From Symmachiella macrocystis (GTDB lineage Bacteria; Planctomycetota; Planctomycetia; Planctomycetales; Planctomycetaceae), in the NCBI RefSeq assembly GCF_007860075.1, contig NZ_SJPP01000001.1, positions 1,963,980 through 2,027,979 on the forward strand: DNA of 64,000 nucleotides, in the 5' to 3' direction. Positions 1 to 64,000 of the stretch are shown piece after piece. The notes beneath the pieces are model-generated. The model had not been told where the DNA came from and searched no databases. It was given only the letters and a program-made list of their open reading frames with translations. Position numbers and translations under genes: made by a program. Each line of letters opens with the position of its first letter. Within the stretch, counting starts at the first letter, position 1.

Positions 1-330
1 TTGGACGATAACGGCGACGGGCTAGGCGCTGCAGCGGAATGGTTCCAAGGAGTCCGGGCCGCACAAAAAGCCGAGTCCGCCCAAGCGGTCGACGGACGGC
101 GCGCGCATCAATTCCACCTGATCCGCAGTGAGTTGGAACGAAGCATCCCCGATGAACTTCGCCACCAAAGAAACGACCTGGAACTACAATTGCATGAACT
201 GCGTGATAAAAAACCAACGCTCGCGGCAGAAGAATACGACGGACTGCTCGAAGAGCGACTGTTGGAATTGGCTCGGTTGTATGAACAGATCGAGCAGCAA
301 GCGGCACAACCGGCGGCAGCGGCACCCTGA
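1..330 (+). CDS. C-terminal fragment of a hypothetical protein (possibly C13/caspase-like)
   Basis: The frame is open from the window edge to a TGA at 328-330, so the N-terminus lies outside. The visible 109 residues start with an acidic DDNGDGLG segment, followed by an Ala/Glu/Leu-rich stretch (about residues 45-100) that should form a coiled coil, and an Ala/Pro tail. From memory, this 'DDNGDGLG...WF.G.RA' ending resembles the C-termini of planctomycete secreted proteins with a C13/caspase-like peptidase fold. That is an inference, because the catalytic part is not in the window. It converges on the acyltransferase gene with one base between the two stop codons. Confidence 0.6.
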   Translation: MDDNGDGLGAAAEWFQGVRAAQKAESAQAVDGRRAHQFHLIRSELERSIPDELRHQRNDLELQLHELRDKKPTLAAEEYDGLLEERLLELARLYEQIEQQAAQPAAAAP

Positions 331-331
331 A

Positions 332-1294
332 TCAACCCGCTTTTTTCAGCGGTTGTTGTTTGCGTTTTCGTTTCTGCCCGGGAATGCTTTTCCAGCGACG
401 ATGGACCCAGAAGTATTGTTCAGGCGATTTACGAATTGCCCGTTCCAAGGCGGCGCTGTAGCGGCGGGTGATTTCAGCCACCTCATCCTCAGCGTCGATG
501 GTGCGCGGGTCGATCACCTCTTCGCAGCCCACTTCATAGTGCAACGGCAATCCGTCGCCGAAGCGGTCTTCCAAGCGGCGCGAATAGCCCACACAAATCA
601 GCGCATCGTATTGTAGCGCCATCAGAGCAATTGCGCGGTGGGTCGAGGCGGGGCGGCCGAAGAAATCGACAAAGACGCCGCGACGTCCCGCATCCTGATC
701 ACCCAACAGCGCAATCGTGCCGCCGGCGGCCAGTTCGACGGCCATCTTATCGAATCCCCCTTTTTTGGAGATCGTGTGATGGCCGGTCTGTTCGCGGAAC
801 TTGCGAAACCATTTGTCGAGATATGGGTTATCCAGATCGCGGGCGACGATGTTCATTTCAAAACCGAACACACCAAAACAACTGATGCCGATTTCCCAGT
901 TGCCAAAATGCCCGCTCAAGAATAGTACCGGACGGTCGCTGTAGAGCGCTTGCACGACCTCTTCTTTTTGATGAAACCGCAGCACCTGTTTGCAGTTCTC
1001 CACGCGGAGCTTGCGGCGGAGTTGAATCATCTCCACAACCATGCGAAACAGATGCGCCCACATTCGGCGGATGATGTCGTCGGCCTGCGCGTCGTTAATC
1101 TCCTCGCCGAAGGCATTTTGAAGATTCTCCCGCGCCACCTGATAGCGGGTCAGCTTGCGCGGCAAAAAGCGGAAGAAGGCATTGCTGGCCATTTCCGCCA
1201 CGCGCGCCGCGGCCCGCGCGGGCATGGCATCGACCATGCCCACAAAGGTGCGAAAAACCGCGTACTCCGCCACGTATCGCCATCGCCGCTGCAT
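332..1294 (-). CDS. LpxL/HtrB-family lipid A-type acyltransferase
   Basis: This is a 320-aa lysophospholipid acyltransferase-superfamily protein. The catalytic H-x4-E motif is HFGNWE (His129, Glu134). It is followed by the family block GDQDAGRRGVFVDFFG (about 199-213), with the Arg-rich substrate site, and by the C-terminal YFWVHRRWK. The family transfers a secondary acyl chain to Kdo2-lipid IVA at the inner membrane. With kdsA in the same window this supports LPS synthesis. Start ATG at 1294 is supported by AAGGAG nine bases upstream. Length is typical (300-320 aa). The exact acyl donor and acceptor cannot be read from sequence. Confidence 0.9.
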   Translation of the reverse strand: MQRRWRYVAEYAVFRTFVGMVDAMPARAAARVAEMASNAFFRFLPRKLTRYQVARENLQNAFGEEINDAQADDIIRRMWAHLFRMVVEMIQLRRKLRVENCKQVLRFHQKEEVVQALYSDRPVLFLSGHFGNWEIGISCFGVFGFEMNIVARDLDNPYLDKWFRKFREQTGHHTISKKGGFDKMAVELAAGGTIALLGDQDAGRRGVFVDFFGRPASTHRAIALMALQYDALICVGYSRRLEDRFGDGLPLHYEVGCEEVIDPRTIDAEDEVAEITRRYSAALERAIRKSPEQYFWVHRRWKSIPGQKRKRKQQPLKKAG

Positions 1295-1424
1295 CGTGCG
1301 TCACTCCTTGACTACTGCTGTCGTATGCAGCGGAAGTGTCGCCGTTGCGGCAATTTGCGTCAACCCCGGCCGGATGTTGATCGATGCATGTGGCGGTGGT
1401 AGGGTGAAAACAATATGTGCGTTA

Positions 1425-1500
1425 CCCCCCGGCAAAGCCGGGGGCTGATGGATGGTTGCATGTGAAAATTTTTCTCTCAGCCCCCGGCTTTGCCGGGGGG
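1425..1500. repeat. 22-bp perfect inverted repeat with nested palindromic arms
   Basis: Positions 1425-1446 and 1479-1500 are exact reverse complements over 22 bp, separated by 32 bp. Each arm is itself a palindrome (CCCCCGGC-AAA-GCCGGGGG), so either arm can fold alone or the two can pair. It lies 33 bp beyond the 3' end of the minus-strand oxidoreductase gene and about 130 bp upstream of the acyltransferase. It could act as a terminator for the oxidoreductase, but there is no T-tract, and the nested symmetry looks more like a REP-type intergenic element. No copy was noticed elsewhere in the window. Confidence 0.75.
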
Positions 1501-1532
1501 CACCAACGATCAATGACGCACTTTCTGTAACA

Positions 1533-2606
1533 TCAGCGCGGGAGGCGGGGGTCGCTTTTCAGCGGCAATTGCACGCGGCGACCGGTGTGCGAGGATTTGT
1601 AGATCGCCAGAATAATTTCCACGCTTTTACGGCCTTCGCGACCATCAATCACGGGGGTGCTGTTGGTTTTGATCGCCTTGATGAAGTCTTTCAATTGCGC
1701 CAAATGGCCGGCATAGGAAATCGCCGACGGGTCGCTGGCGCCCCCGGTACTGCCTGCTTTCTTGGCGAATGTTTCGCGAATCGTGTCGTCTTTCTTGGTC
1801 GATTTCGCGAAATCCCAGAGCAAAATGTCATCTTGCTCTACGATCGCCGTGCCGGTCGTGCCGTGGATTTCCGTCTTTTTCAGCAAACCGGGATAGGCGC
1901 TCGTCGTCGCTTCCAAAACACCCAATGCGCCGTTTTTGAAGCGGACCGTCGCGACACCCGTATCCTCGACTTCGATCCGCTCGTGCGCCAACCGGTCGGT
2001 GATTCCCGAGACCTCCGCGACGTCTCCCATGAGCCAGTACAGCAAATCCACATTGTGAATCGCCTGATTCATATAGGCCCCCCCGCCATCGAGTGCCCAA
2101 GTCCCCCGCCATCCGCCACTGTCGTAGTACTCTTGGCTACGCCACCATTTGACGTAGGTGTCTCCCAACGTCAATTTGCCAAACCGACCGCTATCGATCG
2201 CTTTTTTGAGCGCCATATTCGCCCCACTAAATCGTGAGGGCAGGATCGTGGCCAGTTTGACCTTGTTTTTCTTGCAGGCCTCGATGATTTTGTCACAGCG
2301 TTTGAGCGTGATTTCCAGCGGTTTTTCGACGACAACGTGCTTTTTGGCGTTGGCCGCTTTGACGGCAACCTCCATGTGGGCCCCACTGGGGGTGCAAACG
2401 TTGACGATGTCTAAACCGGGATGCTTCAGGAATTCGCCATAATCGCTGTACACGGCGACGCCGGGAATCGATTTGGCCAACCGCTCCGCCGAAGCTGGGA
2501 ACGAATCGAACAGCGCCACTATTTTGGCGCCACGTAAATCTTCAATTGCACGGGCATGAAACGAGGCAATCATGCCGCACCCTACGAGTCCAAAGCCGAT
2601 GGGCAT
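1533..2606 (-). CDS. Gfo/Idh/MocA family oxidoreductase
   Basis: This 357-aa protein has the N-terminal Rossmann motif GLVGCGMIASFHA (residues 5-17), the EKPLE motif that places the catalytic lysine, and the C-terminal sheet domain with the GG.Y.NQ.IH..D signature (GGGAYMNQAIHNVDLLYWL). The family uses NAD(P) to oxidise or reduce sugars, inositols and related compounds, and is strongly expanded in planctomycetes. The specific substrate is unknown. There is no signal peptide, so it is probably cytoplasmic. The gene appears monocistronic, with the 22-bp inverted repeat just beyond its stop. Confidence 0.88.
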   Translation of the reverse strand: MPIGFGLVGCGMIASFHARAIEDLRGAKIVALFDSFPASAERLAKSIPGVAVYSDYGEFLKHPGLDIVNVCTPSGAHMEVAVKAANAKKHVVVEKPLEITLKRCDKIIEACKKNKVKLATILPSRFSGANMALKKAIDSGRFGKLTLGDTYVKWWRSQEYYDSGGWRGTWALDGGGAYMNQAIHNVDLLYWLMGDVAEVSGITDRLAHERIEVEDTGVATVRFKNGALGVLEATTSAYPGLLKKTEIHGTTGTAIVEQDDILLWDFAKSTKKDDTIRETFAKKAGSTGGASDPSAISYAGHLAQLKDFIKAIKTNSTPVIDGREGRKSVEIILAIYKSSHTGRRVQLPLKSDPRLPR

Positions 2607-3082
2607 CAGGGAGCCGTCCTTTCCGAGGAATGTCCGGCCATGTGCGCCGGAAACTTTACAAGAGTCGCTAATTGTGTTTCGGTTTTGAGATATTTCTTAC
2701 CGCGCCCGCTGGGAAACCTCAATCGTTACCGCGAGATATTGGCGGTTGATGCTGGATCAGACAGGGGCGGCGCAGCACGTAATCCTCCCATTTTCCCCGA
2801 ACCTCCTTTTCGTCAGTTCGAGTGGGCGTTGCTGCAGAACTTGCCGTAGTATTAGCAACCCGGCCTTTCCCGAAAATTGCAGAAAGTGCTAGAATGTCCG
2901 ATCATTGTGGCAATCGTCGGTCGCTTTGGTACTCATTTCTCCACCTAATGCGTGGCGCAACATTCGCATTGAGACCGATCGTTCATGTGCGTTCGAGAGG
3001 TGCAAACCCCTCGAACTTTGAAGAATAACCCCTAAGAATTCCCTCGGCGGGCCGTCGATTTCCCCGCCGCGAAAGTTACCGT
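2607..3082. other. Intergenic region with a hairpin in the leader of the RND gene
   Basis: No credible gene is seen in this divergent spacer. A hairpin with nine of ten pairs lies at 2991-3016 (GTTCGAGAGG, 6-nt loop, CCCCTCGAAC), 67 bp before the RND start. A TAGAAT -10-like hexamer sits near 2890, but no good -35 element accompanies it. The hairpin could be a transcript-leader structure, which is an inference. Confidence 0.4.
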
Positions 3083-5833
3083 ATGAGGCATTTTTTCGAG
3101 AGGCGTGGTCCCGGCGGGTTAGGGCTGGCCCTGTGGGTCGTGGTGGGCATGGCATTTATTGCTCCCATCGCTGTACTGGGTCTCCGCGACGTCGAACTGG
3201 AAAACAACGTCGGTGATTGGCTGGAGCCAAACAATCTGCAGGCCCGCAAGTTCCGCTGGCTGGAGAAGCAGTTCCCGCACGAAGACGCGGTCTTGGCGTC
3301 CTGGGATGACAGCCAGATTGGCGATCCCCGGCTGGAAGAATTCGCCGAGAAACTGCAAGGTAAGGCCGACTCCAACGGACGCCGACGAGGCGGGCTGCCG
3401 TTCATTTCAAAGGTCCGCACACCACTGGAATTGCTGGACCGGATGGAACAAAACGATGTGACGCGCGATGAGTCGCTGGAACGACTTTCGGGCGTGTTAA
3501 TCAGCGCCGGCAAACTGCGGCTGGTCCTGTCTGAAACCGGCAAGCACCGCGAAAAGGCGGCGCGCGCGAAAATCGCCGAGTGGTCGAAATCAAAGCTTGG
3601 TTTAGAAGTCGAAGTCCTGGACAAAATTCAGGACAAGCTGCTCACCGACAACGAAGACGCCACCGACGAAGAAAAACTGGACGAAGTGCTCGCTTCGGAG
3701 CACGATCTACGGGTGAGTTGGCCCGGCATGAAACCCGGTATACCAGCAACAATCGCCTTTCAGGATGCGATCCTCGACCTTCGATTCGAGGATACTGACG
3801 GGGATCAACCCACAGAACCGATCGTAGAGGATGCGTTCTTTTACCCGGGCGCGCCGGTGGCGGTCGTCATTTATATCAATGAAGCCGGGATGGCCGACAA
3901 AGGAGAGGCCATCCGTAGCATTCGTGCCGCCGCTGAGGAGGTCGGGATTGCCCCGGACACATTGCATCTTTCCGGCGGCGCCGTGGCAGCTTCGGCACTC
4001 AACCAGGCGGTGATCAAGTCGTCGTGGAACACGAATTTTCCGATGTGGATGTTACACCATCGCTCGGTGATGCTGCTCTCGGGTTTAGTTGGGCTGTTGC
4101 TCACGTTTTATATGATGCGCAGCTTTCGTTTGGGACTGATGGTCCTGGCCGTTTCGTATTTGACGCCCCTCGTCACCGTAGCCTTGGTCCCCGTAACAGG
4201 GGGGAGCATGAATATGGTGTTGATTGTGATGCCATCTTTACTGTTGATGCTGACGATTTCGGGCAGCATTCATGTCGGCAATTATTGGAAACATGCGGCG
4301 GCGCGCGATATGCGAACGGCTGTCGTGGAAGCCGTCGAAATGGCCCGCAAGCCATGCATGCTCGCTAGCTTCACAACGGTCATCGGGCTGTTGTCACTGG
4401 CGACCAGCCATCTTACGCCCGTGCGTGATTTTGGTTTGTACTCAGCGGCCGGCATGATCATTTCACTGGTCATGGTTTTATATGCCCTACCCTCGCTACT
4501 GCAATTGTGGCCGCCCAAACAGCCCAAGGTCGAAGAAACCGAGCATCTTTACTGGCGAAATTTGGCAAATTGGATCACAGAACATAGCACAATCGTGACC
4601 TGTGTTTTTCTTGTGGCATGCGTGGCGACAACTTCTGGCTTGGCTTACTTCCGCACCGAAACCAAGGTGATCAAGTATTTCCCGGAGACATCGCGGGTTT
4701 ATCAGGACTATGCGTTTTTAGAAAATAACCTCTCTGGGGTGGTGCCGGTCCAAATCGTTGCCAAATTTGCTGACGTGAAACGGGGCGGACCAAACTTCGC
4801 TGAGCGCGCCAAACTGGTGCGTGACTTACAGGCGAAAATCTCGCAATTGTCGGATGTCAGCGGAACCATGTCGTTGGCGGACTTTTTGCCAACACCCGAA
4901 CCATTACCCGAGGACGCCTCCCGATTAGCACGCCTGCGGGAACAAACCGCCGCGCGGGCCATGGAGACGCGTGTCAAAGAGGACAAAAACCACCAAGCGC
5001 AAGCCTTACTGGTCGTCGCTGAAGAGAAAACCGACTTTAGCGAACCAGGGGATGAGCTGTGGAAAATCACGGCGCAGGTCGCCGTGCTCACTGATGTGGA
5101 TTACGGCGATTTGATGGCCCAGATGGACCAGATCAGCGCCGAAGCATTACGGCTGGAGCCAACCGCGGGACATGTCGTCACCGGCATGGTGCCGCTGTTT
5201 TTAGAAACCCAACAAGAAGTTCTAAACAGCCTGATCACCAGTTTCGGGCTAGCGTTTGCAATGATCGGTTGCGTGTTGATGGTCGTGCTGCGGCATCCGC
5301 TGGCGGGATTTTTCGCCATGCTGCCGAATGTGCTGCCCATCGGTATGGTCTTCGGCATGATTTCGTGGTTTCGCATTCCGGTGGACATTGGCACCATGAT
5401 CACCGCTTCGGTGGCACTGGGGATCGCAGTCGATGGAACCGTGCACCTGCTGACGTGGTTCCGCACCGGTATTTTTGAAAATCTCACCCGCAAGCAATCC
5501 ATCGCACAAGCATTGGAGCATTGTGGACCGGCGATGTTTCAAACCAGCATTGTCACCAGTTTGGGACTGATTGTGTTGTACCCAGCGGAGTTGTTGTTGA
5601 TCAGTCGCTTCGGCTGGCTAATGGCGTCGCTGATCGGCATGGCGCTGGTCGCCGATGTGATATTGCTTCCCGCATTGTTGGCCGGGCCGCTAGGTACGTT
5701 CATCGAACGTCAAGTGCGCAAGTCGATGCCAACAATCGTTCGCGCCGAACCAGCGCCACCGGCAGCAAGCCCAGTCTCGCTGAAGCCGCACATCAGCCCC
5801 TCACGCGCCAGCATTTCACGGCAACGCGATTAA
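3083..5833 (+). CDS. RND/MMPL-family membrane transporter
   Basis: This 916-aa protein has the RND two-half layout. One membrane segment near the N-terminus (about 13-34) is followed by a large extracytoplasmic domain (about 35-320). A five- to six-helix bundle (about 325-490), a second segment (about 510-530), a second periplasmic loop (about 535-710) and a final helix bundle (about 715-890) complete it. The paired TM bundles with Gly-rich, Asp-containing helices (for example ITASVALGIAVDGTVHL) match MMPL/hopanoid-transporter-like exporters. Such proteins move lipids or other hydrophobic molecules using the proton gradient. No membrane-fusion protein or outer-membrane channel gene is adjacent, so it probably works alone. 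The substrate is unknown. Confidence 0.85.
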   Translation: MRHFFERRGPGGLGLALWVVVGMAFIAPIAVLGLRDVELENNVGDWLEPNNLQARKFRWLEKQFPHEDAVLASWDDSQIGDPRLEEFAEKLQGKADSNGRRRGGLPFISKVRTPLELLDRMEQNDVTRDESLERLSGVLISAGKLRLVLSETGKHREKAARAKIAEWSKSKLGLEVEVLDKIQDKLLTDNEDATDEEKLDEVLASEHDLRVSWPGMKPGIPATIAFQDAILDLRFEDTDGDQPTEPIVEDAFFYPGAPVAVVIYINEAGMADKGEAIRSIRAAAEEVGIAPDTLHLSGGAVAASALNQAVIKSSWNTNFPMWMLHHRSVMLLSGLVGLLLTFYMMRSFRLGLMVLAVSYLTPLVTVALVPVTGGSMNMVLIVMPSLLLMLTISGSIHVGNYWKHAAARDMRTAVVEAVEMARKPCMLASFTTVIGLLSLATSHLTPVRDFGLYSAAGMIISLVMVLYALPSLLQLWPPKQPKVEETEHLYWRNLANWITEHSTIVTCVFLVACVATTSGLAYFRTETKVIKYFPETSRVYQDYAFLENNLSGVVPVQIVAKFADVKRGGPNFAERAKLVRDLQAKISQLSDVSGTMSLADFLPTPEPLPEDASRLARLREQTAARAMETRVKEDKNHQAQALLVVAEEKTDFSEPGDELWKITAQVAVLTDVDYGDLMAQMDQISAEALRLEPTAGHVVTGMVPLFLETQQEVLNSLITSFGLAFAMIGCVLMVVLRHPLAGFFAMLPNVLPIGMVFGMISWFRIPVDIGTMITASVALGIAVDGTVHLLTWFRTGIFENLTRKQSIAQALEHCGPAMFQTSIVTSLGLIVLYPAELLLISRFGWLMASLIGMALVADVILLPALLAGPLGTFIERQVRKSMPTIVRAEPAPPAASPVSLKPHISPSRASISRQRD

Positions 5834-5915
5834 GTCGGCGATGCGAACCTGCTCCGAGGTGAACCCGATGCCTGCGGCAGTTCGTCCACCTGGTTGTGGA
5901 GACTGAGCGTTCGCG

Positions 5916-8900
5916 TTACGTAATGCGGTACTTCTTTAGCCGGCTGTAGTACGTGCTGCGGGGCATCCCCAACAGTCGTGCAGCGCGGGCTTTGTTTCCT
6001 CCACAACGCGACAAAGCATCGCGGAGTTGTTGTTCTTCGTTTGCGCCGTTGTCTCCCACTGCGGCAGGCACCGCGACGGGGACTTTCTCCGTTTCCCCAC
6101 CCGCGACCGGCTCTTGTCCGCCGGTGGTGTGCCGCCTTTGGCTGCCTAGTTGCAATTGTGATGGATTGGGGAACAAGATTTCCCGCGGCAGATCGCCGGG
6201 TGTGATCACCTCGTCATCGGCCAGCACAACCGCACGTTCGATCACATTTTCCAGCTCACGGATATTCCCCGGCCAGGGATACTGCTTGAGGATGTCGACC
6301 GTTTCGTCATCCAAGTGCGAAATCGGTTTACCGATGCGTTGTGCAGCGCGGCCCAAGAAATGTCGGGCCAATTCAAAAATGTCGTCGACACGATCACGCA
6401 ATGGCGGCAACGTCATGCTGATGACGTTCAACCGATAATACAGGTCCTCGCGAAAACGGCCTTGCAGGATCAGGCTTTCAAGGTCCTGGTGCGTCGCCGT
6501 CACCAGCCGTACATCGACCTGAATTGTCCGCGTCCCACCCACCGGCTCGAAGGAGCGTTCCTGCAGCACGCGCAACAATTTGACCTGTGTTTCCAAGGAG
6601 ATGTCGCCGATTTCATCCAGAAACAACGTGCCGCCATTGGCCATTTCAAAGCGGCCTTCTTTGTCCCGGTGTGCGCCGGTAAAAGCCCCTTTGGTGTGGC
6701 CGAACAGTTCGCTTTCCAGCAGGCTGGGGGAGAGCGCCGCACAATGCACGCGCACCATCGGCCCTTCGTGCCGCGGGCTGTTCATGTGCAATGTTTGGGC
6801 CAGTAACTCCTTGCCCGTTCCGCTCTCACCTCGAATGAGTACGGACGATTCGCTGTGCGAGACCTTTTGAACCGTGTCTAACAATTCGCGGATGGCCTTG
6901 CTGTTGCCGCGGATCAATTCGTTGCGGAAGCCACCTTGAATGGTGAGCTTCTGCGGATCGCGGCTTCCCATAATTTCCGATTGTAGAATCGAAATTTGCC
7001 GCTGTTGTTCGGCAACCCGCTCCGTTTTTAGTGAGAGTTCCTGGTTCAACCGCGTTATTTCATCGTGCACCTTAGAGCTGTGCAAAGTCATGATCTGCCC
7101 CAACGCGGTGAGGAAGGTCAGATCCTCAGCCGTGTAGGAGCTGTCGTCTCGTTTCCGCCCCAGCAACACGAACCCCGCCAATTCCCCTTCCATCTCCAGC
7201 CGATGAATCAGGTCGACATCCAATTCGCGCAGGATCGTCTGTACCTTAGACCGGGGGCCGCGTCCGCCGAGCGATGTTCGCTGCAAACTCGCGTTTTCTA
7301 AAAGCGGGATTGCGAGTTCTGGATCGTTTGCCAACCGCGCGGGAGGCGACATGTCGCCTTGGACGGCAATTAAGTTGAAGTCTTCGTTCGGCCCCGACCG
7401 CAAATAGATGGCGGCTTGGTTGATGTGCAGCACCTCTTGGCAGGAGGTCAACATCTGCTGACCCAGTGTCGCCGGGTCGCCGAGATGATCCCCCAGGTGG
7501 GCGACTGCCTGATTCATCCCCTGCATGACCTTGTCGAGTTGGTACTTTTCGCGATAAAAGCTGCGATCCAATGTCTGCTGCACACGATCACGAATCCACC
7601 CCAGCAGAATGACCGCCACCAACACAACCGGTGTGACCGAAATCACCTGATGCAAGAACTGCATGTCCTGCATCATGCCCAGCAGACTGCTGAGGGTGAT
7701 TGCCAAACTATAGACAATCAACACACCGAAGCTGAGCACGAAGTACAACGTGCCGCGGCTGAACACCTGGTCGACCAGCATCAGTTTGTAGCGGATGATC
7801 CCCACGGCATAGGCCATCATGAATAGCAAACTGGCAATGAACATCGGGAATCGCGCATGGCCCACAGCGAATTCGACCCGGTCATTAAGGGCTAACAGCA
7901 GCGTATAGCCAACGGGCAACGTCGATGCGGCTGCTGCCCACAAGATCCACTTCACCTGATCGTGTTCGGCGGTGTTCTTAGTCGTTTGGTAGCTGTCGTA
8001 CAGCGCGTATAACGTGGCGACAAAAAAGACAGTGGCGACGGCCAAGTATCCGTAGATCGATTTTTGGACGTAGGAAAGCGTGTATAGCAAGTCCCCTAAC
8101 GAGTATGCGTCGGTATGGGCGTGTTGCCAAGCCGAATAACACAACAGCGCCACCATGCCGGTCGTCGCAGCGAGAGGCAGCGCGTAGATCGATGCAAGAA
8201 TTGTCCGCGGATGGCGGGCAAACCAGGGTTTGCGGTGCGGAAAGACCAGGAAAAAGTGCAGAGTGACCACCGGCACCAGCATGGCGCAGATGGCAAAGGG
8301 AATGTTCAACCACAACCGCGCGGCGATCACCCACCAGTGATATCCACCGACAAATGCGACGACGGTGACGATGCACATCGCAAAGAACATTCGAGCCGCT
8401 GCATCGAACGGACGTTTCCAATACGCCATCGCCCCCACAACGAAGATTCCCAAGTGCAACGTGAACCACACCAGCGATAAACTCAACGCCCCAAGCGGCA
8501 ATCGTTTTTCTTGGAGAAATGGAGAATACGGGTCACTGGGGTCGCCATCCTCTTTGAAGAACTCGACTTCAATCCAGCGTTCATGCGAGGGTAGTTTCTC
8601 GACGATCGGCCCGGCGTGCTCTTCGGAGTCACTGGTCTGGGGCACGAACGACCCCACTGGGGTTGGCGTCGAACGTAAATTGGCGATTGCTTGTGTGAAC
8701 TCAGTAAAGGTCCGCACGGGTTGCCCACCAATACTCAATAATCGGCTCCCCTCTTGCGGACGGTCTCCATCGGTGGTCACGTCGAAGACGCGGTCGATGC
8801 GGACACCGACCTCATTCTCGGGGTGAACACCAGCTGCGACCAAGTCCTCTTCGTTGGGCATCAGACAGCGCAGCCCGAGATCGCGACTTTGGCTGACAAA

Positions 8901-8993
8901 ACCAAGGACGATAATCGAGTAGACCAGTACGGCGATCCCGGCAAGGACCAGAGGCCATCGTCGCGCCGGTTTCAGCCCGTCATATCTCGCCAT
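5916..8993 (-). CDS. Membrane-bound sigma-54 activator (PDZ-like, 7TM, GAF, AAA+, Fis HTH)
   Basis: This 1025-aa protein begins with a TM helix (about 15-33), then a PDZ-like extracytoplasmic segment (about 45-105), a multi-helix membrane block (about 165-460), a GAF-like domain (about 490-640) and a coiled coil (about 650-690). The AAA+ domain follows: Walker A GESGTGKE at 722, the sigma-54-contacting GAFTGA loop at about 769-774, and LFLDEIGD as Walker B. A Fis-type HTH lies at about 985-1025. It should sense a membrane or small-molecule signal and activate RpoN promoters. I chose the ATG at 8993 because GGATAGG lies just upstream; the longer frame from 9083 has no ribosome site. It diverges from a perfect sigma-54 promoter at 9291, a likely target. 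Confidence 0.9.
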   Translation of the reverse strand: MARYDGLKPARRWPLVLAGIAVLVYSIIVLGFVSQSRDLGLRCLMPNEEDLVAAGVHPENEVGVRIDRVFDVTTDGDRPQEGSRLLSIGGQPVRTFTEFTQAIANLRSTPTPVGSFVPQTSDSEEHAGPIVEKLPSHERWIEVEFFKEDGDPSDPYSPFLQEKRLPLGALSLSLVWFTLHLGIFVVGAMAYWKRPFDAAARMFFAMCIVTVVAFVGGYHWWVIAARLWLNIPFAICAMLVPVVTLHFFLVFPHRKPWFARHPRTILASIYALPLAATTGMVALLCYSAWQHAHTDAYSLGDLLYTLSYVQKSIYGYLAVATVFFVATLYALYDSYQTTKNTAEHDQVKWILWAAAASTLPVGYTLLLALNDRVEFAVGHARFPMFIASLLFMMAYAVGIIRYKLMLVDQVFSRGTLYFVLSFGVLIVYSLAITLSSLLGMMQDMQFLHQVISVTPVVLVAVILLGWIRDRVQQTLDRSFYREKYQLDKVMQGMNQAVAHLGDHLGDPATLGQQMLTSCQEVLHINQAAIYLRSGPNEDFNLIAVQGDMSPPARLANDPELAIPLLENASLQRTSLGGRGPRSKVQTILRELDVDLIHRLEMEGELAGFVLLGRKRDDSSYTAEDLTFLTALGQIMTLHSSKVHDEITRLNQELSLKTERVAEQQRQISILQSEIMGSRDPQKLTIQGGFRNELIRGNSKAIRELLDTVQKVSHSESSVLIRGESGTGKELLAQTLHMNSPRHEGPMVRVHCAALSPSLLESELFGHTKGAFTGAHRDKEGRFEMANGGTLFLDEIGDISLETQVKLLRVLQERSFEPVGGTRTIQVDVRLVTATHQDLESLILQGRFREDLYYRLNVISMTLPPLRDRVDDIFELARHFLGRAAQRIGKPISHLDDETVDILKQYPWPGNIRELENVIERAVVLADDEVITPGDLPREILFPNPSQLQLGSQRRHTTGGQEPVAGGETEKVPVAVPAAVGDNGANEEQQLRDALSRCGGNKARAARLLGMPRSTYYSRLKKYRIT

Positions 8994-9290
8994 TTTACCT
9001 ATCCAGAGCGCCGAATAGCGCCGAAAAAAGGTGTCGAACACCCGTGGACATCGGCGCCGAAGCGAGCGCCGAACCAATGACACTATTATTACCCGAATGG
9101 TGGGGCAAATTCAAACGTATCTTGAATCTGGAGTCGTACACATGGAACCGAAGAGATCTAACTCCATTGAAAACAAGCAGATACAAACTATGAACCGGCT
9201 TTGAGTTTTCAGCGCCCAGATCGCAATTCCAGCGAGGTTTTGAACAATTTCGCCAAAAACAAAACGTCATGCTGGTGACGAACGGGTGTT

Positions 9291-9306
9291 TGGCACGCAC
9301 GTTGCA
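9291..9306 (+). promoter_or_regulatory. Sigma-54 (-24/-12) promoter with no ordinary downstream gene
   Basis: TGGCACGCACGTTGCA matches the RpoN consensus TGGCACG-N4-TTGCW at every conserved position with correct GG-to-GC spacing, and is preceded by T-rich sequence. The predicted start is near 9317. It points away from the sigma-54 activator gene, whose start is about 300 bp to the left. The next gene downstream, queD, is on the opposite strand. No clear activator-binding dyad was identified by eye upstream. Confidence 0.8.
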
Positions 9307-9350
9307 TATTAGAAATCACAGTTACGGAAGTTTAAACAAGATATTTCAGC

Positions 9351-9416
9351 ATGGCCTCTTGTACCAAACCAATCAAGAAGCCCTCTGCTCACGATACCCA
9401 GCCTAGCCCCTTGTGA
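9351..9416 (+). CDS. Possible 21-aa micropeptide in the sigma-54 transcript
   Basis: An ATG about 34 nt from the predicted transcript start opens 21 codons ending in TGA. The peptide begins MASCTKPIKK, has one Cys, and ends in a Pro/Ser-rich PSPL tail. No Shine-Dalgarno site sits at a normal distance; GGAAG is about 21 nt upstream. It may be chance. Confidence 0.2.
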   Translation: MASCTKPIKKPSAHDTQPSPL

Positions 9417-9514
9417 AAGCGTGGATTAGAGACAAAACTTGGTATGCAATAGGGTCCCCTAAGTCGCAACCGACCCACACCGCGATTTAGCCTACCGCCT
9501 GAGAATACTCAACC

Positions 9515-9550
9515 AAGCCCTTTGTCTTTCCGCTTTCCAGGGGCTTTCTT
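9515..9550 (+). terminator. Weak terminator-like hairpin after the sigma-54 transcript
   Basis: AAGCCC (9515-9520) pairs with GGGCTT (9541-9546) across a 20-nt pyrimidine-rich loop, followed by TCTTTA. The stem is short and the loop long, so termination is only suggested. Confidence 0.35.
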
Positions 9551-9635
9551 TATGCGCTGATGGAATCTCACCGTGCGCGCAATCCGCCCCTGGCGACAAT
9601 CGCTTGTGCGAGGGATCCCAGAGGCCTCCCCTCGC

Positions 9636-10055
9636 TCAATGACTAGGACTCGACCATTCGCCGTAGGTGGCTGACGATTTGGGAGTCTCCCACAAGGTGA
9701 CTTCTCGGACCGGTAGTTTTTCGGAATTCGCGAATTCGTAGATCAGCCGCGCGATATTCTCTGCTGTCGGATTGTAGGAAATCACGTAGACCGGTTCGTT
9801 CAATTCCAGGAGCATGGAGAGTGCCGGGTCATCCTCATGCAGTATCATGCGGTGGTCCAGCTCCGAATCGATCCAGGTGGCGATGGACTTTTTGATGTCC
9901 GTGAAGTCGATCAACATCCCTCGATTGTCCAGTTCGGCTGCCTCCAGGGAAATCTGCACCCGTCCATTATGGCCATGGAGGTTACGGCATTTGCCGGCAT
10001 AATTCAGCAGACGGTGGCCATAACAAAAATCGATTTGTTGGGTGATTCGATACAT
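9636..10055 (-). CDS. queD: 6-carboxy-tetrahydropterin synthase / QueD family
   Basis: This 139-aa tunnel-fold enzyme carries the zinc and catalytic signature: an early His in the YGHRL segment, then C-R-N-L-H-G-H-N (CxxxHGH), and the DHRMIL block. The family converts dihydroneopterin triphosphate to 6-carboxy-tetrahydropterin for queuosine, or to 6-pyruvoyl-tetrahydropterin. A tgt gene at 50288 in the same window favours the queuosine role. I chose the ATG at 10055; the frame runs seven codons further to a TTG, but the family normally begins close to this Met. The gene stands alone, and 138 bp downstream of nothing else on its strand. Confidence 0.85.
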   Translation of the reverse strand: MYRITQQIDFCYGHRLLNYAGKCRNLHGHNGRVQISLEAAELDNRGMLIDFTDIKKSIATWIDSELDHRMILHEDDPALSMLLELNEPVYVISYNPTAENIARLIYEFANSEKLPVREVTLWETPKSSATYGEWSSPSH

Positions 10056-10524
10056 ATCGGTTCCGAGTTCCTGCAAATAGCCCGGTCAGCGGGACGGTGT
10101 GTGTCATGAGGTTTAGGTTGGCATTTTAGACGATTGCCCCCTGGGGGAACAGTGGGGCAAACCGGATGGGAGTGGCTGGAGGGAACTGGCTTGAGGAAAT
10201 GCCGCTCCTCGATGAACCGCGTGGACTTCGTCGTCCTAAACGCGAATAAATGCTCGCTTTCGCGCAGCACCAAGAAAAATCGCGCGACCGATTACGTTGG
10301 CAAGAAGTCTTTAGGTATTATCGCGGAACAGAGTGATACGCTCTGACGGCTACCCACCCCGAAAGCAGAATCATTCGGGGGTCACTCCGCGTAGGCCGCG
10401 TCAGCCTCTGTACAACAGAAGGCCCCGTGATTACCCGCCCGATATGCCAAAAATGGCTGGGGCGGAATAAACCGTCCCCAGCCATCTTTGGCTTCAATAA
10501 TCATGTCGCAACGTTGGCAATCGT
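10056..10524. other. Intergenic region between the lipoprotein gene and queD
   Basis: No gene is supported. A 7-bp inverted repeat TTGCCCC/GGGGCAA lies at 10134-10160, about 80 bp upstream of the queD start. A hairpin CCCCGAA...TTCGGGG lies at about 10357-10380. The strong lipoprotein-gene terminator at 10453-10485 is listed separately. I looked for a preQ1-type aptamer upstream of queD and could not recognise one. Confidence 0.4.
10448..10485 (-). terminator. Intrinsic terminator of the lipoprotein gene
   Basis: ATGGCTGGGG (10453-10462) pairs perfectly with CCCCAGCCAT (10476-10485), with a further CGG/CCG pair inside the loop. On the minus strand the stem is followed by TTTTTGG, the normal T-tract. 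It sits 40 bp beyond the lipoprotein stop codon. Confidence 0.8.
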
Positions 10525-10932
10525 TTAATAGGCCCCGGCCCCTGGCGGGATGCAAGGGGATTGCGTCGTGTCGGCACTGCCTTCGCCGAACGGGCCGCAC
10601 CACGAACCGCGCCAACCATGTAGCGGGCCGTCGGGGTATTCCCCTTCCCAACGATAGGCAAACATGACGTTGAACAGCGCCCAAGACTCACAACAAAAGC
10701 CTTTAGCGACGCCCAAGAGTCCACAATTGACATCGGACCCGTCGCCATCGCAGGCGGAACCGACGTTGCTATAGTTATCTTGATAATACGTACCGTGAGT
10801 TTCACCGTAGTAGGATTCCTCCTGGCCACGGATCACTTTGTCTTCAACATCACCCGCTTTGGGAACGGCTTGGCAGCCTCCCAAAGTGATCATAAACACT
10901 GCCGCAACTGCGGCTTGCAACTTCCCTGTCAT
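10525..10932 (-). CDS. Small hypothetical lipoprotein
   Basis: The 135-aa product starts with a type II signal peptide: MTGKLQAAVAAVFMITLGGC, with lipobox TLGGC at residues 16-20. The mature part is rich in Gly, Asp and Tyr and has several cysteines (SACDGDGSDVNC, GFCCES, WCGPFG), suggesting disulphides in an exported domain. I chose the ATG at 10932 because GGGGAGAG precedes it and it gives a proper signal peptide. The frame extends upstream, but that part overlaps an intergenic repeat. No known family is recognised; it is probably an envelope protein with a perfect terminator behind it. Confidence 0.75.
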   Translation of the reverse strand: MTGKLQAAVAAVFMITLGGCQAVPKAGDVEDKVIRGQEESYYGETHGTYYQDNYSNVGSACDGDGSDVNCGLLGVAKGFCCESWALFNVMFAYRWEGEYPDGPLHGWRGSWCGPFGEGSADTTQSPCIPPGAGAY

Positions 10933-11065
10933 GGCGGCTCTCCCCTGACGGCAACCGAACGCTGGTACAAAAATCGAATCCGTGACGTTCATGGTTATCG
11001 GCATTCGCATAAGAGGGCCTATAGGGATTGCCGGGGTATTCTCGGTAGAATGGGTGATACTTGAA

Positions 11066-11187
11066 ATGAGGGGACAGGCTTGAGGACGACACAGCTGTGC
11101 CCGGCAATTCCGTCGGCATGCGGTCTTCGTTCTGGCCACTAGCCACCGGCCACTCCCTTTTTTCTCACGCCTGTCCCCTCAAGCCTC
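11066..11187. repeat. Dispersed intergenic repeat with inverted ends
   Basis: GAGGGGACAGGC near 11067 is inverted relative to GCCTGTCCCCTC near 11169, about 90 bp apart. The 24 bp at 11164-11187 reappear as an exact reverse complement at 57420-57443. Between the ends lies a run similar to GTGGCTAGTGGCCAG, related to 55198-55213. It occupies the 373-bp divergent spacer between the lipoprotein and sulfotransferase genes; nothing else was seen there. Confidence 0.65.
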
Positions 11188-11305
11188 ACGCCTCCTAAGA
11201 CCTCATCTTGACACAATTCACCGACCGACGTACAACGCCAGTCCAATTGAGATACGCCGGTATCTCATTGAATAATGCCCTTCCTAACGCAAGGATGCGT
11301 GACCG

Positions 11306-12178
11306 ATGCCCGCCACCTCCGCCGTGCCGCCGGCCACCCGTTTGGATCCCAAAACCGACCAATACGGCAGCTATATCTCACAGGATGCCGGAATTGTGAT
11401 TGGCTGTTGTTCCCGCAGTGGCTCGTCGCTGTTTCGCGTAATGCTCGACAGCCATCCGAAATTTGCCGTCGGCCAAGGTTCGCGAATTTTTGTAGAGACG
11501 CCTGATCCGCAGCGGCTGGTCAATAACTTTGGCGTCACGCGGGAGTACGTCGACGAATTGTTGGCGACCTCGCAGGATCAAGCGCACTTCATCGAACGGT
11601 TCATGCGCGGATTGGCGCAGCGAGAGGACAAACCGATTTGGGGTGATAAAGCGCCGCCGAACATTTATTACATCCCCTACATCTTCGAGCACTTCCCCAA
11701 CGCGCGATTCATCCACATTATCCGCGACGGTCGCGACGTGGTTTGCTCCTTGCGGACGCACCCGAAATTCAAATACGAAAACGGCCGCACGATCGAACTC
11801 GACACCTGGAAACCGATCGAAAACTGCATTACTTCTTGGGTCAACTACACCCGCAAAGGCCTCGCTGCCCGCGGCCAAGCAGGTTACTACGAAGTGCACT
11901 ACGAAGACCTAGTGCAACAGCCCGAACAAACCATGCGCAAGGTCGTGGAGTTCCTCGGCGAAGAATGGGACGACCGCGTATTGCGCTATCACGAGCTGGA
12001 AAGCACGACCCGCGATTTCACAGCCATGCCAGTCTCCGCCGACGCCGTCGAACCAATCTCCCACAAAGCCCTGGCCCGCTGGCAGCGCGACATGACCGAC
12101 GAAGACAAACAAATTTTCAAAGACAAAGCAGGCGATTTGTTGATCGAACTGGGCTATGCGACGGATAACGATTGGTAG
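11306..12178 (+). CDS. PAPS-dependent sulfotransferase family protein
   Basis: This 290-aa protein has the 5'-phosphosulfate loop GCCSRSGSSLF (33-43) and the 3'-phosphate block RFIHIIRDGRDVV (134-146), the two PAPS-binding signatures of the sulfotransferase fold. The family moves sulfate from PAPS to sugars, lipids or proteins. There is no signal peptide, so it is cytoplasmic. The start ATG has AAGGA ten bases upstream. It lies 214 bp before a polysaccharide deacetylase gene on the same strand, with a secreted sulfatase beyond, so a role in making or decorating a sulfated polysaccharide is plausible but inferred. Confidence 0.87.
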   Translation: MPATSAVPPATRLDPKTDQYGSYISQDAGIVIGCCSRSGSSLFRVMLDSHPKFAVGQGSRIFVETPDPQRLVNNFGVTREYVDELLATSQDQAHFIERFMRGLAQREDKPIWGDKAPPNIYYIPYIFEHFPNARFIHIIRDGRDVVCSLRTHPKFKYENGRTIELDTWKPIENCITSWVNYTRKGLAARGQAGYYEVHYEDLVQQPEQTMRKVVEFLGEEWDDRVLRYHELESTTRDFTAMPVSADAVEPISHKALARWQRDMTDEDKQIFKDKAGDLLIELGYATDNDW

Positions 12179-12184
12179 GTTTTT

Positions 12185-12356
12185 TAGCCACGGATTCACA
12201 CGGATGAAACACGGAAATAAAAAGACCGTGTCCTCCGCAGCCTGTGGCAAAAACCAAATTCTATCTATTGGCGAACAGTGCTGTGTTTCATGCCATTCAA
12301 GCACCTATTTTCCTTTTTGTTGTCATCCGTGTCCCATCCGTGTTAATCCGTGGCTA
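12185..12356. repeat. 172-bp intergenic element with about 30-bp imperfect inverted ends
   Basis: The left end (from 12185) reads TAGCCACGGATTCACACGG... and the right end (to 12356) gives, as reverse complement, TAGCCACGGATTAACACGG..., with about three mismatches over some 30 bp. Each end also contains short CACGGAT repeats in tandem. The element fills the space between the sulfotransferase stop and the deacetylase start. It has no transposase and no good coding potential, although the deacetylase frame runs open through it. It resembles a non-autonomous or palindromic intergenic repeat, probably multi-copy. Confidence 0.7.
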
Positions 12357-12392
12357 AGACTTTATTTTTCTAAACAAAGGGTCGGTGACGCC

Positions 12393-13376
12393 GTGTTTTC
12401 TCCACTGTTGAATCGTCTGAAATCCGCTACGTCGTTGCTGACGGGCAATCGAACGCAGAAGCAGCACCCGCACTTTGTTGTAATCACTATCGACAACGAA
12501 GCGCGTCGCGAACGGAGTCCCGAAGCGCCGGTGGATCGGTTGTTTTGGGGGCGTTATCAAGGCCGCGAATATGGCATTCCGATGATCATGGACATGGCGG
12601 ATGCGTTTGGTTTTCCCGCTATCTTTTTCACGGACACTTTGACAGTACGGTCCTATGGCAAGGAGCCGATTCGGGAAGTTTGTCAGGAAGTCTTGCGCCG
12701 TGGTCACGACTGCGCGCTGCACTCGCATCCGGAGTTGCACATTCCCGACTATCAAGACCGCTTCGATTATTATTGGACGGACGAAGGGGTGCGGAGTTGG
12801 TTGGGAGAGGCGTCGGACTACTTGGCGGAGTTCACCGGCCAGCCGACACGCGCCTATCGCGCCGGCGGTTATCGCGTTTCGCCGGCGTCGTTTCGTGCGA
12901 TGCGGGACATCGGGATCGAAGCCGATTTTTCATCGCTGCTGGGGCACAAGCAGTGCATGATCGATGCATCGTACTGCAACAATGCGGTCCGCAAATATGA
13001 CGGCGTCTACGAGGTTCCAGTCTCGGTGTATCACGACGTCAAAGGAACGCCGCGAAAGTTAGACGTCAATTGGCGAACACCGGAAACGTTTCGTTGGCAC
13101 CTACAGGAAGCGATGGCGGCGGGTGTGTTGTGCACAACGATCTTCCTGCATTCCTGGTCCTTCCTGAAATTCGACGCCACGTGGCTCGAGGCTACCGAAG
13201 CGGTGGGTGTGGACGAAGAGGCGATCGCAAATTTCCAAGGCATGTTGGAAGTCGTCAGCGAAACGCCCGGCACGCAAGTCGTCTCGTCGCTGGAGTTGAT
13301 CGACTACCTAAAGGCGAACCCCGACGCTCTGAATGCCCCCGACACCATCCCCGCCATCCGTCCCGCCGCTGCATAG
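12393..13376 (+). CDS. Polysaccharide deacetylase family protein (NodB-like)
   Basis: Starting at GTG 12393 the product is 327 aa. It has an early acidic metal motif TIDNEA (about 32-37), a HSHPELH metal-binding motif (about 110-116) and RAGGYRVS, where the catalytic core Arg is found in NodB-type carbohydrate esterases. A C-terminal FLHSWSF gives another conserved His. The family removes acetyl groups from N-acetylated sugars in polysaccharides. The frame extends upstream to 12156, but those codons read through an inverted repeat and look non-coding, so I prefer the internal GTG (start uncertain). No clear signal peptide, so the substrate may be a cytoplasmic sugar precursor. Confidence 0.82.
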   Translation: MFSPLLNRLKSATSLLTGNRTQKQHPHFVVITIDNEARRERSPEAPVDRLFWGRYQGREYGIPMIMDMADAFGFPAIFFTDTLTVRSYGKEPIREVCQEVLRRGHDCALHSHPELHIPDYQDRFDYYWTDEGVRSWLGEASDYLAEFTGQPTRAYRAGGYRVSPASFRAMRDIGIEADFSSLLGHKQCMIDASYCNNAVRKYDGVYEVPVSVYHDVKGTPRKLDVNWRTPETFRWHLQEAMAAGVLCTTIFLHSWSFLKFDATWLEATEAVGVDEEAIANFQGMLEVVSETPGTQVVSSLELIDYLKANPDALNAPDTIPAIRPAAA

Positions 13377-13557
13377 CACACCAGGGGTGTCAGTGAGCAT
13401 CGCGACGCAGCTTTCGTTGCAGACTGGCCGTTTTACAAATCGGGAAAACGGATCTGCCATTCCGTTGCCCTTCCCCGATGAACCGTCGGTGCTACAAGGG
13501 ATATGGCCGTTGGGGTGGTACGGAGAATCGCTCGTTATGTTAAACCCCTCACCCCGG

Positions 13558-13578
13558 CCCTCTCCCAGAGGGAGAGGG
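13558..13578. terminator. Hairpin in the convergent spacer of deacetylase and sulfatase genes
   Basis: CCCTCTCCC (13558-13566) and GGGAGAGGG (13570-13578) form a perfect 9-bp stem with a 3-nt loop. The preceding CCCCTCACCCCGG makes it look like a widespread bacterial intergenic repeat. It could stop transcription from both sides, though T-tracts are weak. Confidence 0.55.
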
Positions 13579-13610
13579 AGTTTGATAGTTAGGGTGCGTT
13601 GCGACTCATT

Positions 13611-15011
13611 CTATTTTCGGCGGCGTTGGCGTTTTCTGAGTGGCCAGTGTTCCGATTCGCTGCGTGCGCTGGTGAGGTAATCTTCGAGCTCTGCCACCAA
13701 TTCGGGATGTGCGTCGGCGATGTTGTTGGTTTCGCCCAGATCCGTTTCGAGGTTATACAATTCGAGCGGCAATTCGGGTGATAGTCGCACGGCTTTGTAT
13801 TTGCCGCGGCGGACCGCTTGTTTGCTGCCCCGTTCGTGGAACTCCCAATACATCTCGCCGTGCTGCTGTTGTGGATGTCCGGCACGATCTTCGCCGACCA
13901 GTGTGGGCACTACGGAAAGGCCGTCGAGCCCTTGTGGTGCAGCGGCGCCGGCTAGTTCGGCGGCTGTCGGCAGAAAATCCCAAAACGCCCAGGGCAAATC
14001 ACTCACAGTCCCGGCTTCGATCACTCCCGGCCAGCGGGCGATCATTGGTACGCGAATTCCGCCCTCGTAAAGATCCCGTTTGAAGCCGCGGAGCGGACCG
14101 GAACTATTGAAGAATTCGAGCTTCGAGCCACCTTCCTGTTGTGCACCGTTGTCGCTGGTGAAAAACACGAGCGTGTTCTCATCGAGACCGAGTTTGCGAA
14201 TTTTATCCATGATGCGTCCCACGTCGCGATCCAGCATATGGATCATCATCGCCCGCCCTTTTTCAGGGTTGGGCCAGTCTTCATTCGCATACGGACCGTA
14301 GTTGGGGACCTCCATGCCATCACCGGTCGCGCGCCGTAACTCGTTGTTCACGTGCGGCAATGTGAACGGGACATACAGAAAAAACGGTTTGTCCCCGACG
14401 CCTTCAAGGAACCCCAGTGCGCGATCCGTGACGATGTCGTGCGAATAAATCGCCTTTTTGCTGGCGACACCTTTCTCGGCGACATTTCCGACCAAAGGAA
14501 ATTGTTGTTCGTTGTCCCACAAGTATTCGGGATAATAGTTATGTGCGTTGCCTTGGTTCAGATAGCCGAACCAATGCTCAAATCCTTGACGAGTGGGCAG
14601 GCCTGTGGTTCCCGGTTCGCCCAAACCCCATTTGCCAAACATGCCGGTGACGTATCCCGCATCGCGGAGCACTTCGGCGACGGTGACATCGTCGGGGAGC
14701 AACGGCACGCGTTGATTTCCGCGGACGCGGCAATGCCCCGTATGTAGGCCGGTCATCAACACACAGCGTGAAGGAGCACAGACAGTGCTGCCGGCATAGA
14801 CATCAGTAAATTTCAACCCTTCGGCGGCCAAACGGTCGATGTTCGGCGTCCGCAGAATTTGCTGCCCATAACAACTCAATTCGCCATAACCAAGATCGTC
14901 CGCCATGATGAAGACAATGTTCGGCTTCTTCGGCAACGACTCCGCTGCAATGCTGATTGTGGAGAGCAAGGGGACAATTGCGATGGCCAATACAAATAAA
15001 CGACGGAGCAT
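13611..15011 (-). CDS. Secreted sulfatase (formylglycine type)
   Basis: This 466-aa protein has a signal peptide (cleavage about residue 23), the metal-binding NIVFIMADDLGYG (Asp38, Asp39) and the formylglycine site CAPSR at 78-82. The FGly-forming Cys78 is in the context VCAPSRCVLMTG. Later FTSDNGA and KRDLYEGGIRVPMI match the family. S1-type sulfatases remove sulfate esters from sugars in the periplasm or outside. They need FGly modification by an FGE or anSME, neither encoded here. The start has GAGGA seven bases upstream. Many such genes are typical of planctomycetes that eat algal sulfated polysaccharides. Confidence 0.92.
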   Translation of the reverse strand: MLRRLFVLAIAIVPLLSTISIAAESLPKKPNIVFIMADDLGYGELSCYGQQILRTPNIDRLAAEGLKFTDVYAGSTVCAPSRCVLMTGLHTGHCRVRGNQRVPLLPDDVTVAEVLRDAGYVTGMFGKWGLGEPGTTGLPTRQGFEHWFGYLNQGNAHNYYPEYLWDNEQQFPLVGNVAEKGVASKKAIYSHDIVTDRALGFLEGVGDKPFFLYVPFTLPHVNNELRRATGDGMEVPNYGPYANEDWPNPEKGRAMMIHMLDRDVGRIMDKIRKLGLDENTLVFFTSDNGAQQEGGSKLEFFNSSGPLRGFKRDLYEGGIRVPMIARWPGVIEAGTVSDLPWAFWDFLPTAAELAGAAAPQGLDGLSVVPTLVGEDRAGHPQQQHGEMYWEFHERGSKQAVRRGKYKAVRLSPELPLELYNLETDLGETNNIADAHPELVAELEDYLTSARSESEHWPLRKRQRRRK

Positions 15012-15097
15012 AGCAGAGTCCTCGTGCCCAACGGCGCGGCAGTTTGGTGAAATGAACTTGGCGGTTTAATTGGCGTGCTTATCGACGGTCCTAACGG

Positions 15098-16864
15098 CTA
15101 TTTCTCGGAATCAATAGCGGCCTCTGCGCGTTGTTTCCAAAGTCGGCTTTGGACTTGATGGCCATCATACGCCGGATCGGATTCCGGTGTGGCAGCCAGG
15201 GTTTCGGCGGCGGCGGCGTAGTCTCCTTGGGCGGCCTGTCCGAGGGCAATCCCGTATCGGCTTGCGGTGGTCCAACTCCCCGCAGGATAGCTCTTCAAAT
15301 ACAGCTCAAACGTATTCTTCGAAGCGGGGATTTTATCCAACTCGAACTGGCAAAGCCCCACCCAATAGGAAGCGTCGTTCGCGGCACTCCGATATTGGCG
15401 AATTTTAGTTGCGTGGTATTGCTCCAATCCCTTTAATGTTGCCTCTTTTACAGCCGCAGGCCGATTCTCGAAATCTGCGAACCTTTTGGTATTTTCCAAT
15501 TTCCGTATCTTTTCCGCCTGGTCTCCTTCGTCAAAACCAACTCCTGCGGATTCTTGCGGAAACAGCTGGGGGACCACTTGACCACTTTGCAGTTTTTGAA
15601 AGTCGCGATTGGTCTTGCCGATTTGGACGTACAATTTGATCGCCGCCTCATAATCCCCCGTCAGCTGCAGCAACCGAGCAGCGAATTGACTGGAGGACGT
15701 GAACCCATCTTGGCGAGAGAAATCATCACCTTCCTCCTGCCAACCCGCTTTCCATGAATCTTTGACAGTCCGTAGAGCGTCCTGCTGAGAAAGTGACATC
15801 GATGCGTGGCCGGCCAATTGGCTTTCGGGATAATCCCACACGGAGACCGACTCTCGATCCCACACATCCCCACCGGCTTGAACAACACGATTGATGAGCC
15901 CCGGCTGATCGGCATCATCCTGCAGTCCGTCGTACAACCGGACGCGATCGTTACCGATGAATGCCTTTTCTAATGCTCGCATCCGTAACGCCCAATAGGC
16001 GGAATCACCGATCAACATCACGCGTGCCGTTTTGAGCTGTTCCGCTGTGAGGGGATAGGGACGATCTTCGCTGACAGAGAGTGCGGACAACAACTCAGGC
16101 TCGGCGAGCACTTCCCTCAATGTGGCGGTACCGTTTCCATCGGCAGCTGGAATCGCCAGTCCCAGTCGCGGATCGTACAAATACACCTTGCCATCCAACA
16201 ACACGCCCACGAGAAACGGTTGCGTCGCCGCATCGTCCCCATCCGCCGTTGTCAGCACCACGCTATCGATATCAAGTTGCCTCAACAACGAACCAAATGC
16301 CCAGGCGCGATCGGCGGCGGTCGCATGACCAGACATCCAGATTTCTTGTAGCGTGAGTGGCAAGTCACTGGGGTGGCGATCCGCCAACGTCAAATTGCGG
16401 ACCACAAATTTGAACAGAGCATTCGCTTGCTCAAGTTCCGTCTCGCCACTGCCGGAGGCAACATAAGCCAGATCCCGCGACAACAAAGCATCCCACATGT
16501 GGAGGCCATCGCGCGTGGTGAATTCCTGACCGGCGGCGAAGTTTCGTTCTGCTTCGGTGAGCAATCCGCTCCAAGAATTGCTCGCGGCCTCAGTGATTTC
16601 ACCCATTTCTTCCGTGGAAAGCACAAAGGCTTGATTGATCAACGAGATGGCCGACTCGGGATCGGTGCTGATTCCTAAACTCTCGACGTCTAATTGCGAA
16701 ACGGCGCTAAACAACAATTCATTGGTGACTTCGTTTTCGCCGTCACCGGTCGCTGCCGACGTATTCGATCCCGGCGTAGCCTGCTTGCCACCACCGCAGC
16801 CAAGCACACACAATCCGGCCAGTAGCAGTGCGACAACATGAAATGGGCGGCGGGTAGTGTGCAC
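15098..16864 (-). CDS. Lipoprotein with transglutaminase-like and TPR-like parts
   Basis: Starting at GTG 16864, with GGAGA seven bases upstream, the product is 588 aa and opens with HTTRRPFHVVALLLAGLCVLGC: a type II signal with lipobox VLGC. The middle (about 110-260) has features of a degenerate transglutaminase-like fold (RAWAFGSLLRQLDIDSVVLT, then a DPRLGLAIP segment). The C-terminal part has TPR-like helices (GDYEAAIKLYVQIGK; YWVGLCQFELDKIPASKNTFELYL). It is probably an outer-membrane or periplasmic scaffold. The open frame extends to 17014 but that part lacks a ribosome site and would bury the signal peptide. No catalytic Cys-His-Asp triad was confirmed. Confidence 0.75.
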   Translation of the reverse strand: MHTTRRPFHVVALLLAGLCVLGCGGGKQATPGSNTSAATGDGENEVTNELLFSAVSQLDVESLGISTDPESAISLINQAFVLSTEEMGEITEAASNSWSGLLTEAERNFAAGQEFTTRDGLHMWDALLSRDLAYVASGSGETELEQANALFKFVVRNLTLADRHPSDLPLTLQEIWMSGHATAADRAWAFGSLLRQLDIDSVVLTTADGDDAATQPFLVGVLLDGKVYLYDPRLGLAIPAADGNGTATLREVLAEPELLSALSVSEDRPYPLTAEQLKTARVMLIGDSAYWALRMRALEKAFIGNDRVRLYDGLQDDADQPGLINRVVQAGGDVWDRESVSVWDYPESQLAGHASMSLSQQDALRTVKDSWKAGWQEEGDDFSRQDGFTSSSQFAARLLQLTGDYEAAIKLYVQIGKTNRDFQKLQSGQVVPQLFPQESAGVGFDEGDQAEKIRKLENTKRFADFENRPAAVKEATLKGLEQYHATKIRQYRSAANDASYWVGLCQFELDKIPASKNTFELYLKSYPAGSWTTASRYGIALGQAAQGDYAAAAETLAATPESDPAYDGHQVQSRLWKQRAEAAIDSEK

Positions 16865-16976
16865 CGTTTTTTCTCCGGAAACGACGTCGTAATCAACCAT
16901 TGAAGTGACCATACATTGAGAATGACAGATAAAGAGACAACGATCAATGAAGAACAACCCGCACCACATCGAGGGG

Positions 16977-17825
16977 TTAAGATTTGAGCGGCGGATTGGC
17001 CGTGACGACCTCACGAATGCGCAATAGCGGGCCGAGAAATTGGGAGACTTCGCTCAGAGGAACCATGTTCGGTCCGTCGCTGAGCGCTCGATCAGGATCG
17101 GGATGTGTTTCGAAAAAGAGACCGTCACAGCCAGCGGCCACAGCAGCGCGGGCCAGGGGTGGAACCATTTCCCGCTGTCCACCCGTCGTACTTCCTCCCG
17201 GTAATTGCACGCTGTGCGTCGCATCATAAATCACCGGCGTTCCCAGTGATTGCATAATCGGAACCGACCGCATGTCGTTCACCAACCGGCCATAGCCAAA
17301 CGTCGTTCCCCGCTCGGTCAGCATAATACGACCATTGCCGGCCGCCTCACATTTCTTAACAGCGTGGAGCATGTCCTCGGGGGCTACGAATTGGGGTTTC
17401 TTGATATTCACAACGCCGCCGTGGCGAGCAGTGGCTTGTGCCGCGGCGACGACTAAGTCGGTTTGGCGCGCCAAAAATGCGGGGATTTGTAGAATCGCGC
17501 ATACTTCGGCAGCCGGCTCCGCTTGTTGGGCCGTATGAATGTCGGTCGTGACGGGCAGTCCGGTCGTGGCGGCGATGCGGGACAAGATCGCCAAGCCTTC
17601 CTCCAAACCGGGCCCGCGAAAACTTTCGAGACTGGTGCGGTTGGCTTTGTCAAAGCTCGCTTTGAAGATCAGCGGAATATTCAGTTCCGCGGCGATTTCC
17701 GCTAAACGGACAGCGATCGCCAAGGTTGACTCTTCCGACTCAATCACGCAAGGACCGGCGATGAACACCAACGGATTGTCTCCGCCGCAAGTGTAGTTGC
17801 CGATAGTAACCGGATTCTCCGGCAT
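16977..17825 (-). CDS. kdsA: 3-deoxy-8-phosphooctulonate (Kdo-8-P) synthase
   Basis: This 282-aa enzyme condenses PEP and arabinose-5-phosphate into Kdo-8-phosphate for LPS inner core. [11 protein letters not shown] (55-65) and RGPGLEEG are family hallmarks. Cys26 (in [10 protein letters not shown]), His204 (DATHSVQ), Glu239 and Asp250 align with the four metal ligands of the Aquifex-type enzyme, so this is the metal-dependent class, unlike E. coli, which has Asn at the first position. ATG is preceded by AGGA at seven bases. It is in line with the lipid kinase gene upstream (29-bp gap) and the lipoprotein downstream, possibly one operon. Confidence 0.95.
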
Positions 17826-17854
17826 GGGTCGTTCCTGTTTCGTAGCAATGATTT

Positions 17855-18769
17855 TTAGTCGTGACTTTCGTCATGCTCGGAGGGAGCCATGAATTGAGCT
17901 GCCGCAGGCAAGACGCGAATATCCACCGGGGTCATTCCGGCTGGATCACCGTCGATTTGTACCGGAACTGCGACGTCGGATTCCACATGAATCCGCGTTG
18001 CCCGCACTGTGCGTATGTCCGCCAACGACTCATGTGTACCTCGCATTACCTTATAAAAGTACCGCAACATTTGGAACGTCGAGCCACGCTCAAAAAATAG
18101 CACCTCCAGCTTTCCATCGTCGTCACGAGCCGACTGAGCCGGTTGGATTCCTAAGGCATACGCATTGATGTTAACAACCATTACCAGTTTCGCCGTATAC
18201 GTTTGCGGATCGTCGTCGAGTCGGATTCGCAAATCGGGATATTGGTAACTACGTAAAGAATCCCAAATTGGTTTGAGATAACTTGCCCGCCGAACGTGCC
18301 CCGTACGAATTGCGTCCAGCCGATGCACCACATCCGCGTCGAAACCGATGCTGGCCATCAAGGAAAAACGCCGCTCGCCCACGCTGGCCAAGTCCACAAT
18401 GCGCACATGACCGGCGGCGATAATCTCCCCGACGGAGCGTCCGCAGCGAGGGATTCCCAGGTAGCGGGCCAGCAAATTCTCGGTGCCCAGCGGTAAAATC
18501 GAGATCGGACACCCGGGATATCGATGCAGAACGTCGCCCACCGTCCCATCCCCGCCAGCCGCGACGATGCACCGCAAACGGCTTTTTAGCTTCGGGTTTG
18601 TCAAAACACGGCTAAGGCGGTCGCGGTTTTTAAACAGCAGTGGCCGCAGCCCCTGTTCGCGCAATGAGTCAACAAGCAGACCGACCTGTTCGCGCTGGGC
18701 GCCGGACCCCGCTTTGGGATTTGCCTGAATCGCCACCCACTCAGCGGCCGTTTTGCGTGTTTGTGGCAT
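17855..18769 (-). CDS. Diacylglycerol kinase-family lipid kinase
   Basis: This 304-aa protein has the GGDGT nucleotide-binding motif (in [11 protein letters not shown]), the [15 protein letters not shown] block that follows it in the DAGK catalytic domain, and NPKAGSG near the N-terminus. The family phosphorylates diacylglycerol, sphingoid bases or similar lipids at the cytoplasmic membrane surface (YegS/BmrU type). Its substrate cannot be set from sequence. It is 29 bp upstream of kdsA on the same strand, so envelope lipid work is plausible. Confidence 0.9.
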
Positions 18770-18900
18770 GAGACGATTCGTTTAGGGGGGGAAGGGACTG
18801 TGCAATCGATATTTTCCCACCCAGCGATGCCGGGTTGTGATGGGAAAACGTAGGAATCGCCTGCCTGATTTTGGAACTTGTCGGCAGGGTCATTTCCTAT

Positions 18901-20085
18901 TCACCCTATTGGACGATGTTCCTCGCGCAATGTCACGCGCTCTACGGCCGCGTGGTCAATATTCACGCCCAATCCTGCCCCGATGAGCGCCGGGGCGCGG
19001 CCCCCGCTTTTGAAAGTCAGGTCTTCGACAGTCAGCCGTTCCTTGACGAGGTGGCGGTCGTAACTCCCTTCGACCCAACGAATACCGCCAATTGAAGCCG
19101 CAAAATGCCTTCCGGCAGCGGAGAGGATTCCGGTTTCTCCCACTTGGCATCCCAATTGATACCCCAGCCCCGCGTTGTGGGCCAACGCCGCCAATTTTAT
19201 GGAGTTGATATAACCGCCACACTTGGAGAGGCGCAGGTTGAACAGATCGCAGGTGCCCCGTTCGATAGCGCGGTGTCCGTCGTCTAAACCGCACAGCGAT
19301 TCGTCCAACATGATCGGCACATCGATTCGTGGGCGGATCTCAGCCAGACCGTCGACGGCGGCGTGTGGGACGGGTTGCTCGACACTGCTAATACCATACG
19401 GCAACAACGGTCGTAGTTTGTCCTCTAGATTTTCACAGGTCCAGGCTTCGTTGGCATCGATTCGTAGATCGCGGTCCGGTCCAAACACGCGCCGCATCAA
19501 GGCGACGGCAGCCGGGTCGTTGGCTCCGTCCATGCCGACTTTCAATTTGATGTCGGGAAAACCGTACAGGCGCATGGCGGCCGCCCGAATTGTTTTTTTA
19601 ATCCCCCCCATCGCGGTGATCACGCCGCTATAGCGGACCTCGTCGCGCGCTTCGCGGATCGGCATCGCTTCGGGAACCAGCGCAGTAACTTTCGACAATG
19701 GAGTCTCCGTCGCGCGGCCGACTGCGTCGAGGATGCTCAACTCGACCGCGCAGCGGACCGAATGCCCGAAGCAATCGCGTTGCCCGCTGGCGGAGCTGCC
19801 GGCCAATTTCATCCGCTCGCAGAGTGGAACCACGTCGGCGAGGCTGTCGAAATCATCCGCGAGTTGCGACCGCCAGTCCGTCTCCGAGAATTGGCTCAGG
19901 GCTGTTTCGATCGTTTCGCCGGTGACATAGGGGCGCGGTAGTCCTTCGCCCCAACCGATACTGCCGTCATCGAGACGGCAGCTGACGACGAGCGTGTCGT
20001 TTTCGCTACGAACGTGCGAGGCGTGTTCGATCTTCTTTTTCAGCGGAATGCGAACGTGACGGGCGATCAATTCAACAATGCGCAT
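18901..20085 (-). CDS. Enolase-superfamily epimerase (dipeptide epimerase / MLE-like)
   Basis: This 394-aa protein has the two-domain enolase-superfamily layout. Visible motifs are the K-x-K catalytic lysine pair (PDIKLKVGM), metal ligands in DLRIDANEAW, then SVEQPVP and IMLDES, and a final NLRLSKCGG region. This pattern fits muconate-lactonizing-type enzymes, in particular L-Ala-D/L-Glu epimerases that recycle peptidoglycan peptides, but other cycloisomerases are possible. I chose ATG 20085; the frame extends nine codons to a TTG. It lies 31 bp after the squalene-repeat gene on the same strand. Confidence 0.82.
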   Translation of the reverse strand: MRIVELIARHVRIPLKKKIEHASHVRSENDTLVVSCRLDDGSIGWGEGLPRPYVTGETIETALSQFSETDWRSQLADDFDSLADVVPLCERMKLAGSSASGQRDCFGHSVRCAVELSILDAVGRATETPLSKVTALVPEAMPIREARDEVRYSGVITAMGGIKKTIRAAAMRLYGFPDIKLKVGMDGANDPAAVALMRRVFGPDRDLRIDANEAWTCENLEDKLRPLLPYGISSVEQPVPHAAVDGLAEIRPRIDVPIMLDESLCGLDDGHRAIERGTCDLFNLRLSKCGGYINSIKLAALAHNAGLGYQLGCQVGETGILSAAGRHFAASIGGIRWVEGSYDRHLVKERLTVEDLTFKSGGRAPALIGAGLGVNIDHAAVERVTLREEHRPIG

Positions 20086-20116
20086 GACGAAAATCGGTCC
20101 CGTGCTCTGCAACCGC

Positions 20117-21283
20117 CTACTTGACCGGCTGAGGCTGGCAATAGCTTAAAGCCAACAGCGAATAAGCGGTCGCCAGATTCGGGTCCCCTTCGTACCACCG
20201 CGGCGTGGAATTCAACCAACTCCCGTTTTCGAGTTGCCGTTGCATCAATATCTCGGCCAACTCCTTACGCCAATCATGCTTGCCGCCATCTTTGTCTTCC
20301 AGCATCTGCAGATCTAGAACGTCAAGCGTCTTGGCGAACGTGTGGTAGTAATAGTACACGCCCATTTGTTTCATGCCGGGGTTTTCGGAGACCGTATAGT
20401 GGTCTGTAATCCATTGCAGCGCGGCTTTGACGCGTTTGTCTTCCGCATCCAACCCGGCGTACACCATGCTCTTGAGCCCGGCGTAGGTCATGCTGCCGTA
20501 AGAACGCAGTCCCCCGTTGGGATCGACGCCCGCTTGCGAACTGCCACCGGCGGCAATTGTGTAATAAAAACCGCCGTCATTGACCTTCGATGCAAACTTC
20601 GTTGTGTTGTATTGCGACTCCAGATTCTGGCACCGCGAAACAAACAGCAACGCTTTTTGGATGTTGGGATCATCTTCGCCGGCGCCAGTGGTTTTTAATG
20701 CTTCCATAAAAAACTGCGTGTTCGATAGGTCCGGCCGTTCGTGGCTGCCGTAACCGGCGCCACCAAAGCCATCGTCCGATTTCGTTAAGCCTTCGTCTTC
20801 GTCCCATTGCAGACCGCGGAGGAATTTTGCGGCTCCGGCCAACGTCTTGTCATAGCGTCCATCGGCATTGGCTGCATCAAATGCTAATACGCAGATGCTG
20901 GTTTCATAATTGCGGTGGTTCGACTGATCGAAATAGATTCCGCCATCCTTTTGAATGAAACCTTCCAAATTTTTCAGTGCTTTGGCGACCATCGGATCAT
21001 CGGCCGGCACGTCGCTGCGTAATAGCGACGTTGTGACCATTGCAGTAATGCCTGTTGCCATCGGCGAGGTCCAACTGCCATCATTTGCCTGACTGGCGCG
21101 GAGGAATTCCGCGGCCTGTGCGCGTGATTTTTTCAGTGCGTCGAGTTGGGGGCCGACCATTTTGGCAGCAGGACCCTCCTCGGCGGCGACGGCGGTTGCC
21201 ATCGTGACAAATGGTACCAACAAAACAGCGCAGGCGACCAAAACGGCTGAAACGTATGTGTTGAGCTTCACAATCGGCCTCAT
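20117..21283 (-). CDS. Secreted protein with squalene cyclase/prenyltransferase repeats
   Basis: This 388-aa protein has a signal peptide (cleaved near residue 34, TAVAAEEG) and an alpha/alpha-barrel of repeats such as [40 protein letters not shown] and [20 protein letters not shown]. These QW-like repeats are shared by squalene cyclases and prenyltransferase beta subunits. The DxDD catalytic motif is not seen, so cyclase activity is doubtful; planctomycetes have many exported relatives of unknown role. It sits between groES upstream and the epimerase gene downstream on the same strand, with 51-bp and 31-bp gaps. Confidence 0.85.
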
Positions 21284-21333
21284 TTTCTTGACTGAGCGAC
21301 TTGATAGCGAAAATCACATCCCCTTGAACGCGA

Positions 21334-21621
21334 TTAGGAAATCACGGCCAGGATGTCTGATTCATTCATGATCAATAGCTCTTGCCCGTCGACGGAAACC
21401 TCCGTACCGGCATAGCTGGAAAACATCACACGGTCTCCTTCGCTGACCTGCGGGTCGGCGCGGCTCCCATTTTTCAATAGAACTCCGTCTCCCACACTGA
21501 GAATGCGGCCCTCCGCCGGTTTCTGTTGCGCACTGTCCGGCAAAACGATACCACCGCTGGTGATTGCTTCGGCATCCAACCGTTTGACAACCACCTTGTC
21601 TCCCAAGGGAACAACCTTCAT
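21334..21621 (-). CDS. groES: GroES-type co-chaperonin, not adjacent to groEL
   Basis: At 95 aa it has the full-length GroES fold: MKVVPLGDKVVVKR at the start, the mobile loop SGGIVLPDSAQQKPAEG that docks on GroEL, the roof region, and the C-terminal ESDILAVI. It caps the GroEL chamber during ATP-driven folding. ATG follows GGAGA at nine bases. There is no groEL next to it, so it is either one of several groES copies or a separately placed one. It may be cotranscribed with the squalene-repeat gene. Confidence 0.95.
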   Translation of the reverse strand: MKVVPLGDKVVVKRLDAEAITSGGIVLPDSAQQKPAEGRILSVGDGVLLKNGSRADPQVSEGDRVMFSSYAGTEVSVDGQELLIMNESDILAVIS

Positions 21622-21880
21622 ACGAATATTTCTCCTCGAACGAACTCTTTAAAGTTCGCGGCCATGAGTAACTCGGCTCTGCGTCGATTCCAGTCGTTGA
21701 TTCCGAGCCACGTGTATATGTTTAACTGTAATGGTCCATACGTCTCAAGGCTAGCCCCTACCTGAGTTGAGTCAGCAGAATACCGTCAGCCCAACCCAAC
21801 CGGCACGCCGGGAATCGCCGCAACCGCATATCATGAAAACTGTTGCGAATCACGTCCCAATCGACGAATTCCAGGTGTTT

Positions 21881-22108
21881 CTAATCCCACTGGACAGGAT
21901 GAATCACTCCCACCGCCAACAATCCTCCCAGGACGATGCCAAAAATCAACAGTCCCCGCAACACCCAGGCTCCCCCTGTCTCGCCAAAACGACGGATCAA
22001 GCGTTGCCCTTTGGGAGTCTGCTCCAAGAACCAGCGGTGGTGATATAAGCCGGCAGCGCAACTCAACACGATCGCCGTTCCCATAAAAATCTGGTCGTTC
22101 GGGGGCAT
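21881..22108 (-). CDS. Small two-helix membrane protein
   Basis: This 75-aa protein has one hydrophobic segment at about 8-22 and a longer one at about 49-68, joined by a basic loop (HHRWFLEQTPKGQRLIRRFG). It should sit in the inner membrane as a hairpin. The hydrophobic pattern is the reason for calling it real; a longer frame on the same strand through this region looks like random sequence. No Shine-Dalgarno is evident. No function is recognised. It is 90 bp downstream of the M28 peptidase gene. Confidence 0.6.
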   Translation of the reverse strand: MPPNDQIFMGTAIVLSCAAGLYHHRWFLEQTPKGQRLIRRFGETGGAWVLRGLLIFGIVLGGLLAVGVIHPVQWD

Positions 22109-22198
22109 CGTTGTTATTGGTCGTTACGTTTGAGAATTTGGATGCGACGCCGAATGATCGCGATAGTGCCTGCGGGACCCGCATTTGTATTATGAGCG

Positions 22199-23170
22199 TT
22201 ATTTGGCCGGCGGTTGGGCAACCGGATAGGTCCGTAGCCAATGTAACAAGACTTTGGCAACCTTCGCCAGGCTCTTACCGGAGCAGGAGTTGGGAACGTC
22301 CCGCGTGGTATGCCAATATGGGTAATCGAAGTCGATGATGTCGCACGTCGGGATTTTGGCGATTTCGTTCAGCGGGAGATGATCGTCGCGAACCTCGTGT
22401 TTGGCACGGGGCACAAATTCGTCGACTCCCACCTGCTCCGCTGACTTCCAGATGCTTTTTGTCACGTTTGGGGCATATTTGAGGCTATTCTTCTCGACAT
22501 AAATACGCAGATTCCGATCGGCCACCATGTCGACCAAAACTCCTGCGGTATAACGCTCTTCGACGGGATGGTCGCGATAGTTTTCGGCGAAGTACGTCGA
22601 TCCCAGAAAGTATTCACCGCGATTTCCGTAGACCAATTCCTCGCCGTCGAAAATCACGAAATCGACACCGCATGTCGCGGGGAGATTTTTCATGTGATGT
22701 GCTAATTCCATGAACAACGCCACTCCACTGGCGCCATCGTTTGCACCCAAAAACACTCCTTGCTGACGTTGATTGGCATCACGATCACGATCCGGCAGCG
22801 GGCGGGTATCGTAATGACACCCCAAGAGCACGCGTTCTTTGACCTGCGGATTCCAGGAGATGATGATGTTATTCATCCGCACGGGATTGCCGGTCAGCGG
22901 ATGCCGGACATCAAACGGCTGATACTTCACCTCGCAATCGAATGCGGCAAAGTGTTTGCCAATCAACTGCTGTTGCCGCATCATGCCCCGCGAGCCGCTG
23001 ATCCGTGGACCGATGCGGCAGATTTGCGCGAGATACCCAAAGGCCCGTTTGGCATCCGGATGCGCCCCCTCTGCCGCTCGGACTGGAGCGCAGAATGTCC
23101 CGACCAGGATCGCCGCAATAATAACGGCTACAATCCTGGTTGCTCGGCAATTCCAATGAGCACAATTCAT
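22199..23170 (-). CDS. M28-family peptidase / glutaminyl-peptide cyclotransferase-like
   Basis: The 323-aa product from ATG 23170 has a signal peptide (cleaved near VRAAEG) and an M28 zinc-hydrolase core: GCHYDTRP (first metal His/Asp), LGANDGASGVALFMELA, FDGEE and a late DFDYPYWHT His. The Trp-rich tail and single-domain size resemble secreted glutaminyl cyclases, which convert N-terminal Gln to pyroglutamate. An aminopeptidase role is also possible. The open frame runs 14 codons further upstream, but the signal peptide starts best here. It is 195 bp beyond the RimK/aspartoacylase operon on the same strand. Confidence 0.85.
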   Translation of the reverse strand: MNCAHWNCRATRIVAVIIAAILVGTFCAPVRAAEGAHPDAKRAFGYLAQICRIGPRISGSRGMMRQQQLIGKHFAAFDCEVKYQPFDVRHPLTGNPVRMNNIIISWNPQVKERVLLGCHYDTRPLPDRDRDANQRQQGVFLGANDGASGVALFMELAHHMKNLPATCGVDFVIFDGEELVYGNRGEYFLGSTYFAENYRDHPVEERYTAGVLVDMVADRNLRIYVEKNSLKYAPNVTKSIWKSAEQVGVDEFVPRAKHEVRDDHLPLNEIAKIPTCDIIDFDYPYWHTTRDVPNSCSGKSLAKVAKVLLHWLRTYPVAQPPAK

Positions 23171-23364
23171 GAGTACCAACGGCTCCTGGTAAAATGGGTA
23201 ACGGCGGCGCATTTATCAAATGTAGAGTCCCTTTCGCCCAACGGCAAGCAAGGTCAATCCAATGCCGCTCTGACCGGTCAGGACACGATCATTGTACGCG
23301 AACAATCAACGAAACCGCTCAGTTGCGTGTCGTTTTTTGTGATTTTCCCGTCTGGTGCGCCCGG

Positions 23365-24456
23365 TCAGCCTTTTTTGTTCGGTTTTCCCGGCTCAACAAC
23401 GAGCACATTGGAGGAAAGTTCTTCGACGACTTGTTCTTCCAGGCCATCTTCCTCGCGGCGCATGCGGCGCATTTTCGAAGGTTTCGTCCCTTTGGGGAGC
23501 TTGCCGAGATTGCAGACCGGCTCACCGGGACTTGTGGCGGGTAAGGTGGTCATTCCGATGACCACGGAGTCGAACGGCGCATGGAGCATGCTCCGCTCGC
23601 GGCCCAACAGTGTCGTATTCGTTGCCAACGGTTGGCCTTCGGCGATGATGTCGCCCGGTTTCACGTGGAATTGTAAAAAGCCGCCGCGTTCAGCCCGGAT
23701 CCATTTGGATTTCTCTACAATTACTTGGTAATCGGGACTGACGGGTTCGCCGTCGATCATTTCCAAATTGTGCAACACGTTTTTGATGCCCCGAACTGCA
23801 GACTCAACGATTCCCGGTTCGACCTTCCAGACCTCCCCACCTTCCATGATGATCGAGGGGCAACCAGCCAGGCAGGCTTCGCGGCGAAATGCCCCTGGTG
23901 GTCCAACGCCATTCATAATGATTTCCGAACCGAATGCCACAGCCAGCCGCCGCACTTCAGGATCGGACAAATCGCCCCGCACGTTGGGATAGTTGGTGCG
24001 GCGGACGGACGCAGTATGCAGGTCGATTCCGTAATCGCAACGGGAGACGATTTCCTCGAAAATCGTGCGGGCCATGCGCCCGGCAAGGCTGCCCGATTCG
24101 CTGCCGGGAAAGGAACGATTCAAGTCACGACGGTCGGGAAGATACCGGGAATGCCGGTCGAAGGCGAGCAAGTTCAAGACCGGCACGAAAATTATAGAGC
24201 CGCGAAGCAGTTCGAAATCGGGATCTTGGATCAATTGCCGAACGGCCCCTGTGCCGTTGATTTCATCGCCATGCAGCGCCGCTGTGACAAACACCACCGG
24301 ACCGTCTTGTTTGGCGCGGCGAATGTGAATTGGAATCCGGACGGACATGCTGCTGTAGCTTTCGCTAACAGTCAGCTTGACGTCGCGGGAGGCGCCGAAG
24401 GGAATGGACTCGCCGTTCCAATCGTCAATTGGCTTTCGAACACGGGGTTTCTTCAT
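23365..24456 (-). CDS. Succinylglutamate desuccinylase/aspartoacylase-family hydrolase
   Basis: Starting at ATG 24456 the product is 363 aa. AALHGDEINGTG carries the zinc His and Glu of M14-like aspartoacylases; YGIDLHTA supplies the second His. NRSFPG and MEGGE follow, the latter giving the catalytic Glu. Family members hydrolyse N-acyl amino acids or carboxypeptidase-like substrates. A basic tail (KPSKMRRMRREED) is unusual. It begins within ten bases of the RimK-like stop and is the third gene of an operon with a RimK-like ligase and a retropepsin-like protein, suggesting it trims what the ligase adds. Confidence 0.85.
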   Translation of the reverse strand: MKKPRVRKPIDDWNGESIPFGASRDVKLTVSESYSSMSVRIPIHIRRAKQDGPVVFVTAALHGDEINGTGAVRQLIQDPDFELLRGSIIFVPVLNLLAFDRHSRYLPDRRDLNRSFPGSESGSLAGRMARTIFEEIVSRCDYGIDLHTASVRRTNYPNVRGDLSDPEVRRLAVAFGSEIIMNGVGPPGAFRREACLAGCPSIIMEGGEVWKVEPGIVESAVRGIKNVLHNLEMIDGEPVSPDYQVIVEKSKWIRAERGGFLQFHVKPGDIIAEGQPLATNTTLLGRERSMLHAPFDSVVIGMTTLPATSPGEPVCNLGKLPKGTKPSKMRRMRREEDGLEEQVVEELSSNVLVVEPGKPNKKG

Positions 24457-24463
24457 ATCGGCA

Positions 24464-25714
24464 TTAATCTTTTTCTGCCTTCGTGGATGTGGTTTCGACT
24501 CCATCCGCTGCGCCCTGTACTTCTTCGGCAACCGGAAGTTCTGGTAACACGCGCACCTTCTGCCGACGTTTGCGGTTTGTCTTGCGCGGAATGAGGTCGC
24601 GCATCAACTCCAACTTGCCAAAGCACAACAACCGGTCACCCGCTTCTAAACAGCGATCGGAGCGCGGGTTGGGGATGACAGTCGTGCCCCGATGAAGCGT
24701 GAGTACATTGATATCCTTATCGCGCAGTCCCGATTCGCTTACCGTTTTTCCAATGTAATCCGACCCTTCGGGAACGTGAATTTCAGTCACGCCATACCCG
24801 CGACTGACCGTCAGTCGCTGTCGTAGATCGATCTCGGGAAAATCTACTTGGGCGGCGATGTAATCAATGATGGCTCCGGCGATATCCAGCTGCGTACAGC
24901 GTTCGATGCCTTCTAAACCGGGGGACGAATTGACCTCCATGATCTGCGGTCCATTCTTGCCTTCCAGCATATCGACACCGGCGACGCGGAGTCCCAAGAT
25001 CTGAGCGGCCCGCACGGCGGTTTCGCAATAGGTCTCATCGAGTTGCACCGACTCGGTGACCCCACCACGATGGACGTTGCTGCGAAATTCCTGCCCTTGC
25101 GCGACGCGGCGCATCGCTGCGACAACCCGGTCGCCCACGACAAACGCGCGAATGTCGCGGCCTTTGCTTTCGGCGACGAACTTTTGCACCAACACATTTT
25201 GTCGTTGGCTTTGCAGCAGTTCGATAATCGCTTCGGCCGACTTGACGGTTTCAGCCAGCAGCACGCCGATCCCCTGTGTTCCCTCCAACAGTTTGATGAC
25301 CACCGGCGCGCCGCCGATTCGTTCAATGGCCGGCAGCACGTCCTTCTTATCGCGCACAAACGTCGTTTGCGGCATGCCGATATGATGCCGACTCAGGATT
25401 TGCATGCTGCGCAATTTGTCGCGAGAGTTGGAAATCCCGGCCGACGAATTCGCGCTAAAGATGTCCATCTGTTCGAATTGCCGGACGACCGCCGTGCCGA
25501 AATATGTAATCGATGCGCCGATCCGTGGTAAGACCGCATCGTAATGCGAAAGCTGTTTTTGCCGAAAAAAGAGATCGGGATCCCCTTCGGCCAAGTCGAT
25601 GGCAAATTTCGTGGTGTTAAGAACTTTGACTTTATGTCCGCGTTGCTCAGCCGCCTCGCGTAAACGGCGCGTGCTGTAGCATTTCAAATTACAGGAGAGG
25701 ATCCCGAGTTTCAT
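24464..25714 (-). CDS. RimK-like ATP-grasp glutamate ligase fused to a TrkA-C-like domain
   Basis: The 416-aa protein has a RimK-type preATP-grasp domain (1-100), an ATP-grasp domain (about 100-290) with APVVIKLLEGTQGIGV, the KGRDIRAFVVGD loop and IMEVNSSPGLEGIE (metal ligands), and a C-terminal TrkA-C/RCK_C-like domain (about 303-375: GYGVTEIHVPEGSDYIGKTV...GDRLLCFG). RimK enzymes add glutamates to protein or small-molecule carboxylates. The RCK_C-type domain probably binds a ligand and controls the ligase; this is an inference. It overlaps the retropepsin-like gene by four bases (ATGA) and touches the aspartoacylase-like gene downstream. Confidence 0.9.
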   Translation of the reverse strand: MKLGILSCNLKCYSTRRLREAAEQRGHKVKVLNTTKFAIDLAEGDPDLFFRQKQLSHYDAVLPRIGASITYFGTAVVRQFEQMDIFSANSSAGISNSRDKLRSMQILSRHHIGMPQTTFVRDKKDVLPAIERIGGAPVVIKLLEGTQGIGVLLAETVKSAEAIIELLQSQRQNVLVQKFVAESKGRDIRAFVVGDRVVAAMRRVAQGQEFRSNVHRGGVTESVQLDETYCETAVRAAQILGLRVAGVDMLEGKNGPQIMEVNSSPGLEGIERCTQLDIAGAIIDYIAAQVDFPEIDLRQRLTVSRGYGVTEIHVPEGSDYIGKTVSESGLRDKDINVLTLHRGTTVIPNPRSDRCLEAGDRLLCFGKLELMRDLIPRKTNRKRRQKVRVLPELPVAEEVQGAADGVETTSTKAEKD

Positions 25715-26235
25715 TTTTTCTCCGATGTCGTGTGGTTCACAGCCGACTGCTGTTTCAATTTCGACTTCGATTTCAGTTTCTTTTTTCGCTTGGGCTGACC
25801 GCCGAAGTAGGAGTTGCCCGCATCCACCAGAAAGCGTCGCCGAAATGCTTCACGCCCTAACAACATGCGGAACCCCATTTCATCGCGATTAGCGAGCGTC
25901 AATTCCACCGGCCAACGGATGCCCAGTAATTCCACCTGTGTGACAATCATCGGCCGTAGTTGGGCTGCCCCGCTGGAGCTCCGCACTGTGCGATATTCGA
26001 GAATCTCCGCGGTTGCTTCTATAGTCCGCTTAGCAGTGCGCTGCAGAGGGTGAATTTTGAAACGGACCCATTTCACACCCTCTTTTTCAAATTCGTGCAA
26101 ATCAAACGCATGCAAAGAAGACGACCGCGCGCCTGTGTCGACTTTGGCCTTGATCTTTTTGATGCCCAAATCCGGTAGCCCGACCCATTCGCGCCAACCA
26201 ATGACGCGAAGTTCGGGTTTTGACTGTTTCGCCAT
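25711..26235 (-). CDS. RimB/retropepsin-like ATP-dependent zinc protease family protein (DUF785)
   Basis: This 174-aa protein has IGWREWVGLPDLGIKKIKAKVDTGARSSSLHA, in which DTGA (32-35) is the retropepsin-like active-site motif of the DUF785/RimB family, and ends with the family block GFRMLLGREAF. The C-terminal tail is very lysine-rich. Known relatives sit beside rimK genes and are thought to process polyglutamylated products. It is first in a three-gene operon with four-base overlap to the ligase. AAGG precedes the ATG at eight bases. Confidence 0.88.
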   Translation of the reverse strand: MAKQSKPELRVIGWREWVGLPDLGIKKIKAKVDTGARSSSLHAFDLHEFEKEGVKWVRFKIHPLQRTAKRTIEATAEILEYRTVRSSSGAAQLRPMIVTQVELLGIRWPVELTLANRDEMGFRMLLGREAFRRRFLVDAGNSYFGGQPKRKKKLKSKSKLKQQSAVNHTTSEKK

Positions 26236-26312
26236 ACTGACTACCTTGCCAAAATCCAGGTATTGGTTTTGATCGTCCCCGCTTGTAGAGGAAACGGTAG
26301 AAGGGGGGGGAA

Positions 26313-26525
26313 ATGCCTAATTCGTTGATCACAAGTTCGTTGATCAGAAGTTCGTATTGGAATTGGGTGCTACTCGCATTGTCCGTGCAGCTTCAAATCG
26401 ATTCGGCGGTTGCCAAAACAGAGACAATGCCACCGGTGCCCTCGTTACTAATATTTGACGATGTCCTCAGCGGACCAGAACAGAAAGAATGCGGGGCAGG
26501 CAACGGTCCATGCAGACATATTTGA
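26313..26525 (+). CDS. Possible small exported protein
   Basis: This 70-codon frame has a hydrophobic stretch (SYWNWVLLALSVQLQI) followed by small residues (SAVAKTE), which could be a signal peptide, and then a short Cys-containing tail. A G-run lies very close to the ATG. It lies in a 674-bp divergent spacer between the retropepsin-like gene and corA. Its first codons overlap a tandem repeat, so chance is a serious alternative. Confidence 0.25.
   Translation: MPNSLITSSLIRSSYWNWVLLALSVQLQIDSAVAKTETMPPVPSLLIFDDVLSGPEQKECGAGNGPCRHI
26321..26356. repeat. 15-bp tandem direct repeat
   Basis: TTCGTTGATCACAAG (26321-26335) is followed directly by TTCGTTGATCAGAAG (26336-26350) and then TTCGT, so two copies and the start of a third. 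It sits about 90 bp upstream of the retropepsin-like gene start, where repeated sites for a regulator could act. The rest of the 26236-26909 spacer shows only the possible small frame at 26313. Confidence 0.6.
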
Positions 26526-26909
26526 ACAGCACAACCATCGCCGAGGGAAACCGAAATGTGGCCATTTCCAGTTCATTCGTCGCAAGTTTCTCTCTGCTGT
26601 ATTTTAACTAGCCTTGGCTTGTTTAGTCTCTTATGGTATTCGGTTTAGCCCGAATTAGCCATCGAATCATGGCATGAGAAAATCGGACCACCGAATCGTG
26701 CACCACACATGCTCCCCAGATTTGAAAAACCGACTGACGGTCATCCATGATGGCAGACCGATTGAGCCACACGGTTTTCCCACCAGCAACCATTCAAAGA
26801 ATGACCCGTGCGCATCACGACTGGCAACTGCGTCCCATCAACCACTCGGTGCCCGGCCGATTGGGCGACCAATCCCCGCAGAACACAGCATTAGGAAGGT
26901 CAGCCGCCG

Positions 26910-27989
26910 ATGAAACATCGACATCATAAAAAACCTAAGGCAAAACGGTTCAACCGCGGGTCGTTGCCCGGTGCGGCACCGGGGACAGTCATTACACAAA
27001 CACCCTGCACCACACAATCCGTTAGCGTGATGGCCTTTGCCAACGGCGACCTCGTCGATGAAACGGTTGATTCATTGGATGGGCTGAAGGAACTATCGGA
27101 AACCTATACCGTTACATGGATCAATGTCGATGGACTCGCGAATGTCGAGGTGATCAATCGGATAGGCGAAATGTTCGGTTTGCACAAACTCGCCTTAGAA
27201 GACGTCGTCAATGTACATCAGCGCGCCAAAGTCGAGGATTACGACGACCATCTGTTCATCGTGGCCCGCATGGTCCACCTAGCGGAAAAGCTGAAAACCA
27301 AGCAGATCAGTATATTCGTCGGCCCCAAGTTCGTGCTCACCTTTCAGGAGGATGAACCTAGCGATTGCCTCGACCCGGTCCGCGACCGCATTCGCAAAAC
27401 GAGCGGCCGCCTGCGGTATGGCGGCACCGACTATTTGGCTTACGCGCTGCTGGACACGATCATCGACCACTATTTTCCCGTGGTCGAGTCCTACGGCGAA
27501 CGACTCGACGCCATGGACGATGCGCTGATGAACAGTGACGGGAGTACGTCGATCCATTCGATCCATATGCTGCGAAGTGAACTTCTAGAACTCCGCCGAG
27601 CGCTGCGCCCACATCGCGAAGCGGTCAATGCGCTGCTGCGTGACGGGCATTCGCTGATTAAGGACGAATCACGAGTCTACCTGCGCGATTGTTATGATCA
27701 CACAATCCAGCTGGGCGATGCCATCGACACCTACCGCGAAACCTGTTCCGACCTCCGTGACTTTCACCTGACGGCGATCAGCAACCGCACGAATGAAGTC
27801 ATGAAGACCTTGACGATCATTGCCACGATTTTCATTCCGCTGGGATTTATCGCCGGGTTTTATGGAATGAACTTTCCCAACATGCCAGCGCTAAATTCTC
27901 AATATGGCTATCCGATCGTGGTGGTGGGCATGGGATTGACCGTGGCAACCTTGTTGTTGTGGTTCCACCGCAAAGGTTGGTTCGACTAA
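26910..27989 (+). CDS. corA: CorA-family Mg2+/Co2+ transporter
   Basis: This 359-aa protein has a large cytoplasmic domain, a long helical stalk, and two C-terminal TM helices with the signature YGMNF (selectivity filter) at the end of the first: IFIPLGFIAGFYGMNFPNMP. The family forms pentameric divalent-cation channels. A His/Lys-rich N-terminus (MKHRHHKKPKAKRF) is a small extra. The family motif EDVVNVHQRAKVEDYDDHLFIV is present. There is no clear ribosome site, so an internal start is possible. No Mg-riboswitch was recognised in the spacer upstream. Confidence 0.93.
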   Translation: MKHRHHKKPKAKRFNRGSLPGAAPGTVITQTPCTTQSVSVMAFANGDLVDETVDSLDGLKELSETYTVTWINVDGLANVEVINRIGEMFGLHKLALEDVVNVHQRAKVEDYDDHLFIVARMVHLAEKLKTKQISIFVGPKFVLTFQEDEPSDCLDPVRDRIRKTSGRLRYGGTDYLAYALLDTIIDHYFPVVESYGERLDAMDDALMNSDGSTSIHSIHMLRSELLELRRALRPHREAVNALLRDGHSLIKDESRVYLRDCYDHTIQLGDAIDTYRETCSDLRDFHLTAISNRTNEVMKTLTIIATIFIPLGFIAGFYGMNFPNMPALNSQYGYPIVVVGMGLTVATLLLWFHRKGWFD

Positions 27990-28123
27990 GGTGCAATCTG
28001 CACCGGTTTGGTATGATCACGCCGAATGCTGAACACAGCGTCGTCCTACCGTGCTGATTTTGCTTTCTCGTGATGGTTGAGACATTGAACACTCTGGATT
28101 CGGTTTAACGGAGCATGCCCCTT

Positions 28124-29134
28124 ATGGCCAACGCTGAAACTCACCGCCCCCCCAAACGTCGCCGTTGGTTGCTCAGGCTCGTTTTCGTAGCGCTGCTTGT
28201 ATCGATTGCGCTGAATTTTTATTTCTACGAGCGCTACAAGTCCTACTTCACCGACGGCAACGACCCGATCGAACACTTTCATTCCGGCAGCAAGGTTGCC
28301 ACCGACAAAATTGCTGTGATCAAGGTGCAAGGGGTGATCATGGCCCCCAACACGCAACGGATTTTGAGACGTATCCAGCAGGCCAAGGACGACAAGGATG
28401 TGAAAGCCGTACTTCTGTCGATCAACAGTCCGGGAGGCGCCGTTGCGGACAGCCATGAAATTTATCATCGTCTCGTCGAGTTACGTGAAACCAAACCGGT
28501 CGTGGCACACATGAAGAGCATGGCGGCCTCGGGCGGTCTGTATGTCGCCATGGGGGCCGGAGAACAGGGCAAGATTTTTGCCGAGCCGACCACCTGGACC
28601 GGGTCGATCGGGGTGATTATTCCTCGCATGCAAATGATCGGCCTGGCGGAGAAATTGGGCGTGGAATCGACACCGATCAAAACGGGACCATTTAAGGACG
28701 CACTCAGCCCGTTTCGTGAATTGACTCCGGCTGAACAGACGGTTTGGAATAACATCATTGACCAGGCGTTCGACCGCTTTATCAATGTGATCGCTGATAA
28801 CCGCGTGGAACTCAATCTAGAAGCGGTCCGAAAACTGGCAACTGGCGAAGTCTTTACCGCCGACGACGCCCTCAAGAACAAGCTGATTGATAAAATCGGT
28901 TACGAAGAAGCCGCGCTGGACGAATTGCTGATCCGCATCGACCGCGAGCCGGACGACGTGCGAGTGATCACCTATGACAACCAAGAGACCTTAGTGGAAA
29001 TCCTCTTAGGTTCGGCGCAAGCCAGCCATCCCGACGCGCAGTGGCAATTCGCCATGGAATCATCCGTGCCGCGCCCGATGTATTGCTGCTCTTGGCTGTC
29101 CGGACTGACCAGCGGACCGTTCGGCCGCAATTAG
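28124..29134 (+). CDS. sppA: Signal peptide peptidase SppA (36K type)
   Basis: This 336-aa protein has one N-terminal TM helix ([21 protein letters not shown]) and an S49 ClpP-like domain. [11 protein letters not shown] is the oxyanion-hole region, [11 protein letters not shown] carries the catalytic Ser, and [15 protein letters not shown] is the expected location of the Lys base. It degrades cleaved signal peptides at the membrane. I prefer ATG 28124, ten bases after GGAG; the upstream ATG at 28115 is too close to it. The last 20 residues are Cys/Ser-rich and unlike usual family ends. Confidence 0.9.
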
Positions 29135-29216
29135 GGTCGCGCAGGGAGACGTGGTCGCCCCCACTGGAACTCTAGGAGAACCTCAGCCACAATACGCGTG
29201 TCAATCATGCAATCGC

Positions 29217-29239
29217 CGTGGAGCGAATCCTGCTCCACG
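29217..29239 (+). terminator. Hairpin between sppA and pdxJ
   Basis: CGTGGAGC (29217-29224) and GCTCCACG (29232-29239) form a perfect 8-bp stem with a 7-nt loop, followed by TATTTCTTCTC. The T-tract is interrupted, so it may end sppA transcripts partly or be a pdxJ leader hairpin; pdxJ starts 41 bp later. Confidence 0.5.
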
Positions 29240-29279
29240 TATTTCTTCTCCATACAGAAAATGGAACGAGAGTCCCGCT

Positions 29280-29996
29280 ATGCCTGCCCTGGGTGTCAAT
29301 ATCGACCATGTTGCTACTGTCCGCCAAGCCCGCCGCACCATTGAACCCGATCCTGTGTGGGCGGCCGTTTTGGCCGAATTGGGTGGCGCGGACGGCATTA
29401 CGCTGCATCTACGGGAAGACCGTCGCCACATTCAAGACCGCGACCTGCAGGTGATGCGGCAAACGGTGCAAGTCAAAATGAATCTGGAGATGGCGGCCGA
29501 AGAGGAAATGACTGTCATCGCCCTCAGTGTGAAACCGGATCAGGTGACGCTGGTTCCGGAAAAGCGGGAAGAGATCACCACCGAGGGGGGATTGGACGTT
29601 GTTGCCAATGCCGCAAAGATCAAAACCTGCGCCGAGCAACTCAAAGCAGCCGGTATCGAAGTCAGTCTGTTCATCGACCCGGATGAACGGCAGATTGAGA
29701 CGGCAACGTCCTTGCAAGTCGATGCCGTGGAGCTGCATACCGGTCGATACGCCGATGCGGTCAATGCCCTGGCACGCGAACGGGAGTTCGAGCAACTCGT
29801 GACGGCCACCAACTTGGGAATTGATCACGACTTGCTCGTGCATATGGGGCATGGATTGACTTATCGCAATGTTAGCCCGATTGCCGAAATCGACGGTGTG
29901 AGCGAACTCAACATCGGTCACAGCATTGTGGCCCGCGCGTTGATGGTCGGATTCGAAGAAGCGGTCCGCGAAATGAAGTCGCTCATCACGGTCTAA
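29280..29996 (+). CDS. pdxJ: Pyridoxine 5'-phosphate synthase
   Basis: At 238 aa from ATG 29280 it has the canonical start [19 protein letters not shown], then [16 protein letters not shown] (active-site His/Arg), [18 protein letters not shown] and VELHTGRYA. It condenses 1-deoxyxylulose-5-phosphate with 3-amino-1-hydroxyacetone phosphate in the DXP-dependent vitamin B6 pathway. The open frame extends 43 codons upstream, but that part is not conserved family sequence. Length is normal. Confidence 0.95.
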
Positions 29997-30091
29997 TCAT
30001 GGCGAGGCGAGCCGCTGCCAACACACGAGAGAGGCGTATCTCTGCGCCCAACAACACGCAGCCCTCGCAACTTTTTCATCTCACAATGCCT

Positions 30092-30122
30092 ATCTCATTA
30101 GAAATTTTCGAGATTTTTTTTC
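30092..30122 (+). terminator. Possible terminator after pdxJ
   Basis: ATCTC (30092-30096) pairs with GAGAT (30110-30114), with AAA/TTT pairs possible inside, and then a run of eight T. AT-rich and short-stemmed, but the T-run is strong. Confidence 0.5.
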
Positions 30123-30537
30123 GTTGACAGATTGCGCACTCTGCCCATCGAATAGGCGAACTCAGAGTGATCATCACGCGAAATTGCGGTTTGCACGATT
30201 CGTTCGCATCAATAATGGTTTTTGCATCGAAAGCGCACAGGACACTAGGCAGTTTGCGAAGGGTTTTATGCGCGCAGCGGTTTTTCATGTATTAACGAAA
30301 ATCCGGGGCGGGGTTGGGGCGTTGATTCAGTTTTGACATTCATCCCGATAGCTCGGATATGCGAATTGCGCTACGCGCATCGCTTAGAACGAATTGACCA
30401 CCCTTACCGAGCAGCTGGCAAGTACGTTCGCGATAATAGACCACATGTCCCAACCGGGACAAAGCGCAAATCACCAGCCCGCTCAATTTTCTAACAAGTC
30501 ACTCCTCATAAGGAGTGGTGCGTGCACGGAGGATCCG
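30123..30537. other. Leader region of the porin gene
   Basis: There is no convincing gene. A 6-bp inverted repeat TGTCCC-AACC-GGGACA lies near 30447. TGGCAAGTACGTTCGC near 30417 resembles a sigma-54 site, but its -12 GC is one base out of register. The ATG at 30538 has GGAGG at five bases, and the long frame extending upstream to 30394 looks non-coding. Confidence 0.4.
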
Positions 30538-31767
30538 ATGCCGGACATTCTGCAAAACATCTTCGAAGTTATGTCGCGTGGGAAAGCATTAGCTGCCACG
30601 CTTCTCATTGGCGGTATCGGATTCCTCGCCCCCCAAGGCGCCGATGCCGGTGAATTCGCCAACCACTATTACGGCCAAGGTGGCTGTGCTTGTGAAGCGC
30701 CCAGTTGCGACAATGGTTGCGACAACGGCTGTGGTTGCGAAGAATCCAACGACCCCTGGAAACTCTTCTCCGAGCCCGTTGGTGGGTTCGATATTGGTGG
30801 ATGGACCCAATGGGGTTACACCAGCGAATCAACCGGAATGTTCAACGACATCCCGGACCGATTCAACAACCACCAAAGCTGGATCTACGCTGAAAAAGTC
30901 GCCGACGGTTCCAACGGTTGGGACTGGGGTGCACGGGCCGACTTGATGTACGGTACCGATTCCTACGACACCCAAGCCTTCGGTAATAATCCCGGTCGGT
31001 GGGATTACGAGAATGGCTGGGACCATGGTATCTATGGTTGGGCGATGCCGCAGGCTTACGGTGAAATCGCCAATGGCGACTTGTCAGTGAAATTCGGTCA
31101 CTTTTTCACGTTGGTCGGTTATGAAGTCGTCCCCGCGACCGGGAACTTCTTCTTCAGCCATGCCTACACCATGTACAACAGTGAACCGTTCACTCACACC
31201 GGTGCGTTGGCTACCTACAAAGCCAGCGACGATGTGACCCTGTACGGTGGTTGGACGTTGGGATGGGACACCGGCTTCGATCAATTCGATGGCGGCAGTA
31301 GCTTCCTCGGTGGTGCCGCATTGGGACTGACCGACGACGCCACGTTGACCTACATCTTGACGGCTGGCAACATGGGCCAACGTGGTGATGGCTATTCGCA
31401 CAGTATTGTGTTGGATGTGAATATCACCGAAAAGTGGAACTACGTTCTGCAAAGCGACTTGGTCTCGTTTGACACCGGTGCTGGACAAAATGATGAATAC
31501 GGTATCAACCAATACCTGTTCTACACCGTCAACGACGAAGTCAAACTTGGTTCGCGGGTGGAATGGTGGAGCTCGGACGCCGGATTCGATCACGGTGGAC
31601 AATCCCAAGTCGCTGGTGGACAACACTCCTACTACGAAGCCACCTTCGGTGTGAACTACAAACCGATCGCCAACTTGATCGTCCGTCCGGAATACCGCCA
31701 CGATTGGTTCCCGCACGGTGAGTACACGCAAGACATCTTCGGCGTCGATGCGATCCTGACCTTCTAA
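30538..31767 (+). CDS. Outer-membrane beta-barrel porin (BBP2-like) with Cys-rich N-terminus
   Basis: The 409-aa product has a signal peptide (ending near QGADA), then a short Cys-rich stretch (CACEAPSC..CDNGCGC), then alternating aromatic/Gly strands typical of a beta-barrel, ending in the terminal Phe of outer-membrane proteins (FGVDAILTF). Blocks such as FDIGGWTQWGYT, GARADLMYGTDSYDTQ, YEVVPATGNFFFSHAY and NLIVRPEYRHDW match the BBP2/OmpL-like porin family common in planctomycetes. It probably lets small nutrients through. A near-perfect terminator follows, and the next genes (amt, PII, glnA) suggest a link with nitrogen uptake. Confidence 0.85.
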   Translation: MPDILQNIFEVMSRGKALAATLLIGGIGFLAPQGADAGEFANHYYGQGGCACEAPSCDNGCDNGCGCEESNDPWKLFSEPVGGFDIGGWTQWGYTSESTGMFNDIPDRFNNHQSWIYAEKVADGSNGWDWGARADLMYGTDSYDTQAFGNNPGRWDYENGWDHGIYGWAMPQAYGEIANGDLSVKFGHFFTLVGYEVVPATGNFFFSHAYTMYNSEPFTHTGALATYKASDDVTLYGGWTLGWDTGFDQFDGGSSFLGGAALGLTDDATLTYILTAGNMGQRGDGYSHSIVLDVNITEKWNYVLQSDLVSFDTGAGQNDEYGINQYLFYTVNDEVKLGSRVEWWSSDAGFDHGGQSQVAGGQHSYYEATFGVNYKPIANLIVRPEYRHDWFPHGEYTQDIFGVDAILTF

Positions 31768-31816
31768 GTCAGGTTGGCATTAGCCCAAGTTTGTCAACAA
31801 CCTGAAAGCGTCTCCC

Positions 31817-31853
31817 CAGCCGCTCGCCGATTTTTCGGCGAGCGGCTGTTTTT
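31817..31853 (+). terminator. Strong intrinsic terminator of the porin gene
   Basis: CAGCCGCTCGCCGA (31817-31830) and its exact complement (31835-31848) form a 14-bp stem with a TTTT loop, then TTTTTG. It starts 50 bp after the porin stop. Confidence 0.92.
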
Positions 31854-32027
31854 GATATCGCCGTTCGAATTGGCGGACGAGAGCGAGAGCGGCCAGCCGA
31901 AGACTAAGAAGCACTCCACTGCTGCTCTCAATGCGCGTACATGCTCAACTCGCGTGCATTCACTGTCGCGCTTCCTTGCACGCATTTGATTGCCGCTGCC
32001 TTTTCAGATGTATTATGAGAAACAACA

Positions 32028-32195
32028 GTGAGCGCAATCACTTTCCTGGCAAAGGATTGCAAGCAAACCGCACAGGAAGCCTTTCGGTTAGGCACGGAAG
32101 TTGCAATTCGTTCAAGCCGGCTAGTTGTGGCCACTGCGGGAGTCTCGTATTCGAACGACGTTGTCGTTTCTGAGGCCATACATCATGGCGATTGA
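32028..32195 (+). CDS. Possible 55-aa small protein
   Basis: A GTG with GAGA eight bases upstream, and a TATTAT -10-like box before that, opens 55 codons with protein-like composition (for example TAQEAFRLGTEVAIRSSRLV). No family is recognised, and the opposite strand is also open here, so this is only a candidate. The remaining 31854-32407 spacer holds nothing else convincing. Confidence 0.25.
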   Translation: MSAITFLAKDCKQTAQEAFRLGTEVAIRSSRLVVATAGVSYSNDVVVSEAIHHGD

Positions 32196-32407
32196 GTTTC
32201 CAGTAAACCGAGTCCATACGACGTGGCTCATCTGACAAGCGGCGCTGCTCTGAAAATTGCACCTCAGGGAGCGACTTGGCAGTTCAGGCCGATCCAATCT
32301 CACTCTCGCGGCTGATTTCCTGTGTGGGGGAAGTGCGCCCCAGTTTCATTCTGCGCTACCGATCCGTACCGTCCGATTAGGCTTTTTTGGAAAGAGGAAC
32401 CTGTGAC

Positions 32408-33814
32408 ATGCGTACTGCAATAACCTTGGCAACCGCCATCTTTCTCTGTGTGGCGATCCCTGCTCGTCCACTCATGGCATTTCAGGATGATGCCGCTCCG
32501 GCGGAACCAGCCGCTGCTGCACCCGCTGAAGGCGAGGAAGCTCCTGCAGCTGAAGGGGAGGAAGCCCCCGCGGAAGAAGTCGTCGTCATTTCCAATGATG
32601 AACTGTCGTTTGCGGTCGACAATATCGTGCTGTTTTTGTCGGCCGTCTTGGTCATCCTGATGCAGCCTGGATTCGCGATGGTCGAAGCTGGTTTCAATGC
32701 AAGTAAGAACACCGTCAATATTCTGTTTAAGAACTTAATGGACCTATGCATCGGTTGTCTGTTATTTTTCTTGGTCGGCTATGGATTGATGTATCCCGGT
32801 GAAAGTTATGCCGGGGGCTATTTTGGATTTGCGGGAATTGGCGTTGCCGAGGGCAGTGATCGCGTGACCGCGGCGCCCGGCGCATTGGATCCACAAGTTG
32901 ACTTTCTGTTCCAAGTTGCGTTTGCTGCAACCGCTGCGACAATCGTCTCCGGTGCTGTTGCTGGTCGTATGAAGTTCTCCGCGTATCTCGTGTACAGTGC
33001 CGTTTTGACAGGTTTCATTTATCCCGTCAGTGGTATGTGGAAATGGGGCGGTGGTTGGCTACAAGCCATGGACTTCCAAGATTTTGCGGGCTCGATCGTC
33101 GTCCATGCGGTCGGAGGATTTGCAGGATTGGCCGGAGCGTTGGTATTGGGGCCGCGGATCGGCCGCTACACAGCGGAAGGCAAGTCGGTCCCGATGCCGG
33201 GTCACAACTTGGCCATCGCAACATTGGGCGTATTCATCCTGTGGGTGGGCTGGTTTGGTTTCAACCCCGGTAGCCAATTGGCATTCACCGGCACCGACAA
33301 CACAATGGCCACGATGTTAATTGCTCTCAACACCATGCTCGCAGCGGCCGCCGGTGGATTCGCCGCCATGATGCTCAGTTGGGTGATGTTCAAGAAGCCG
33401 GACCTATCGATGGCGCTTAACGGTGTATTGGCCGGTTTGGTTGGCATCACGGCCAACTGTGATCGTGTCACCAACGTTGAAAGCATCATTATTGGTGCTA
33501 TTGCCGGCGTCCTGGTTGTGATGGCCATCATCGCACTCGACAAGTTGAAAATCGATGACCCCGTGGGTGCTTTCCCGGTACATGGTGTTTGTGGAGTTTG
33601 GGGCGGCGTCGCCACCGGCATCTTCGGGGCTGACACCAATCTGGTGACACAAATCATCGGTTCGGCCGCGATTCCCGCCTGGGCATTTTTCACGATGCTG
33701 CCGTTATTCCTTGGCTTGAAAGCCGTCGGCATGTTGCGTGTCGATGCTGATGAAGAGGTGGCGGGGTTGGACATGGTCGAACACGGCATGGCCGCTTATA
33801 CCGCCGACCACTAA
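32408..33814 (+). CDS. amt: Ammonium transporter (Amt)
   Basis: The 468-aa protein has a signal peptide, then an Ala/Pro/Glu linker (repeats of EGEEAPA, about 33-60), then 11 TM helices of the Amt core. Family markers are QPGFAMVEAGF, the AGALVLGPR/IG segment, LWVGWFGFNPGS (pore), ITANCDRV, and the late His in GAFPVHGVCGVWGG. Amt forms trimeric channels that take up ammonium and are blocked by PII. ATG 32408 is nine bases after GAGGA. The acidic linker is longer than in E. coli AmtB. It lies 235 bp before PII in the usual amt-glnK pairing. Confidence 0.94.
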   Translation: MRTAITLATAIFLCVAIPARPLMAFQDDAAPAEPAAAAPAEGEEAPAAEGEEAPAEEVVVISNDELSFAVDNIVLFLSAVLVILMQPGFAMVEAGFNASKNTVNILFKNLMDLCIGCLLFFLVGYGLMYPGESYAGGYFGFAGIGVAEGSDRVTAAPGALDPQVDFLFQVAFAATAATIVSGAVAGRMKFSAYLVYSAVLTGFIYPVSGMWKWGGGWLQAMDFQDFAGSIVVHAVGGFAGLAGALVLGPRIGRYTAEGKSVPMPGHNLAIATLGVFILWVGWFGFNPGSQLAFTGTDNTMATMLIALNTMLAAAAGGFAAMMLSWVMFKKPDLSMALNGVLAGLVGITANCDRVTNVESIIIGAIAGVLVVMAIIALDKLKIDDPVGAFPVHGVCGVWGGVATGIFGADTNLVTQIIGSAAIPAWAFFTMLPLFLGLKAVGMLRVDADEEVAGLDMVEHGMAAYTADH

Positions 33815-33950
33815 GCGTTGGGAATTCTTGGCTGAACGATTTGGGAAAGTCACTTTTCTACGACCAAATCGGTTGGAATGTCATAGCCAGCCAAGTACCC
33901 GATAGTGACCTTGAAATGGATTGGACGTGTCGCAGGACGCGGATCGGTGA

Positions 33951-34388
<438 letters not shown>

Positions 34389-34409
34389 CCGCCATCCTCA
34401 CCTTTGGGT

Positions 34410-34429
34410 TTCCCGGCTGCTGCCGGGAA
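34410..34429 (+). terminator. Hairpin after the PII gene
   Basis: TTCCCGGC (34410-34417) and GCCGGGAA (34422-34429) make a perfect 8-bp stem with a TGCT loop, 22 bp beyond the PII stop. There is no T-tract, so it may be a processing or stabilising hairpin. Confidence 0.5.
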
Positions 34430-34607
34430 GCCTGAGGCGGGGATTGGGTTGAGGTGGGGTGCCTTCGGTTTCATTCCGTCAGTTGCCTGGTTATGATGGG
34501 CGACTTCGCTGGAACAGGCGAGTTGACGAGAGAGTTTCTGTTGTGGCAAACCCGCGCTGGTGATCGTGCGGCCCGAAACGTCCCCGTTTCGTGCGGCAAG
34601 TAAGAAT

Positions 34608-34623
34608 TGGCACGCTGGTTGCA
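34608..34623 (+). promoter_or_regulatory. Sigma-54 promoter upstream of glnA
   Basis: TGGCACGCTGGTTGCA is a perfect RpoN match with correct spacing. The predicted start is near 34634, leaving a leader of about 340 nt to glnA. A palindrome CGAAACG-TCCC-CGTTTCG lies at 34574-34591, 17 bp before the -24 element, and could be a regulator site or an upstream structure. Confidence 0.85.
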
Positions 34624-34633
34624 CTCTTGCTGA

Positions 34634-34974
34634 GGCTGCAGCTAAAGCTTACAAAATCTGCGGTAAAACTGGGGAACCCCAGCAGCGCCGCCGAATTGGC
34701 ATGCATTTCCTGCGCAATTACCGCGCATCTTTGTTGTATTCCGACTGATACATTTTCGGTTTTTTAATCGCTGTCAATTCGCGGTTATTTTCAAAATCGC
34801 CGTGAATCACCGGCGAAATTATCGCGGCCTGACGGTGGATTGATTGCGGCCATCGGAGGGCGGCCTACTGTGTGCGCTGGTGACTATTTTTACGATCCGT
34901 GAAGAGTTGCGATCTGCGTCCCTGGATATTTTTGGATAACATACTGGAAGAAACACTGAAGGAGAACCAAAGCG
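34634..34974 (+). other. Long glnA leader, possibly with an internal small RNA
   Basis: The predicted glnA leader contains a CTGGGG-AA-CCCCAG hairpin near 34669 and a weak CCGA...TCGG stem near 34741 followed by six T at about 34760. This would allow a short sigma-54 RNA of about 130 nt or transcript attenuation before glnA. Both are inferences. AAGGAG sits ten bases before the glnA ATG. Confidence 0.35.
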
Positions 34975-36387
34975 ATGACCCCCAAAGAGTTCTTTGAATT
35001 TGCTAAAGAGCACGGCGCGGAAATGGTGGACCTGAAATTCACCGACCTGCTGGGCACTTGGCAGCACTGCTCTTATCCCGTCGACACCTGGAGTGAGGGA
35101 ACGTTTGAAGACGGCGTGGGCTTTGACGGCTCATCGATTCGCGGCTGGAAGGCCATTAATCAATCCGACATGCTGGCCATCCCCGATGCCGCAACAGCCA
35201 AGTTGGACCCGTTTTTTGCCCGGCCAACCGTGAGCGTCATCGCGAATATTGTCGATCCGATCACCAGAGAAGAATACGCCCGTGATCCGCGGAGCATCGC
35301 TCGCAAAGGGATTGACTACCTGAAGCAAACCGGGATCGCCGACACCTGTTTTGTTGGTCCGGAACCTGAATTCTTCATCTTCGACGAAGTCCGTTACGAT
35401 CAAGCGCAAAACCACGGCTTCTATGAAATCGACTCGGTCGAAGGTGCTTGGAATACCTCGCGGATCGAAGAGCCTAACTTGGGGTACAAGCCGAGTTACA
35501 AAGGCGGGTATTTCCCGGTCAGCCCGACCGACAGCTATCACGACCTGCGTGGCGAGATGGTGTATGCGATGCGGGAATTGGGCATTGTTGTGGAAGCCCA
35601 TCACCACGAAGTGGGAACCGGCGGCCAATGTGAAATCGACATGGAATTCTGCGATCTGCTGAAAATGGCGGACCAGTTCATGTGGTTTAAGTATGTCATC
35701 CGCAACGTTGCCAAAAACCATGGCAAGACGGTGACGTTCATGCCCAAACCGGTCTTCGATGACAATGGCTCGGGTATGCATACCCACATGTCGTTGTGGA
35801 AAGATGGCCAATCACTCATGGCGGGCGACGGTTACGCCGGCTTGAGCGAAACGGCCTTGCACGCGATTGGCGGCCTGCTGAAACATGGCCGGGCTGTCCT
35901 GGCCTTTGCCGCTCCGACGACCAACTCTTACAAGCGGTTGGTGCCGGGCTTCGAAGCTCCGGTGACGTTGGCGATGTCGCAGCGGAACCGCTCGGCAGCC
36001 ATTCGGATTCCGATGTATTCCTCCAACCCGAAGGCCAAGCGGTTGGAATTCCGCTGTCCCGACCCGACGGCCAACGGATACATCATGTATACCGCTATGA
36101 TGATGGCCCTGATCGACGGAATCCAAAACAAGATCGATCCGGGCGATCCGCTCGATCGCGACATTTATGGAATGACACCGGAAGAGTTGGCGGAAACCAA
36201 CAAAACGCCGGCATCGCTTGAAGAGGCCCTGAACTCCTTGGAAGCGGACAGCGAATTCCTCACCAAAGGGGATGTCTTCACAGAAGATCTGATCGAAACC
36301 TGGATCAGCTACAAGCGGGAGAACGAAATCGACGAATTCCGCTTGCGTCCTCACCCGCACGAATTCGCGTTGTACTACGACAGTTGA
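34975..36387 (+). CDS. glnA: Type I glutamine synthetase
   Basis: The 470-aa dodecamer-type enzyme makes glutamine from glutamate, ammonia and ATP. It has the DGSSIRGW active-site strand (51-58), [11 protein letters not shown] (127-136), the [13 protein letters not shown] metal/glutamate site (209-221), the [12 protein letters not shown] block (264-275) and NRSAAIRIP. Tyr398 in DIYGMTPEE matches the adenylylation Tyr397 of E. coli GSI-beta, so GlnE-type control is likely. A sigma-54 promoter lies upstream, and amt and PII precede it. A strong terminator follows. Confidence 0.97.
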
Positions 36388-36430
36388 TCATCCTTCGTGA
36401 GCGATCACGAATTCGAATTACGGTCAGCAC

Positions 36431-36471
36431 AAACTCCCGCCCGGACGAACGTCCGGCGCGGGAGTTTTTTT
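36431..36471 (+). terminator. Strong intrinsic terminator of glnA
   Basis: AAACTCCCGC-CCGGAC (36431-36446), loop GAAC, then GTCCGG-C-GCGGGAGTTT with a one-base bulge, ending in a run of T. It starts 44 bp after the glnA stop. Confidence 0.92.
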
Positions 36472-36523
36472 GATTTGGCGAGTGAGGTTAATTGAACTTA
36501 TAATTTCAATAGCCAAGAATGCG

Positions 36524-36838
36524 TTAAGGGGCGTTCGGAAAGTCGCGAAAAACGGATTGAATGTCTCGCGCGGAATGGACGACCTGCACGACATCAATAC
36601 CAGATTCTGTTGGGCAATACAGAACGACATATTTTTGCACAGGAAACATTCTCAAATTGCAGGCGAGGTCGTCGCGTGCCGTTCCCAAGTGCACATGTGG
36701 GGCAAGCAAGATGAATTGCTTTTCGAACTTCTCCATCAATGCATCGGCGGCGCTGGGATTATCGTTTTCTGTGCCGATGTAGTCCCAGATCTGGTCAAGA
36801 TCCGAACAGGCTTCCGGCGAAATTCGGAACGTGGCCAT
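36524..36838 (-). CDS. parE: ParE/RelE-superfamily toxin
   Basis: This 104-aa protein has the ParE pattern: SPEACSDLDQIWDYIG near the start, a helical hairpin, and the strand block NLRMFPVQKYVVLYCPTESGIDVVQVVHSARD near the C-terminus. ParE toxins poison DNA gyrase, RelE types cut mRNA; this one looks closer to ParE but activity is not proved. Its ATG overlaps the antitoxin stop by one base (TAATG), so the pair is translationally coupled. Confidence 0.85.
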   Translation of the reverse strand: MATFRISPEACSDLDQIWDYIGTENDNPSAADALMEKFEKQFILLAPHVHLGTARDDLACNLRMFPVQKYVVLYCPTESGIDVVQVVHSARDIQSVFRDFPNAP

Positions 36839-37122
36839 TAACCATCCTTGTCCATCGAGCGTCGCTGCCGTCCTCTGCTGCGGATGTCATCGAAAAATCC
36901 ACTCAATGCGGACTCATCTTCAAGCTTGATGGCGTTACCATTCTCCAGGCTTTTCATGCGGGACTGGACTTCAACGCGGAACTCCTCGAAACAGCGATCT
37001 TGTTCTCTGAGCAATTGAACAGCCGCCTTGAGGACATCTTCCGAGGACGCGTAACGTCCGGTGGCTAATTCTTCATTGACCAGATCCTGCAGATCGTGCG
37101 GCAATTGCAAAGATTCTCCCAT
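36838..37122 (-). CDS. parD: ParD-type antitoxin
   Basis: Starting at ATG 37122 (GGAGG nine bases upstream) the product is 94 aa. It has a ribbon-helix-helix N-terminus, SLQLPHDLQDLVNEELATGRYASSEDVLKAAVQLLREQD, which binds operator DNA, and a charged C-terminus (ENGNAIKLEDESALSGFFDDI) that should wrap the toxin. The open frame extends upstream to 37236, but the ribosome site and family start support the shorter form. The pair probably represses its own promoter. Confidence 0.88.
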   Translation of the reverse strand: MGESLQLPHDLQDLVNEELATGRYASSEDVLKAAVQLLREQDRCFEEFRVEVQSRMKSLENGNAIKLEDESALSGFFDDIRSRGRQRRSMDKDG

Positions 37123-37309
37123 ATTGTTTTGCCTCCCCGGTAGTTCAAGAGCCGTTCCCGCAATTTCTGGTCCGGTCATTGTAGCAAATCGAATCCATCG
37201 TTGGTCAGGCCAATCTGGGTATCGATGGAGTGCCAAGCACCAGACTGTTTGCTATTATGCGGCCATTCCCTGTTTTCGTCCGCCAATTCCCTAGCGTGGA
37301 TCGCCAAAA

Positions 37310-38353
37310 ATGGCCGCAGCGACTTATAAAGATGCCGGTGTTGACCTGGAGTTGTACCAGCAAGCCATGGCCCGTCTGCCAAAAATGATGCAACGGACGC
37401 GGACGCCACGGGTGCTGGATTTGCCGGGGGGATTCGCCGGGCTGTTTGGGCTGAATCGTCCCGGACAACCGTACGAAGACCCGGTGTTGGTCTCCGGGAC
37501 GGATGGCGTGGGGACCAAAATCAAAGTCGCCATTCAGGCGAAAAAATTCGACACGATCGGCATCGACTTAGTGGCGATGTGCGTGAATGATTGCCTCTGC
37601 CTGGGAGCGGAGCCGCTGTTTTTCCTGGATTACCTCGCACTGGGCAAAGATGAACCTGAATTGATTGCCGAGTTGGTCTCCGGGGTGAGCGACGCGTGTG
37701 TCGAAACGGGATCGGCGCTACTGGGGGGAGAAACGGCCATTATGCCCGATCTGTATGCCGCCGGGGATTTCGACATGGCGGGCTTTTCGGTCGGGGTTGT
37801 GGAACGAAACCGCACGATTGACGGGCAGAGCATCCAGCCGGGCGACGTGATTCTTGGACTTGATTCCAGTGGGTTTCACTCGAACGGCTACAGTTTGATC
37901 CGCAAGGTCGTCTTCGAGGGAGCTGGGCTGTCGATCGACGATACGATCCCCGAATTGGGAGCAACTGTCGGCGAGGTGTTGCTGAAACCGACGCGGCTGT
38001 ACGTCTCGGCGATTCAAGCGGTTTTGAAACAATCGCTCATGGTGCATGGCATGGCACATAATACCGGCGGTGGGTTGCAGGAGAACGTGGCCCGCATTCT
38101 TCCCGACGGTTGCCGAGCAGAAATTGACCGGGGCAGTTGGCAGCCGCTGCCGGAATTCGCTTGGCTGCAACAATTGGGAAATATCGACCGGGACGAAATG
38201 TTTCGCGTGTTCAACATGGGGATCGGCTATGTGGTGATTGTTCCGCCGGAAAACGTCGCTGCGATCCAGCAGGCGCTGACCGGGCAAGATATGAACAGCC
38301 AAGTGATTGGTAAAATCGTCGCCGGTGAGCCGGGTGTGGACTACACAAACTGA
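37310..38353 (+). CDS. purM: Phosphoribosylformylglycinamidine cyclo-ligase
   Basis: The 347-aa AIR synthetase closes the imidazole ring in purine synthesis using ATP. Markers are TYKDAGVDLE near the start, LVSGTDGVGTKIKVA, GIDLVAMCVNDCLCLGAEPLFFLDYLA (metal/ATP site), LLGGETAIMPD and GFHSNGYSLIRKV, ending in the family pattern MGIGYVVIVPP. It stands between the divergent ParDE pair and an ABC permease gene. Confidence 0.97.
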   Translation: MAAATYKDAGVDLELYQQAMARLPKMMQRTRTPRVLDLPGGFAGLFGLNRPGQPYEDPVLVSGTDGVGTKIKVAIQAKKFDTIGIDLVAMCVNDCLCLGAEPLFFLDYLALGKDEPELIAELVSGVSDACVETGSALLGGETAIMPDLYAAGDFDMAGFSVGVVERNRTIDGQSIQPGDVILGLDSSGFHSNGYSLIRKVVFEGAGLSIDDTIPELGATVGEVLLKPTRLYVSAIQAVLKQSLMVHGMAHNTGGGLQENVARILPDGCRAEIDRGSWQPLPEFAWLQQLGNIDRDEMFRVFNMGIGYVVIVPPENVAAIQQALTGQDMNSQVIGKIVAGEPGVDYTN

Positions 38354-38415
38354 GTGGCTGCGTGATTCAGTAGGCCGTCTCAACGGCGGCATTGAGGTTG
38401 AGGAAAGACAGCGAC

Positions 38416-39240
38416 ATGGCGACACCGCATTACTATCGAGTGCTCCGGATTTTTGCCCGGAATTCGCTCGTGCGCGAGATGCAATTTCGCGGCAATTTTC
38501 TCATCACCGTGGTTTCCAACGCGCTGTGGTTTTCCGCTCAATTGATTTTGTTCAACATCATTTACGGCAATGTCAAAGAGATCAACGGTTGGAGTCGCTA
38601 CGAATTTTTCGCCTTCATGGCGACCGGAATGCTGATCAACAAGTTGATCGAATCGATCTTCATGCCCAACTGCGCGAACTTTAGCGAGCTGATCCGCACG
38701 GGCAATTTGGATTTCGCGCTGCTCAAGCCAATCGATACGCAGTTTTTGATTTCGTTTGAAAAGCTCGATTTGGCGCGGTTGACGGACTTGGTATTCGCGT
38801 TGTCGCTGTTGGGCTATTCGTTGGCACAACTGGACGCCTTTTCGCGTATCACCGTGATGCAGGTGGTCATGTATCTGCTGTTGATCGGACTAGGCGTGAC
38901 GTTTTTCTATAGCTTGATGATCACACTAGCCAGCACGAGCATTTGGTTTGGCCGCAATCAGGGGCTGTATGACTTTTGGTTTTACGTCACGATCTTCGCG
39001 CGGTATCCCCGCAGCATTTACGATGGCAGTTCGGGATTCGGCTTGGCGCTGCAGAGCGTGTTCTCGTATCTGCTGCCGATCCTGTTGGTGGTCACAGTTC
39101 CCGCGCACGTGATTCTGGACAAAACACTCAACCCGTCCTGGCTGACAGCCGTGATGGTATTATCCACGATAGTGGGGCTGTTCGTCTCGCGGGCGGTGTT
39201 TCACCGCGCATTAATGAGCTATCGCAGCGCCAGCAGTTGA
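38416..39240 (+). CDS. ABC-2-type transporter permease (DUF990-like)
   Basis: This 274-aa protein has six predicted TM segments and the layout of the ABC-2/DUF990 permeases: [25 protein letters not shown] at the N-terminus, an [15 protein letters not shown] segment, and [15 protein letters not shown], followed by late helices. Such proteins usually pair with a second permease and an ATPase, but neither is adjacent; purM precedes by 62 bp and the next gene is on the other strand. ATG 38416 has GAGGA upstream. Substrate unknown. Confidence 0.8.
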
Positions 39241-39293
39241 ACTGGCTGCCTCAGGAACAGCTACGGCGCGGGACGTATCGCAGCGAGCGTTTT

Positions 39294-39698
39294 TTAGAAT
39301 TTTTCGTCTTCGTCATCATCGTCGATTTCGATGAATTCCGAGTCGTCAAATTCGTCGGCTTCAAATTCGCCGGTGCTCATTTCGAATTCGCTGCTGGCTT
39401 CGTCCACTTCGCCGGAGACATCAAATTCACCCGTCATTGCGGTGACGGGAATATCTTCGCTGATCGGCGCCACTTTGGCGGGCTTAGCAACACCACGCTG
39501 ACGTCCGTGAAAGACAAAGATGCCCACCGGCATTAACGCCAAGGCTGACGAAGCGAGCAATGTCAAACCTACGACGGTCATCATCATCCCGCTGGCTTGT
39601 CCGGTGTAATTGAGGAAGGCAATCACCATCAGAGCTGCCACGACGAAGGCCGGAATTGCGGCAACGAGCGAGACTCCCACTAAGGTCATTTTGTTCAC
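39294..39698 (-). CDS. Small membrane protein with acidic tail
   Basis: This 134-aa protein has two TM helices (about 5-28 and 38-62), a short basic stretch (GRQRGVAKPAK), and a C-terminal tail of about 60 residues very rich in Asp and Glu (for example EIDDDDEDEKF). It starts at GTG 39698 with AGG seven bases upstream; ATG four codons in is an alternative. No family is recognised. The tail could bind cations or a basic protein. Confidence 0.7.
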   Translation of the reverse strand: MNKMTLVGVSLVAAIPAFVVAALMVIAFLNYTGQASGMMMTVVGLTLLASSALALMPVGIFVFHGRQRGVAKPAKVAPISEDIPVTAMTGEFDVSGEVDEASSEFEMSTGEFEADEFDDSEFIEIDDDDEDEKF

Positions 39699-40248
39699 GG
39701 CTATACCTATCTTCCAAATCCACCTGGGCTGTTAATCAGACCGGGGAGTGCGTGTGGGACTATTGGGGTCCGGTCGAGTGACAATTCTATGATGCGCCAT
39801 CCCCACCGGGGGGCAAACAACTTCTTTTATCTATCTTAAACCCCCGGATTACCCGATGCAAGAATTGAATCCGTAACTGGGTCAGTAAATAGTTGATCGG
39901 GTTTCCCCGGCATCGTGGCGGGCGATTCGGTGTTGCGACCCGACAATGCACATAACCATCAAAACCGGAGGGTATACAAGCTTCCGATGCTTGCCTGCAG
40001 GTTGCAGAGGTGCTCTAGAGTCATTTCTCGCCATTTTCTTTGTCAGACGGCGTTAATGCATAAGGTTGCGTACGGTTATTTCGGGAGCAGGCGGGAAAAA
40101 CCAAGTGATGTGGCGCCACGGGATAGCTGGGGCATCACCGGGTTGCAAGTCGATTCCCACACCGCTATTTTCGATACATTCGTAAACTAGCAGCGCAGAA
40201 TCGGCAGTGGACGGTTACGGTGATTGGCTCCGGCAAACGGGTGTGGTG
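39699..40248. other. Intergenic spacer before moaC
   Basis: This 550-bp spacer holds no credible gene; the short frames look random. A CCCC-ACC-GGGG hairpin lies near 39806. I looked for a molybdenum-cofactor aptamer upstream of moaC and did not recognise one. Confidence 0.4.
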
Positions 40249-40722
40249 ATGGCCGAATTGACGCATTTTAACGAGGACGGCGCCAGTCGCATGGTGGACG
40301 TCAGCGAAAAACCGGTCACGGCACGGATGGCCCGCGCGGCGGGAACGGTACGGATGCAGTCTGCGACACGGCAACTGATTGTCGATCGCAAGTTGTCCAA
40401 AGGAGACGTATTAGAGGTCGCCCGATTGGCGGGAATTATGGCGGCCAAAAAGACGGCCGATTTGATTCCGCTCTGCCATCCACTCGGATTGGATGCGGTG
40501 GAAGTGGAATTCGAAACTCCCGGCGACGATTTGGTGCGAATTATCGCGGTCGCACGCGTTCAAGGCCGAACCGGTGTGGAGATGGAAGCGATGACGGCGG
40601 TCAGTGTGGCGGCGCTGACGATTTATGATATGTGTAAAGCAGTCGATCGGGGAATGACGATCGGCGAGATTGAATTGCTCGAAAAAGCGGGCGGAAAAAG
40701 CGGGCATTACCTGCGAGAATGA
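40249..40722 (+). CDS. moaC: Cyclic pyranopterin monophosphate synthase
   Basis: The 157-aa MoaC fold makes cyclic pyranopterin phosphate in molybdenum-cofactor synthesis, after MoaA. It has [18 protein letters not shown] (start), [59 protein letters not shown] and the C-terminal GGKSGHY. I chose ATG 40249; the frame extends to 40207, but the family starts here. Other moa genes are not in the window. It ends at 40722, four bases into the frame of the next gene. Confidence 0.95.
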
Positions 40723-40814
40723 ATTCACATGCTAAAAATGTCTCCCGGCTCGCCGATTGGCCCACGCCTTTAGACACGCATGGAACAGAAACACTCAAGA
40801 CGAGGCGGAGTGAC

Positions 40815-41819
40815 ATGAAAGACGTAGTCGCAGGATCAACGGGAGCGTCCGGTTTGCTGGGGCAAATCGATGAGCTGTTCGGCGACGATTTGGTACGTGT
40901 CGAACAGATCTTTGCCGAAGAGCTCAAGAGTTGGCACCCGTTTGTCAACGACGTGCTCGGGCACATGACCCGCTTCCGCGGCAAGCGGTTGCGGCCGATC
41001 TTGCTGCTGCTTTCCGCTAAGGCTTGCGGAACGGTGACGCACGACCATTTGGTGCTCTCCGCTGTGGTGGAAATGATTCATACGGCGACGTTGGTGCATG
41101 ACGATGTGCTGGACGATGCGGAAATCCGTCGGCACGTTGCGACGATCAATTCCCGCTGGAACAACGAAACTAGCGTGCTGCTGGGGGACTATTTGTTCAC
41201 CCACGCCTTTCATTTGGCCAGTGGGTTGGAAAGCACCCTCGCCTGCCGGTTGATTGGCCACTCCACGAATCTGGTCTGCGAAGGGGAATTGGCACAGATT
41301 CATGAGCGGGGAAACCAGGATCTGACCGAAGCCCAATACCTGGAGATCATCGAAGGTAAGACGGCTGAGTTGTGCGCTGTCTGTTGCCAATTAGGTGCCC
41401 ATTTCGCCGATGCGGGAGAAGCCACCACGGCGGCGATGCGGGAATACGGCCGCTGCCTGGGCATCGCCTTTCAAATCGCCGATGACCTCTTGGACGTGTT
41501 GGGCAACGAGGGTGAAACCGGGAAGTCGCTCGGTTCGGATTTGAAAAAGCAAAAGCTCACGCTGCCGTTGATCCGCCTGCTGGACCAATCGACACCCGAA
41601 GATGCCACGGAAATCCGCCGGTTGTTGGCCGATCCGACTGAGGCCAACCGTGACAAGCTGCAAAAGTTCGTCGCCGGCAGCGACGCCATCGAATACGCGT
41701 TCGCCCAGGCCAATGAGTTCGCGCAGACCGCGCGTCAACAATTGGCGGAACTGCCTGATTCGGTTTCCAAACGGTTATTGGAAGAGATCACCGAATTCGC
41801 CACGCAGCGTAGTTGGTAA
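40815..41819 (+). CDS. Polyprenyl diphosphate synthase
   Basis: This 334-aa trans-isoprenyl synthase has the first Asp-rich motif VHDDVLDDAE, the second FQIADDLLDVLG, and MTRFRGKRLRPILLLLSAKACG (substrate binding). It elongates farnesyl diphosphate with isopentenyl units to make the quinone side chain (IspB-like) or another medium chain; the product length cannot be set here. The ATG has GGAG five bases upstream. The frame runs open back to 40719, but that part would overlap moaC. Confidence 0.93.
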   Translation: MKDVVAGSTGASGLLGQIDELFGDDLVRVEQIFAEELKSWHPFVNDVLGHMTRFRGKRLRPILLLLSAKACGTVTHDHLVLSAVVEMIHTATLVHDDVLDDAEIRRHVATINSRWNNETSVLLGDYLFTHAFHLASGLESTLACRLIGHSTNLVCEGELAQIHERGNQDLTEAQYLEIIEGKTAELCAVCCQLGAHFADAGEATTAAMREYGRCLGIAFQIADDLLDVLGNEGETGKSLGSDLKKQKLTLPLIRLLDQSTPEDATEIRRLLADPTEANRDKLQKFVAGSDAIEYAFAQANEFAQTARQQLAELPDSVSKRLLEEITEFATQRSW

Positions 41820-41850
41820 CGGCAATCGGTCAGGTGAGTTGTGCGCGGGC

Positions 41851-42279
41851 CTAGTACAAGTCCATGTGTTTTCGGGCCAACTCGCCCACAAAGACGTACT
41901 CATACATCTCGCCCCGGTGGGCGTGCAAGCCGACGATGATAGGATAAACGATCCCGGCAACCGCCAATCCTAGGATCACCGGAATGGCGACGATCAATCC
42001 AATACCCAACGTAATGAATGCAAGAATTCCGGCCAGCACCCCGATGACAATTAGCGCGAGTTGAAAGTACAGCGATTGCAGGGCGTGAAAGGCCACATAG
42101 CGGTTCTTGTCCTTGTAGAGCACAAATAGGATCAATGGCGCGATCACGTTGGCCGGTGCGGCGACCAGGACCAATAATCCGCTGAGATGCGCTAGCAAAG
42201 CCCACAGCTTGTCGTCGTCGGTCACGGTCAAAAATTCGACAGGTCCGGAATCTCGGTTTTCCCAGTCGTTGGTTGCCAT
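41851..42279 (-). CDS. DUF4870-family membrane protein
   Basis: The 142-aa protein has the family pattern KLWALLAHLSGLLVLVAAPANVIAPLILFVLYKDKNRYVAFHALQSL, then two hydrophobic segments (about 75-120). DUF4870 proteins are small inner-membrane proteins of unknown function. ATG has GAGGA nine bases upstream. It converges on the polyprenyl synthase gene with 31 bp between. Confidence 0.85.
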   Translation of the reverse strand: MATNDWENRDSGPVEFLTVTDDDKLWALLAHLSGLLVLVAAPANVIAPLILFVLYKDKNRYVAFHALQSLYFQLALIVIGVLAGILAFITLGIGLIVAIPVILGLAVAGIVYPIIVGLHAHRGEMYEYVFVGELARKHMDLY

Positions 42280-42662
42280 GGGGTTTCTTCCTCTCAGGTG
42301 CTGTTGCCGCAGACATCGCCATGGTTTTCGCCAGTTCGCAGTGTGATCCTGTTAACCGGTACACATTTGGAGAATTCCGCTCTTCGTCACGAGGAGGCGG
42401 TTGGCGGCGGCAAAGCGTCTTCTTTATACTGGATGATACGAATGCCACCTGATGGACAAAAAACTGACTGATCCGAGGTGTCATTCGCAAATCGATCAGT
42501 TTTCTTAGCTGCGGACGACGAAATCCGTGGATCGTCACGGGAAATCGACAACGGGCGCCATCATGTTTTGTTCGGCTGGCGTAGTAGCCGGCAGTGCGCG
42601 TTTGTCCACCGAATTGTCACACGTCAAAACGACCTATCCACCCTGCCCCGCTGGAGTTCACC
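42280..42662. other. Divergent spacer
   Basis: No gene is supported. An inverted repeat AAACTGA (42461-42467) / TCAGTTT (42496-42502) with a 28-bp spacer could be an operator or a weak stem. The next gene starts at TTG 42663, with GGAG six bases before it. Confidence 0.4.
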
Positions 42663-44372
42663 TTGTTAGCTGGCCCAATTTTTAATCGCGAGGCGATCAC
42701 GTCGCCGCGACAGCTGAAGCATTACGTCATGCGTGCAGGCTATGTGGCTGGTATGTTTGTACTGATGTATACCACCAGCCAAGCCACATTTGGTTGGCAG
42801 TCGGCGCAGACCGTTGGCGAAGTGGCTCGATTTGGCGGATTGTTGTTTCAGATTTTCTCGCTGGTGCAACTAGTGCTGGTTTTGTTTTTTGCCCTGCTGT
42901 TTTCTGCCGGAAACGTGGCGCAGGAAAAAGACCGCCAAACGCTGATTCTGCTGTTGATGACCGATCTGAAGAACCGTGAGTTGGTGTTGGGCAAATTGTT
43001 CTCCAGCTTGCTGCTGGTGGGCGTGCTGCTGGCTGTGTCGGTGCCTGTGTTTGCGCTGACGTATGCGTTTGGCGGGGTCTCACTAGCACAAATCGGGGCG
43101 TCTCTCGCGATTTGCACGGTCACAGCATTGGCTTCGGGGAGTTGGGGGGCGTTGGTCGCCCTGTGGCGCGAGAAAACATTTCAAACATTAGCGGTCAGCG
43201 TCCTAGGCACGGTGCTGTTTATCGGTGCCGTCGAAGCCGGCGCGCTCTTCGCCGGACCGGTGGCCGGTTACTGGATCGGCCTGCTCAATCCGTTTCGGGC
43301 GATGATGCAGGTTCTCAATCCATTGGGACCCTCGGGCGAGGTGTTTCCCGTGGCCAATATTTTGGCGCTGCTGGGATTGGCGATCGTGTTGAATGGGGTC
43401 GCGATTCTGCGTTTGCGGGTCTGGAACCCCTCGCGGAATTTGTTTGTGGCTCCCAAGGAAGATGACATTGATACATCAACCGGTAAGGGCAAAGTCCGCA
43501 CAGTCTGGACGAATCCGGTGATCTGGCGCGAGATGAGGACGAAGGCCTACGGCCGCAAAATCTTTGCGATCAAAGCAGCCTATCTGGCGATCTTTGCGGC
43601 GGCGATGGCGTTTATTGTCGCCAATCCAGTTTCTGACGGAACGTTGGTGCTGGGCATGATTTCCATGAGCGGCTTTGCATTCGTGGTGATTGGATTACTC
43701 GGCTTATTATTGATCAACGCGCAAGCCGTGACATCGCTGACGACCGAGCGGGATTTGAAAACGCTGGAGTTGCTGTTGGTCACCAACATTACGGCGAAGG
43801 AATTCATCTACGGAAAACTGGGCGGGATTTTTTACAACACCAAGGAAATCATCCTGCCCCCGTTGATCATGGCTGTGTACTTTGCCGCGACCGGCGTGCT
43901 TTCGATAGAGAACGTTACGTATCTGATCCTGGGATTCCTCTGCTTGGCGGCATTTTCGGCTATGCTGGGTTTGCATGCGGGGATCACGTACGACAGTTCG
44001 CGGACGGCGATTGCCAATAGTTTGGGGACGATGTTCTTTCTGTTTTTGGGCATCTTCATTTGCCTGATGTTGATCATCGAATCACGCTCCTCCTTCCTGC
44101 TGCAGTTGCCCAGTTTCCTGGTGTTCATCTTAGGGGGCAGCCTCGGGTTGTGGGGTTCACTGACGTACAAAAACCCCTCACCGGCGCTCACTATGGCGGC
44201 GCTTTCGTTGCCATTTTTAACGTTCTATGCCATCACCGGGTTCTTACTGGACAACACCTTGGGCGTGTTGATCGCTGTGGCGGTGACGTATGGATTCACA
44301 ACGATGGCCATGCTCGTCCCGGCGGTCAGCGAATTCGACGTCGCATTAGGGCGATCGTCTACGGATAGTTAG
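42663..44372 (+). CDS. ABC-2-type permease with two membrane bundles
   Basis: Starting at TTG 42663 the product is 569 aa. It has two sets of membrane helices (about 25-270 and 310-560), with NPVIWREMRTKAYGRKIFAIK joining them and repeated TLILLLMTDLKNRELVLGKL / TLELLLVTNITAKEFIYGKL segments, the coupling-helix pattern of ABC-2 permeases. The internal duplication suggests fusion of two permeases. No ATPase gene is adjacent. Substrate unknown; Gld- or Nat-type export is possible. Confidence 0.8.
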   Translation: MLAGPIFNREAITSPRQLKHYVMRAGYVAGMFVLMYTTSQATFGWQSAQTVGEVARFGGLLFQIFSLVQLVLVLFFALLFSAGNVAQEKDRQTLILLLMTDLKNRELVLGKLFSSLLLVGVLLAVSVPVFALTYAFGGVSLAQIGASLAICTVTALASGSWGALVALWREKTFQTLAVSVLGTVLFIGAVEAGALFAGPVAGYWIGLLNPFRAMMQVLNPLGPSGEVFPVANILALLGLAIVLNGVAILRLRVWNPSRNLFVAPKEDDIDTSTGKGKVRTVWTNPVIWREMRTKAYGRKIFAIKAAYLAIFAAAMAFIVANPVSDGTLVLGMISMSGFAFVVIGLLGLLLINAQAVTSLTTERDLKTLELLLVTNITAKEFIYGKLGGIFYNTKEIILPPLIMAVYFAATGVLSIENVTYLILGFLCLAAFSAMLGLHAGITYDSSRTAIANSLGTMFFLFLGIFICLMLIIESRSSFLLQLPSFLVFILGGSLGLWGSLTYKNPSPALTMAALSLPFLTFYAITGFLLDNTLGVLIAVAVTYGFTTMAMLVPAVSEFDVALGRSSTDS

Positions 44373-44503
44373 TTGGAGCAGCGCACTATGAAAAAGGTGC
44401 CGGCGCACTAAGGTTTTGTTGAGTATTCGTGTATAAACAATCGGCGGCAACGACGCGCTGTCGCTGTGCGATACGAAACGAAGGCCTCAACACCGAAACG
44501 ACA

Positions 44504-45790
44504 ATGAGCAGCTTTCTGGATGCTACTGAAATTTGGCTTCCCGGCACGCTCGCCATGGCGGCGCTGACGGTCGCATCCGGTTTTTTCTCGGCCAGCGAGA
44601 CCGCACTGTTTTATCTCTCGCGTGATGAACTGCGCGCGTTTCACGTCGGCAAGCCCCGCGAGCGGATGGCTGCCGCACTGCTGCGGAACCCGGACCGACT
44701 GTTGACGGCCATTCTGTTCTGGAATCTCGTGACCAATCTGACGTACTTCACTGTCAGTATTCTGGTCACGCGCAAATTGGAAACCGAGGGGCACACCGCT
44801 GCGGGCGGGCTGTTTGGTTTTGGCAGCCTCGTCGCCATCATTGTCTTCGGTGAGGTCCTACCGAAAAGTTTGGCGATCGCGATTCGCAAGTCGTTGTCGT
44901 CCTGGGTCAGTTTTCCATTGGCTGCGGCGGTGCGGGTACTTGATCCGGTCGCCCCCCTGTTGAGGTCGGTCACGATCTTAGTCCGTCGGACGCTGTGGCC
45001 CAAATTCACAGCAGAGCCCTATTTAGATACCGACGACTTAGAGCGAGCCGTGGAGACGACCGAGATGAGTGAAGATCTCATTCGGCAGGAACGGCAACTG
45101 TTGCACAATCTGCTGGACTTGTCGGAGATCCCCACCGAAGAAGTGATGCGTCCCCGTGGCAGTTATTTGACATTTGAACCGCCGGTCGCTTTGTCCGATT
45201 TGGGTGGAAAAATCCCGCCGAGTGGTTATGTGCTGTTGATCGAGCCGGGAGGCGAATCGATAGAGGGCGCGGTTCCGATTTTGAATTTTTCGGCGCTGCC
45301 CAAAAAGAACCTGGAACAAAGCGCCGAAGAGGTGGTGGTCGTTCCGTGGTGCGCGTCATTGGCGGTGACGCTGCAATTGCTGCGCTCGCAGTATTGCAAT
45401 GTGGCAGAGGTGACCAACGAGTACGGAGCGACGATCGGCATCGTGACCTACGAGGACATTCTCGACACCATGCTCCGCGCACAACCCAGCCGCGCTAAAC
45501 GGTTGTTACGCCGGGAACCGGTTGTGGAGATCGAACCGGGACGATACCGCGTCGATGGGATTACAACGTTGCGGTATCTCTGCGCGCGGCTCGATTTGGA
45601 TTTTGAGCCGTCGGACGAGGGAACGCATACTGTCGCGGGACTGTTGAACGATGAATTGGAACGGGTCCCCGAAACGGGCGACAGTTGCCATTGGCGCGGT
45701 TACCGCTTCACCGTGACCGACGTTTATCGCCCGGGCAATTTCTCCGCCGAAGTCTGCCGCGATGAGCCGCCATTAGAATCAAGTCCGTGA
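44504..45790 (+). CDS. CNNM/CorC-like membrane protein
   Basis: This 428-aa protein has a DUF21/CNNM transmembrane domain (about 10-180) starting with FFSASETALFYLSRDELRAF, then a short linker (NLLDLSEIPTEEVMRPRGSYLTF), a CBS-like region (YCNVAEVTNEYGATIGIVTYEDIL) and a C-terminal CorC_HlyC-like domain (GRYRVDGITTLRYLC...). Such proteins are linked to Mg2+/Co2+ export or haemolysin-like names. The ATG at 44504 has no clear ribosome site, so the start is less certain; the frame runs open to 44429. Confidence 0.87.
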   Translation: MSSFLDATEIWLPGTLAMAALTVASGFFSASETALFYLSRDELRAFHVGKPRERMAAALLRNPDRLLTAILFWNLVTNLTYFTVSILVTRKLETEGHTAAGGLFGFGSLVAIIVFGEVLPKSLAIAIRKSLSSWVSFPLAAAVRVLDPVAPLLRSVTILVRRTLWPKFTAEPYLDTDDLERAVETTEMSEDLIRQERQLLHNLLDLSEIPTEEVMRPRGSYLTFEPPVALSDLGGKIPPSGYVLLIEPGGESIEGAVPILNFSALPKKNLEQSAEEVVVVPWCASLAVTLQLLRSQYCNVAEVTNEYGATIGIVTYEDILDTMLRAQPSRAKRLLRREPVVEIEPGRYRVDGITTLRYLCARLDLDFEPSDEGTHTVAGLLNDELERVPETGDSCHWRGYRFTVTDVYRPGNFSAEVCRDEPPLESSP

Positions 45791-45827
45791 TTCGCCGGAG
45801 CGCACTTGGCAGCTTACGGGAAAGGCC

Positions 45828-47081
45828 CTACCGCGTGTTGGGCTTGCCGAGTTGTTCGGCGATCCATTGTTTGAGGACATCGCCGGCCGGAGTGGAATTG
45901 TCCGCTGGGCGTTTCACGAACGGCAAGTCCTGGGCGCGGATGAGTTGTTGCACCAACCGGGCACGGGTGCGTTGTTCCGGACTGCTGGGCTCACTGGCGA
46001 GCGCCGGATCGATGGCAATCACATCCCAGGTACGCAGGCCGAAACTGAGTGCGTAATTCAAGATCCAACTGTAGGTACGGACGTATTGTTCCCGCGACGA
46101 TGAGGTGGTTTCGATCGGAACGGCGATCACGACCAAGTCGGGCGCCATTTTGCGGACGGTTTTGGCTTGTTCCTCGATATCGCTGAGTGACTTTCCGGCG
46201 GTTTCCCATGTAGTGACTTTGATGTCCGCGTTGGGATAAATGCGGCGGATGGCGACTTTGATTTGCGCATCGAAAGGGGGCATAGCCAGGATATGGATCG
46301 GCTGTTTTTTCTGCAGCTTGCCACGTGTCCAGGGAATGGGAGGCGTCGAAACGGGAATATCCTTGAGCAGAATGCGGCGGCCGAGGATGGCTTGCACGAT
46401 TTCTTCGGCGATCAGTTTGTGTCCGTCCAAGTTGGGGTGAATTTCGTCGCTCATTAAAGTCGCCCACGCGAATTCGTCGCGCGAGCGGAGTGACTGATAC
46501 GCTGCATAACAATCGGCGACTTCGACTTGCTGGGCCTGCGCGACCTGGTGGACGGCGGCGACGTATTTTTCCAACTTTGCTTCCGGGCGGGACTTGGTGT
46601 CGTAGACCGAATTCGGCGTGCACAACAAGACCTCGGCGCCGGCGGCGCGGCACATTTCGATGATCTTGGTGAGGTTGTCGCGGTATTCATTGAGCGGCAC
46701 GCGGGTCATGTCGTTGAGCCCGAACATCACCGTTACCAGATCGGGTTTGTGGGCGAGGACGTCGGTTTCGATGCGGGCCAACGCATCGCGCGTGGTGTGT
46801 CCGCTGATACCGGCGTTGATGGCTTGGACGGTCGCGCGAGGTTTAGTTTTTTCGAGAGCGAGCTGCACAAACTTCGTATACGCCCGCCGACCACCGGTGT
46901 GGTAATAGATCCCCGTTACACTGTCGCCGAAACAAACAACCTTGACGGTCCGGTCGCGTTCGCCAAGCGACTGCTTAAACTGCGGAAAGTGTTCCTCTGC
47001 CACAGCGGTCGAAGCGATTGCGGAAACGGCCAAGCCGGCGCAGAGCAAGAAACAATATTTGGAGTCAGCGAAGCGAATCAT
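45828..47081 (-). CDS. Secreted SGNH/GDSL hydrolase with an added C-terminal domain
   Basis: The 417-aa protein has a signal peptide (cleaved near VAEEH), then an SGNH hydrolase core: block I CFGDSVTG (Ser), block II NAGISGHTT (Gly), block III GLNDM (Asn), block V DEIHPNLDGH (Asp/His). The C-terminal half (about 240-417) contains a region around YPNADIKVTTWETAGKSLSD that I do not recognise and that is not part of the core fold. Family members hydrolyse esters of carbohydrates or lipids. ATG has GAGG nine bases upstream. Confidence 0.88.
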   Translation of the reverse strand: MIRFADSKYCFLLCAGLAVSAIASTAVAEEHFPQFKQSLGERDRTVKVVCFGDSVTGIYYHTGGRRAYTKFVQLALEKTKPRATVQAINAGISGHTTRDALARIETDVLAHKPDLVTVMFGLNDMTRVPLNEYRDNLTKIIEMCRAAGAEVLLCTPNSVYDTKSRPEAKLEKYVAAVHQVAQAQQVEVADCYAAYQSLRSRDEFAWATLMSDEIHPNLDGHKLIAEEIVQAILGRRILLKDIPVSTPPIPWTRGKLQKKQPIHILAMPPFDAQIKVAIRRIYPNADIKVTTWETAGKSLSDIEEQAKTVRKMAPDLVVIAVPIETTSSSREQYVRTYSWILNYALSFGLRTWDVIAIDPALASEPSSPEQRTRARLVQQLIRAQDLPFVKRPADNSTPAGDVLKQWIAEQLGKPNTR

Positions 47082-47240
47082 GGGAGTGGACCTCAGGCGG
47101 GGAAATCACACGTCCCGTCGGTTGTTGTGCGGGACGATCCATGTGATTCGTGCGGAATCACATGCTCCACGATACCGCAATCTGGAGCCCTCCGCCCCCT
47201 CATCCGCAAATTTTCCGGGAAAAAGCGGGGCGCCGAAGCA

Positions 47241-47936
47241 TCACGCAGCGCGTCGCAGTTGAGGTGCGACGGGAGCGGCGTTTGTGGCGCGGGCGACTTT
47301 TTCGTCCAATTGTTCCATGACCTGTTGCACGCGTTGGCGGTAGGTTTCGATACCGTCGCGGTCCAATCCGGGCGGAACGACCACCGGGGGGGCAACGAAG
47401 GCCTCGACCGTGCTGAATGGTTTGGGGACGACGAGATCCGTCCAACTTCCGCGGACGACCCACGCATTTTTGCTGGAGAACGCCCAACAGACGATGGGGT
47501 TTCCCGATTGCGAGGCTAAATAGATGATGCCTTCTTTCACCGCGCGCCGCGGTCCGCGGGGACCGTCGGGAGTGATTGTGATGTGCCAACTTTCGGTCGC
47601 TGTTAACAACTCTTTGAGTGCGCGCGTGCCTCCCTTGCTGCTCGATCCTCGGATGGCACGGATGTGGAAGCGTTTCATGGTCAGGGCCAAGATGCCGCCA
47701 TCCTGATGCCGGCTGACAAGTCCGGCCATGTTCTTGATCGTGCAAATCCCGACCGGCATGGCGATCGACTCATGCCACAAGCAATGCAAATAAAAGCGGT
47801 CACACTCCGCATTCCGCGGGTCGGTTTCAGGAAGATCGTTGTGGCACCGCACCGTCACCGTGCGGAAGAGCGCTTTAATGATCAGTGCCGACACCCAGGC
47901 GCCGAGCCTCATTAAATACGGATTTCGAATTTTCAT
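47241..47936 (-). CDS. DUF374 lysophospholipid acyltransferase-superfamily protein
   Basis: This 231-aa protein has the DUF374 pattern: LHCLWHESIAM (catalytic His), LVSRHQDGG (second block), ITPDGPRGPRR (acyltransferase GP motif), and a single N-terminal TM segment. It probably acylates a lipid at the inner membrane. I chose ATG 47936, with GGGA at eight bases; the frame extends 13 codons upstream. It is one of two acyltransferases in the window and is not next to a known lipid pathway gene. Confidence 0.87.
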   Translation of the reverse strand: MKIRNPYLMRLGAWVSALIIKALFRTVTVRCHNDLPETDPRNAECDRFYLHCLWHESIAMPVGICTIKNMAGLVSRHQDGGILALTMKRFHIRAIRGSSSKGGTRALKELLTATESWHITITPDGPRGPRRAVKEGIIYLASQSGNPIVCWAFSSKNAWVVRGSWTDLVVPKPFSTVEAFVAPPVVVPPGLDRDGIETYRQRVQQVMEQLDEKVARATNAAPVAPQLRRAA

Positions 47937-48356
47937 CGTGTCGTTCCCAATCCTGCTTTGGGGATTTCGCCGCATCTCCGGTGGTCTTGGGAAGCCTCGG
48001 GAGATATCATCAGATTGATAAAAAAACGGAGTGTCTTAATCGATCGGGCGTTGATCGCCAATAGGAGATATGTAGAACCCGTTCCTAAACCTAGTGAGGC
48101 TTGTTCTGGAAACTTGCAGAGCAGTCCCAGAAAGACGCGCCGGTGGGTTTGAACAACTGGGAGAGAAAGCGGATCCGATTTTGACCTCCTGCAGTCCGTC
48201 CTACTCCCCAAGCGGTGCTTGTTTGTTACAATGAGAATTGGAAAATTCGATCGTAGGCCCCTCTGCCAGGAATGATGCCTGCGAAAACAAGACGACAAGT
48301 CGCTTCAAGACGCGTGACGTGGGTATTGAAACAGGGAAATCGGGAGATTTGAGATA
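47937..48356. other. Divergent spacer before the TlpA-like gene
   Basis: No gene is supported in this 420-bp spacer. A TACAAT -10-like hexamer lies near 48229 without a strong -35. Several short frames look random. The TlpA-like ATG at 48357 has GGAGA nine bases upstream. Confidence 0.35.
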
Positions 48357-49007
48357 ATGGCCAAGGGATGCTTGCTGTTCGTCGGAGTCTGTTGTTTTTG
48401 CGTCGTATTCGCCGGATGCGGCAAGCCGGGTGACGAGAACAACGATGTCACGGTCAATCCGCCTACCGACCCGGTCGATGTGCCGGTCGAGGGAAAAACG
48501 GACGAACCGGCTGCAGAAGACAAAGCGGCCGCGCCGGCGGGCGATATTGAGCTGACAGCGGTAAGCTGGGAGCAGATTCAGGCGATCATTGCGGAGAACA
48601 AAGGCAAGGTTGTCGTCCTGGATGCGTGGTCGACCTCGTGCGGACCGTGCATGAAAGAGTTTCCGAATCTGGTCGCCCTGCACAATAATTACGCCGATGG
48701 GGACGTGGTTTGCCTTTCCATGAGCGTGGATTACGACGGGATTCCGGGTAAGCCGCCGGAATATTATCGTGAACGGGTGCTCAAATTTTTGACGAAGATG
48801 AATTCGACGTTGCAAAACTATCAACTCAATCAAGAAGCGACCGAATGGTTCGACTCTGTTGAATTGGGCGCGATTCCGGCGGTCTTTGTGTATGGCCGCG
48901 ACGGCGAATTGAAAAAACGTTTTGACAATGACAGCATCACTAAATCGGATGAGGCGTTTACCTACGAACAAGTCAATCAACTGGTCGAGGAATTGCTCGC
49001 ACAATAA
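48357..49007 (+). CDS. TlpA-like thioredoxin-fold lipoprotein
   Basis: The 216-aa product has a type II signal with lipobox FAGC (Cys21), a long acidic Pro/Glu linker (22-62), and a thioredoxin-fold domain with WSTSCGPCMKEFP (Cys95, Cys98), then a cis-Pro region (GAIPAVFVY). The CGPC active site fits a periplasmic disulphide reductase or resa-type thiol exchanger. The linker lets the domain reach away from the membrane. It is followed by the GspF-like gene on the same strand at 118 bp. Confidence 0.9.
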   Translation: MAKGCLLFVGVCCFCVVFAGCGKPGDENNDVTVNPPTDPVDVPVEGKTDEPAAEDKAAAPAGDIELTAVSWEQIQAIIAENKGKVVVLDAWSTSCGPCMKEFPNLVALHNNYADGDVVCLSMSVDYDGIPGKPPEYYRERVLKFLTKMNSTLQNYQLNQEATEWFDSVELGAIPAVFVYGRDGELKKRFDNDSITKSDEAFTYEQVNQLVEELLAQ

Positions 49008-49125
49008 TAGTGGTGCTCGGGCCGCTCTCACGCAGCGGCACTAGCGGACTTGCCGTCCGGCTGTGATGGCCACTGGACGGCAGACGCGTGCGTTCCGTTA
49101 CCATCGCCACCGAGAGGGCCGCATC

Positions 49126-50175
49126 GTGTTCAGTCCGCGCATTCCTAAAAAGACGCTGTCCAATATCAGTCGCTCCCTCAGTACGATGTTGCGGTCGGGG
49201 GTCGATCTGATTCGCGCGGTGGATATCGTCGCCAAAAAAAGCGGCAACGCCGCGTGCCGCCGCCGGTTGGGCGAGGTCGCTGACGATTTGCGTAGCGGCG
49301 ACGATCTGACCGGGGCTCTCAAACAACAGGGGGGATATTTCCCGGTGTTGTTTGTGGATATGATTCATGTCGCCGAGAGTACCGGCAATATGCCGGAAGT
49401 GCTCAAGGAGCTGGCGGATCACTACGAAAAAAACCTCCGCCTGCGCCGCGAGTTTATGGGCTGGGTGGCCTGGCCGTTGTTCCAGTTGTTCGCGGCAATT
49501 TTTGTAGTGGCGTTGTTGATCTTGGTGCTGGGAATGATTGGGAGTCCCGATCCCGTTTCCGGCAAGCCCCTCGACCCTCTTGGTTTTGGCCTCTCCGGTG
49601 CAAGCGGAGCCTTGACGTGGTTGGGATATGCATTTGGATCCATGTTTGCGCTTGTCTTTCTCTACCAGTTACTGACACGTGGCTTGGGACAACAGCGAGG
49701 GCTGCATCGATTATTTTTGAGGATTCCCGTCCTCGGAAAGTGCCTGCAATCATTTGCCACCGCCCGGTTTTCTTGGGGATTTTATCTCACGCAAGATGCC
49801 GGTATGCCCATCGGCCCCTCGTTGGAGGCGAGCTTCAAAGCCACAGGCAATCAGGCATTCGCTAGCGCCGCACCGGCGGTGATTGGTGATGTGATGGCGG
49901 GAGATGATCTGGGCCGCGCGCTCGAGAATACCGAACTCTTTACCGACGAATACATTCATATCGTCCAGGTGGCTGAGGCATCCGGAACCGTACCAGAGGA
50001 ATTACATCGACTCAGTCCGGAACTTGAGGATCAAGCGAGGCGAGCAATGAAGAAAATGGCCGCGACGGCCGGCATCGCAGTCTGGATGTCGGTGGCGGCA
50101 TTGATTATTTTTCTGATCCTGCGCATCGTTTTGTGGTACACAGGGATGCTCAATGAATTAGCTGAGGGCATTTAA
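49126..50175 (+). CDS. Type II secretion/pilus F-type inner-membrane protein (GspF/PilC-like)
   Basis: The product is about 349 aa from GTG 49126 (AGGG eight bases upstream), or 370 aa from 49063. It contains two T2SF domains, each with the pattern of an LSTMLRSGVDLIRAVDI... (about 20-140) and FYLTQDAGMPIGPSLEASF (about 210-330) bundle, and membrane segments near WVAWPLFQLFAAIFVVALLI and VWMSVAALIIFLIL. GspF/PilC organises the inner-membrane platform for pseudopilus assembly. No GspE or pilin gene is near, so it may belong to a scattered type IV pilus or T2SS. Confidence 0.85.
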   Translation: MFSPRIPKKTLSNISRSLSTMLRSGVDLIRAVDIVAKKSGNAACRRRLGEVADDLRSGDDLTGALKQQGGYFPVLFVDMIHVAESTGNMPEVLKELADHYEKNLRLRREFMGWVAWPLFQLFAAIFVVALLILVLGMIGSPDPVSGKPLDPLGFGLSGASGALTWLGYAFGSMFALVFLYQLLTRGLGQQRGLHRLFLRIPVLGKCLQSFATARFSWGFYLTQDAGMPIGPSLEASFKATGNQAFASAAPAVIGDVMAGDDLGRALENTELFTDEYIHIVQVAEASGTVPEELHRLSPELEDQARRAMKKMAATAGIAVWMSVAALIIFLILRIVLWYTGMLNELAEGI

Positions 50176-50278
50176 TATCGCTGTGTGCTCCCCAACTTGC
50201 GGAGCTCAGGGCTAATATGGCAAGGCGAGGTACGTCTTGATTGGTTGCGACGTGGTCGCTTTTTGTCGTCTTTTATAA

Positions 50279-51403
<1,125 letters not shown>

Positions 51404-51737
51404 TTCTAAGATGCCGCCCAAATTGGCGGTGCCGCTCCGGAATCGCGAGTTTTGGGCAATTGCCGTGGGGCGTCCGTGCCACAGCGTTGCTTTTCCCGCG
51501 AAAAGACTCTAAAACCGGGCGTTCTATCCGTTATAGCGGGTAGAAGTTGCGTAAATCGCCGCGGCAAGTGTGTGGCGAACTGTTCACGTGACCACATGTT
51601 GGAACCGTCACTTCGCACTTGCGGAGACCGGTTTGGGCGCATCGCATGACGCGCGCTATGATCGCCCCGATGCGAGACGCGGACGGGCAGTCTTTGACAC
51701 CAGGATGTTTTGCAGGCCTCGGCGGAAGTGAATAACG
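51404..51737. other. Spacer between tgt and yajC
   Basis: There is no gene in this 334-bp spacer. A TATGAT -10-like box lies near 51657 and may be a second promoter for yajC-secDF, without a good -35. Nothing else was seen. Confidence 0.35.
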
Positions 51738-52097
51738 ATGATTTATTGGATGACAACAGCGGCGTTTTTTGCCCAGAAGGCGGAAGACGCACCAGCTGCG
51801 GATGCTGAACAGCAAAACCCGTACTGGTGGTTGCCGTTGGTCGCGATTGGCGTGCTGTTTTATTTCATGATGATTCGCCCGCAAAAGCGGGAACAGTCGA
51901 AGCGGCAATCGCTGCTCGATTCGCTGAAGAAGAACGATAAAGTGGTCACGATTGGCGGGATCATCGGCACGATTGCCGCAATTTCGCCCGACAGTGACGA
52001 AGTGACCGTTAAGGTCGACGAAAATACACGCATGCGGTTTCGCCGTTCGAGCATCCAACAGGTGGTCACGGCGGAAACCGAAGCAGAGAAAAGTTGA
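51738..52097 (+). CDS. yajC: Preprotein translocase subunit YajC
   Basis: This 119-aa protein has one TM helix (NPYWWLPLVAIGVLFYFMMIRPQKRE) followed by the YajC domain with KKNDKVVTIGGIIGTIAAI and VTVKVDENTRMRF. It helps the SecDF complex. The N-terminus before the helix (about 26 residues) is longer than in E. coli. It is 96 bp before secDF on the same strand. Confidence 0.93.
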   Translation: MIYWMTTAAFFAQKAEDAPAADAEQQNPYWWLPLVAIGVLFYFMMIRPQKREQSKRQSLLDSLKKNDKVVTIGGIIGTIAAISPDSDEVTVKVDENTRMRFRRSSIQQVVTAETEAEKS

Positions 52098-52192
52098 GCG
52101 GCTGAAACGCGGCGACCGGTTGAAATTGTTTGCACCGGCGTCTGTTTGATGACACTGTTTGAATCACGGATCAAGCTCCGGGACGTTAATTC

Positions 52193-55189
52193 ATGTATCT
52201 ACTTTTTGCCGCCGAAGAAGTCACCACCGGCGCCACAACCGGCGACAGCGCGATGATGCAGTTCGCGAAGATCGTGTTGGTTTTGTTTCTGTGCTTCGGC
52301 CTCCCGTTTATTCTGGGACACCTGATTGCCAGTGCGCTGAAACTGCGGGATCTGGCCAGTAAGATCGGCTGGATTCTGTGTGCGATCACGCTCGCTTGCA
52401 GCCCATTTTTGTATCAGATCTACGCGGGAAACAGCCCGTGGTCTGCGCTCAAACCGGGTATCGACTTAGCGGGCGGCTCCAACTTGGTGTATGCCCTGGA
52501 CGTCGAAGCTGCAAAGAAGAGCAAGGTCGATGTCTCTGGGGATTTGATGAGTAAGATGGTTGGCGCGATAATCAAGCGGATCAATCCCGATGGCACCAAA
52601 GACGTAGTTGTACGTCAAGTCGGAGCTGACCGGGTGGAGGTCATCATCCCCGGCGCCGACAAGCAAACGGTTGAAGACTACAAGTACAAGATGACCAAAC
52701 TGGGAAGTTTGGAATTCGCGATTGTGGCCACACCCCGCAATCCAAAGCATCAGACGATCATTAACAAAGCGCAAAGTTCGCCTTCGGCCATCGTGCGAAA
52801 CCGCGAAGGCAAGGTGATTGCACGCTGGCATCCGATCAAACCGCTTCCGAACGGCGAACCCGACCCAAGTTATTCCAGTGCCGTGACTCGGCAAATCGTA
52901 GGGAAACCGGATGGCTTTGAGGAACTGTTGGTCGTCGTCGATGAAGACGAATCCAAGCACGTCACGGGCCAATATCTCCGCAGTGCTTCGCCGGAATTGG
53001 GTGAAGACGGCAGTCCGGCGGTGGGCTTTTTGTTCAACAGCGACGGAGCTCGACTCTTTCGGCGGTTGACGCGGGAATACAAACCGTTAGAGGATGGATT
53101 CCAGTATCAGTTGTCGATTCTCCTGGATGATTTAGTGCAATCCGCGCCGGCGATTATTACCGAAATCGGCGCGCGGGGTACTATTACGGGGAATTTCACG
53201 CAAGAAGAAGTGCAAAACCTGGTCAACGTGCTCAACGCGGGGGCATTGCCCGTTCCGCTGGAAAAAGCTCCGATCCAAGAATACACGATCGGTGCGTTGC
53301 TGGGAGAAGCGACGATTCAACAAGGCAAGACCGCCTTAATGTTGGCATCGTTTGCTGTGTTGATTTTCATGTTAGGGTTTTACGGTCGCTATGCGGGCGT
53401 GATTGCCGATTTGGCCTTACTGATCAATATGGTGCTGATCGTCGGCACGATGGCCTTCATCAAGGCGTCGTTCACCTTGCCCGGTTTGGCCGGTTTGGTA
53501 TTAACCATCGGTATGGCGGTCGATGCCAACGTTTTGATCTTTGAGCGGATTCGTGAGGAATTGGGGCGCGGCTCCAGTTTGCGGATGGCGATTCACAATG
53601 GTTTTTCGCGTGCGTTTACCACGATCGTCGACGCCAACGTCACGACATTGATCACAGCTGTGATTCTATATTTCATCGGTACCGATCAGGTGAAGGGCTT
53701 CGCTGTCACGCTGTTTATCGGGATCGTGATGAGCATGTTCGCCGCCCTGTATATTGGCCGGTTGTTCTTCGACATCCTGGAACGCAAACGCTGGATGACG
53801 GAATTGAAAATGCGGCGAGTCATCGGCGCGACCCATTGGAATTTCATTAACAAGCGGTATATTGCCGCGGTGGTTTCACTGGTATTGATCGCCATCGGTA
53901 TGGTGGCCTTTTGGAGTCGGGGCGAAGAGAATTACGACATCGATTTCCGCGGCGGAACGATGGTCAGTTTCCGCTTTACGGAGAAACACAACTACCAGGA
54001 CACGAAGAACCAGTTGGGGGAGATGTTCTTAGCCAAGTTCAACGAGAGCGGCATCACATTGGAGTCATTGCCGGGCGCGGACGGTGAGGACGAAGGCCTT
54101 GCCTTCAAAGTACGTTCCACAGCAACGAACCTGCCGAATGTCGGTGAAAAAGAGGTGGAACAGGCGATCAATGAAGCATTCCCTGGTCAGTTAACGCGCG
54201 ACAAAATGGATTTTGGAACGATCGAACCGGTAGTAGCTGAAGTTGTTGAGACAGAGACTGAAGAAACGCCTGCTGAAGAAAACGCGAATCAACCGGAGCG
54301 TCACGCGGTGGTGTTATCATTCAGCAGCGACAACGAATCATTTAATGGCTTGACCTTTGATACCATTACCCGCAAATTGAGCGAACAACTGGTCGATGAA
54401 GAGGGCAATCCTAAGTTCACTGACGAAGCCTCGTTGTTTGCCTACGACGTGGTGAAGGGATTTGAGCCGATAGGGTCCGAGAATGAAGTACAACGCTTTG
54501 AAAAGATCAAATTGATCGCCGATAGCGCATTATCACAGGCCGACCTGGACGATGCATTGAAAAAAGTACAGTCGGATATGGCGGAAAACCCCGCGTTTTC
54601 AGGCGTGCAACGCTTTGAAGGCCGCGTTGCTTCCGACGCCAAGTTCAACGCACTATACGCCATCGGTGCCAGCCTGATCGCGGTCATCGCCTATATTTGG
54701 ATTCGCTTCCAACGCATCACCTTCGGGTTCGCCGCTGTGGCAGCGTTGGTGCACGACGTGTTGTGCGTAGTCGGCCTGGTCGCCTTGGCATCGTACATCA
54801 ACAGCATCGTCCCAGGGATATTGGGCTTTGAAGACTTTAAAATCAATCTGCCAATGATCGCCGCGTTGTTGACGATCGTAGGCTATTCACTCAACGACAC
54901 GATCGTGGTCTTCGACCGTATCCGTGAAGTCCGCGGCAAAAACCCGTCACTCGACGAAACGATGGTGAATACCAGTTTGAATCAAACGCTCGCGCGGACT
55001 TTACTCACCTCGCTAACAACGTTGATCGTGGTCATCATTCTGTATGCCGTCGGTGGCGAAGGGATTCACGGCTTCGCCTTCTGTTTGGTTGTCGGCGTGA
55101 TCGTGGGTACCTATAGCTCGATATTCGTCGCCAGTCCGGTCTTGTTGTTCCTAATGAAATGGTCGGAAAAGCGTAAGGCAACGACGTAG
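52193..55189 (+). CDS. secDF: Fused SecD-SecF translocase subunit
   Basis: The 998-aa protein combines SecD (about 1-545) and SecF (about 550-998). SecD: PGIDLAGGSNLVYALD, the P1-like domain, ARGTITGNFTQEEVQNLVNVLNAGALPVPL, and a six-helix RND-type bundle with GMAVDANVLIFERIREEL (proton-path Asp). SecF: DIDFRGGTMVSFRF, then its own bundle with GYSLNDTIVVFDRIRE. It uses the proton gradient to pull proteins out of SecYEG. An extra acidic stretch (VVAEVVETETEETPAEENANQPER) lies in the SecF periplasmic part. Fusion is known in several phyla. Confidence 0.95.
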   Translation: MYLLFAAEEVTTGATTGDSAMMQFAKIVLVLFLCFGLPFILGHLIASALKLRDLASKIGWILCAITLACSPFLYQIYAGNSPWSALKPGIDLAGGSNLVYALDVEAAKKSKVDVSGDLMSKMVGAIIKRINPDGTKDVVVRQVGADRVEVIIPGADKQTVEDYKYKMTKLGSLEFAIVATPRNPKHQTIINKAQSSPSAIVRNREGKVIARWHPIKPLPNGEPDPSYSSAVTRQIVGKPDGFEELLVVVDEDESKHVTGQYLRSASPELGEDGSPAVGFLFNSDGARLFRRLTREYKPLEDGFQYQLSILLDDLVQSAPAIITEIGARGTITGNFTQEEVQNLVNVLNAGALPVPLEKAPIQEYTIGALLGEATIQQGKTALMLASFAVLIFMLGFYGRYAGVIADLALLINMVLIVGTMAFIKASFTLPGLAGLVLTIGMAVDANVLIFERIREELGRGSSLRMAIHNGFSRAFTTIVDANVTTLITAVILYFIGTDQVKGFAVTLFIGIVMSMFAALYIGRLFFDILERKRWMTELKMRRVIGATHWNFINKRYIAAVVSLVLIAIGMVAFWSRGEENYDIDFRGGTMVSFRFTEKHNYQDTKNQLGEMFLAKFNESGITLESLPGADGEDEGLAFKVRSTATNLPNVGEKEVEQAINEAFPGQLTRDKMDFGTIEPVVAEVVETETEETPAEENANQPERHAVVLSFSSDNESFNGLTFDTITRKLSEQLVDEEGNPKFTDEASLFAYDVVKGFEPIGSENEVQRFEKIKLIADSALSQADLDDALKKVQSDMAENPAFSGVQRFEGRVASDAKFNALYAIGASLIAVIAYIWIRFQRITFGFAAVAALVHDVLCVVGLVALASYINSIVPGILGFEDFKINLPMIAALLTIVGYSLNDTIVVFDRIREVRGKNPSLDETMVNTSLNQTLARTLLTSLTTLIVVIILYAVGGEGIHGFAFCLVVGVIVGTYSSIFVASPVLLFLMKWSEKRKATT

Positions 55190-55299
55190 GGAAAGAGTGG
55201 CGAGTGGCCAGAGAGTGCTGGGTGCGTTGTGGTGCACCATTCGCTGCAAAGACTTTTGCTGGCCGCGGCTTCTGCGATTGGCAGGGCCGTTGGAGGAAA

Positions 55300-55485
55300 A
55301 AGCCTCACGCAAAGCCGCAAAGCTTGCAAAGAATTATGCGGCGTCAATTTGCTGGGCATTGGATCGCGTCGAATCGGCCGAAACCATTCTCTTTCAAAAA
55401 TGATTTCCCGACCACGCAGGCATCATTCTTGAATCGGTCGGCCCCGGTACCTTCTTAGCGCCCTTAGCGCCTTTGCGTGAGGCTT
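55300..55485. repeat. 186-bp intergenic element with perfect 15-bp inverted ends
   Basis: AAGCCTCACGCAAAG (55300-55314) and CTTTGCGTGAGGCTT (55471-55485) are exact reverse complements; the match continues loosely outwards in a GGAAAAAG/CTTTTTCC tail. Near the left end lies GCAAAGCCGCAAAG-type short repetition, and near the right end TTAGCGCCCTTAGCGCC. It lies between secDF and the SDR gene; size and layout resemble the element at 12185-12356. It may act as a terminator for both converging genes. Confidence 0.7.
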
Positions 55486-55535
55486 CTTTTTCCTACGCTT
55501 GGAAGTTGATCCTGCCCCCGTGCACAACACGCGTG

Positions 55536-56357
55536 TTAAGCGGGCCAGCATTGGGTACCGCCGTCGACGCGGAGTACCTGACCGGAGACGAAGTCTCCCA
55601 ACGGTCCGGCGAAAAACTCGACCACGCGGGCGACTTCATCGACCAGCGCGATTCGCTCTAATGTTCCCTCGGTGACCAAGCGGTTTTCGTCGACCTCGCG
55701 GGTGCCTAAAAACCGTCCCGTCCGCGTGTCGCCCGGGGCAATGCTGTTGACGGTGATGTTGTGCGGACGCAATTGAACCGCCAGACAGCGGGTATATTCA
55801 ACTTGGGCCGCTTTGGCAGTCGCATAAATCGCGCCGCTGTCGGATCCGCGAAAGGCGGCGATGGAACTGATATTCACTATCCGCCCACTTTTGCGGGGGA
55901 TCATGAGCTTCGAAACCTGTTGGTTGATCAAAATCGTGGACAACAAATTGCGATCGATGACCGAACGGACATCGATGCTTTTGATTTCAACGGCGTCATT
56001 GGGATTGGGTTTGCCGCCGGCAGCAGCGATATCCCCGCCGGCGTTGTGCACGAGAATATCAATCGTCCCCAGCTGTTGCGATACGGTTTCGACGACACGA
56101 GCGACATCGGCTTCTTGGGTCAAATCGCCCAACACGGACAGCGACCGCACGCCATGTGTCTCCCCGACGGCGGCTGCGGTATCGGTCAGCGTGGTCCCCT
56201 CGCCATATTCCGCCGGACCATGTTCGCGCATGCCGTGAATACCGACAGCACAACCCAGAGAGGCGAGTTGCTCGGCGAACGCACGGCCTAAGCCACGTCC
56301 GCCACCGGTGATTAACGCAGTTTGTCCGTGGAGCAGTTTGGGGGAAGGATCGGGCAT
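55536..56357 (-). CDS. Short-chain dehydrogenase/reductase
   Basis: The 273-aa protein has the classical SDR pattern: TALITGGGRGLGRAF (TGxxxGxG cofactor site), HNAGG (NAG), NISSIAAF (Ser region) and YATAK (YxxxK), and ends with VRVDGG-type sequence GQVLRVDGGTQ. It is probably cytoplasmic, acting on an alcohol or ketone of unknown identity. No ribosome site is clear before ATG 56357. It may be cotranscribed with the metallophosphoesterase gene upstream. Confidence 0.88.
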   Translation of the reverse strand: MPDPSPKLLHGQTALITGGGRGLGRAFAEQLASLGCAVGIHGMREHGPAEYGEGTTLTDTAAAVGETHGVRSLSVLGDLTQEADVARVVETVSQQLGTIDILVHNAGGDIAAAGGKPNPNDAVEIKSIDVRSVIDRNLLSTILINQQVSKLMIPRKSGRIVNISSIAAFRGSDSGAIYATAKAAQVEYTRCLAVQLRPHNITVNSIAPGDTRTGRFLGTREVDENRLVTEGTLERIALVDEVARVVEFFAGPLGDFVSGQVLRVDGGTQCWPA

Positions 56358-56454
56358 TAAAGTTTATTTTCGTTATCGTGACCCCACGCCCAAACCATGG
56401 CTGTGGGGAAGGTAAAACATGGAACAAAAACACGAGGCGGACGTGAGCCGTCGG

Positions 56455-57387
56455 TTATTTTCCTTTACGGACGTCGGGAACAGTGCGGATATTTTTGTGA
56501 TCGATGCCATCCAGCATCAAGTTTGAGATCACCGGGCCATCGTCTTTCATCGTGACCCACACCACATGATCGAAGCGGCCTTGGTCCTTGCCGCTGAGAT
56601 TCGAACCGCCACCAGTGGTGGCCAACATGTAATAATCACGTCCTCGACGAACCGATTTCGCATAATTGTGTTTGTGTCCGGAAAACACCGTATAGGGTCG
56701 ATCGCCCAATGCGTCTTCGATCGGCGCCCAACCGCTGGCCTCTAAATCGGCATTGACGTAGGTCCATGTCGGCTTATGCAACAGCACGATGGTCCAGCGG
56801 GCATCTTTGTTTTCAGCAAGCACCGCTTGAGCCCACTCTTGTTGGTCCTGGCTGAAGTGAAATGATCCCTTGCGCGGCGGGTCTTCGCTATTGAGGCAGA
56901 GAAACAGTACGTCGTGGTAGCGAAAACTATAATAGGACCGGCCGAATTTGCGATTCCATTCCTCGAACATCGGCATGTTGCTGATGTCGTGGTTGCCGGG
57001 CAAGTAAAAGAACGGCATGTCTAACCGCTCCACATTGCTTTGAAATTCCGACCACTCCAGTGCCCACCGTCCGGGATCCTCTGTACCTCCCTCGATCAAG
57101 TCACCGACGGAAACCACAAATTCAGGCTGCAGCAGATTCAACTTGTCGATTGCCCCTCTAAAGACTCCCGGACGATGCCCGCCGGTCCGGTCTGTGACGA
57201 TCGCAAATTGAAAGTTCTTGGGGTCGTTGTTCAATTGCAGATCGGTCCACGGGTTCTTGGCCTCGACGGCGATTTGCAATTCGGGTTCTGCGGACTCCTG
57301 CGCCGGTTGCGTGGCACCGGTCGCCGAATAGAGCGCTGCCAAGCCCAAAATTAACAATGCGGCGCTGCTGGTAACGAGAGATTTCAT
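56455..57387 (-). CDS. Secreted calcineurin-like metallophosphoesterase
   Basis: This 310-aa protein has a signal peptide (cleavage near TGATQ) and the metallophosphoesterase blocks VSVGDLIEGG, LPGNHD and FSGHKHNY. The first block is FAIVTDRTGG, where the usual D-x-H has Thr instead of His, so one metal ligand may differ. LLHKPTW supplies another His. It should hydrolyse a phosphoester in the periplasm. AAGGA precedes ATG. It is 97 bp upstream of the SDR gene on the same strand. Confidence 0.87.
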   Translation of the reverse strand: MKSLVTSSAALLILGLAALYSATGATQPAQESAEPELQIAVEAKNPWTDLQLNNDPKNFQFAIVTDRTGGHRPGVFRGAIDKLNLLQPEFVVSVGDLIEGGTEDPGRWALEWSEFQSNVERLDMPFFYLPGNHDISNMPMFEEWNRKFGRSYYSFRYHDVLFLCLNSEDPPRKGSFHFSQDQQEWAQAVLAENKDARWTIVLLHKPTWTYVNADLEASGWAPIEDALGDRPYTVFSGHKHNYAKSVRRGRDYYMLATTGGGSNLSGKDQGRFDHVVWVTMKDDGPVISNLMLDGIDHKNIRTVPDVRKGK

Positions 57388-57847
57388 TCTGGGAGGATCC
57401 TTAGCTGGGGAGTAGGCTCGAGGCTTGAGGGGACAGGCGTGAGGGTTGGAGGTTGGAGATCAATAAAAAATGGGGAGGCCGCGCGCTGGACCTAGTATTG
57501 ACTTTACCGGTTGGCCAGACGGGTTTCAATTGTGGGCTGAATGTGGGTGAAGGAAACGTGAACGTCCGCCCGCTGAAATCGTCAGCCTGTTTTCAATTAA
57601 CGTGTTAAACATGCACCTGCATCCGTCGCTCTTGCCGTGGCAATTTTCACCCAGGATGGAAAAATCATTTCCGCAAAAACCCCACCATAGTCGGGCGCAG
57701 TCGCGATCATTGCAGTCAGACGGTCTTTCTTAAAACCTAAGCGCCGTTGACAGATTTCGGCGGTTGCGATACACACGTGCGTTCACTCTCTCTCATACCC
57801 CCCTTCAGTATTTCGTCACCGTCACATGACTCGGCAGGAGGCCGCGC
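57388..57847. other. Intergenic spacer with one copy of the dispersed repeat
   Basis: 57420-57443 is an exact reverse complement of 11164-11187, part of a dispersed family. The remainder of the 460-bp divergent spacer shows no gene, and no clear promoter could be set by eye. Confidence 0.55.
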
Positions 57848-58693
57848 ATGAATGTGGTTTGGTTGGCCTACCGATTGTCCGTACTTTCGGCCATCTCAAT
57901 TCTCAGCGGCTGCTACTCGCCCGGCCGCGGATTGCAGTCCCCCTTGGCAGCACTTGAGAATTCGCTGGTCTTCGCTCCGATTCCGTATCCTGATGGGGAT
58001 TGGACACCCGAAGGACTAGGCGTCGAAGATGTATGGTTTGAATCGGCCGACGGAACGAGTTTGCATGGCTGGTACCTGCCGCATCCCGAGCCGCGGGCTG
58101 TGGTGTTGTATGCGCATGGCAACGCTGGCAACCTCAGCCACCGCGCTGCGACGATTCGTGAATTGCATGATGCGCACGATCTGTCGGTGATGATTTTCGA
58201 CTATCGCGGCTACGGTCGTAGCGAAGGAGTTCCCAACGAAGCGGGAATTCTACAAGACGCTCGCGCCGCCCGGGACTTACTCGCCCAGCGCGAAGGAATC
58301 GCGCCTGAAGAGATCGTGTTGATGGGTCGATCACTGGGAGGCGGCGTCGCCGTCGACCTGGCTGCTGAGGATGGAGCGCGGGGGCTGATTCTGGTCAGCA
58401 CGTTCACCTCGCTGCCCGACGTCGGTGCCCGCTCGTTTCCCGTGCTGCCGGTGCGATCCCTGATGCGCAATCGCTTAGATTCGCAGTCAAAAATCGGGAA
58501 TTACGAAGGCCCGTTGCTGCAATGTCACGGCGACGCCGACCGGGTGGTTCCCTACGAGATTGGGTGCAACCTGTTCGAGGCAGCCAACCACCCCAAACAA
58601 TTCGTCTCAATCCCCGGCGGAAACCACAACGATGCGTTACCTGCGGAGTTTCGCCGCGAACTGGATGGTTTTATTGCGCGATTGCCGGAGTGA
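57848..58693 (+). CDS. Alpha/beta hydrolase lipoprotein
   Basis: The 281-aa protein has a type II signal (lipobox ILSGC, Cys22) and an alpha/beta hydrolase core: LYAHGNAGNLSHR (oxyanion region), FDYRGYGRSEG, LMGRSLGGGVAVDLA (nucleophile Ser in GRSLGG), LLQCHGDADRVVP (Asp) and IPGGNHND (His). It should cleave an ester or amide at the membrane; the substrate is unknown. ATG has AGGAGG seven bases upstream. Confidence 0.9.
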   Translation: MNVVWLAYRLSVLSAISILSGCYSPGRGLQSPLAALENSLVFAPIPYPDGDWTPEGLGVEDVWFESADGTSLHGWYLPHPEPRAVVLYAHGNAGNLSHRAATIRELHDAHDLSVMIFDYRGYGRSEGVPNEAGILQDARAARDLLAQREGIAPEEIVLMGRSLGGGVAVDLAAEDGARGLILVSTFTSLPDVGARSFPVLPVRSLMRNRLDSQSKIGNYEGPLLQCHGDADRVVPYEIGCNLFEAANHPKQFVSIPGGNHNDALPAEFRRELDGFIARLPE

Positions 58694-58747
58694 GGGAATC
58701 ACGCCTTAGCTCACGATGCGATTGCCAACAGCTAGCAGCGATGTCGA

Positions 58748-58837
58748 TCAGAACTCAGTCGGCAGAATGCGTTTGTGTGCGAAGGTGGTCTTGCCCGCAC
58801 CGCTATGGCCGATAAGAACGGCAAGGGAGAGTTTGGG
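58748..58837 (-). pseudogene. Walker A remnant of a zeta-toxin-like/AAA kinase gene
   Basis: The minus strand between two stop codons encodes LAVLIGHSGAGKTTFA, then ILPTEF before TGA. GHSGAGKTTFA is a good P-loop, and the following LPTE fits the start of zeta-toxin/AAA_33 kinases in planctomycetes. Nothing else of the gene remains on either side, so this looks like a decayed N-terminus. A chance match is possible. Confidence 0.4.
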
Positions 58838-58874
58838 TTACGGATTGCAATTGCGAAAAGGGGTTCACTATCGC

Positions 58875-60320
58875 TTACTGCAAGCCAATCAGTCGTGCTG
58901 TCGCTTGGGCGGTAAGGTTACCCTTGAGACCAAGTGCCCGCTCGATCAATGCCGATCTCTCGGGTGCACCTTTTGGCAATGCACTAGCAAGAGAACACAA
59001 TAATCGGCTTTCTAAATCAGGCTCGGATGTAAGCTTTAGACCTGCCCGGTAACAATCGATGGCGTTGTTCGTATTGCCACTTCGGCTGAGAAGATCGCCG
59101 CGAATCAAGTGAAATGCAGCAAACTCGGGATAGGTGTCTATTGCTTTCTTGGCGATGGCCAAAGCCTCCTTTGGATTTAATCCGCCATCATCCAAAGCAC
59201 GCAACAATTGGAATTCCTCGACTGTGACGGTTCCTTGATCAAGCGCTTCCGCAAGCCAGATGTCACTTCGACAGCGAAACCAACCCGGTGCCAGTTGTTC
59301 GACTTCCTCGAATGTATTCTTGGCTTGCGCAAACGCCCATAATTCCAACAAACACATCCCACTTTGATACAACGGATCAGGGTTATACGGATCGACCTCG
59401 GAAGCTTGTTGGTATTTCTCCAATGCATCAGCAAGTTGCCCATTTGTTGCAAGTTCATTTCCCTGTTGCACGATTGTGGAAGCCATTTGTAATGCCATTC
59501 GGTTTCGCACAAACTGAAAACCAAACCGACCTTCTTTAATGCTGGTGATTTCATCCATTTCATAGGTGTTGCCATCATGCACGCAAACGATGCGGCACAA
59601 CGGTTCACCCTCTTGAAGCAATTGGATTCGTTTCTCGATCTCGTTGGTGTCATGTCCCAACTGTGATTGGAGTTTGAGCAGTTTTTCGGCGGTTGAGACT
59701 GCTTGTTTTGAATCTCCCAAATATCGATGAGCTTCCAACAAATAATTGAGGTAGCTCAATTCACCTTCAATATCATCGGAATTTTTGCAACGCGCGAGGG
59801 CAGCCTCGAAAGGCTCAACAGCCTCCAGCACTTTGCCGGAGTGAAACAGGAGTTCCCCCAAACGCCCCAACATGAAGGTTTCATATTGACGGGCGGCAGG
59901 TCCACCTAAGCTTTCTGCACGTTCAAGATTTGATTTCGCTTCGGTTATCAATTCGTCATATTCTAACCGCTCCATTCGTTCAGGAAGCTGATCCAGCCAC
60001 TGATTCCACTGGAGAATCGGATTGTCCTCAGAGGTACCACACAGCTTCTCCCATAACTCAGGTGTCTGGCAATGTGTCGCAAGGCATTGGGCCACCTCAC
60101 TTATTGCTTGTACGTAGTTGTTAATCGAAGCAGGGTCACTTGCCAGCTCTTCGGGGATCTTGCAGAGTGCGTCTACGTTGGCAACGACTTGATCCTTGTA
60201 CAATTGACACCATTTTTGTCGCCTTCGTTTCGATTCGGATGCCACAGTAATGAGCCGAGCGCGCAATTCGTCCAGCGAAAGCGTTTCAACCTGCTTTTTT
60301 CGAAATGGCCAAAATGTCAT
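58875..60320 (-). CDS. TPR-repeat protein in a radical-SAM operon
   Basis: This 481-aa protein has no signal peptide. The N-terminal half is helical and charged (MTFWPFRKKQ, SESKRRRQKW). TPR-like helices are seen at RLGELLFHSGKVLEAVEPFEAALARCK, YLGDSKQAVSTAEKLL, LADALEKYQQASEVDPYNPDPLYQSG and SRSGNTNNAIDCYRAGLKL, covering about 150-450. It is probably a cytoplasmic scaffold. AGGA precedes ATG. It begins 42 bp after the radical-SAM stop on the same strand, so the two are likely cotranscribed and may form a complex. No known family was recognised beyond TPR. Confidence 0.75.
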   Translation of the reverse strand: MTFWPFRKKQVETLSLDELRARLITVASESKRRRQKWCQLYKDQVVANVDALCKIPEELASDPASINNYVQAISEVAQCLATHCQTPELWEKLCGTSEDNPILQWNQWLDQLPERMERLEYDELITEAKSNLERAESLGGPAARQYETFMLGRLGELLFHSGKVLEAVEPFEAALARCKNSDDIEGELSYLNYLLEAHRYLGDSKQAVSTAEKLLKLQSQLGHDTNEIEKRIQLLQEGEPLCRIVCVHDGNTYEMDEITSIKEGRFGFQFVRNRMALQMASTIVQQGNELATNGQLADALEKYQQASEVDPYNPDPLYQSGMCLLELWAFAQAKNTFEEVEQLAPGWFRCRSDIWLAEALDQGTVTVEEFQLLRALDDGGLNPKEALAIAKKAIDTYPEFAAFHLIRGDLLSRSGNTNNAIDCYRAGLKLTSEPDLESRLLCSLASALPKGAPERSALIERALGLKGNLTAQATARLIGLQ

Positions 60321-60362
60321 CGCGAGCTTCCTAGCCGTGTGGCATGATGCATGGGTATTTGA

Positions 60363-62063
60363 TCAGTCATACGAGTGAGCATTCCCTTCCAGATCGACCC
60401 ATTTACCATAGGTGACGGCGCATGGGAAATATTCTGCTGGCTGGAATCTTGGCATTTGACTGAAATCCACGGATGCAAAATGCACGTGGCTGCACACTTC
60501 CCGTGTTTTGCCAGCCAATTGATCGATGTGGACTGGGTTTTGAGGGAGTTTTCTTTGATCGTACGGGCCGCCAGAATAGTCATCGTTGGCATACGTATAG
60601 AAACCAAATCGGTGCGGGCTGGGGTAAAAATCTTCACGTAACAGCGAGAGCACTAGTCCTTCTTCGTATAATGCGCGCATTGATTCACGGGGTGTTTCAT
60701 AGACCCACGCAACCGTATGCCCTGCGACGGGAAGCAGCATGGAATCGCTCGGGAGTCGCTCCATCACGGACACGTCCTTGAGCCAGCAAATCGCATCTAT
60801 GCGTGATTGGTGATATCCATAATTGCTGGAAGCCGAAGTGTTGTGAAAGTATTCTTCGTTCCAGTTAAAGAGGCCAGTGACCATTCTTCGCTTTCCATGC
60901 GGAAGTTCTTCATGCCCTTCTTTACTGAGAGATGATAAGGCAAATCCGCTCTCTTCAAGTGTCATATTAGGTGGATCATTGAACCTGTCGATACAGAAAA
61001 AATATCCCGGCCCCGCCTCGAAAAAGTCCACCAGATTAAACTGCACCTGATTACCCGTTGCCGGGTCCAACAAGTGCTCCTCAAAGTCATAGAACGAATA
61101 CTGAGAACCAAACGCTTCGATAAAAACCTTGGGAACGGCTCCTGGTTGTCTGGAATTCAGAAATGCGACATGGCCGTTCTTGTCCGTGGCAAACCACTCC
61201 GTGTCCATGCTGTGGGCGGCAGGATAATCCACCGGCTTGGACAGTGAGGCGTAAAACGTGAAGTGTGACGACGGTTCAATGTCTGGGCGGCATTCGTCGT
61301 CAAACGATAGCTCCACCAGGGACTTGTCACAGGGTTTCAAACCGATACCGTGCATTGCCTGACAAAGTCCGTCATACGTCAATTCATTTAAAATGCTGCG
61401 GGATTCCGTGTAAGAACACCAAGCGACCGTTTTGTCCCAACGCACGGAACAAAATCGCTGGCTTGCGCCACATTCCGGCAAGCACGTCATTGATTGAAAC
61501 TGCGGGCTTGCAGCAACGCTGGCTATCTCCTCCGGCGTCGGTGTGTCAAAACCGCGCATGGGAAGATAAACAATTTCCTCGTCCGCCAGCCCGACTGCTG
61601 TAAGCGATTCCGCTGCCCGCTTCGCAGCGTCGAGCTGGGATTTTGCAACCAGCAGATTGGCCCCGGTTCTGATTCCATTTTCTTTCAACAACTGCACGTG
61701 CCGCACGACGCGTGCGACCTCTGCCCGATTTTGGGGAAAATGTAAGGAGACGTGTACCTTATCTGGGCTGGCGTTCACCAAGGGGCGCAACTGCCCCTGA
61801 TCGAGAAGCAGGCCATTGGTCGTGATCGACCGAAAGAGCACGCCATCCAGACGTTTCAGGATTTCGAAGATACCATCGAACTCAAGGGGTTCGCCACCAC
61901 CAAACGACACGGCTTTCACACCGTGACCGGCGCAGTCTTTGACAAAAGCGACGACCTCGTCCGCTTGCCAGAGCGTAGCTCCGCCTGGGCCGCTGTCGTT
62001 GTAGCAGAACGAACAGCCTTTGGAGCATTTGTTCGTGAGTTCAATCGAAATCCGTTCGAACAT
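60363..62063 (-). CDS. Radical SAM protein with extra Cys cluster and unknown C-terminal domain
   Basis: Starting at ATG 62063 the product is 566 aa. The radical SAM domain has Cys13-x3-Cys17-x2-Cys20 (CSKGCSFC), binding 4Fe-4S, and GGGEPLEFDG. A second Cys set (Cys194, Cys198, Cys205, Cys216; CLPECGASQRFC...WC) could bind an auxiliary cluster, SPASM-like. From about residue 286 there is a 280-residue domain with TEWFATDKNGHVAFLNSRQPGAVP, which I recognise only loosely from actinobacterial and planctomycete unknown proteins. The upstream GTG at 62072 is an alternative start. It leads a two-gene operon with the TPR protein. Confidence 0.82.
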   Translation of the reverse strand: MFERISIELTNKCSKGCSFCYNDSGPGGATLWQADEVVAFVKDCAGHGVKAVSFGGGEPLEFDGIFEILKRLDGVLFRSITTNGLLLDQGQLRPLVNASPDKVHVSLHFPQNRAEVARVVRHVQLLKENGIRTGANLLVAKSQLDAAKRAAESLTAVGLADEEIVYLPMRGFDTPTPEEIASVAASPQFQSMTCLPECGASQRFCSVRWDKTVAWCSYTESRSILNELTYDGLCQAMHGIGLKPCDKSLVELSFDDECRPDIEPSSHFTFYASLSKPVDYPAAHSMDTEWFATDKNGHVAFLNSRQPGAVPKVFIEAFGSQYSFYDFEEHLLDPATGNQVQFNLVDFFEAGPGYFFCIDRFNDPPNMTLEESGFALSSLSKEGHEELPHGKRRMVTGLFNWNEEYFHNTSASSNYGYHQSRIDAICWLKDVSVMERLPSDSMLLPVAGHTVAWVYETPRESMRALYEEGLVLSLLREDFYPSPHRFGFYTYANDDYSGGPYDQRKLPQNPVHIDQLAGKTREVCSHVHFASVDFSQMPRFQPAEYFPCAVTYGKWVDLEGNAHSYD

Positions 62064-62682
62064 TTCTGTCACGCCCTATGCTTGAACCGCACCTGCACCA
62101 ACAAATCATTCAACGCTGCACCGGCTGATGGACGCCGAAAATTGCAGCCGCACGTCCCCAGTTGATCGTCTCGTCATCCATTGCACGCCGTTTAGCCACG
62201 TTCTCCCCCCATCTGCGTCGGAGATCCCACCATATCATCCCCAAGCCCCACCGGCAAAAATCGCACGGTGTTCTCGTATCGATAAATCACCCAGATCAGC
62301 CGCAGGATGTCGAGTCGTGGTGATTGATAAGAGCACGTGGTCACTTTATCGAACTTGCAGGAATGCGAATCGTTCTCTGGCCGGCAGTTCTCAGCGGAAT
62401 CACGACTACCGAGACATCAGGTTACCATGCCCCTGACACCAAATCTGCCCCAACGGTTCGTTCTTCAATCGTCCCCAAGACGAGCATGGCGAACTTTTCC
62501 TGCGAACCGGTGTCCCTCGAACTATTCCCAAAACAACAAGAAAGGCTGCTTTTGACGGCGTAAACCGGCACCACTCCTTTTAGGAACTAAATTGATCCTA
62601 GCACTCACGGGACAGGTACTCAGTGCGGTTTTGTTGTATACCATAGGTGATGCATACCGACTCCTGACTTGAGGTTTTGAAA
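62064..62682. other. Divergent spacer with a gene remnant
   Basis: This 619-bp spacer between the radical-SAM gene and the ADP-ribosylglycohydrolase gene contains no intact gene. The minus strand at 62235-62336 resembles the start of Hen1 (separate entry). The rest has only short random frames. Confidence 0.5.
62235..62336 (-). pseudogene. Possible Hen1 N-terminal remnant
   Basis: From GTG 62336 the minus strand reads VLLSITTTRHPAADLGDL, closely like the start of bacterial Hen1 RNA 3'-terminal 2'-O-methyltransferases (typical form MLLTI.TT..PATDLG.LL). The reading then diverges and ends at a TGA after 33 codons. It looks like the first codons of a lost gene. The similarity is from memory and the match is short. 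Confidence 0.4.
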
Positions 62683-63576
62683 ATGTCAAACGATCGATGG
62701 GACAGAGCGTGCTTGTCACTGGACGGACTTTCGATTGGGGACGCATTTGGCCAGCAATTCTTCTCGCCACATGTTGCCGCCGAGGCGAATCGCCACAACC
62801 CACCAGCACCACCGTGGAACTACACGGACGACACGGAAATGGCACTTGCCCTGATGGAAACACTCCGTGAGTGCAAATGCGTTGATCAAGATTTTCTTGC
62901 GCAGCGATTCGCTGAACGATTTCAATCGGAACCAAATCGTGGATACGGAGCCGGTGCTCGACATTTGCTGGAGAATGTTGCGCAAGGCGAAAGCTGGAAG
63001 ACGCTGAGCCAACAGATGTTTGGGGGAAGCGGCTCTTATGGAAACGGTGCGGCGATGCGAGTGTCGCCGCTTGGGGCCTGGTTCGCAGATAATATTGAAA
63101 TGACCATTGAGCAAGCTGCACTCTCGGCGGAAGTGACTCATGCGAACCCGGAGGCTCAGGTCGGTGCGATTGCCATCGCCTTGGCGGCAGGCTGGGCGTG
63201 GCGCTGCCAATCCGAGCCAGCGGAAGCCTTGATTCCTTGGGTCATCTCCAAGATTGATCAAAGCGAAGTTCGTCGCCGCCTGGAATGGACAGCATCCTAT
63301 CCTCTCGATACGTGGGCCTTCACGATTGCCTCGCAAGTTGGCTGCGGGCATGAAATCAGTACTCAGGACACGGTGCCGTTTTGTATTTGGATGGCAGCGG
63401 CATCATTAGATGACTACTGCGAGGCAATGTGGACGGCAGCCCGAGTCGGCGGCGATATGGATACAACATGTGCCATCATCGGCGGAATTATCGCATTGAG
63501 GGTTGGTCCCAGCGGTATACCGGACGATTGGAAAAGAAACCGTGAACCTCTCGGCTGGAACAACAGTCTAATTTGA
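62683..63576 (+). CDS. ADP-ribosylglycohydrolase-family protein
   Basis: This 297-aa protein has the ARH/DraG fold motifs: an N-terminal DGLSIGDAFG, YTDDTEMAL (TDDT at 48-51, Mg ligands), GYGAGARHLL, SGSYGNGAAMRVSPLG (119-130) and GGDMDTTCAIIGGI (256-269, second Mg set). Enzymes of this family remove ADP-ribose from Arg or other groups on proteins, or cleave O-acetyl-ADP-ribose. GAGG lies eight bases before ATG. It is divergent from the radical-SAM/TPR operon, and its target could be any ADP-ribosylated molecule. Confidence 0.92.
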   Translation: MSNDRWDRACLSLDGLSIGDAFGQQFFSPHVAAEANRHNPPAPPWNYTDDTEMALALMETLRECKCVDQDFLAQRFAERFQSEPNRGYGAGARHLLENVAQGESWKTLSQQMFGGSGSYGNGAAMRVSPLGAWFADNIEMTIEQAALSAEVTHANPEAQVGAIAIALAAGWAWRCQSEPAEALIPWVISKIDQSEVRRRLEWTASYPLDTWAFTIASQVGCGHEISTQDTVPFCIWMAAASLDDYCEAMWTAARVGGDMDTTCAIIGGIIALRVGPSGIPDDWKRNREPLGWNNSLI

Positions 63577-63794
63577 ACCGTACGCCTGATCTTAACCTCG
63601 AAGGGAGAGAAGCCCCGAGTTGTTGGTGGTCTGCTCACGAGCAATTTGTCACTGGCAATTTGGTGACGATTTCGGTTAAACTCCGAACTTGCTTCAGCCA
63701 GATTTCGATGACGGCAGCTTGGGCGATGTCCGGCAACATCCCCCCGGAACAAACCGCACCATAAGCCCAATCAAATCAAAACGTTACAACACAA

Positions 63795-63867
<73 letters not shown>

Positions 63868-63898
63868 CTTCACAAAAACCACTTAATTCATAGGGCTT

Positions 63899-63925
63899 CC
63901 GCCGCTATTCGAGAGCGGCGGTTTT
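63899..63925 (+). terminator. Terminator after tRNA-Lys
   Basis: CCGCCGCT (63899-63906) and AGCGGCGG (63914-63921) form a perfect 8-bp stem with a 7-nt loop, then TTTT. It lies 32 bp after the tRNA. Confidence 0.85.
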
Positions 63926-64000
63926 CGTTGGCAGGCGACCAAAAGTAGCTATAGCGTTGCGGTAAACAATTATCCCAGCAGTTTGGCAATCGAATCTGAA

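Follow-up and report, generated by a model that had tools for sequence, protein, structure and literature searches.

A probable gene for a conserved, folded non-coding RNA divergent from a sigma-54 membrane activator in a planctomycete family

In the window, by which we mean the whole 64-kb stretch of DNA analysed here, the gene-free stretch behind a sigma-54 promoter is, judging from sequence comparison, very probably the gene for a conserved, folded non-coding RNA, and this RNA is apparently switched on by the membrane regulator encoded beside it. It is likely that the two genes make up a unit in which a sigma-54 activator, working on repeats in the spacer, switches on a divergent, stand-alone non-coding RNA that acts in trans. 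The unit is family-wide and not peculiar to the window's genome. Activator and RNA were both found in 104 genomes and share a contig in 96 of them; all 96 pairs are divergent, with the two members 149-628 nt apart (median 280). Among the remaining eight genomes, six have the activator or the RNA less than 500 nt from a contig start, one (G068) is unplaced, and one (G022) carries the RNA elsewhere.

The activator, a protein of 1025 aa, is encoded at 5916-8993 on the minus strand. As the sequence-only reading had held, it is a GAFTGA-containing membrane activator: GAFTGA stands at residue 769 in the AAA+ domain, a Fis-type HTH is present, and nine hydrophobic segments lie between residues 11 and 462. 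With the Pfam domains Sigma54_activat (7.7e-71), AAA_lid_14 and HTH_8, the protein has the domain make-up of bacterial enhancer-binding proteins, in which a GAFTGA-bearing AAA+ domain contacts sigma-54 and an HTH binds DNA. An AlphaFold prediction for the N-terminal 690 residues, made from two sequences, was unusable (pLDDT 39). An orthologue is found in 114 of 120 family genomes (E<=1e-100), and a scan of genome contigs with the activator as query gave one full-length relative, the remaining matches covering mainly the C-terminal AAA+/HTH part. The next gene after the RNA is a convergent QueD/PTPS homologue with its stop at 9636; no ORF of at least 60 aa is listed on the plus strand between activator and queD, in agreement with the earlier claim that no normal gene follows downstream on the promoter's strand.

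The -24/-12 element TGGCACGCACGTTGCA occupies 9291-9306 on the plus strand and reads TGGCACG-CACG-TTGCA. Its distance to the ATG of the minus-strand activator is 298 bp, and it faces away from that gene, which confirms the description of a perfect TGGCACG-N4-TTGCA promoter about 300 bp off the activator and pointing away. This pattern occurs twice in the 64-kb window, against 0.01 occurrences expected. Loss of the -24/-12 bases in close relatives had been named beforehand as a refuting result; the element is kept in both congeners, one of which (G002) has the version CGGCACG-GCAA-TTGCA, with T changed to C at the first base, and the GG-N10-GC signature of sigma-54 promoters is present at 9291-9306 and conserved in relatives. 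Of the 90 family loci, 89 were long enough for the region upstream of the activator to be scored; on the divergent strand the best -24/-12 score is at least 14/16 in 75 of these 89, compared with 1/89 on the reverse strand and 23/890 in first-order Markov shuffles; a promoter-like site (score at least 13) lies within 170 nt upstream of 79 of the 80 aligned RNAs. A sigma-54 factor is present in 28 of 30 genomes and an RpoN gene in the window's own genome; transcription from 9291-9306 would be expected to depend on RpoN. Studholme and Dixon reportedly analysed the activators of Pirellula sp. strain 1 in silico in 2004, and this promoter may already be mentioned there.

Ammonium transporters and glutamine synthetase are classical nitrogen targets of sigma-54. 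Two more GGCACG-N4-TTGCA sites occur in the window: an ammonium transporter ORF (32387) has one about 280 bp upstream (32091-32105), and a glutamine synthetase ORF (34975) has the other about 350 bp upstream (34608-34623). These two predicted sites constitute a nitrogen sigma-54 cluster within the same window and provide a yardstick for the site at 9291.

The spacer between the two genes contains a palindromic repeat with the consensus TCRGCGCYGA. In the window a putative activator-binding cluster spans 9008-9072 (either strand), with GCGCCGA at 9008, 9018, 9054 and 9066 and TCGGCGC at 9051, and a further half-site, TCAGCGC, lies at 9209-9215. Of the 90 loci analysed, one had no promoter candidate at the threshold and four had no rod, which leaves 85. 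GCGCCGAA is present in 83 of 85 spacers, as compared with at most 12/85 for the commonest 8-mer of each of five shuffles. Half-site matches average 5.8 per locus. From their position, we presume these repeats to be the site bound by the activator. The displaced RNA of G022 lies away from the activator, yet retains several repeats and a TGGTACG-ATGA-ATGCG promoter upstream, suggesting that the repeats belong to the promoter of the RNA. This RNA is found at L216:1612-1772 on the minus strand, beside a 146-aa ORF that, by reading only, resembles a Fur-type regulator.

Repeat pairs were also counted genome-wide in a search for further activator targets. The counts, which include the RNA locus itself, exceed those of the control pattern in some genomes and not in others: pattern and control gave 32/26 in G000, 34/19 in G001, 67/37 in G002, 8/6 in G118, 85/49 in G003, 8/9 in G034, 11/0 in G020 and 27/60 in G063. 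With such mixed counts, the activator may have additional targets besides the RNA.

On the plus strand, promoter spacing predicts a transcript that starts at 9317 with a leader of variable length (9317-9395) followed by a conserved core at 9396-9557. The core opens with the unpaired ACCCAGCC (9396-9403), whose conserved part, CCCAGCC, is kept at 82-100% per position in 80 sequences, the first letter varying. Then comes a rod at 9405-9545, in which we distinguish P1 (9405-9421/9531-9545), P2 (9431-9443/9512-9526) and P3 (9459-9467/9482-9490); the apical loop of P3 (9468-9481) carries GACCCAC at 9472-9478, of which ACCCA is conserved at 90-94% per position. Sequence and the alignment of relatives place a U tail, TTCTTT, with ATGCGC behind it at 9546-9557. 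Since the closing helix P1 is directly followed by TTCTTT, it probably doubles as the terminator. The "weak terminator" of the sequence-only reading thus stands in so far as it corresponds to this closing helix of a long rod, although a simple terminator scan does not list it. In relatives, ATGCGC or TGCGC often follows the U tail (9552-9557 in the window); TTTNTGCGC is not enriched within the window (3 found, 5.3 expected).

The same order of elements after the promoter, namely an unpaired CCCAGCC, a rod, a U-rich tail and often GCGC, is found at most family loci. The predicted RNA is about 235 nt long in the window and 116-287 nt in 76 relatives, a set obtained by setting aside by eye nine badly delimited loci of the 85 and used for leader lengths, C content, frames and structures. 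In these 76 RNAs the distance from the predicted start to CCCAGCC ranges from about 0 to 139 nt, and in 20 of them it is 2-5 nt. The conserved block has a folding z-score of -3.7 on the plus strand, where it forms the long rod, versus -1.5 on the minus strand, and an RNA on the opposite strand was rejected on these values. The median folding z-score of the 76 RNAs is -5.2, a value that is biased because the RNA ends were chosen so as to include the closing stem. Unpaired regions are only slightly richer in C than in shuffles (0.413 vs 0.372), and we therefore do not use their C-richness as an argument.

A search of 59 genomes with the DNA returned the genome itself and its two congeners; in G002, 173 nt downstream of the promoter are 87% identical, and the activator protein is 72% identical. 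The family was studied through the regions upstream of orthologous activators (n=90, 30 loci and 60 further stretches). Because a MAFFT alignment of the 76 RNAs lost most of the structure, a covariance model was built from eight sequences and then iterated. The first model, R1, was made from eight relatives (alignment A2) with the window sequence left out. It finds the RNA upstream of the activator in 81 of 90 loci (E<=0.004), 73 of which are outside the eight training sequences, and it matches the untrained window locus with E = 4.7e-8. An alignment of spacers in relatives had been proposed as a check for covariation, and it came out in favour of a structured RNA: in an 80-row alignment, two-sided changes occur in all 18 modelled pairs (P1 and P3 only), with a covariation score of 0.525 compared with a shuffled mean of 0.211 (none of 500 shuffles scored as high) and 0.024-0.122 for slid partners. 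As this alignment was fitted to the model it leans towards it, and the recovery by R1 of untrained loci in the right place is more independent support. P1 and P3 are backed by covariation, and P2 by single-sequence folding only. In each of the 80 aligned rows the RNA is upstream of the activator and divergent from it; this figure is no hit rate, as the list was reduced from 90 to 80 loci after the R1 result; antisense echoes of three loci (R1, E 0.016-0.13) were left out.

A refined model, R2, run with strict filters and scoring 17 candidates per genome, gave one match each in 143 of 170 family genomes, representing 54 of 58 genera (E<=0.01). With the filters off, six more family loci were recovered (E<=1.4e-6), as were two in other families of the class, G205 (E 5e-4) and G252 (E 0.002), both divergent from the activator. 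A scan of 198 genomes of the class yielded 49 matches. Of these, 47 fall in the family; the two outside it, in G214 and G237 (79 and 52 nt; E 0.009 and 0.003), were taken for chance. Seven of the nine loci set aside by eye were later matched by the models (E<=0.01) on or next to the activator's place on the contig, and G022, also one of the nine, was matched elsewhere. In G084 and G009 a promoter-like site is followed by a rod, without a significant match (E 0.19 in one; none at that place in the other). G123 has its main match and also a second, truncated one next to the activator, where a contig starts. In G033, two tandem copies of the RNA lie behind one promoter region (L017:3583-3717 and 3718-3875), the first of them weak (E 0.06).

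The sequence-only reading had left two products in play, a small RNA or a micropeptide. Conservation, covariation, promoter, repeats and terminator argue strongly for the small RNA. A micropeptide would be encoded by the 21-codon frame at 9351-9416, most of which lies in the leader. This frame is present in the window and in the congener G001, and an ATG frame of at least 15 codons occurs in 20 of the 76 RNAs. However, the check on conservation of the frame went against it: the predicted transcript of G002 lacks any closed ATG frame, and the stretch of leader where the 21-codon frame starts is missing from its alignment; a closed ATG frame is absent in 32 of the 76 family RNAs, and no frame is kept across the family. 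Leaders of the 2-5 nt found in 20 RNAs before the conserved core also speak against a micropeptide, as does the nature of the conserved block itself, which is a covarying helix. A micropeptide as the family-wide function is refuted, and even for the transcript in the window we regard it as extremely unlikely. Another reading would make the transcript an untranslated leader, or an attenuator, that belongs to a downstream gene, or else an antisense RNA to queD, which indeed lies convergent behind the RNA in 14 of 84 family loci, the window included. This is very unlikely, given that the RNA's U tail (9551) comes before the stop of queD (9636) and that, of the 50 loci with a conserved downstream ORF, 19 have the nearest one on the RNA's strand and 31 on the opposite strand. 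The neighbour behind the RNA varies in both identity and strand, so that the RNA does not serve as the leader of any one gene.

Single copy, rod shape and similar length are traits shared with 6S RNA (RF00013). That the locus is this lineage's 6S RNA, or another known Rfam family, nevertheless has next to no probability: the same genome has a separate 6S match that scores above the cut-off (G000:C3:546752-546950), there is no 6S match at the locus, and no Rfam family reaches its gathering score here, the best permissive match being CbSR4 with 10.9 bits against a cut-off of 243. Sponge RNAs of the CsrB/RsmZ type have multiple GGA motifs in their loops. All 30 genomes examined have CsrA, yet an unpaired GGA occurs in only one of the 76 predicted structures, and a CsrA sponge was rejected. 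The CsrA family itself is of unusual multiplicity, with ten hits in G000, the window's genome, and 2 to 16 in each of 30 relatives. A more general decoy, in which the RNA would use its two CCCA elements to titrate an RNA-binding protein and not to pair with mRNAs, is conceivable but doubtful. The two most conserved unpaired elements, the 5' CCCAGCC and the ACCCA of the P3 loop, share CCCA and stand at fixed places. In 61 genomes, hits to the 11-nt complement of the common loop number 130, fewer than the 377 of the reversed control; this lack of enrichment makes long pairing to a conserved target unlikely and would suit a decoy. Against it, there is no candidate protein: besides the scarcity of unpaired GGA for CsrA, Hfq (PF17209) was not found in any of 30 genomes, with control genomes positive. 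The RNA likewise falls outside the Hfq-dependent trans-acting sRNAs of the Qrr and GlmZ type, for which Hfq would have to be present in the organism.

With these alternatives weighed, one may outline how the activator-RNA unit would work. The N-terminal hydrophobic half of the activator may sense a signal or state; the protein would then bind the TCRGCGCYGA repeats in the shared spacer and make sigma-54 polymerase open the divergent -24/-12 promoter. The product would be a stand-alone non-coding RNA ending in its own terminator. Most likely this RNA acts in trans, and the 5' CCCAGCC and the ACCCA of the apical loop might be offered to short G-rich sites in mRNAs or to an RNA-binding protein, no Hfq having been found.

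A sigma-54 activator beside a small RNA gene is a known arrangement. In vibrios, the sigma-54 activator gene luxO adjoins qrr1, and the Qrr RNAs are Hfq-dependent and several per genome. The likeness to LuxO-Qrr lies in the small RNA gene beside the activator; the RNA described here, in contrast, has one match per genome, another structure and another activator architecture. In pseudomonads CrcZ titrates Hfq/Crc. According to an outline of the CbrAB-CrcZ system, the sigma-54 activator CbrB of Pseudomonadaceae switches on the adjacent small RNA CrcZ (PMC8871633), an arrangement of activator and adjacent RNA whose order is, as here, conserved in one bacterial family. As there outlined, CrcZ lies downstream of cbrB, CbrB is a response regulator with a separate kinase, and CrcZ binds the Crc/Hfq complex (PMC8871633), whereas the RNA of the window is divergent from a one-component membrane activator and Hfq was not found; the two RNAs were compared in sequence through Rfam only. 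Rhodopirellula-1 is listed as a candidate planctomycete RNA motif, without an Rfam accession in the table; its status as an RNA is given there as ambiguous, its role as probably cis-regulatory, and it also occurs in Proteobacteria (PMC2864571). Our RNA stands alone and so differs from Rhodopirellula-1 as described (PMC2864571), though the two might yet be one motif. Set against these known systems, the RNA is a different one, the membrane activator has one component, no Hfq was found, and other families have a hydrolase gene at the same place. In the open-access literature we did not find this RNA described, and few regulatory small RNAs are described there for planctomycetes. Present almost throughout one family, and with the activator gene, the promoter, the putative binding sites and the terminator all mapped, the RNA gives direct, testable access to RNA regulation in this group.

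Full-length or nearly full-length relatives of the activator also occur in other families of the class. Twenty upstream regions from these families were inspected, and two contain the RNA. In 17 of the 18 RNA-less loci (L191-L207; the exception is G254) an alpha/beta-hydrolase-like ORF is divergent from the activator. Seven of these 17 ORFs supplied the queries, and the other ten match at E<=1.6e-40. Within the stretches covered, no such ORF was found in any of the 90 family loci, nor in the window. A profile of six hydrolases scores 4e-74 or better in 10 of 22 genomes outside the family and stays at 4e-32 or worse in 37 genomes of the window's family, so that a true orthologue seems to be missing there. 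The presence of the hydrolase at the same place in other families suggests that the RNA replaced a protein output. The simplest reading, in which direction and orthology would both have to hold, is that an activator-hydrolase unit became an activator-RNA unit. We find it rather plausible, if far from assured, that output was exchanged under one regulatory device: the hydrolase is divergent from the activator in other families, and the same activator, promoter type and kind of repeat would drive a gene-controlling small RNA in the window's family, as well as in two genomes that belong to two further families, with no Hfq found. If this exchange is true, it represents a regulator that changed its output from protein to RNA, an event that could be dated on a tree. 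All three of the hydrolase ORFs scanned are Abhydrolase_1 (Pfam); promoter-like GG-N10-GC sites precede many of the hydrolase ORFs, and at least two repeat half-sites occur in 11 of the 18 RNA-less loci, as a raw count without a chance level.
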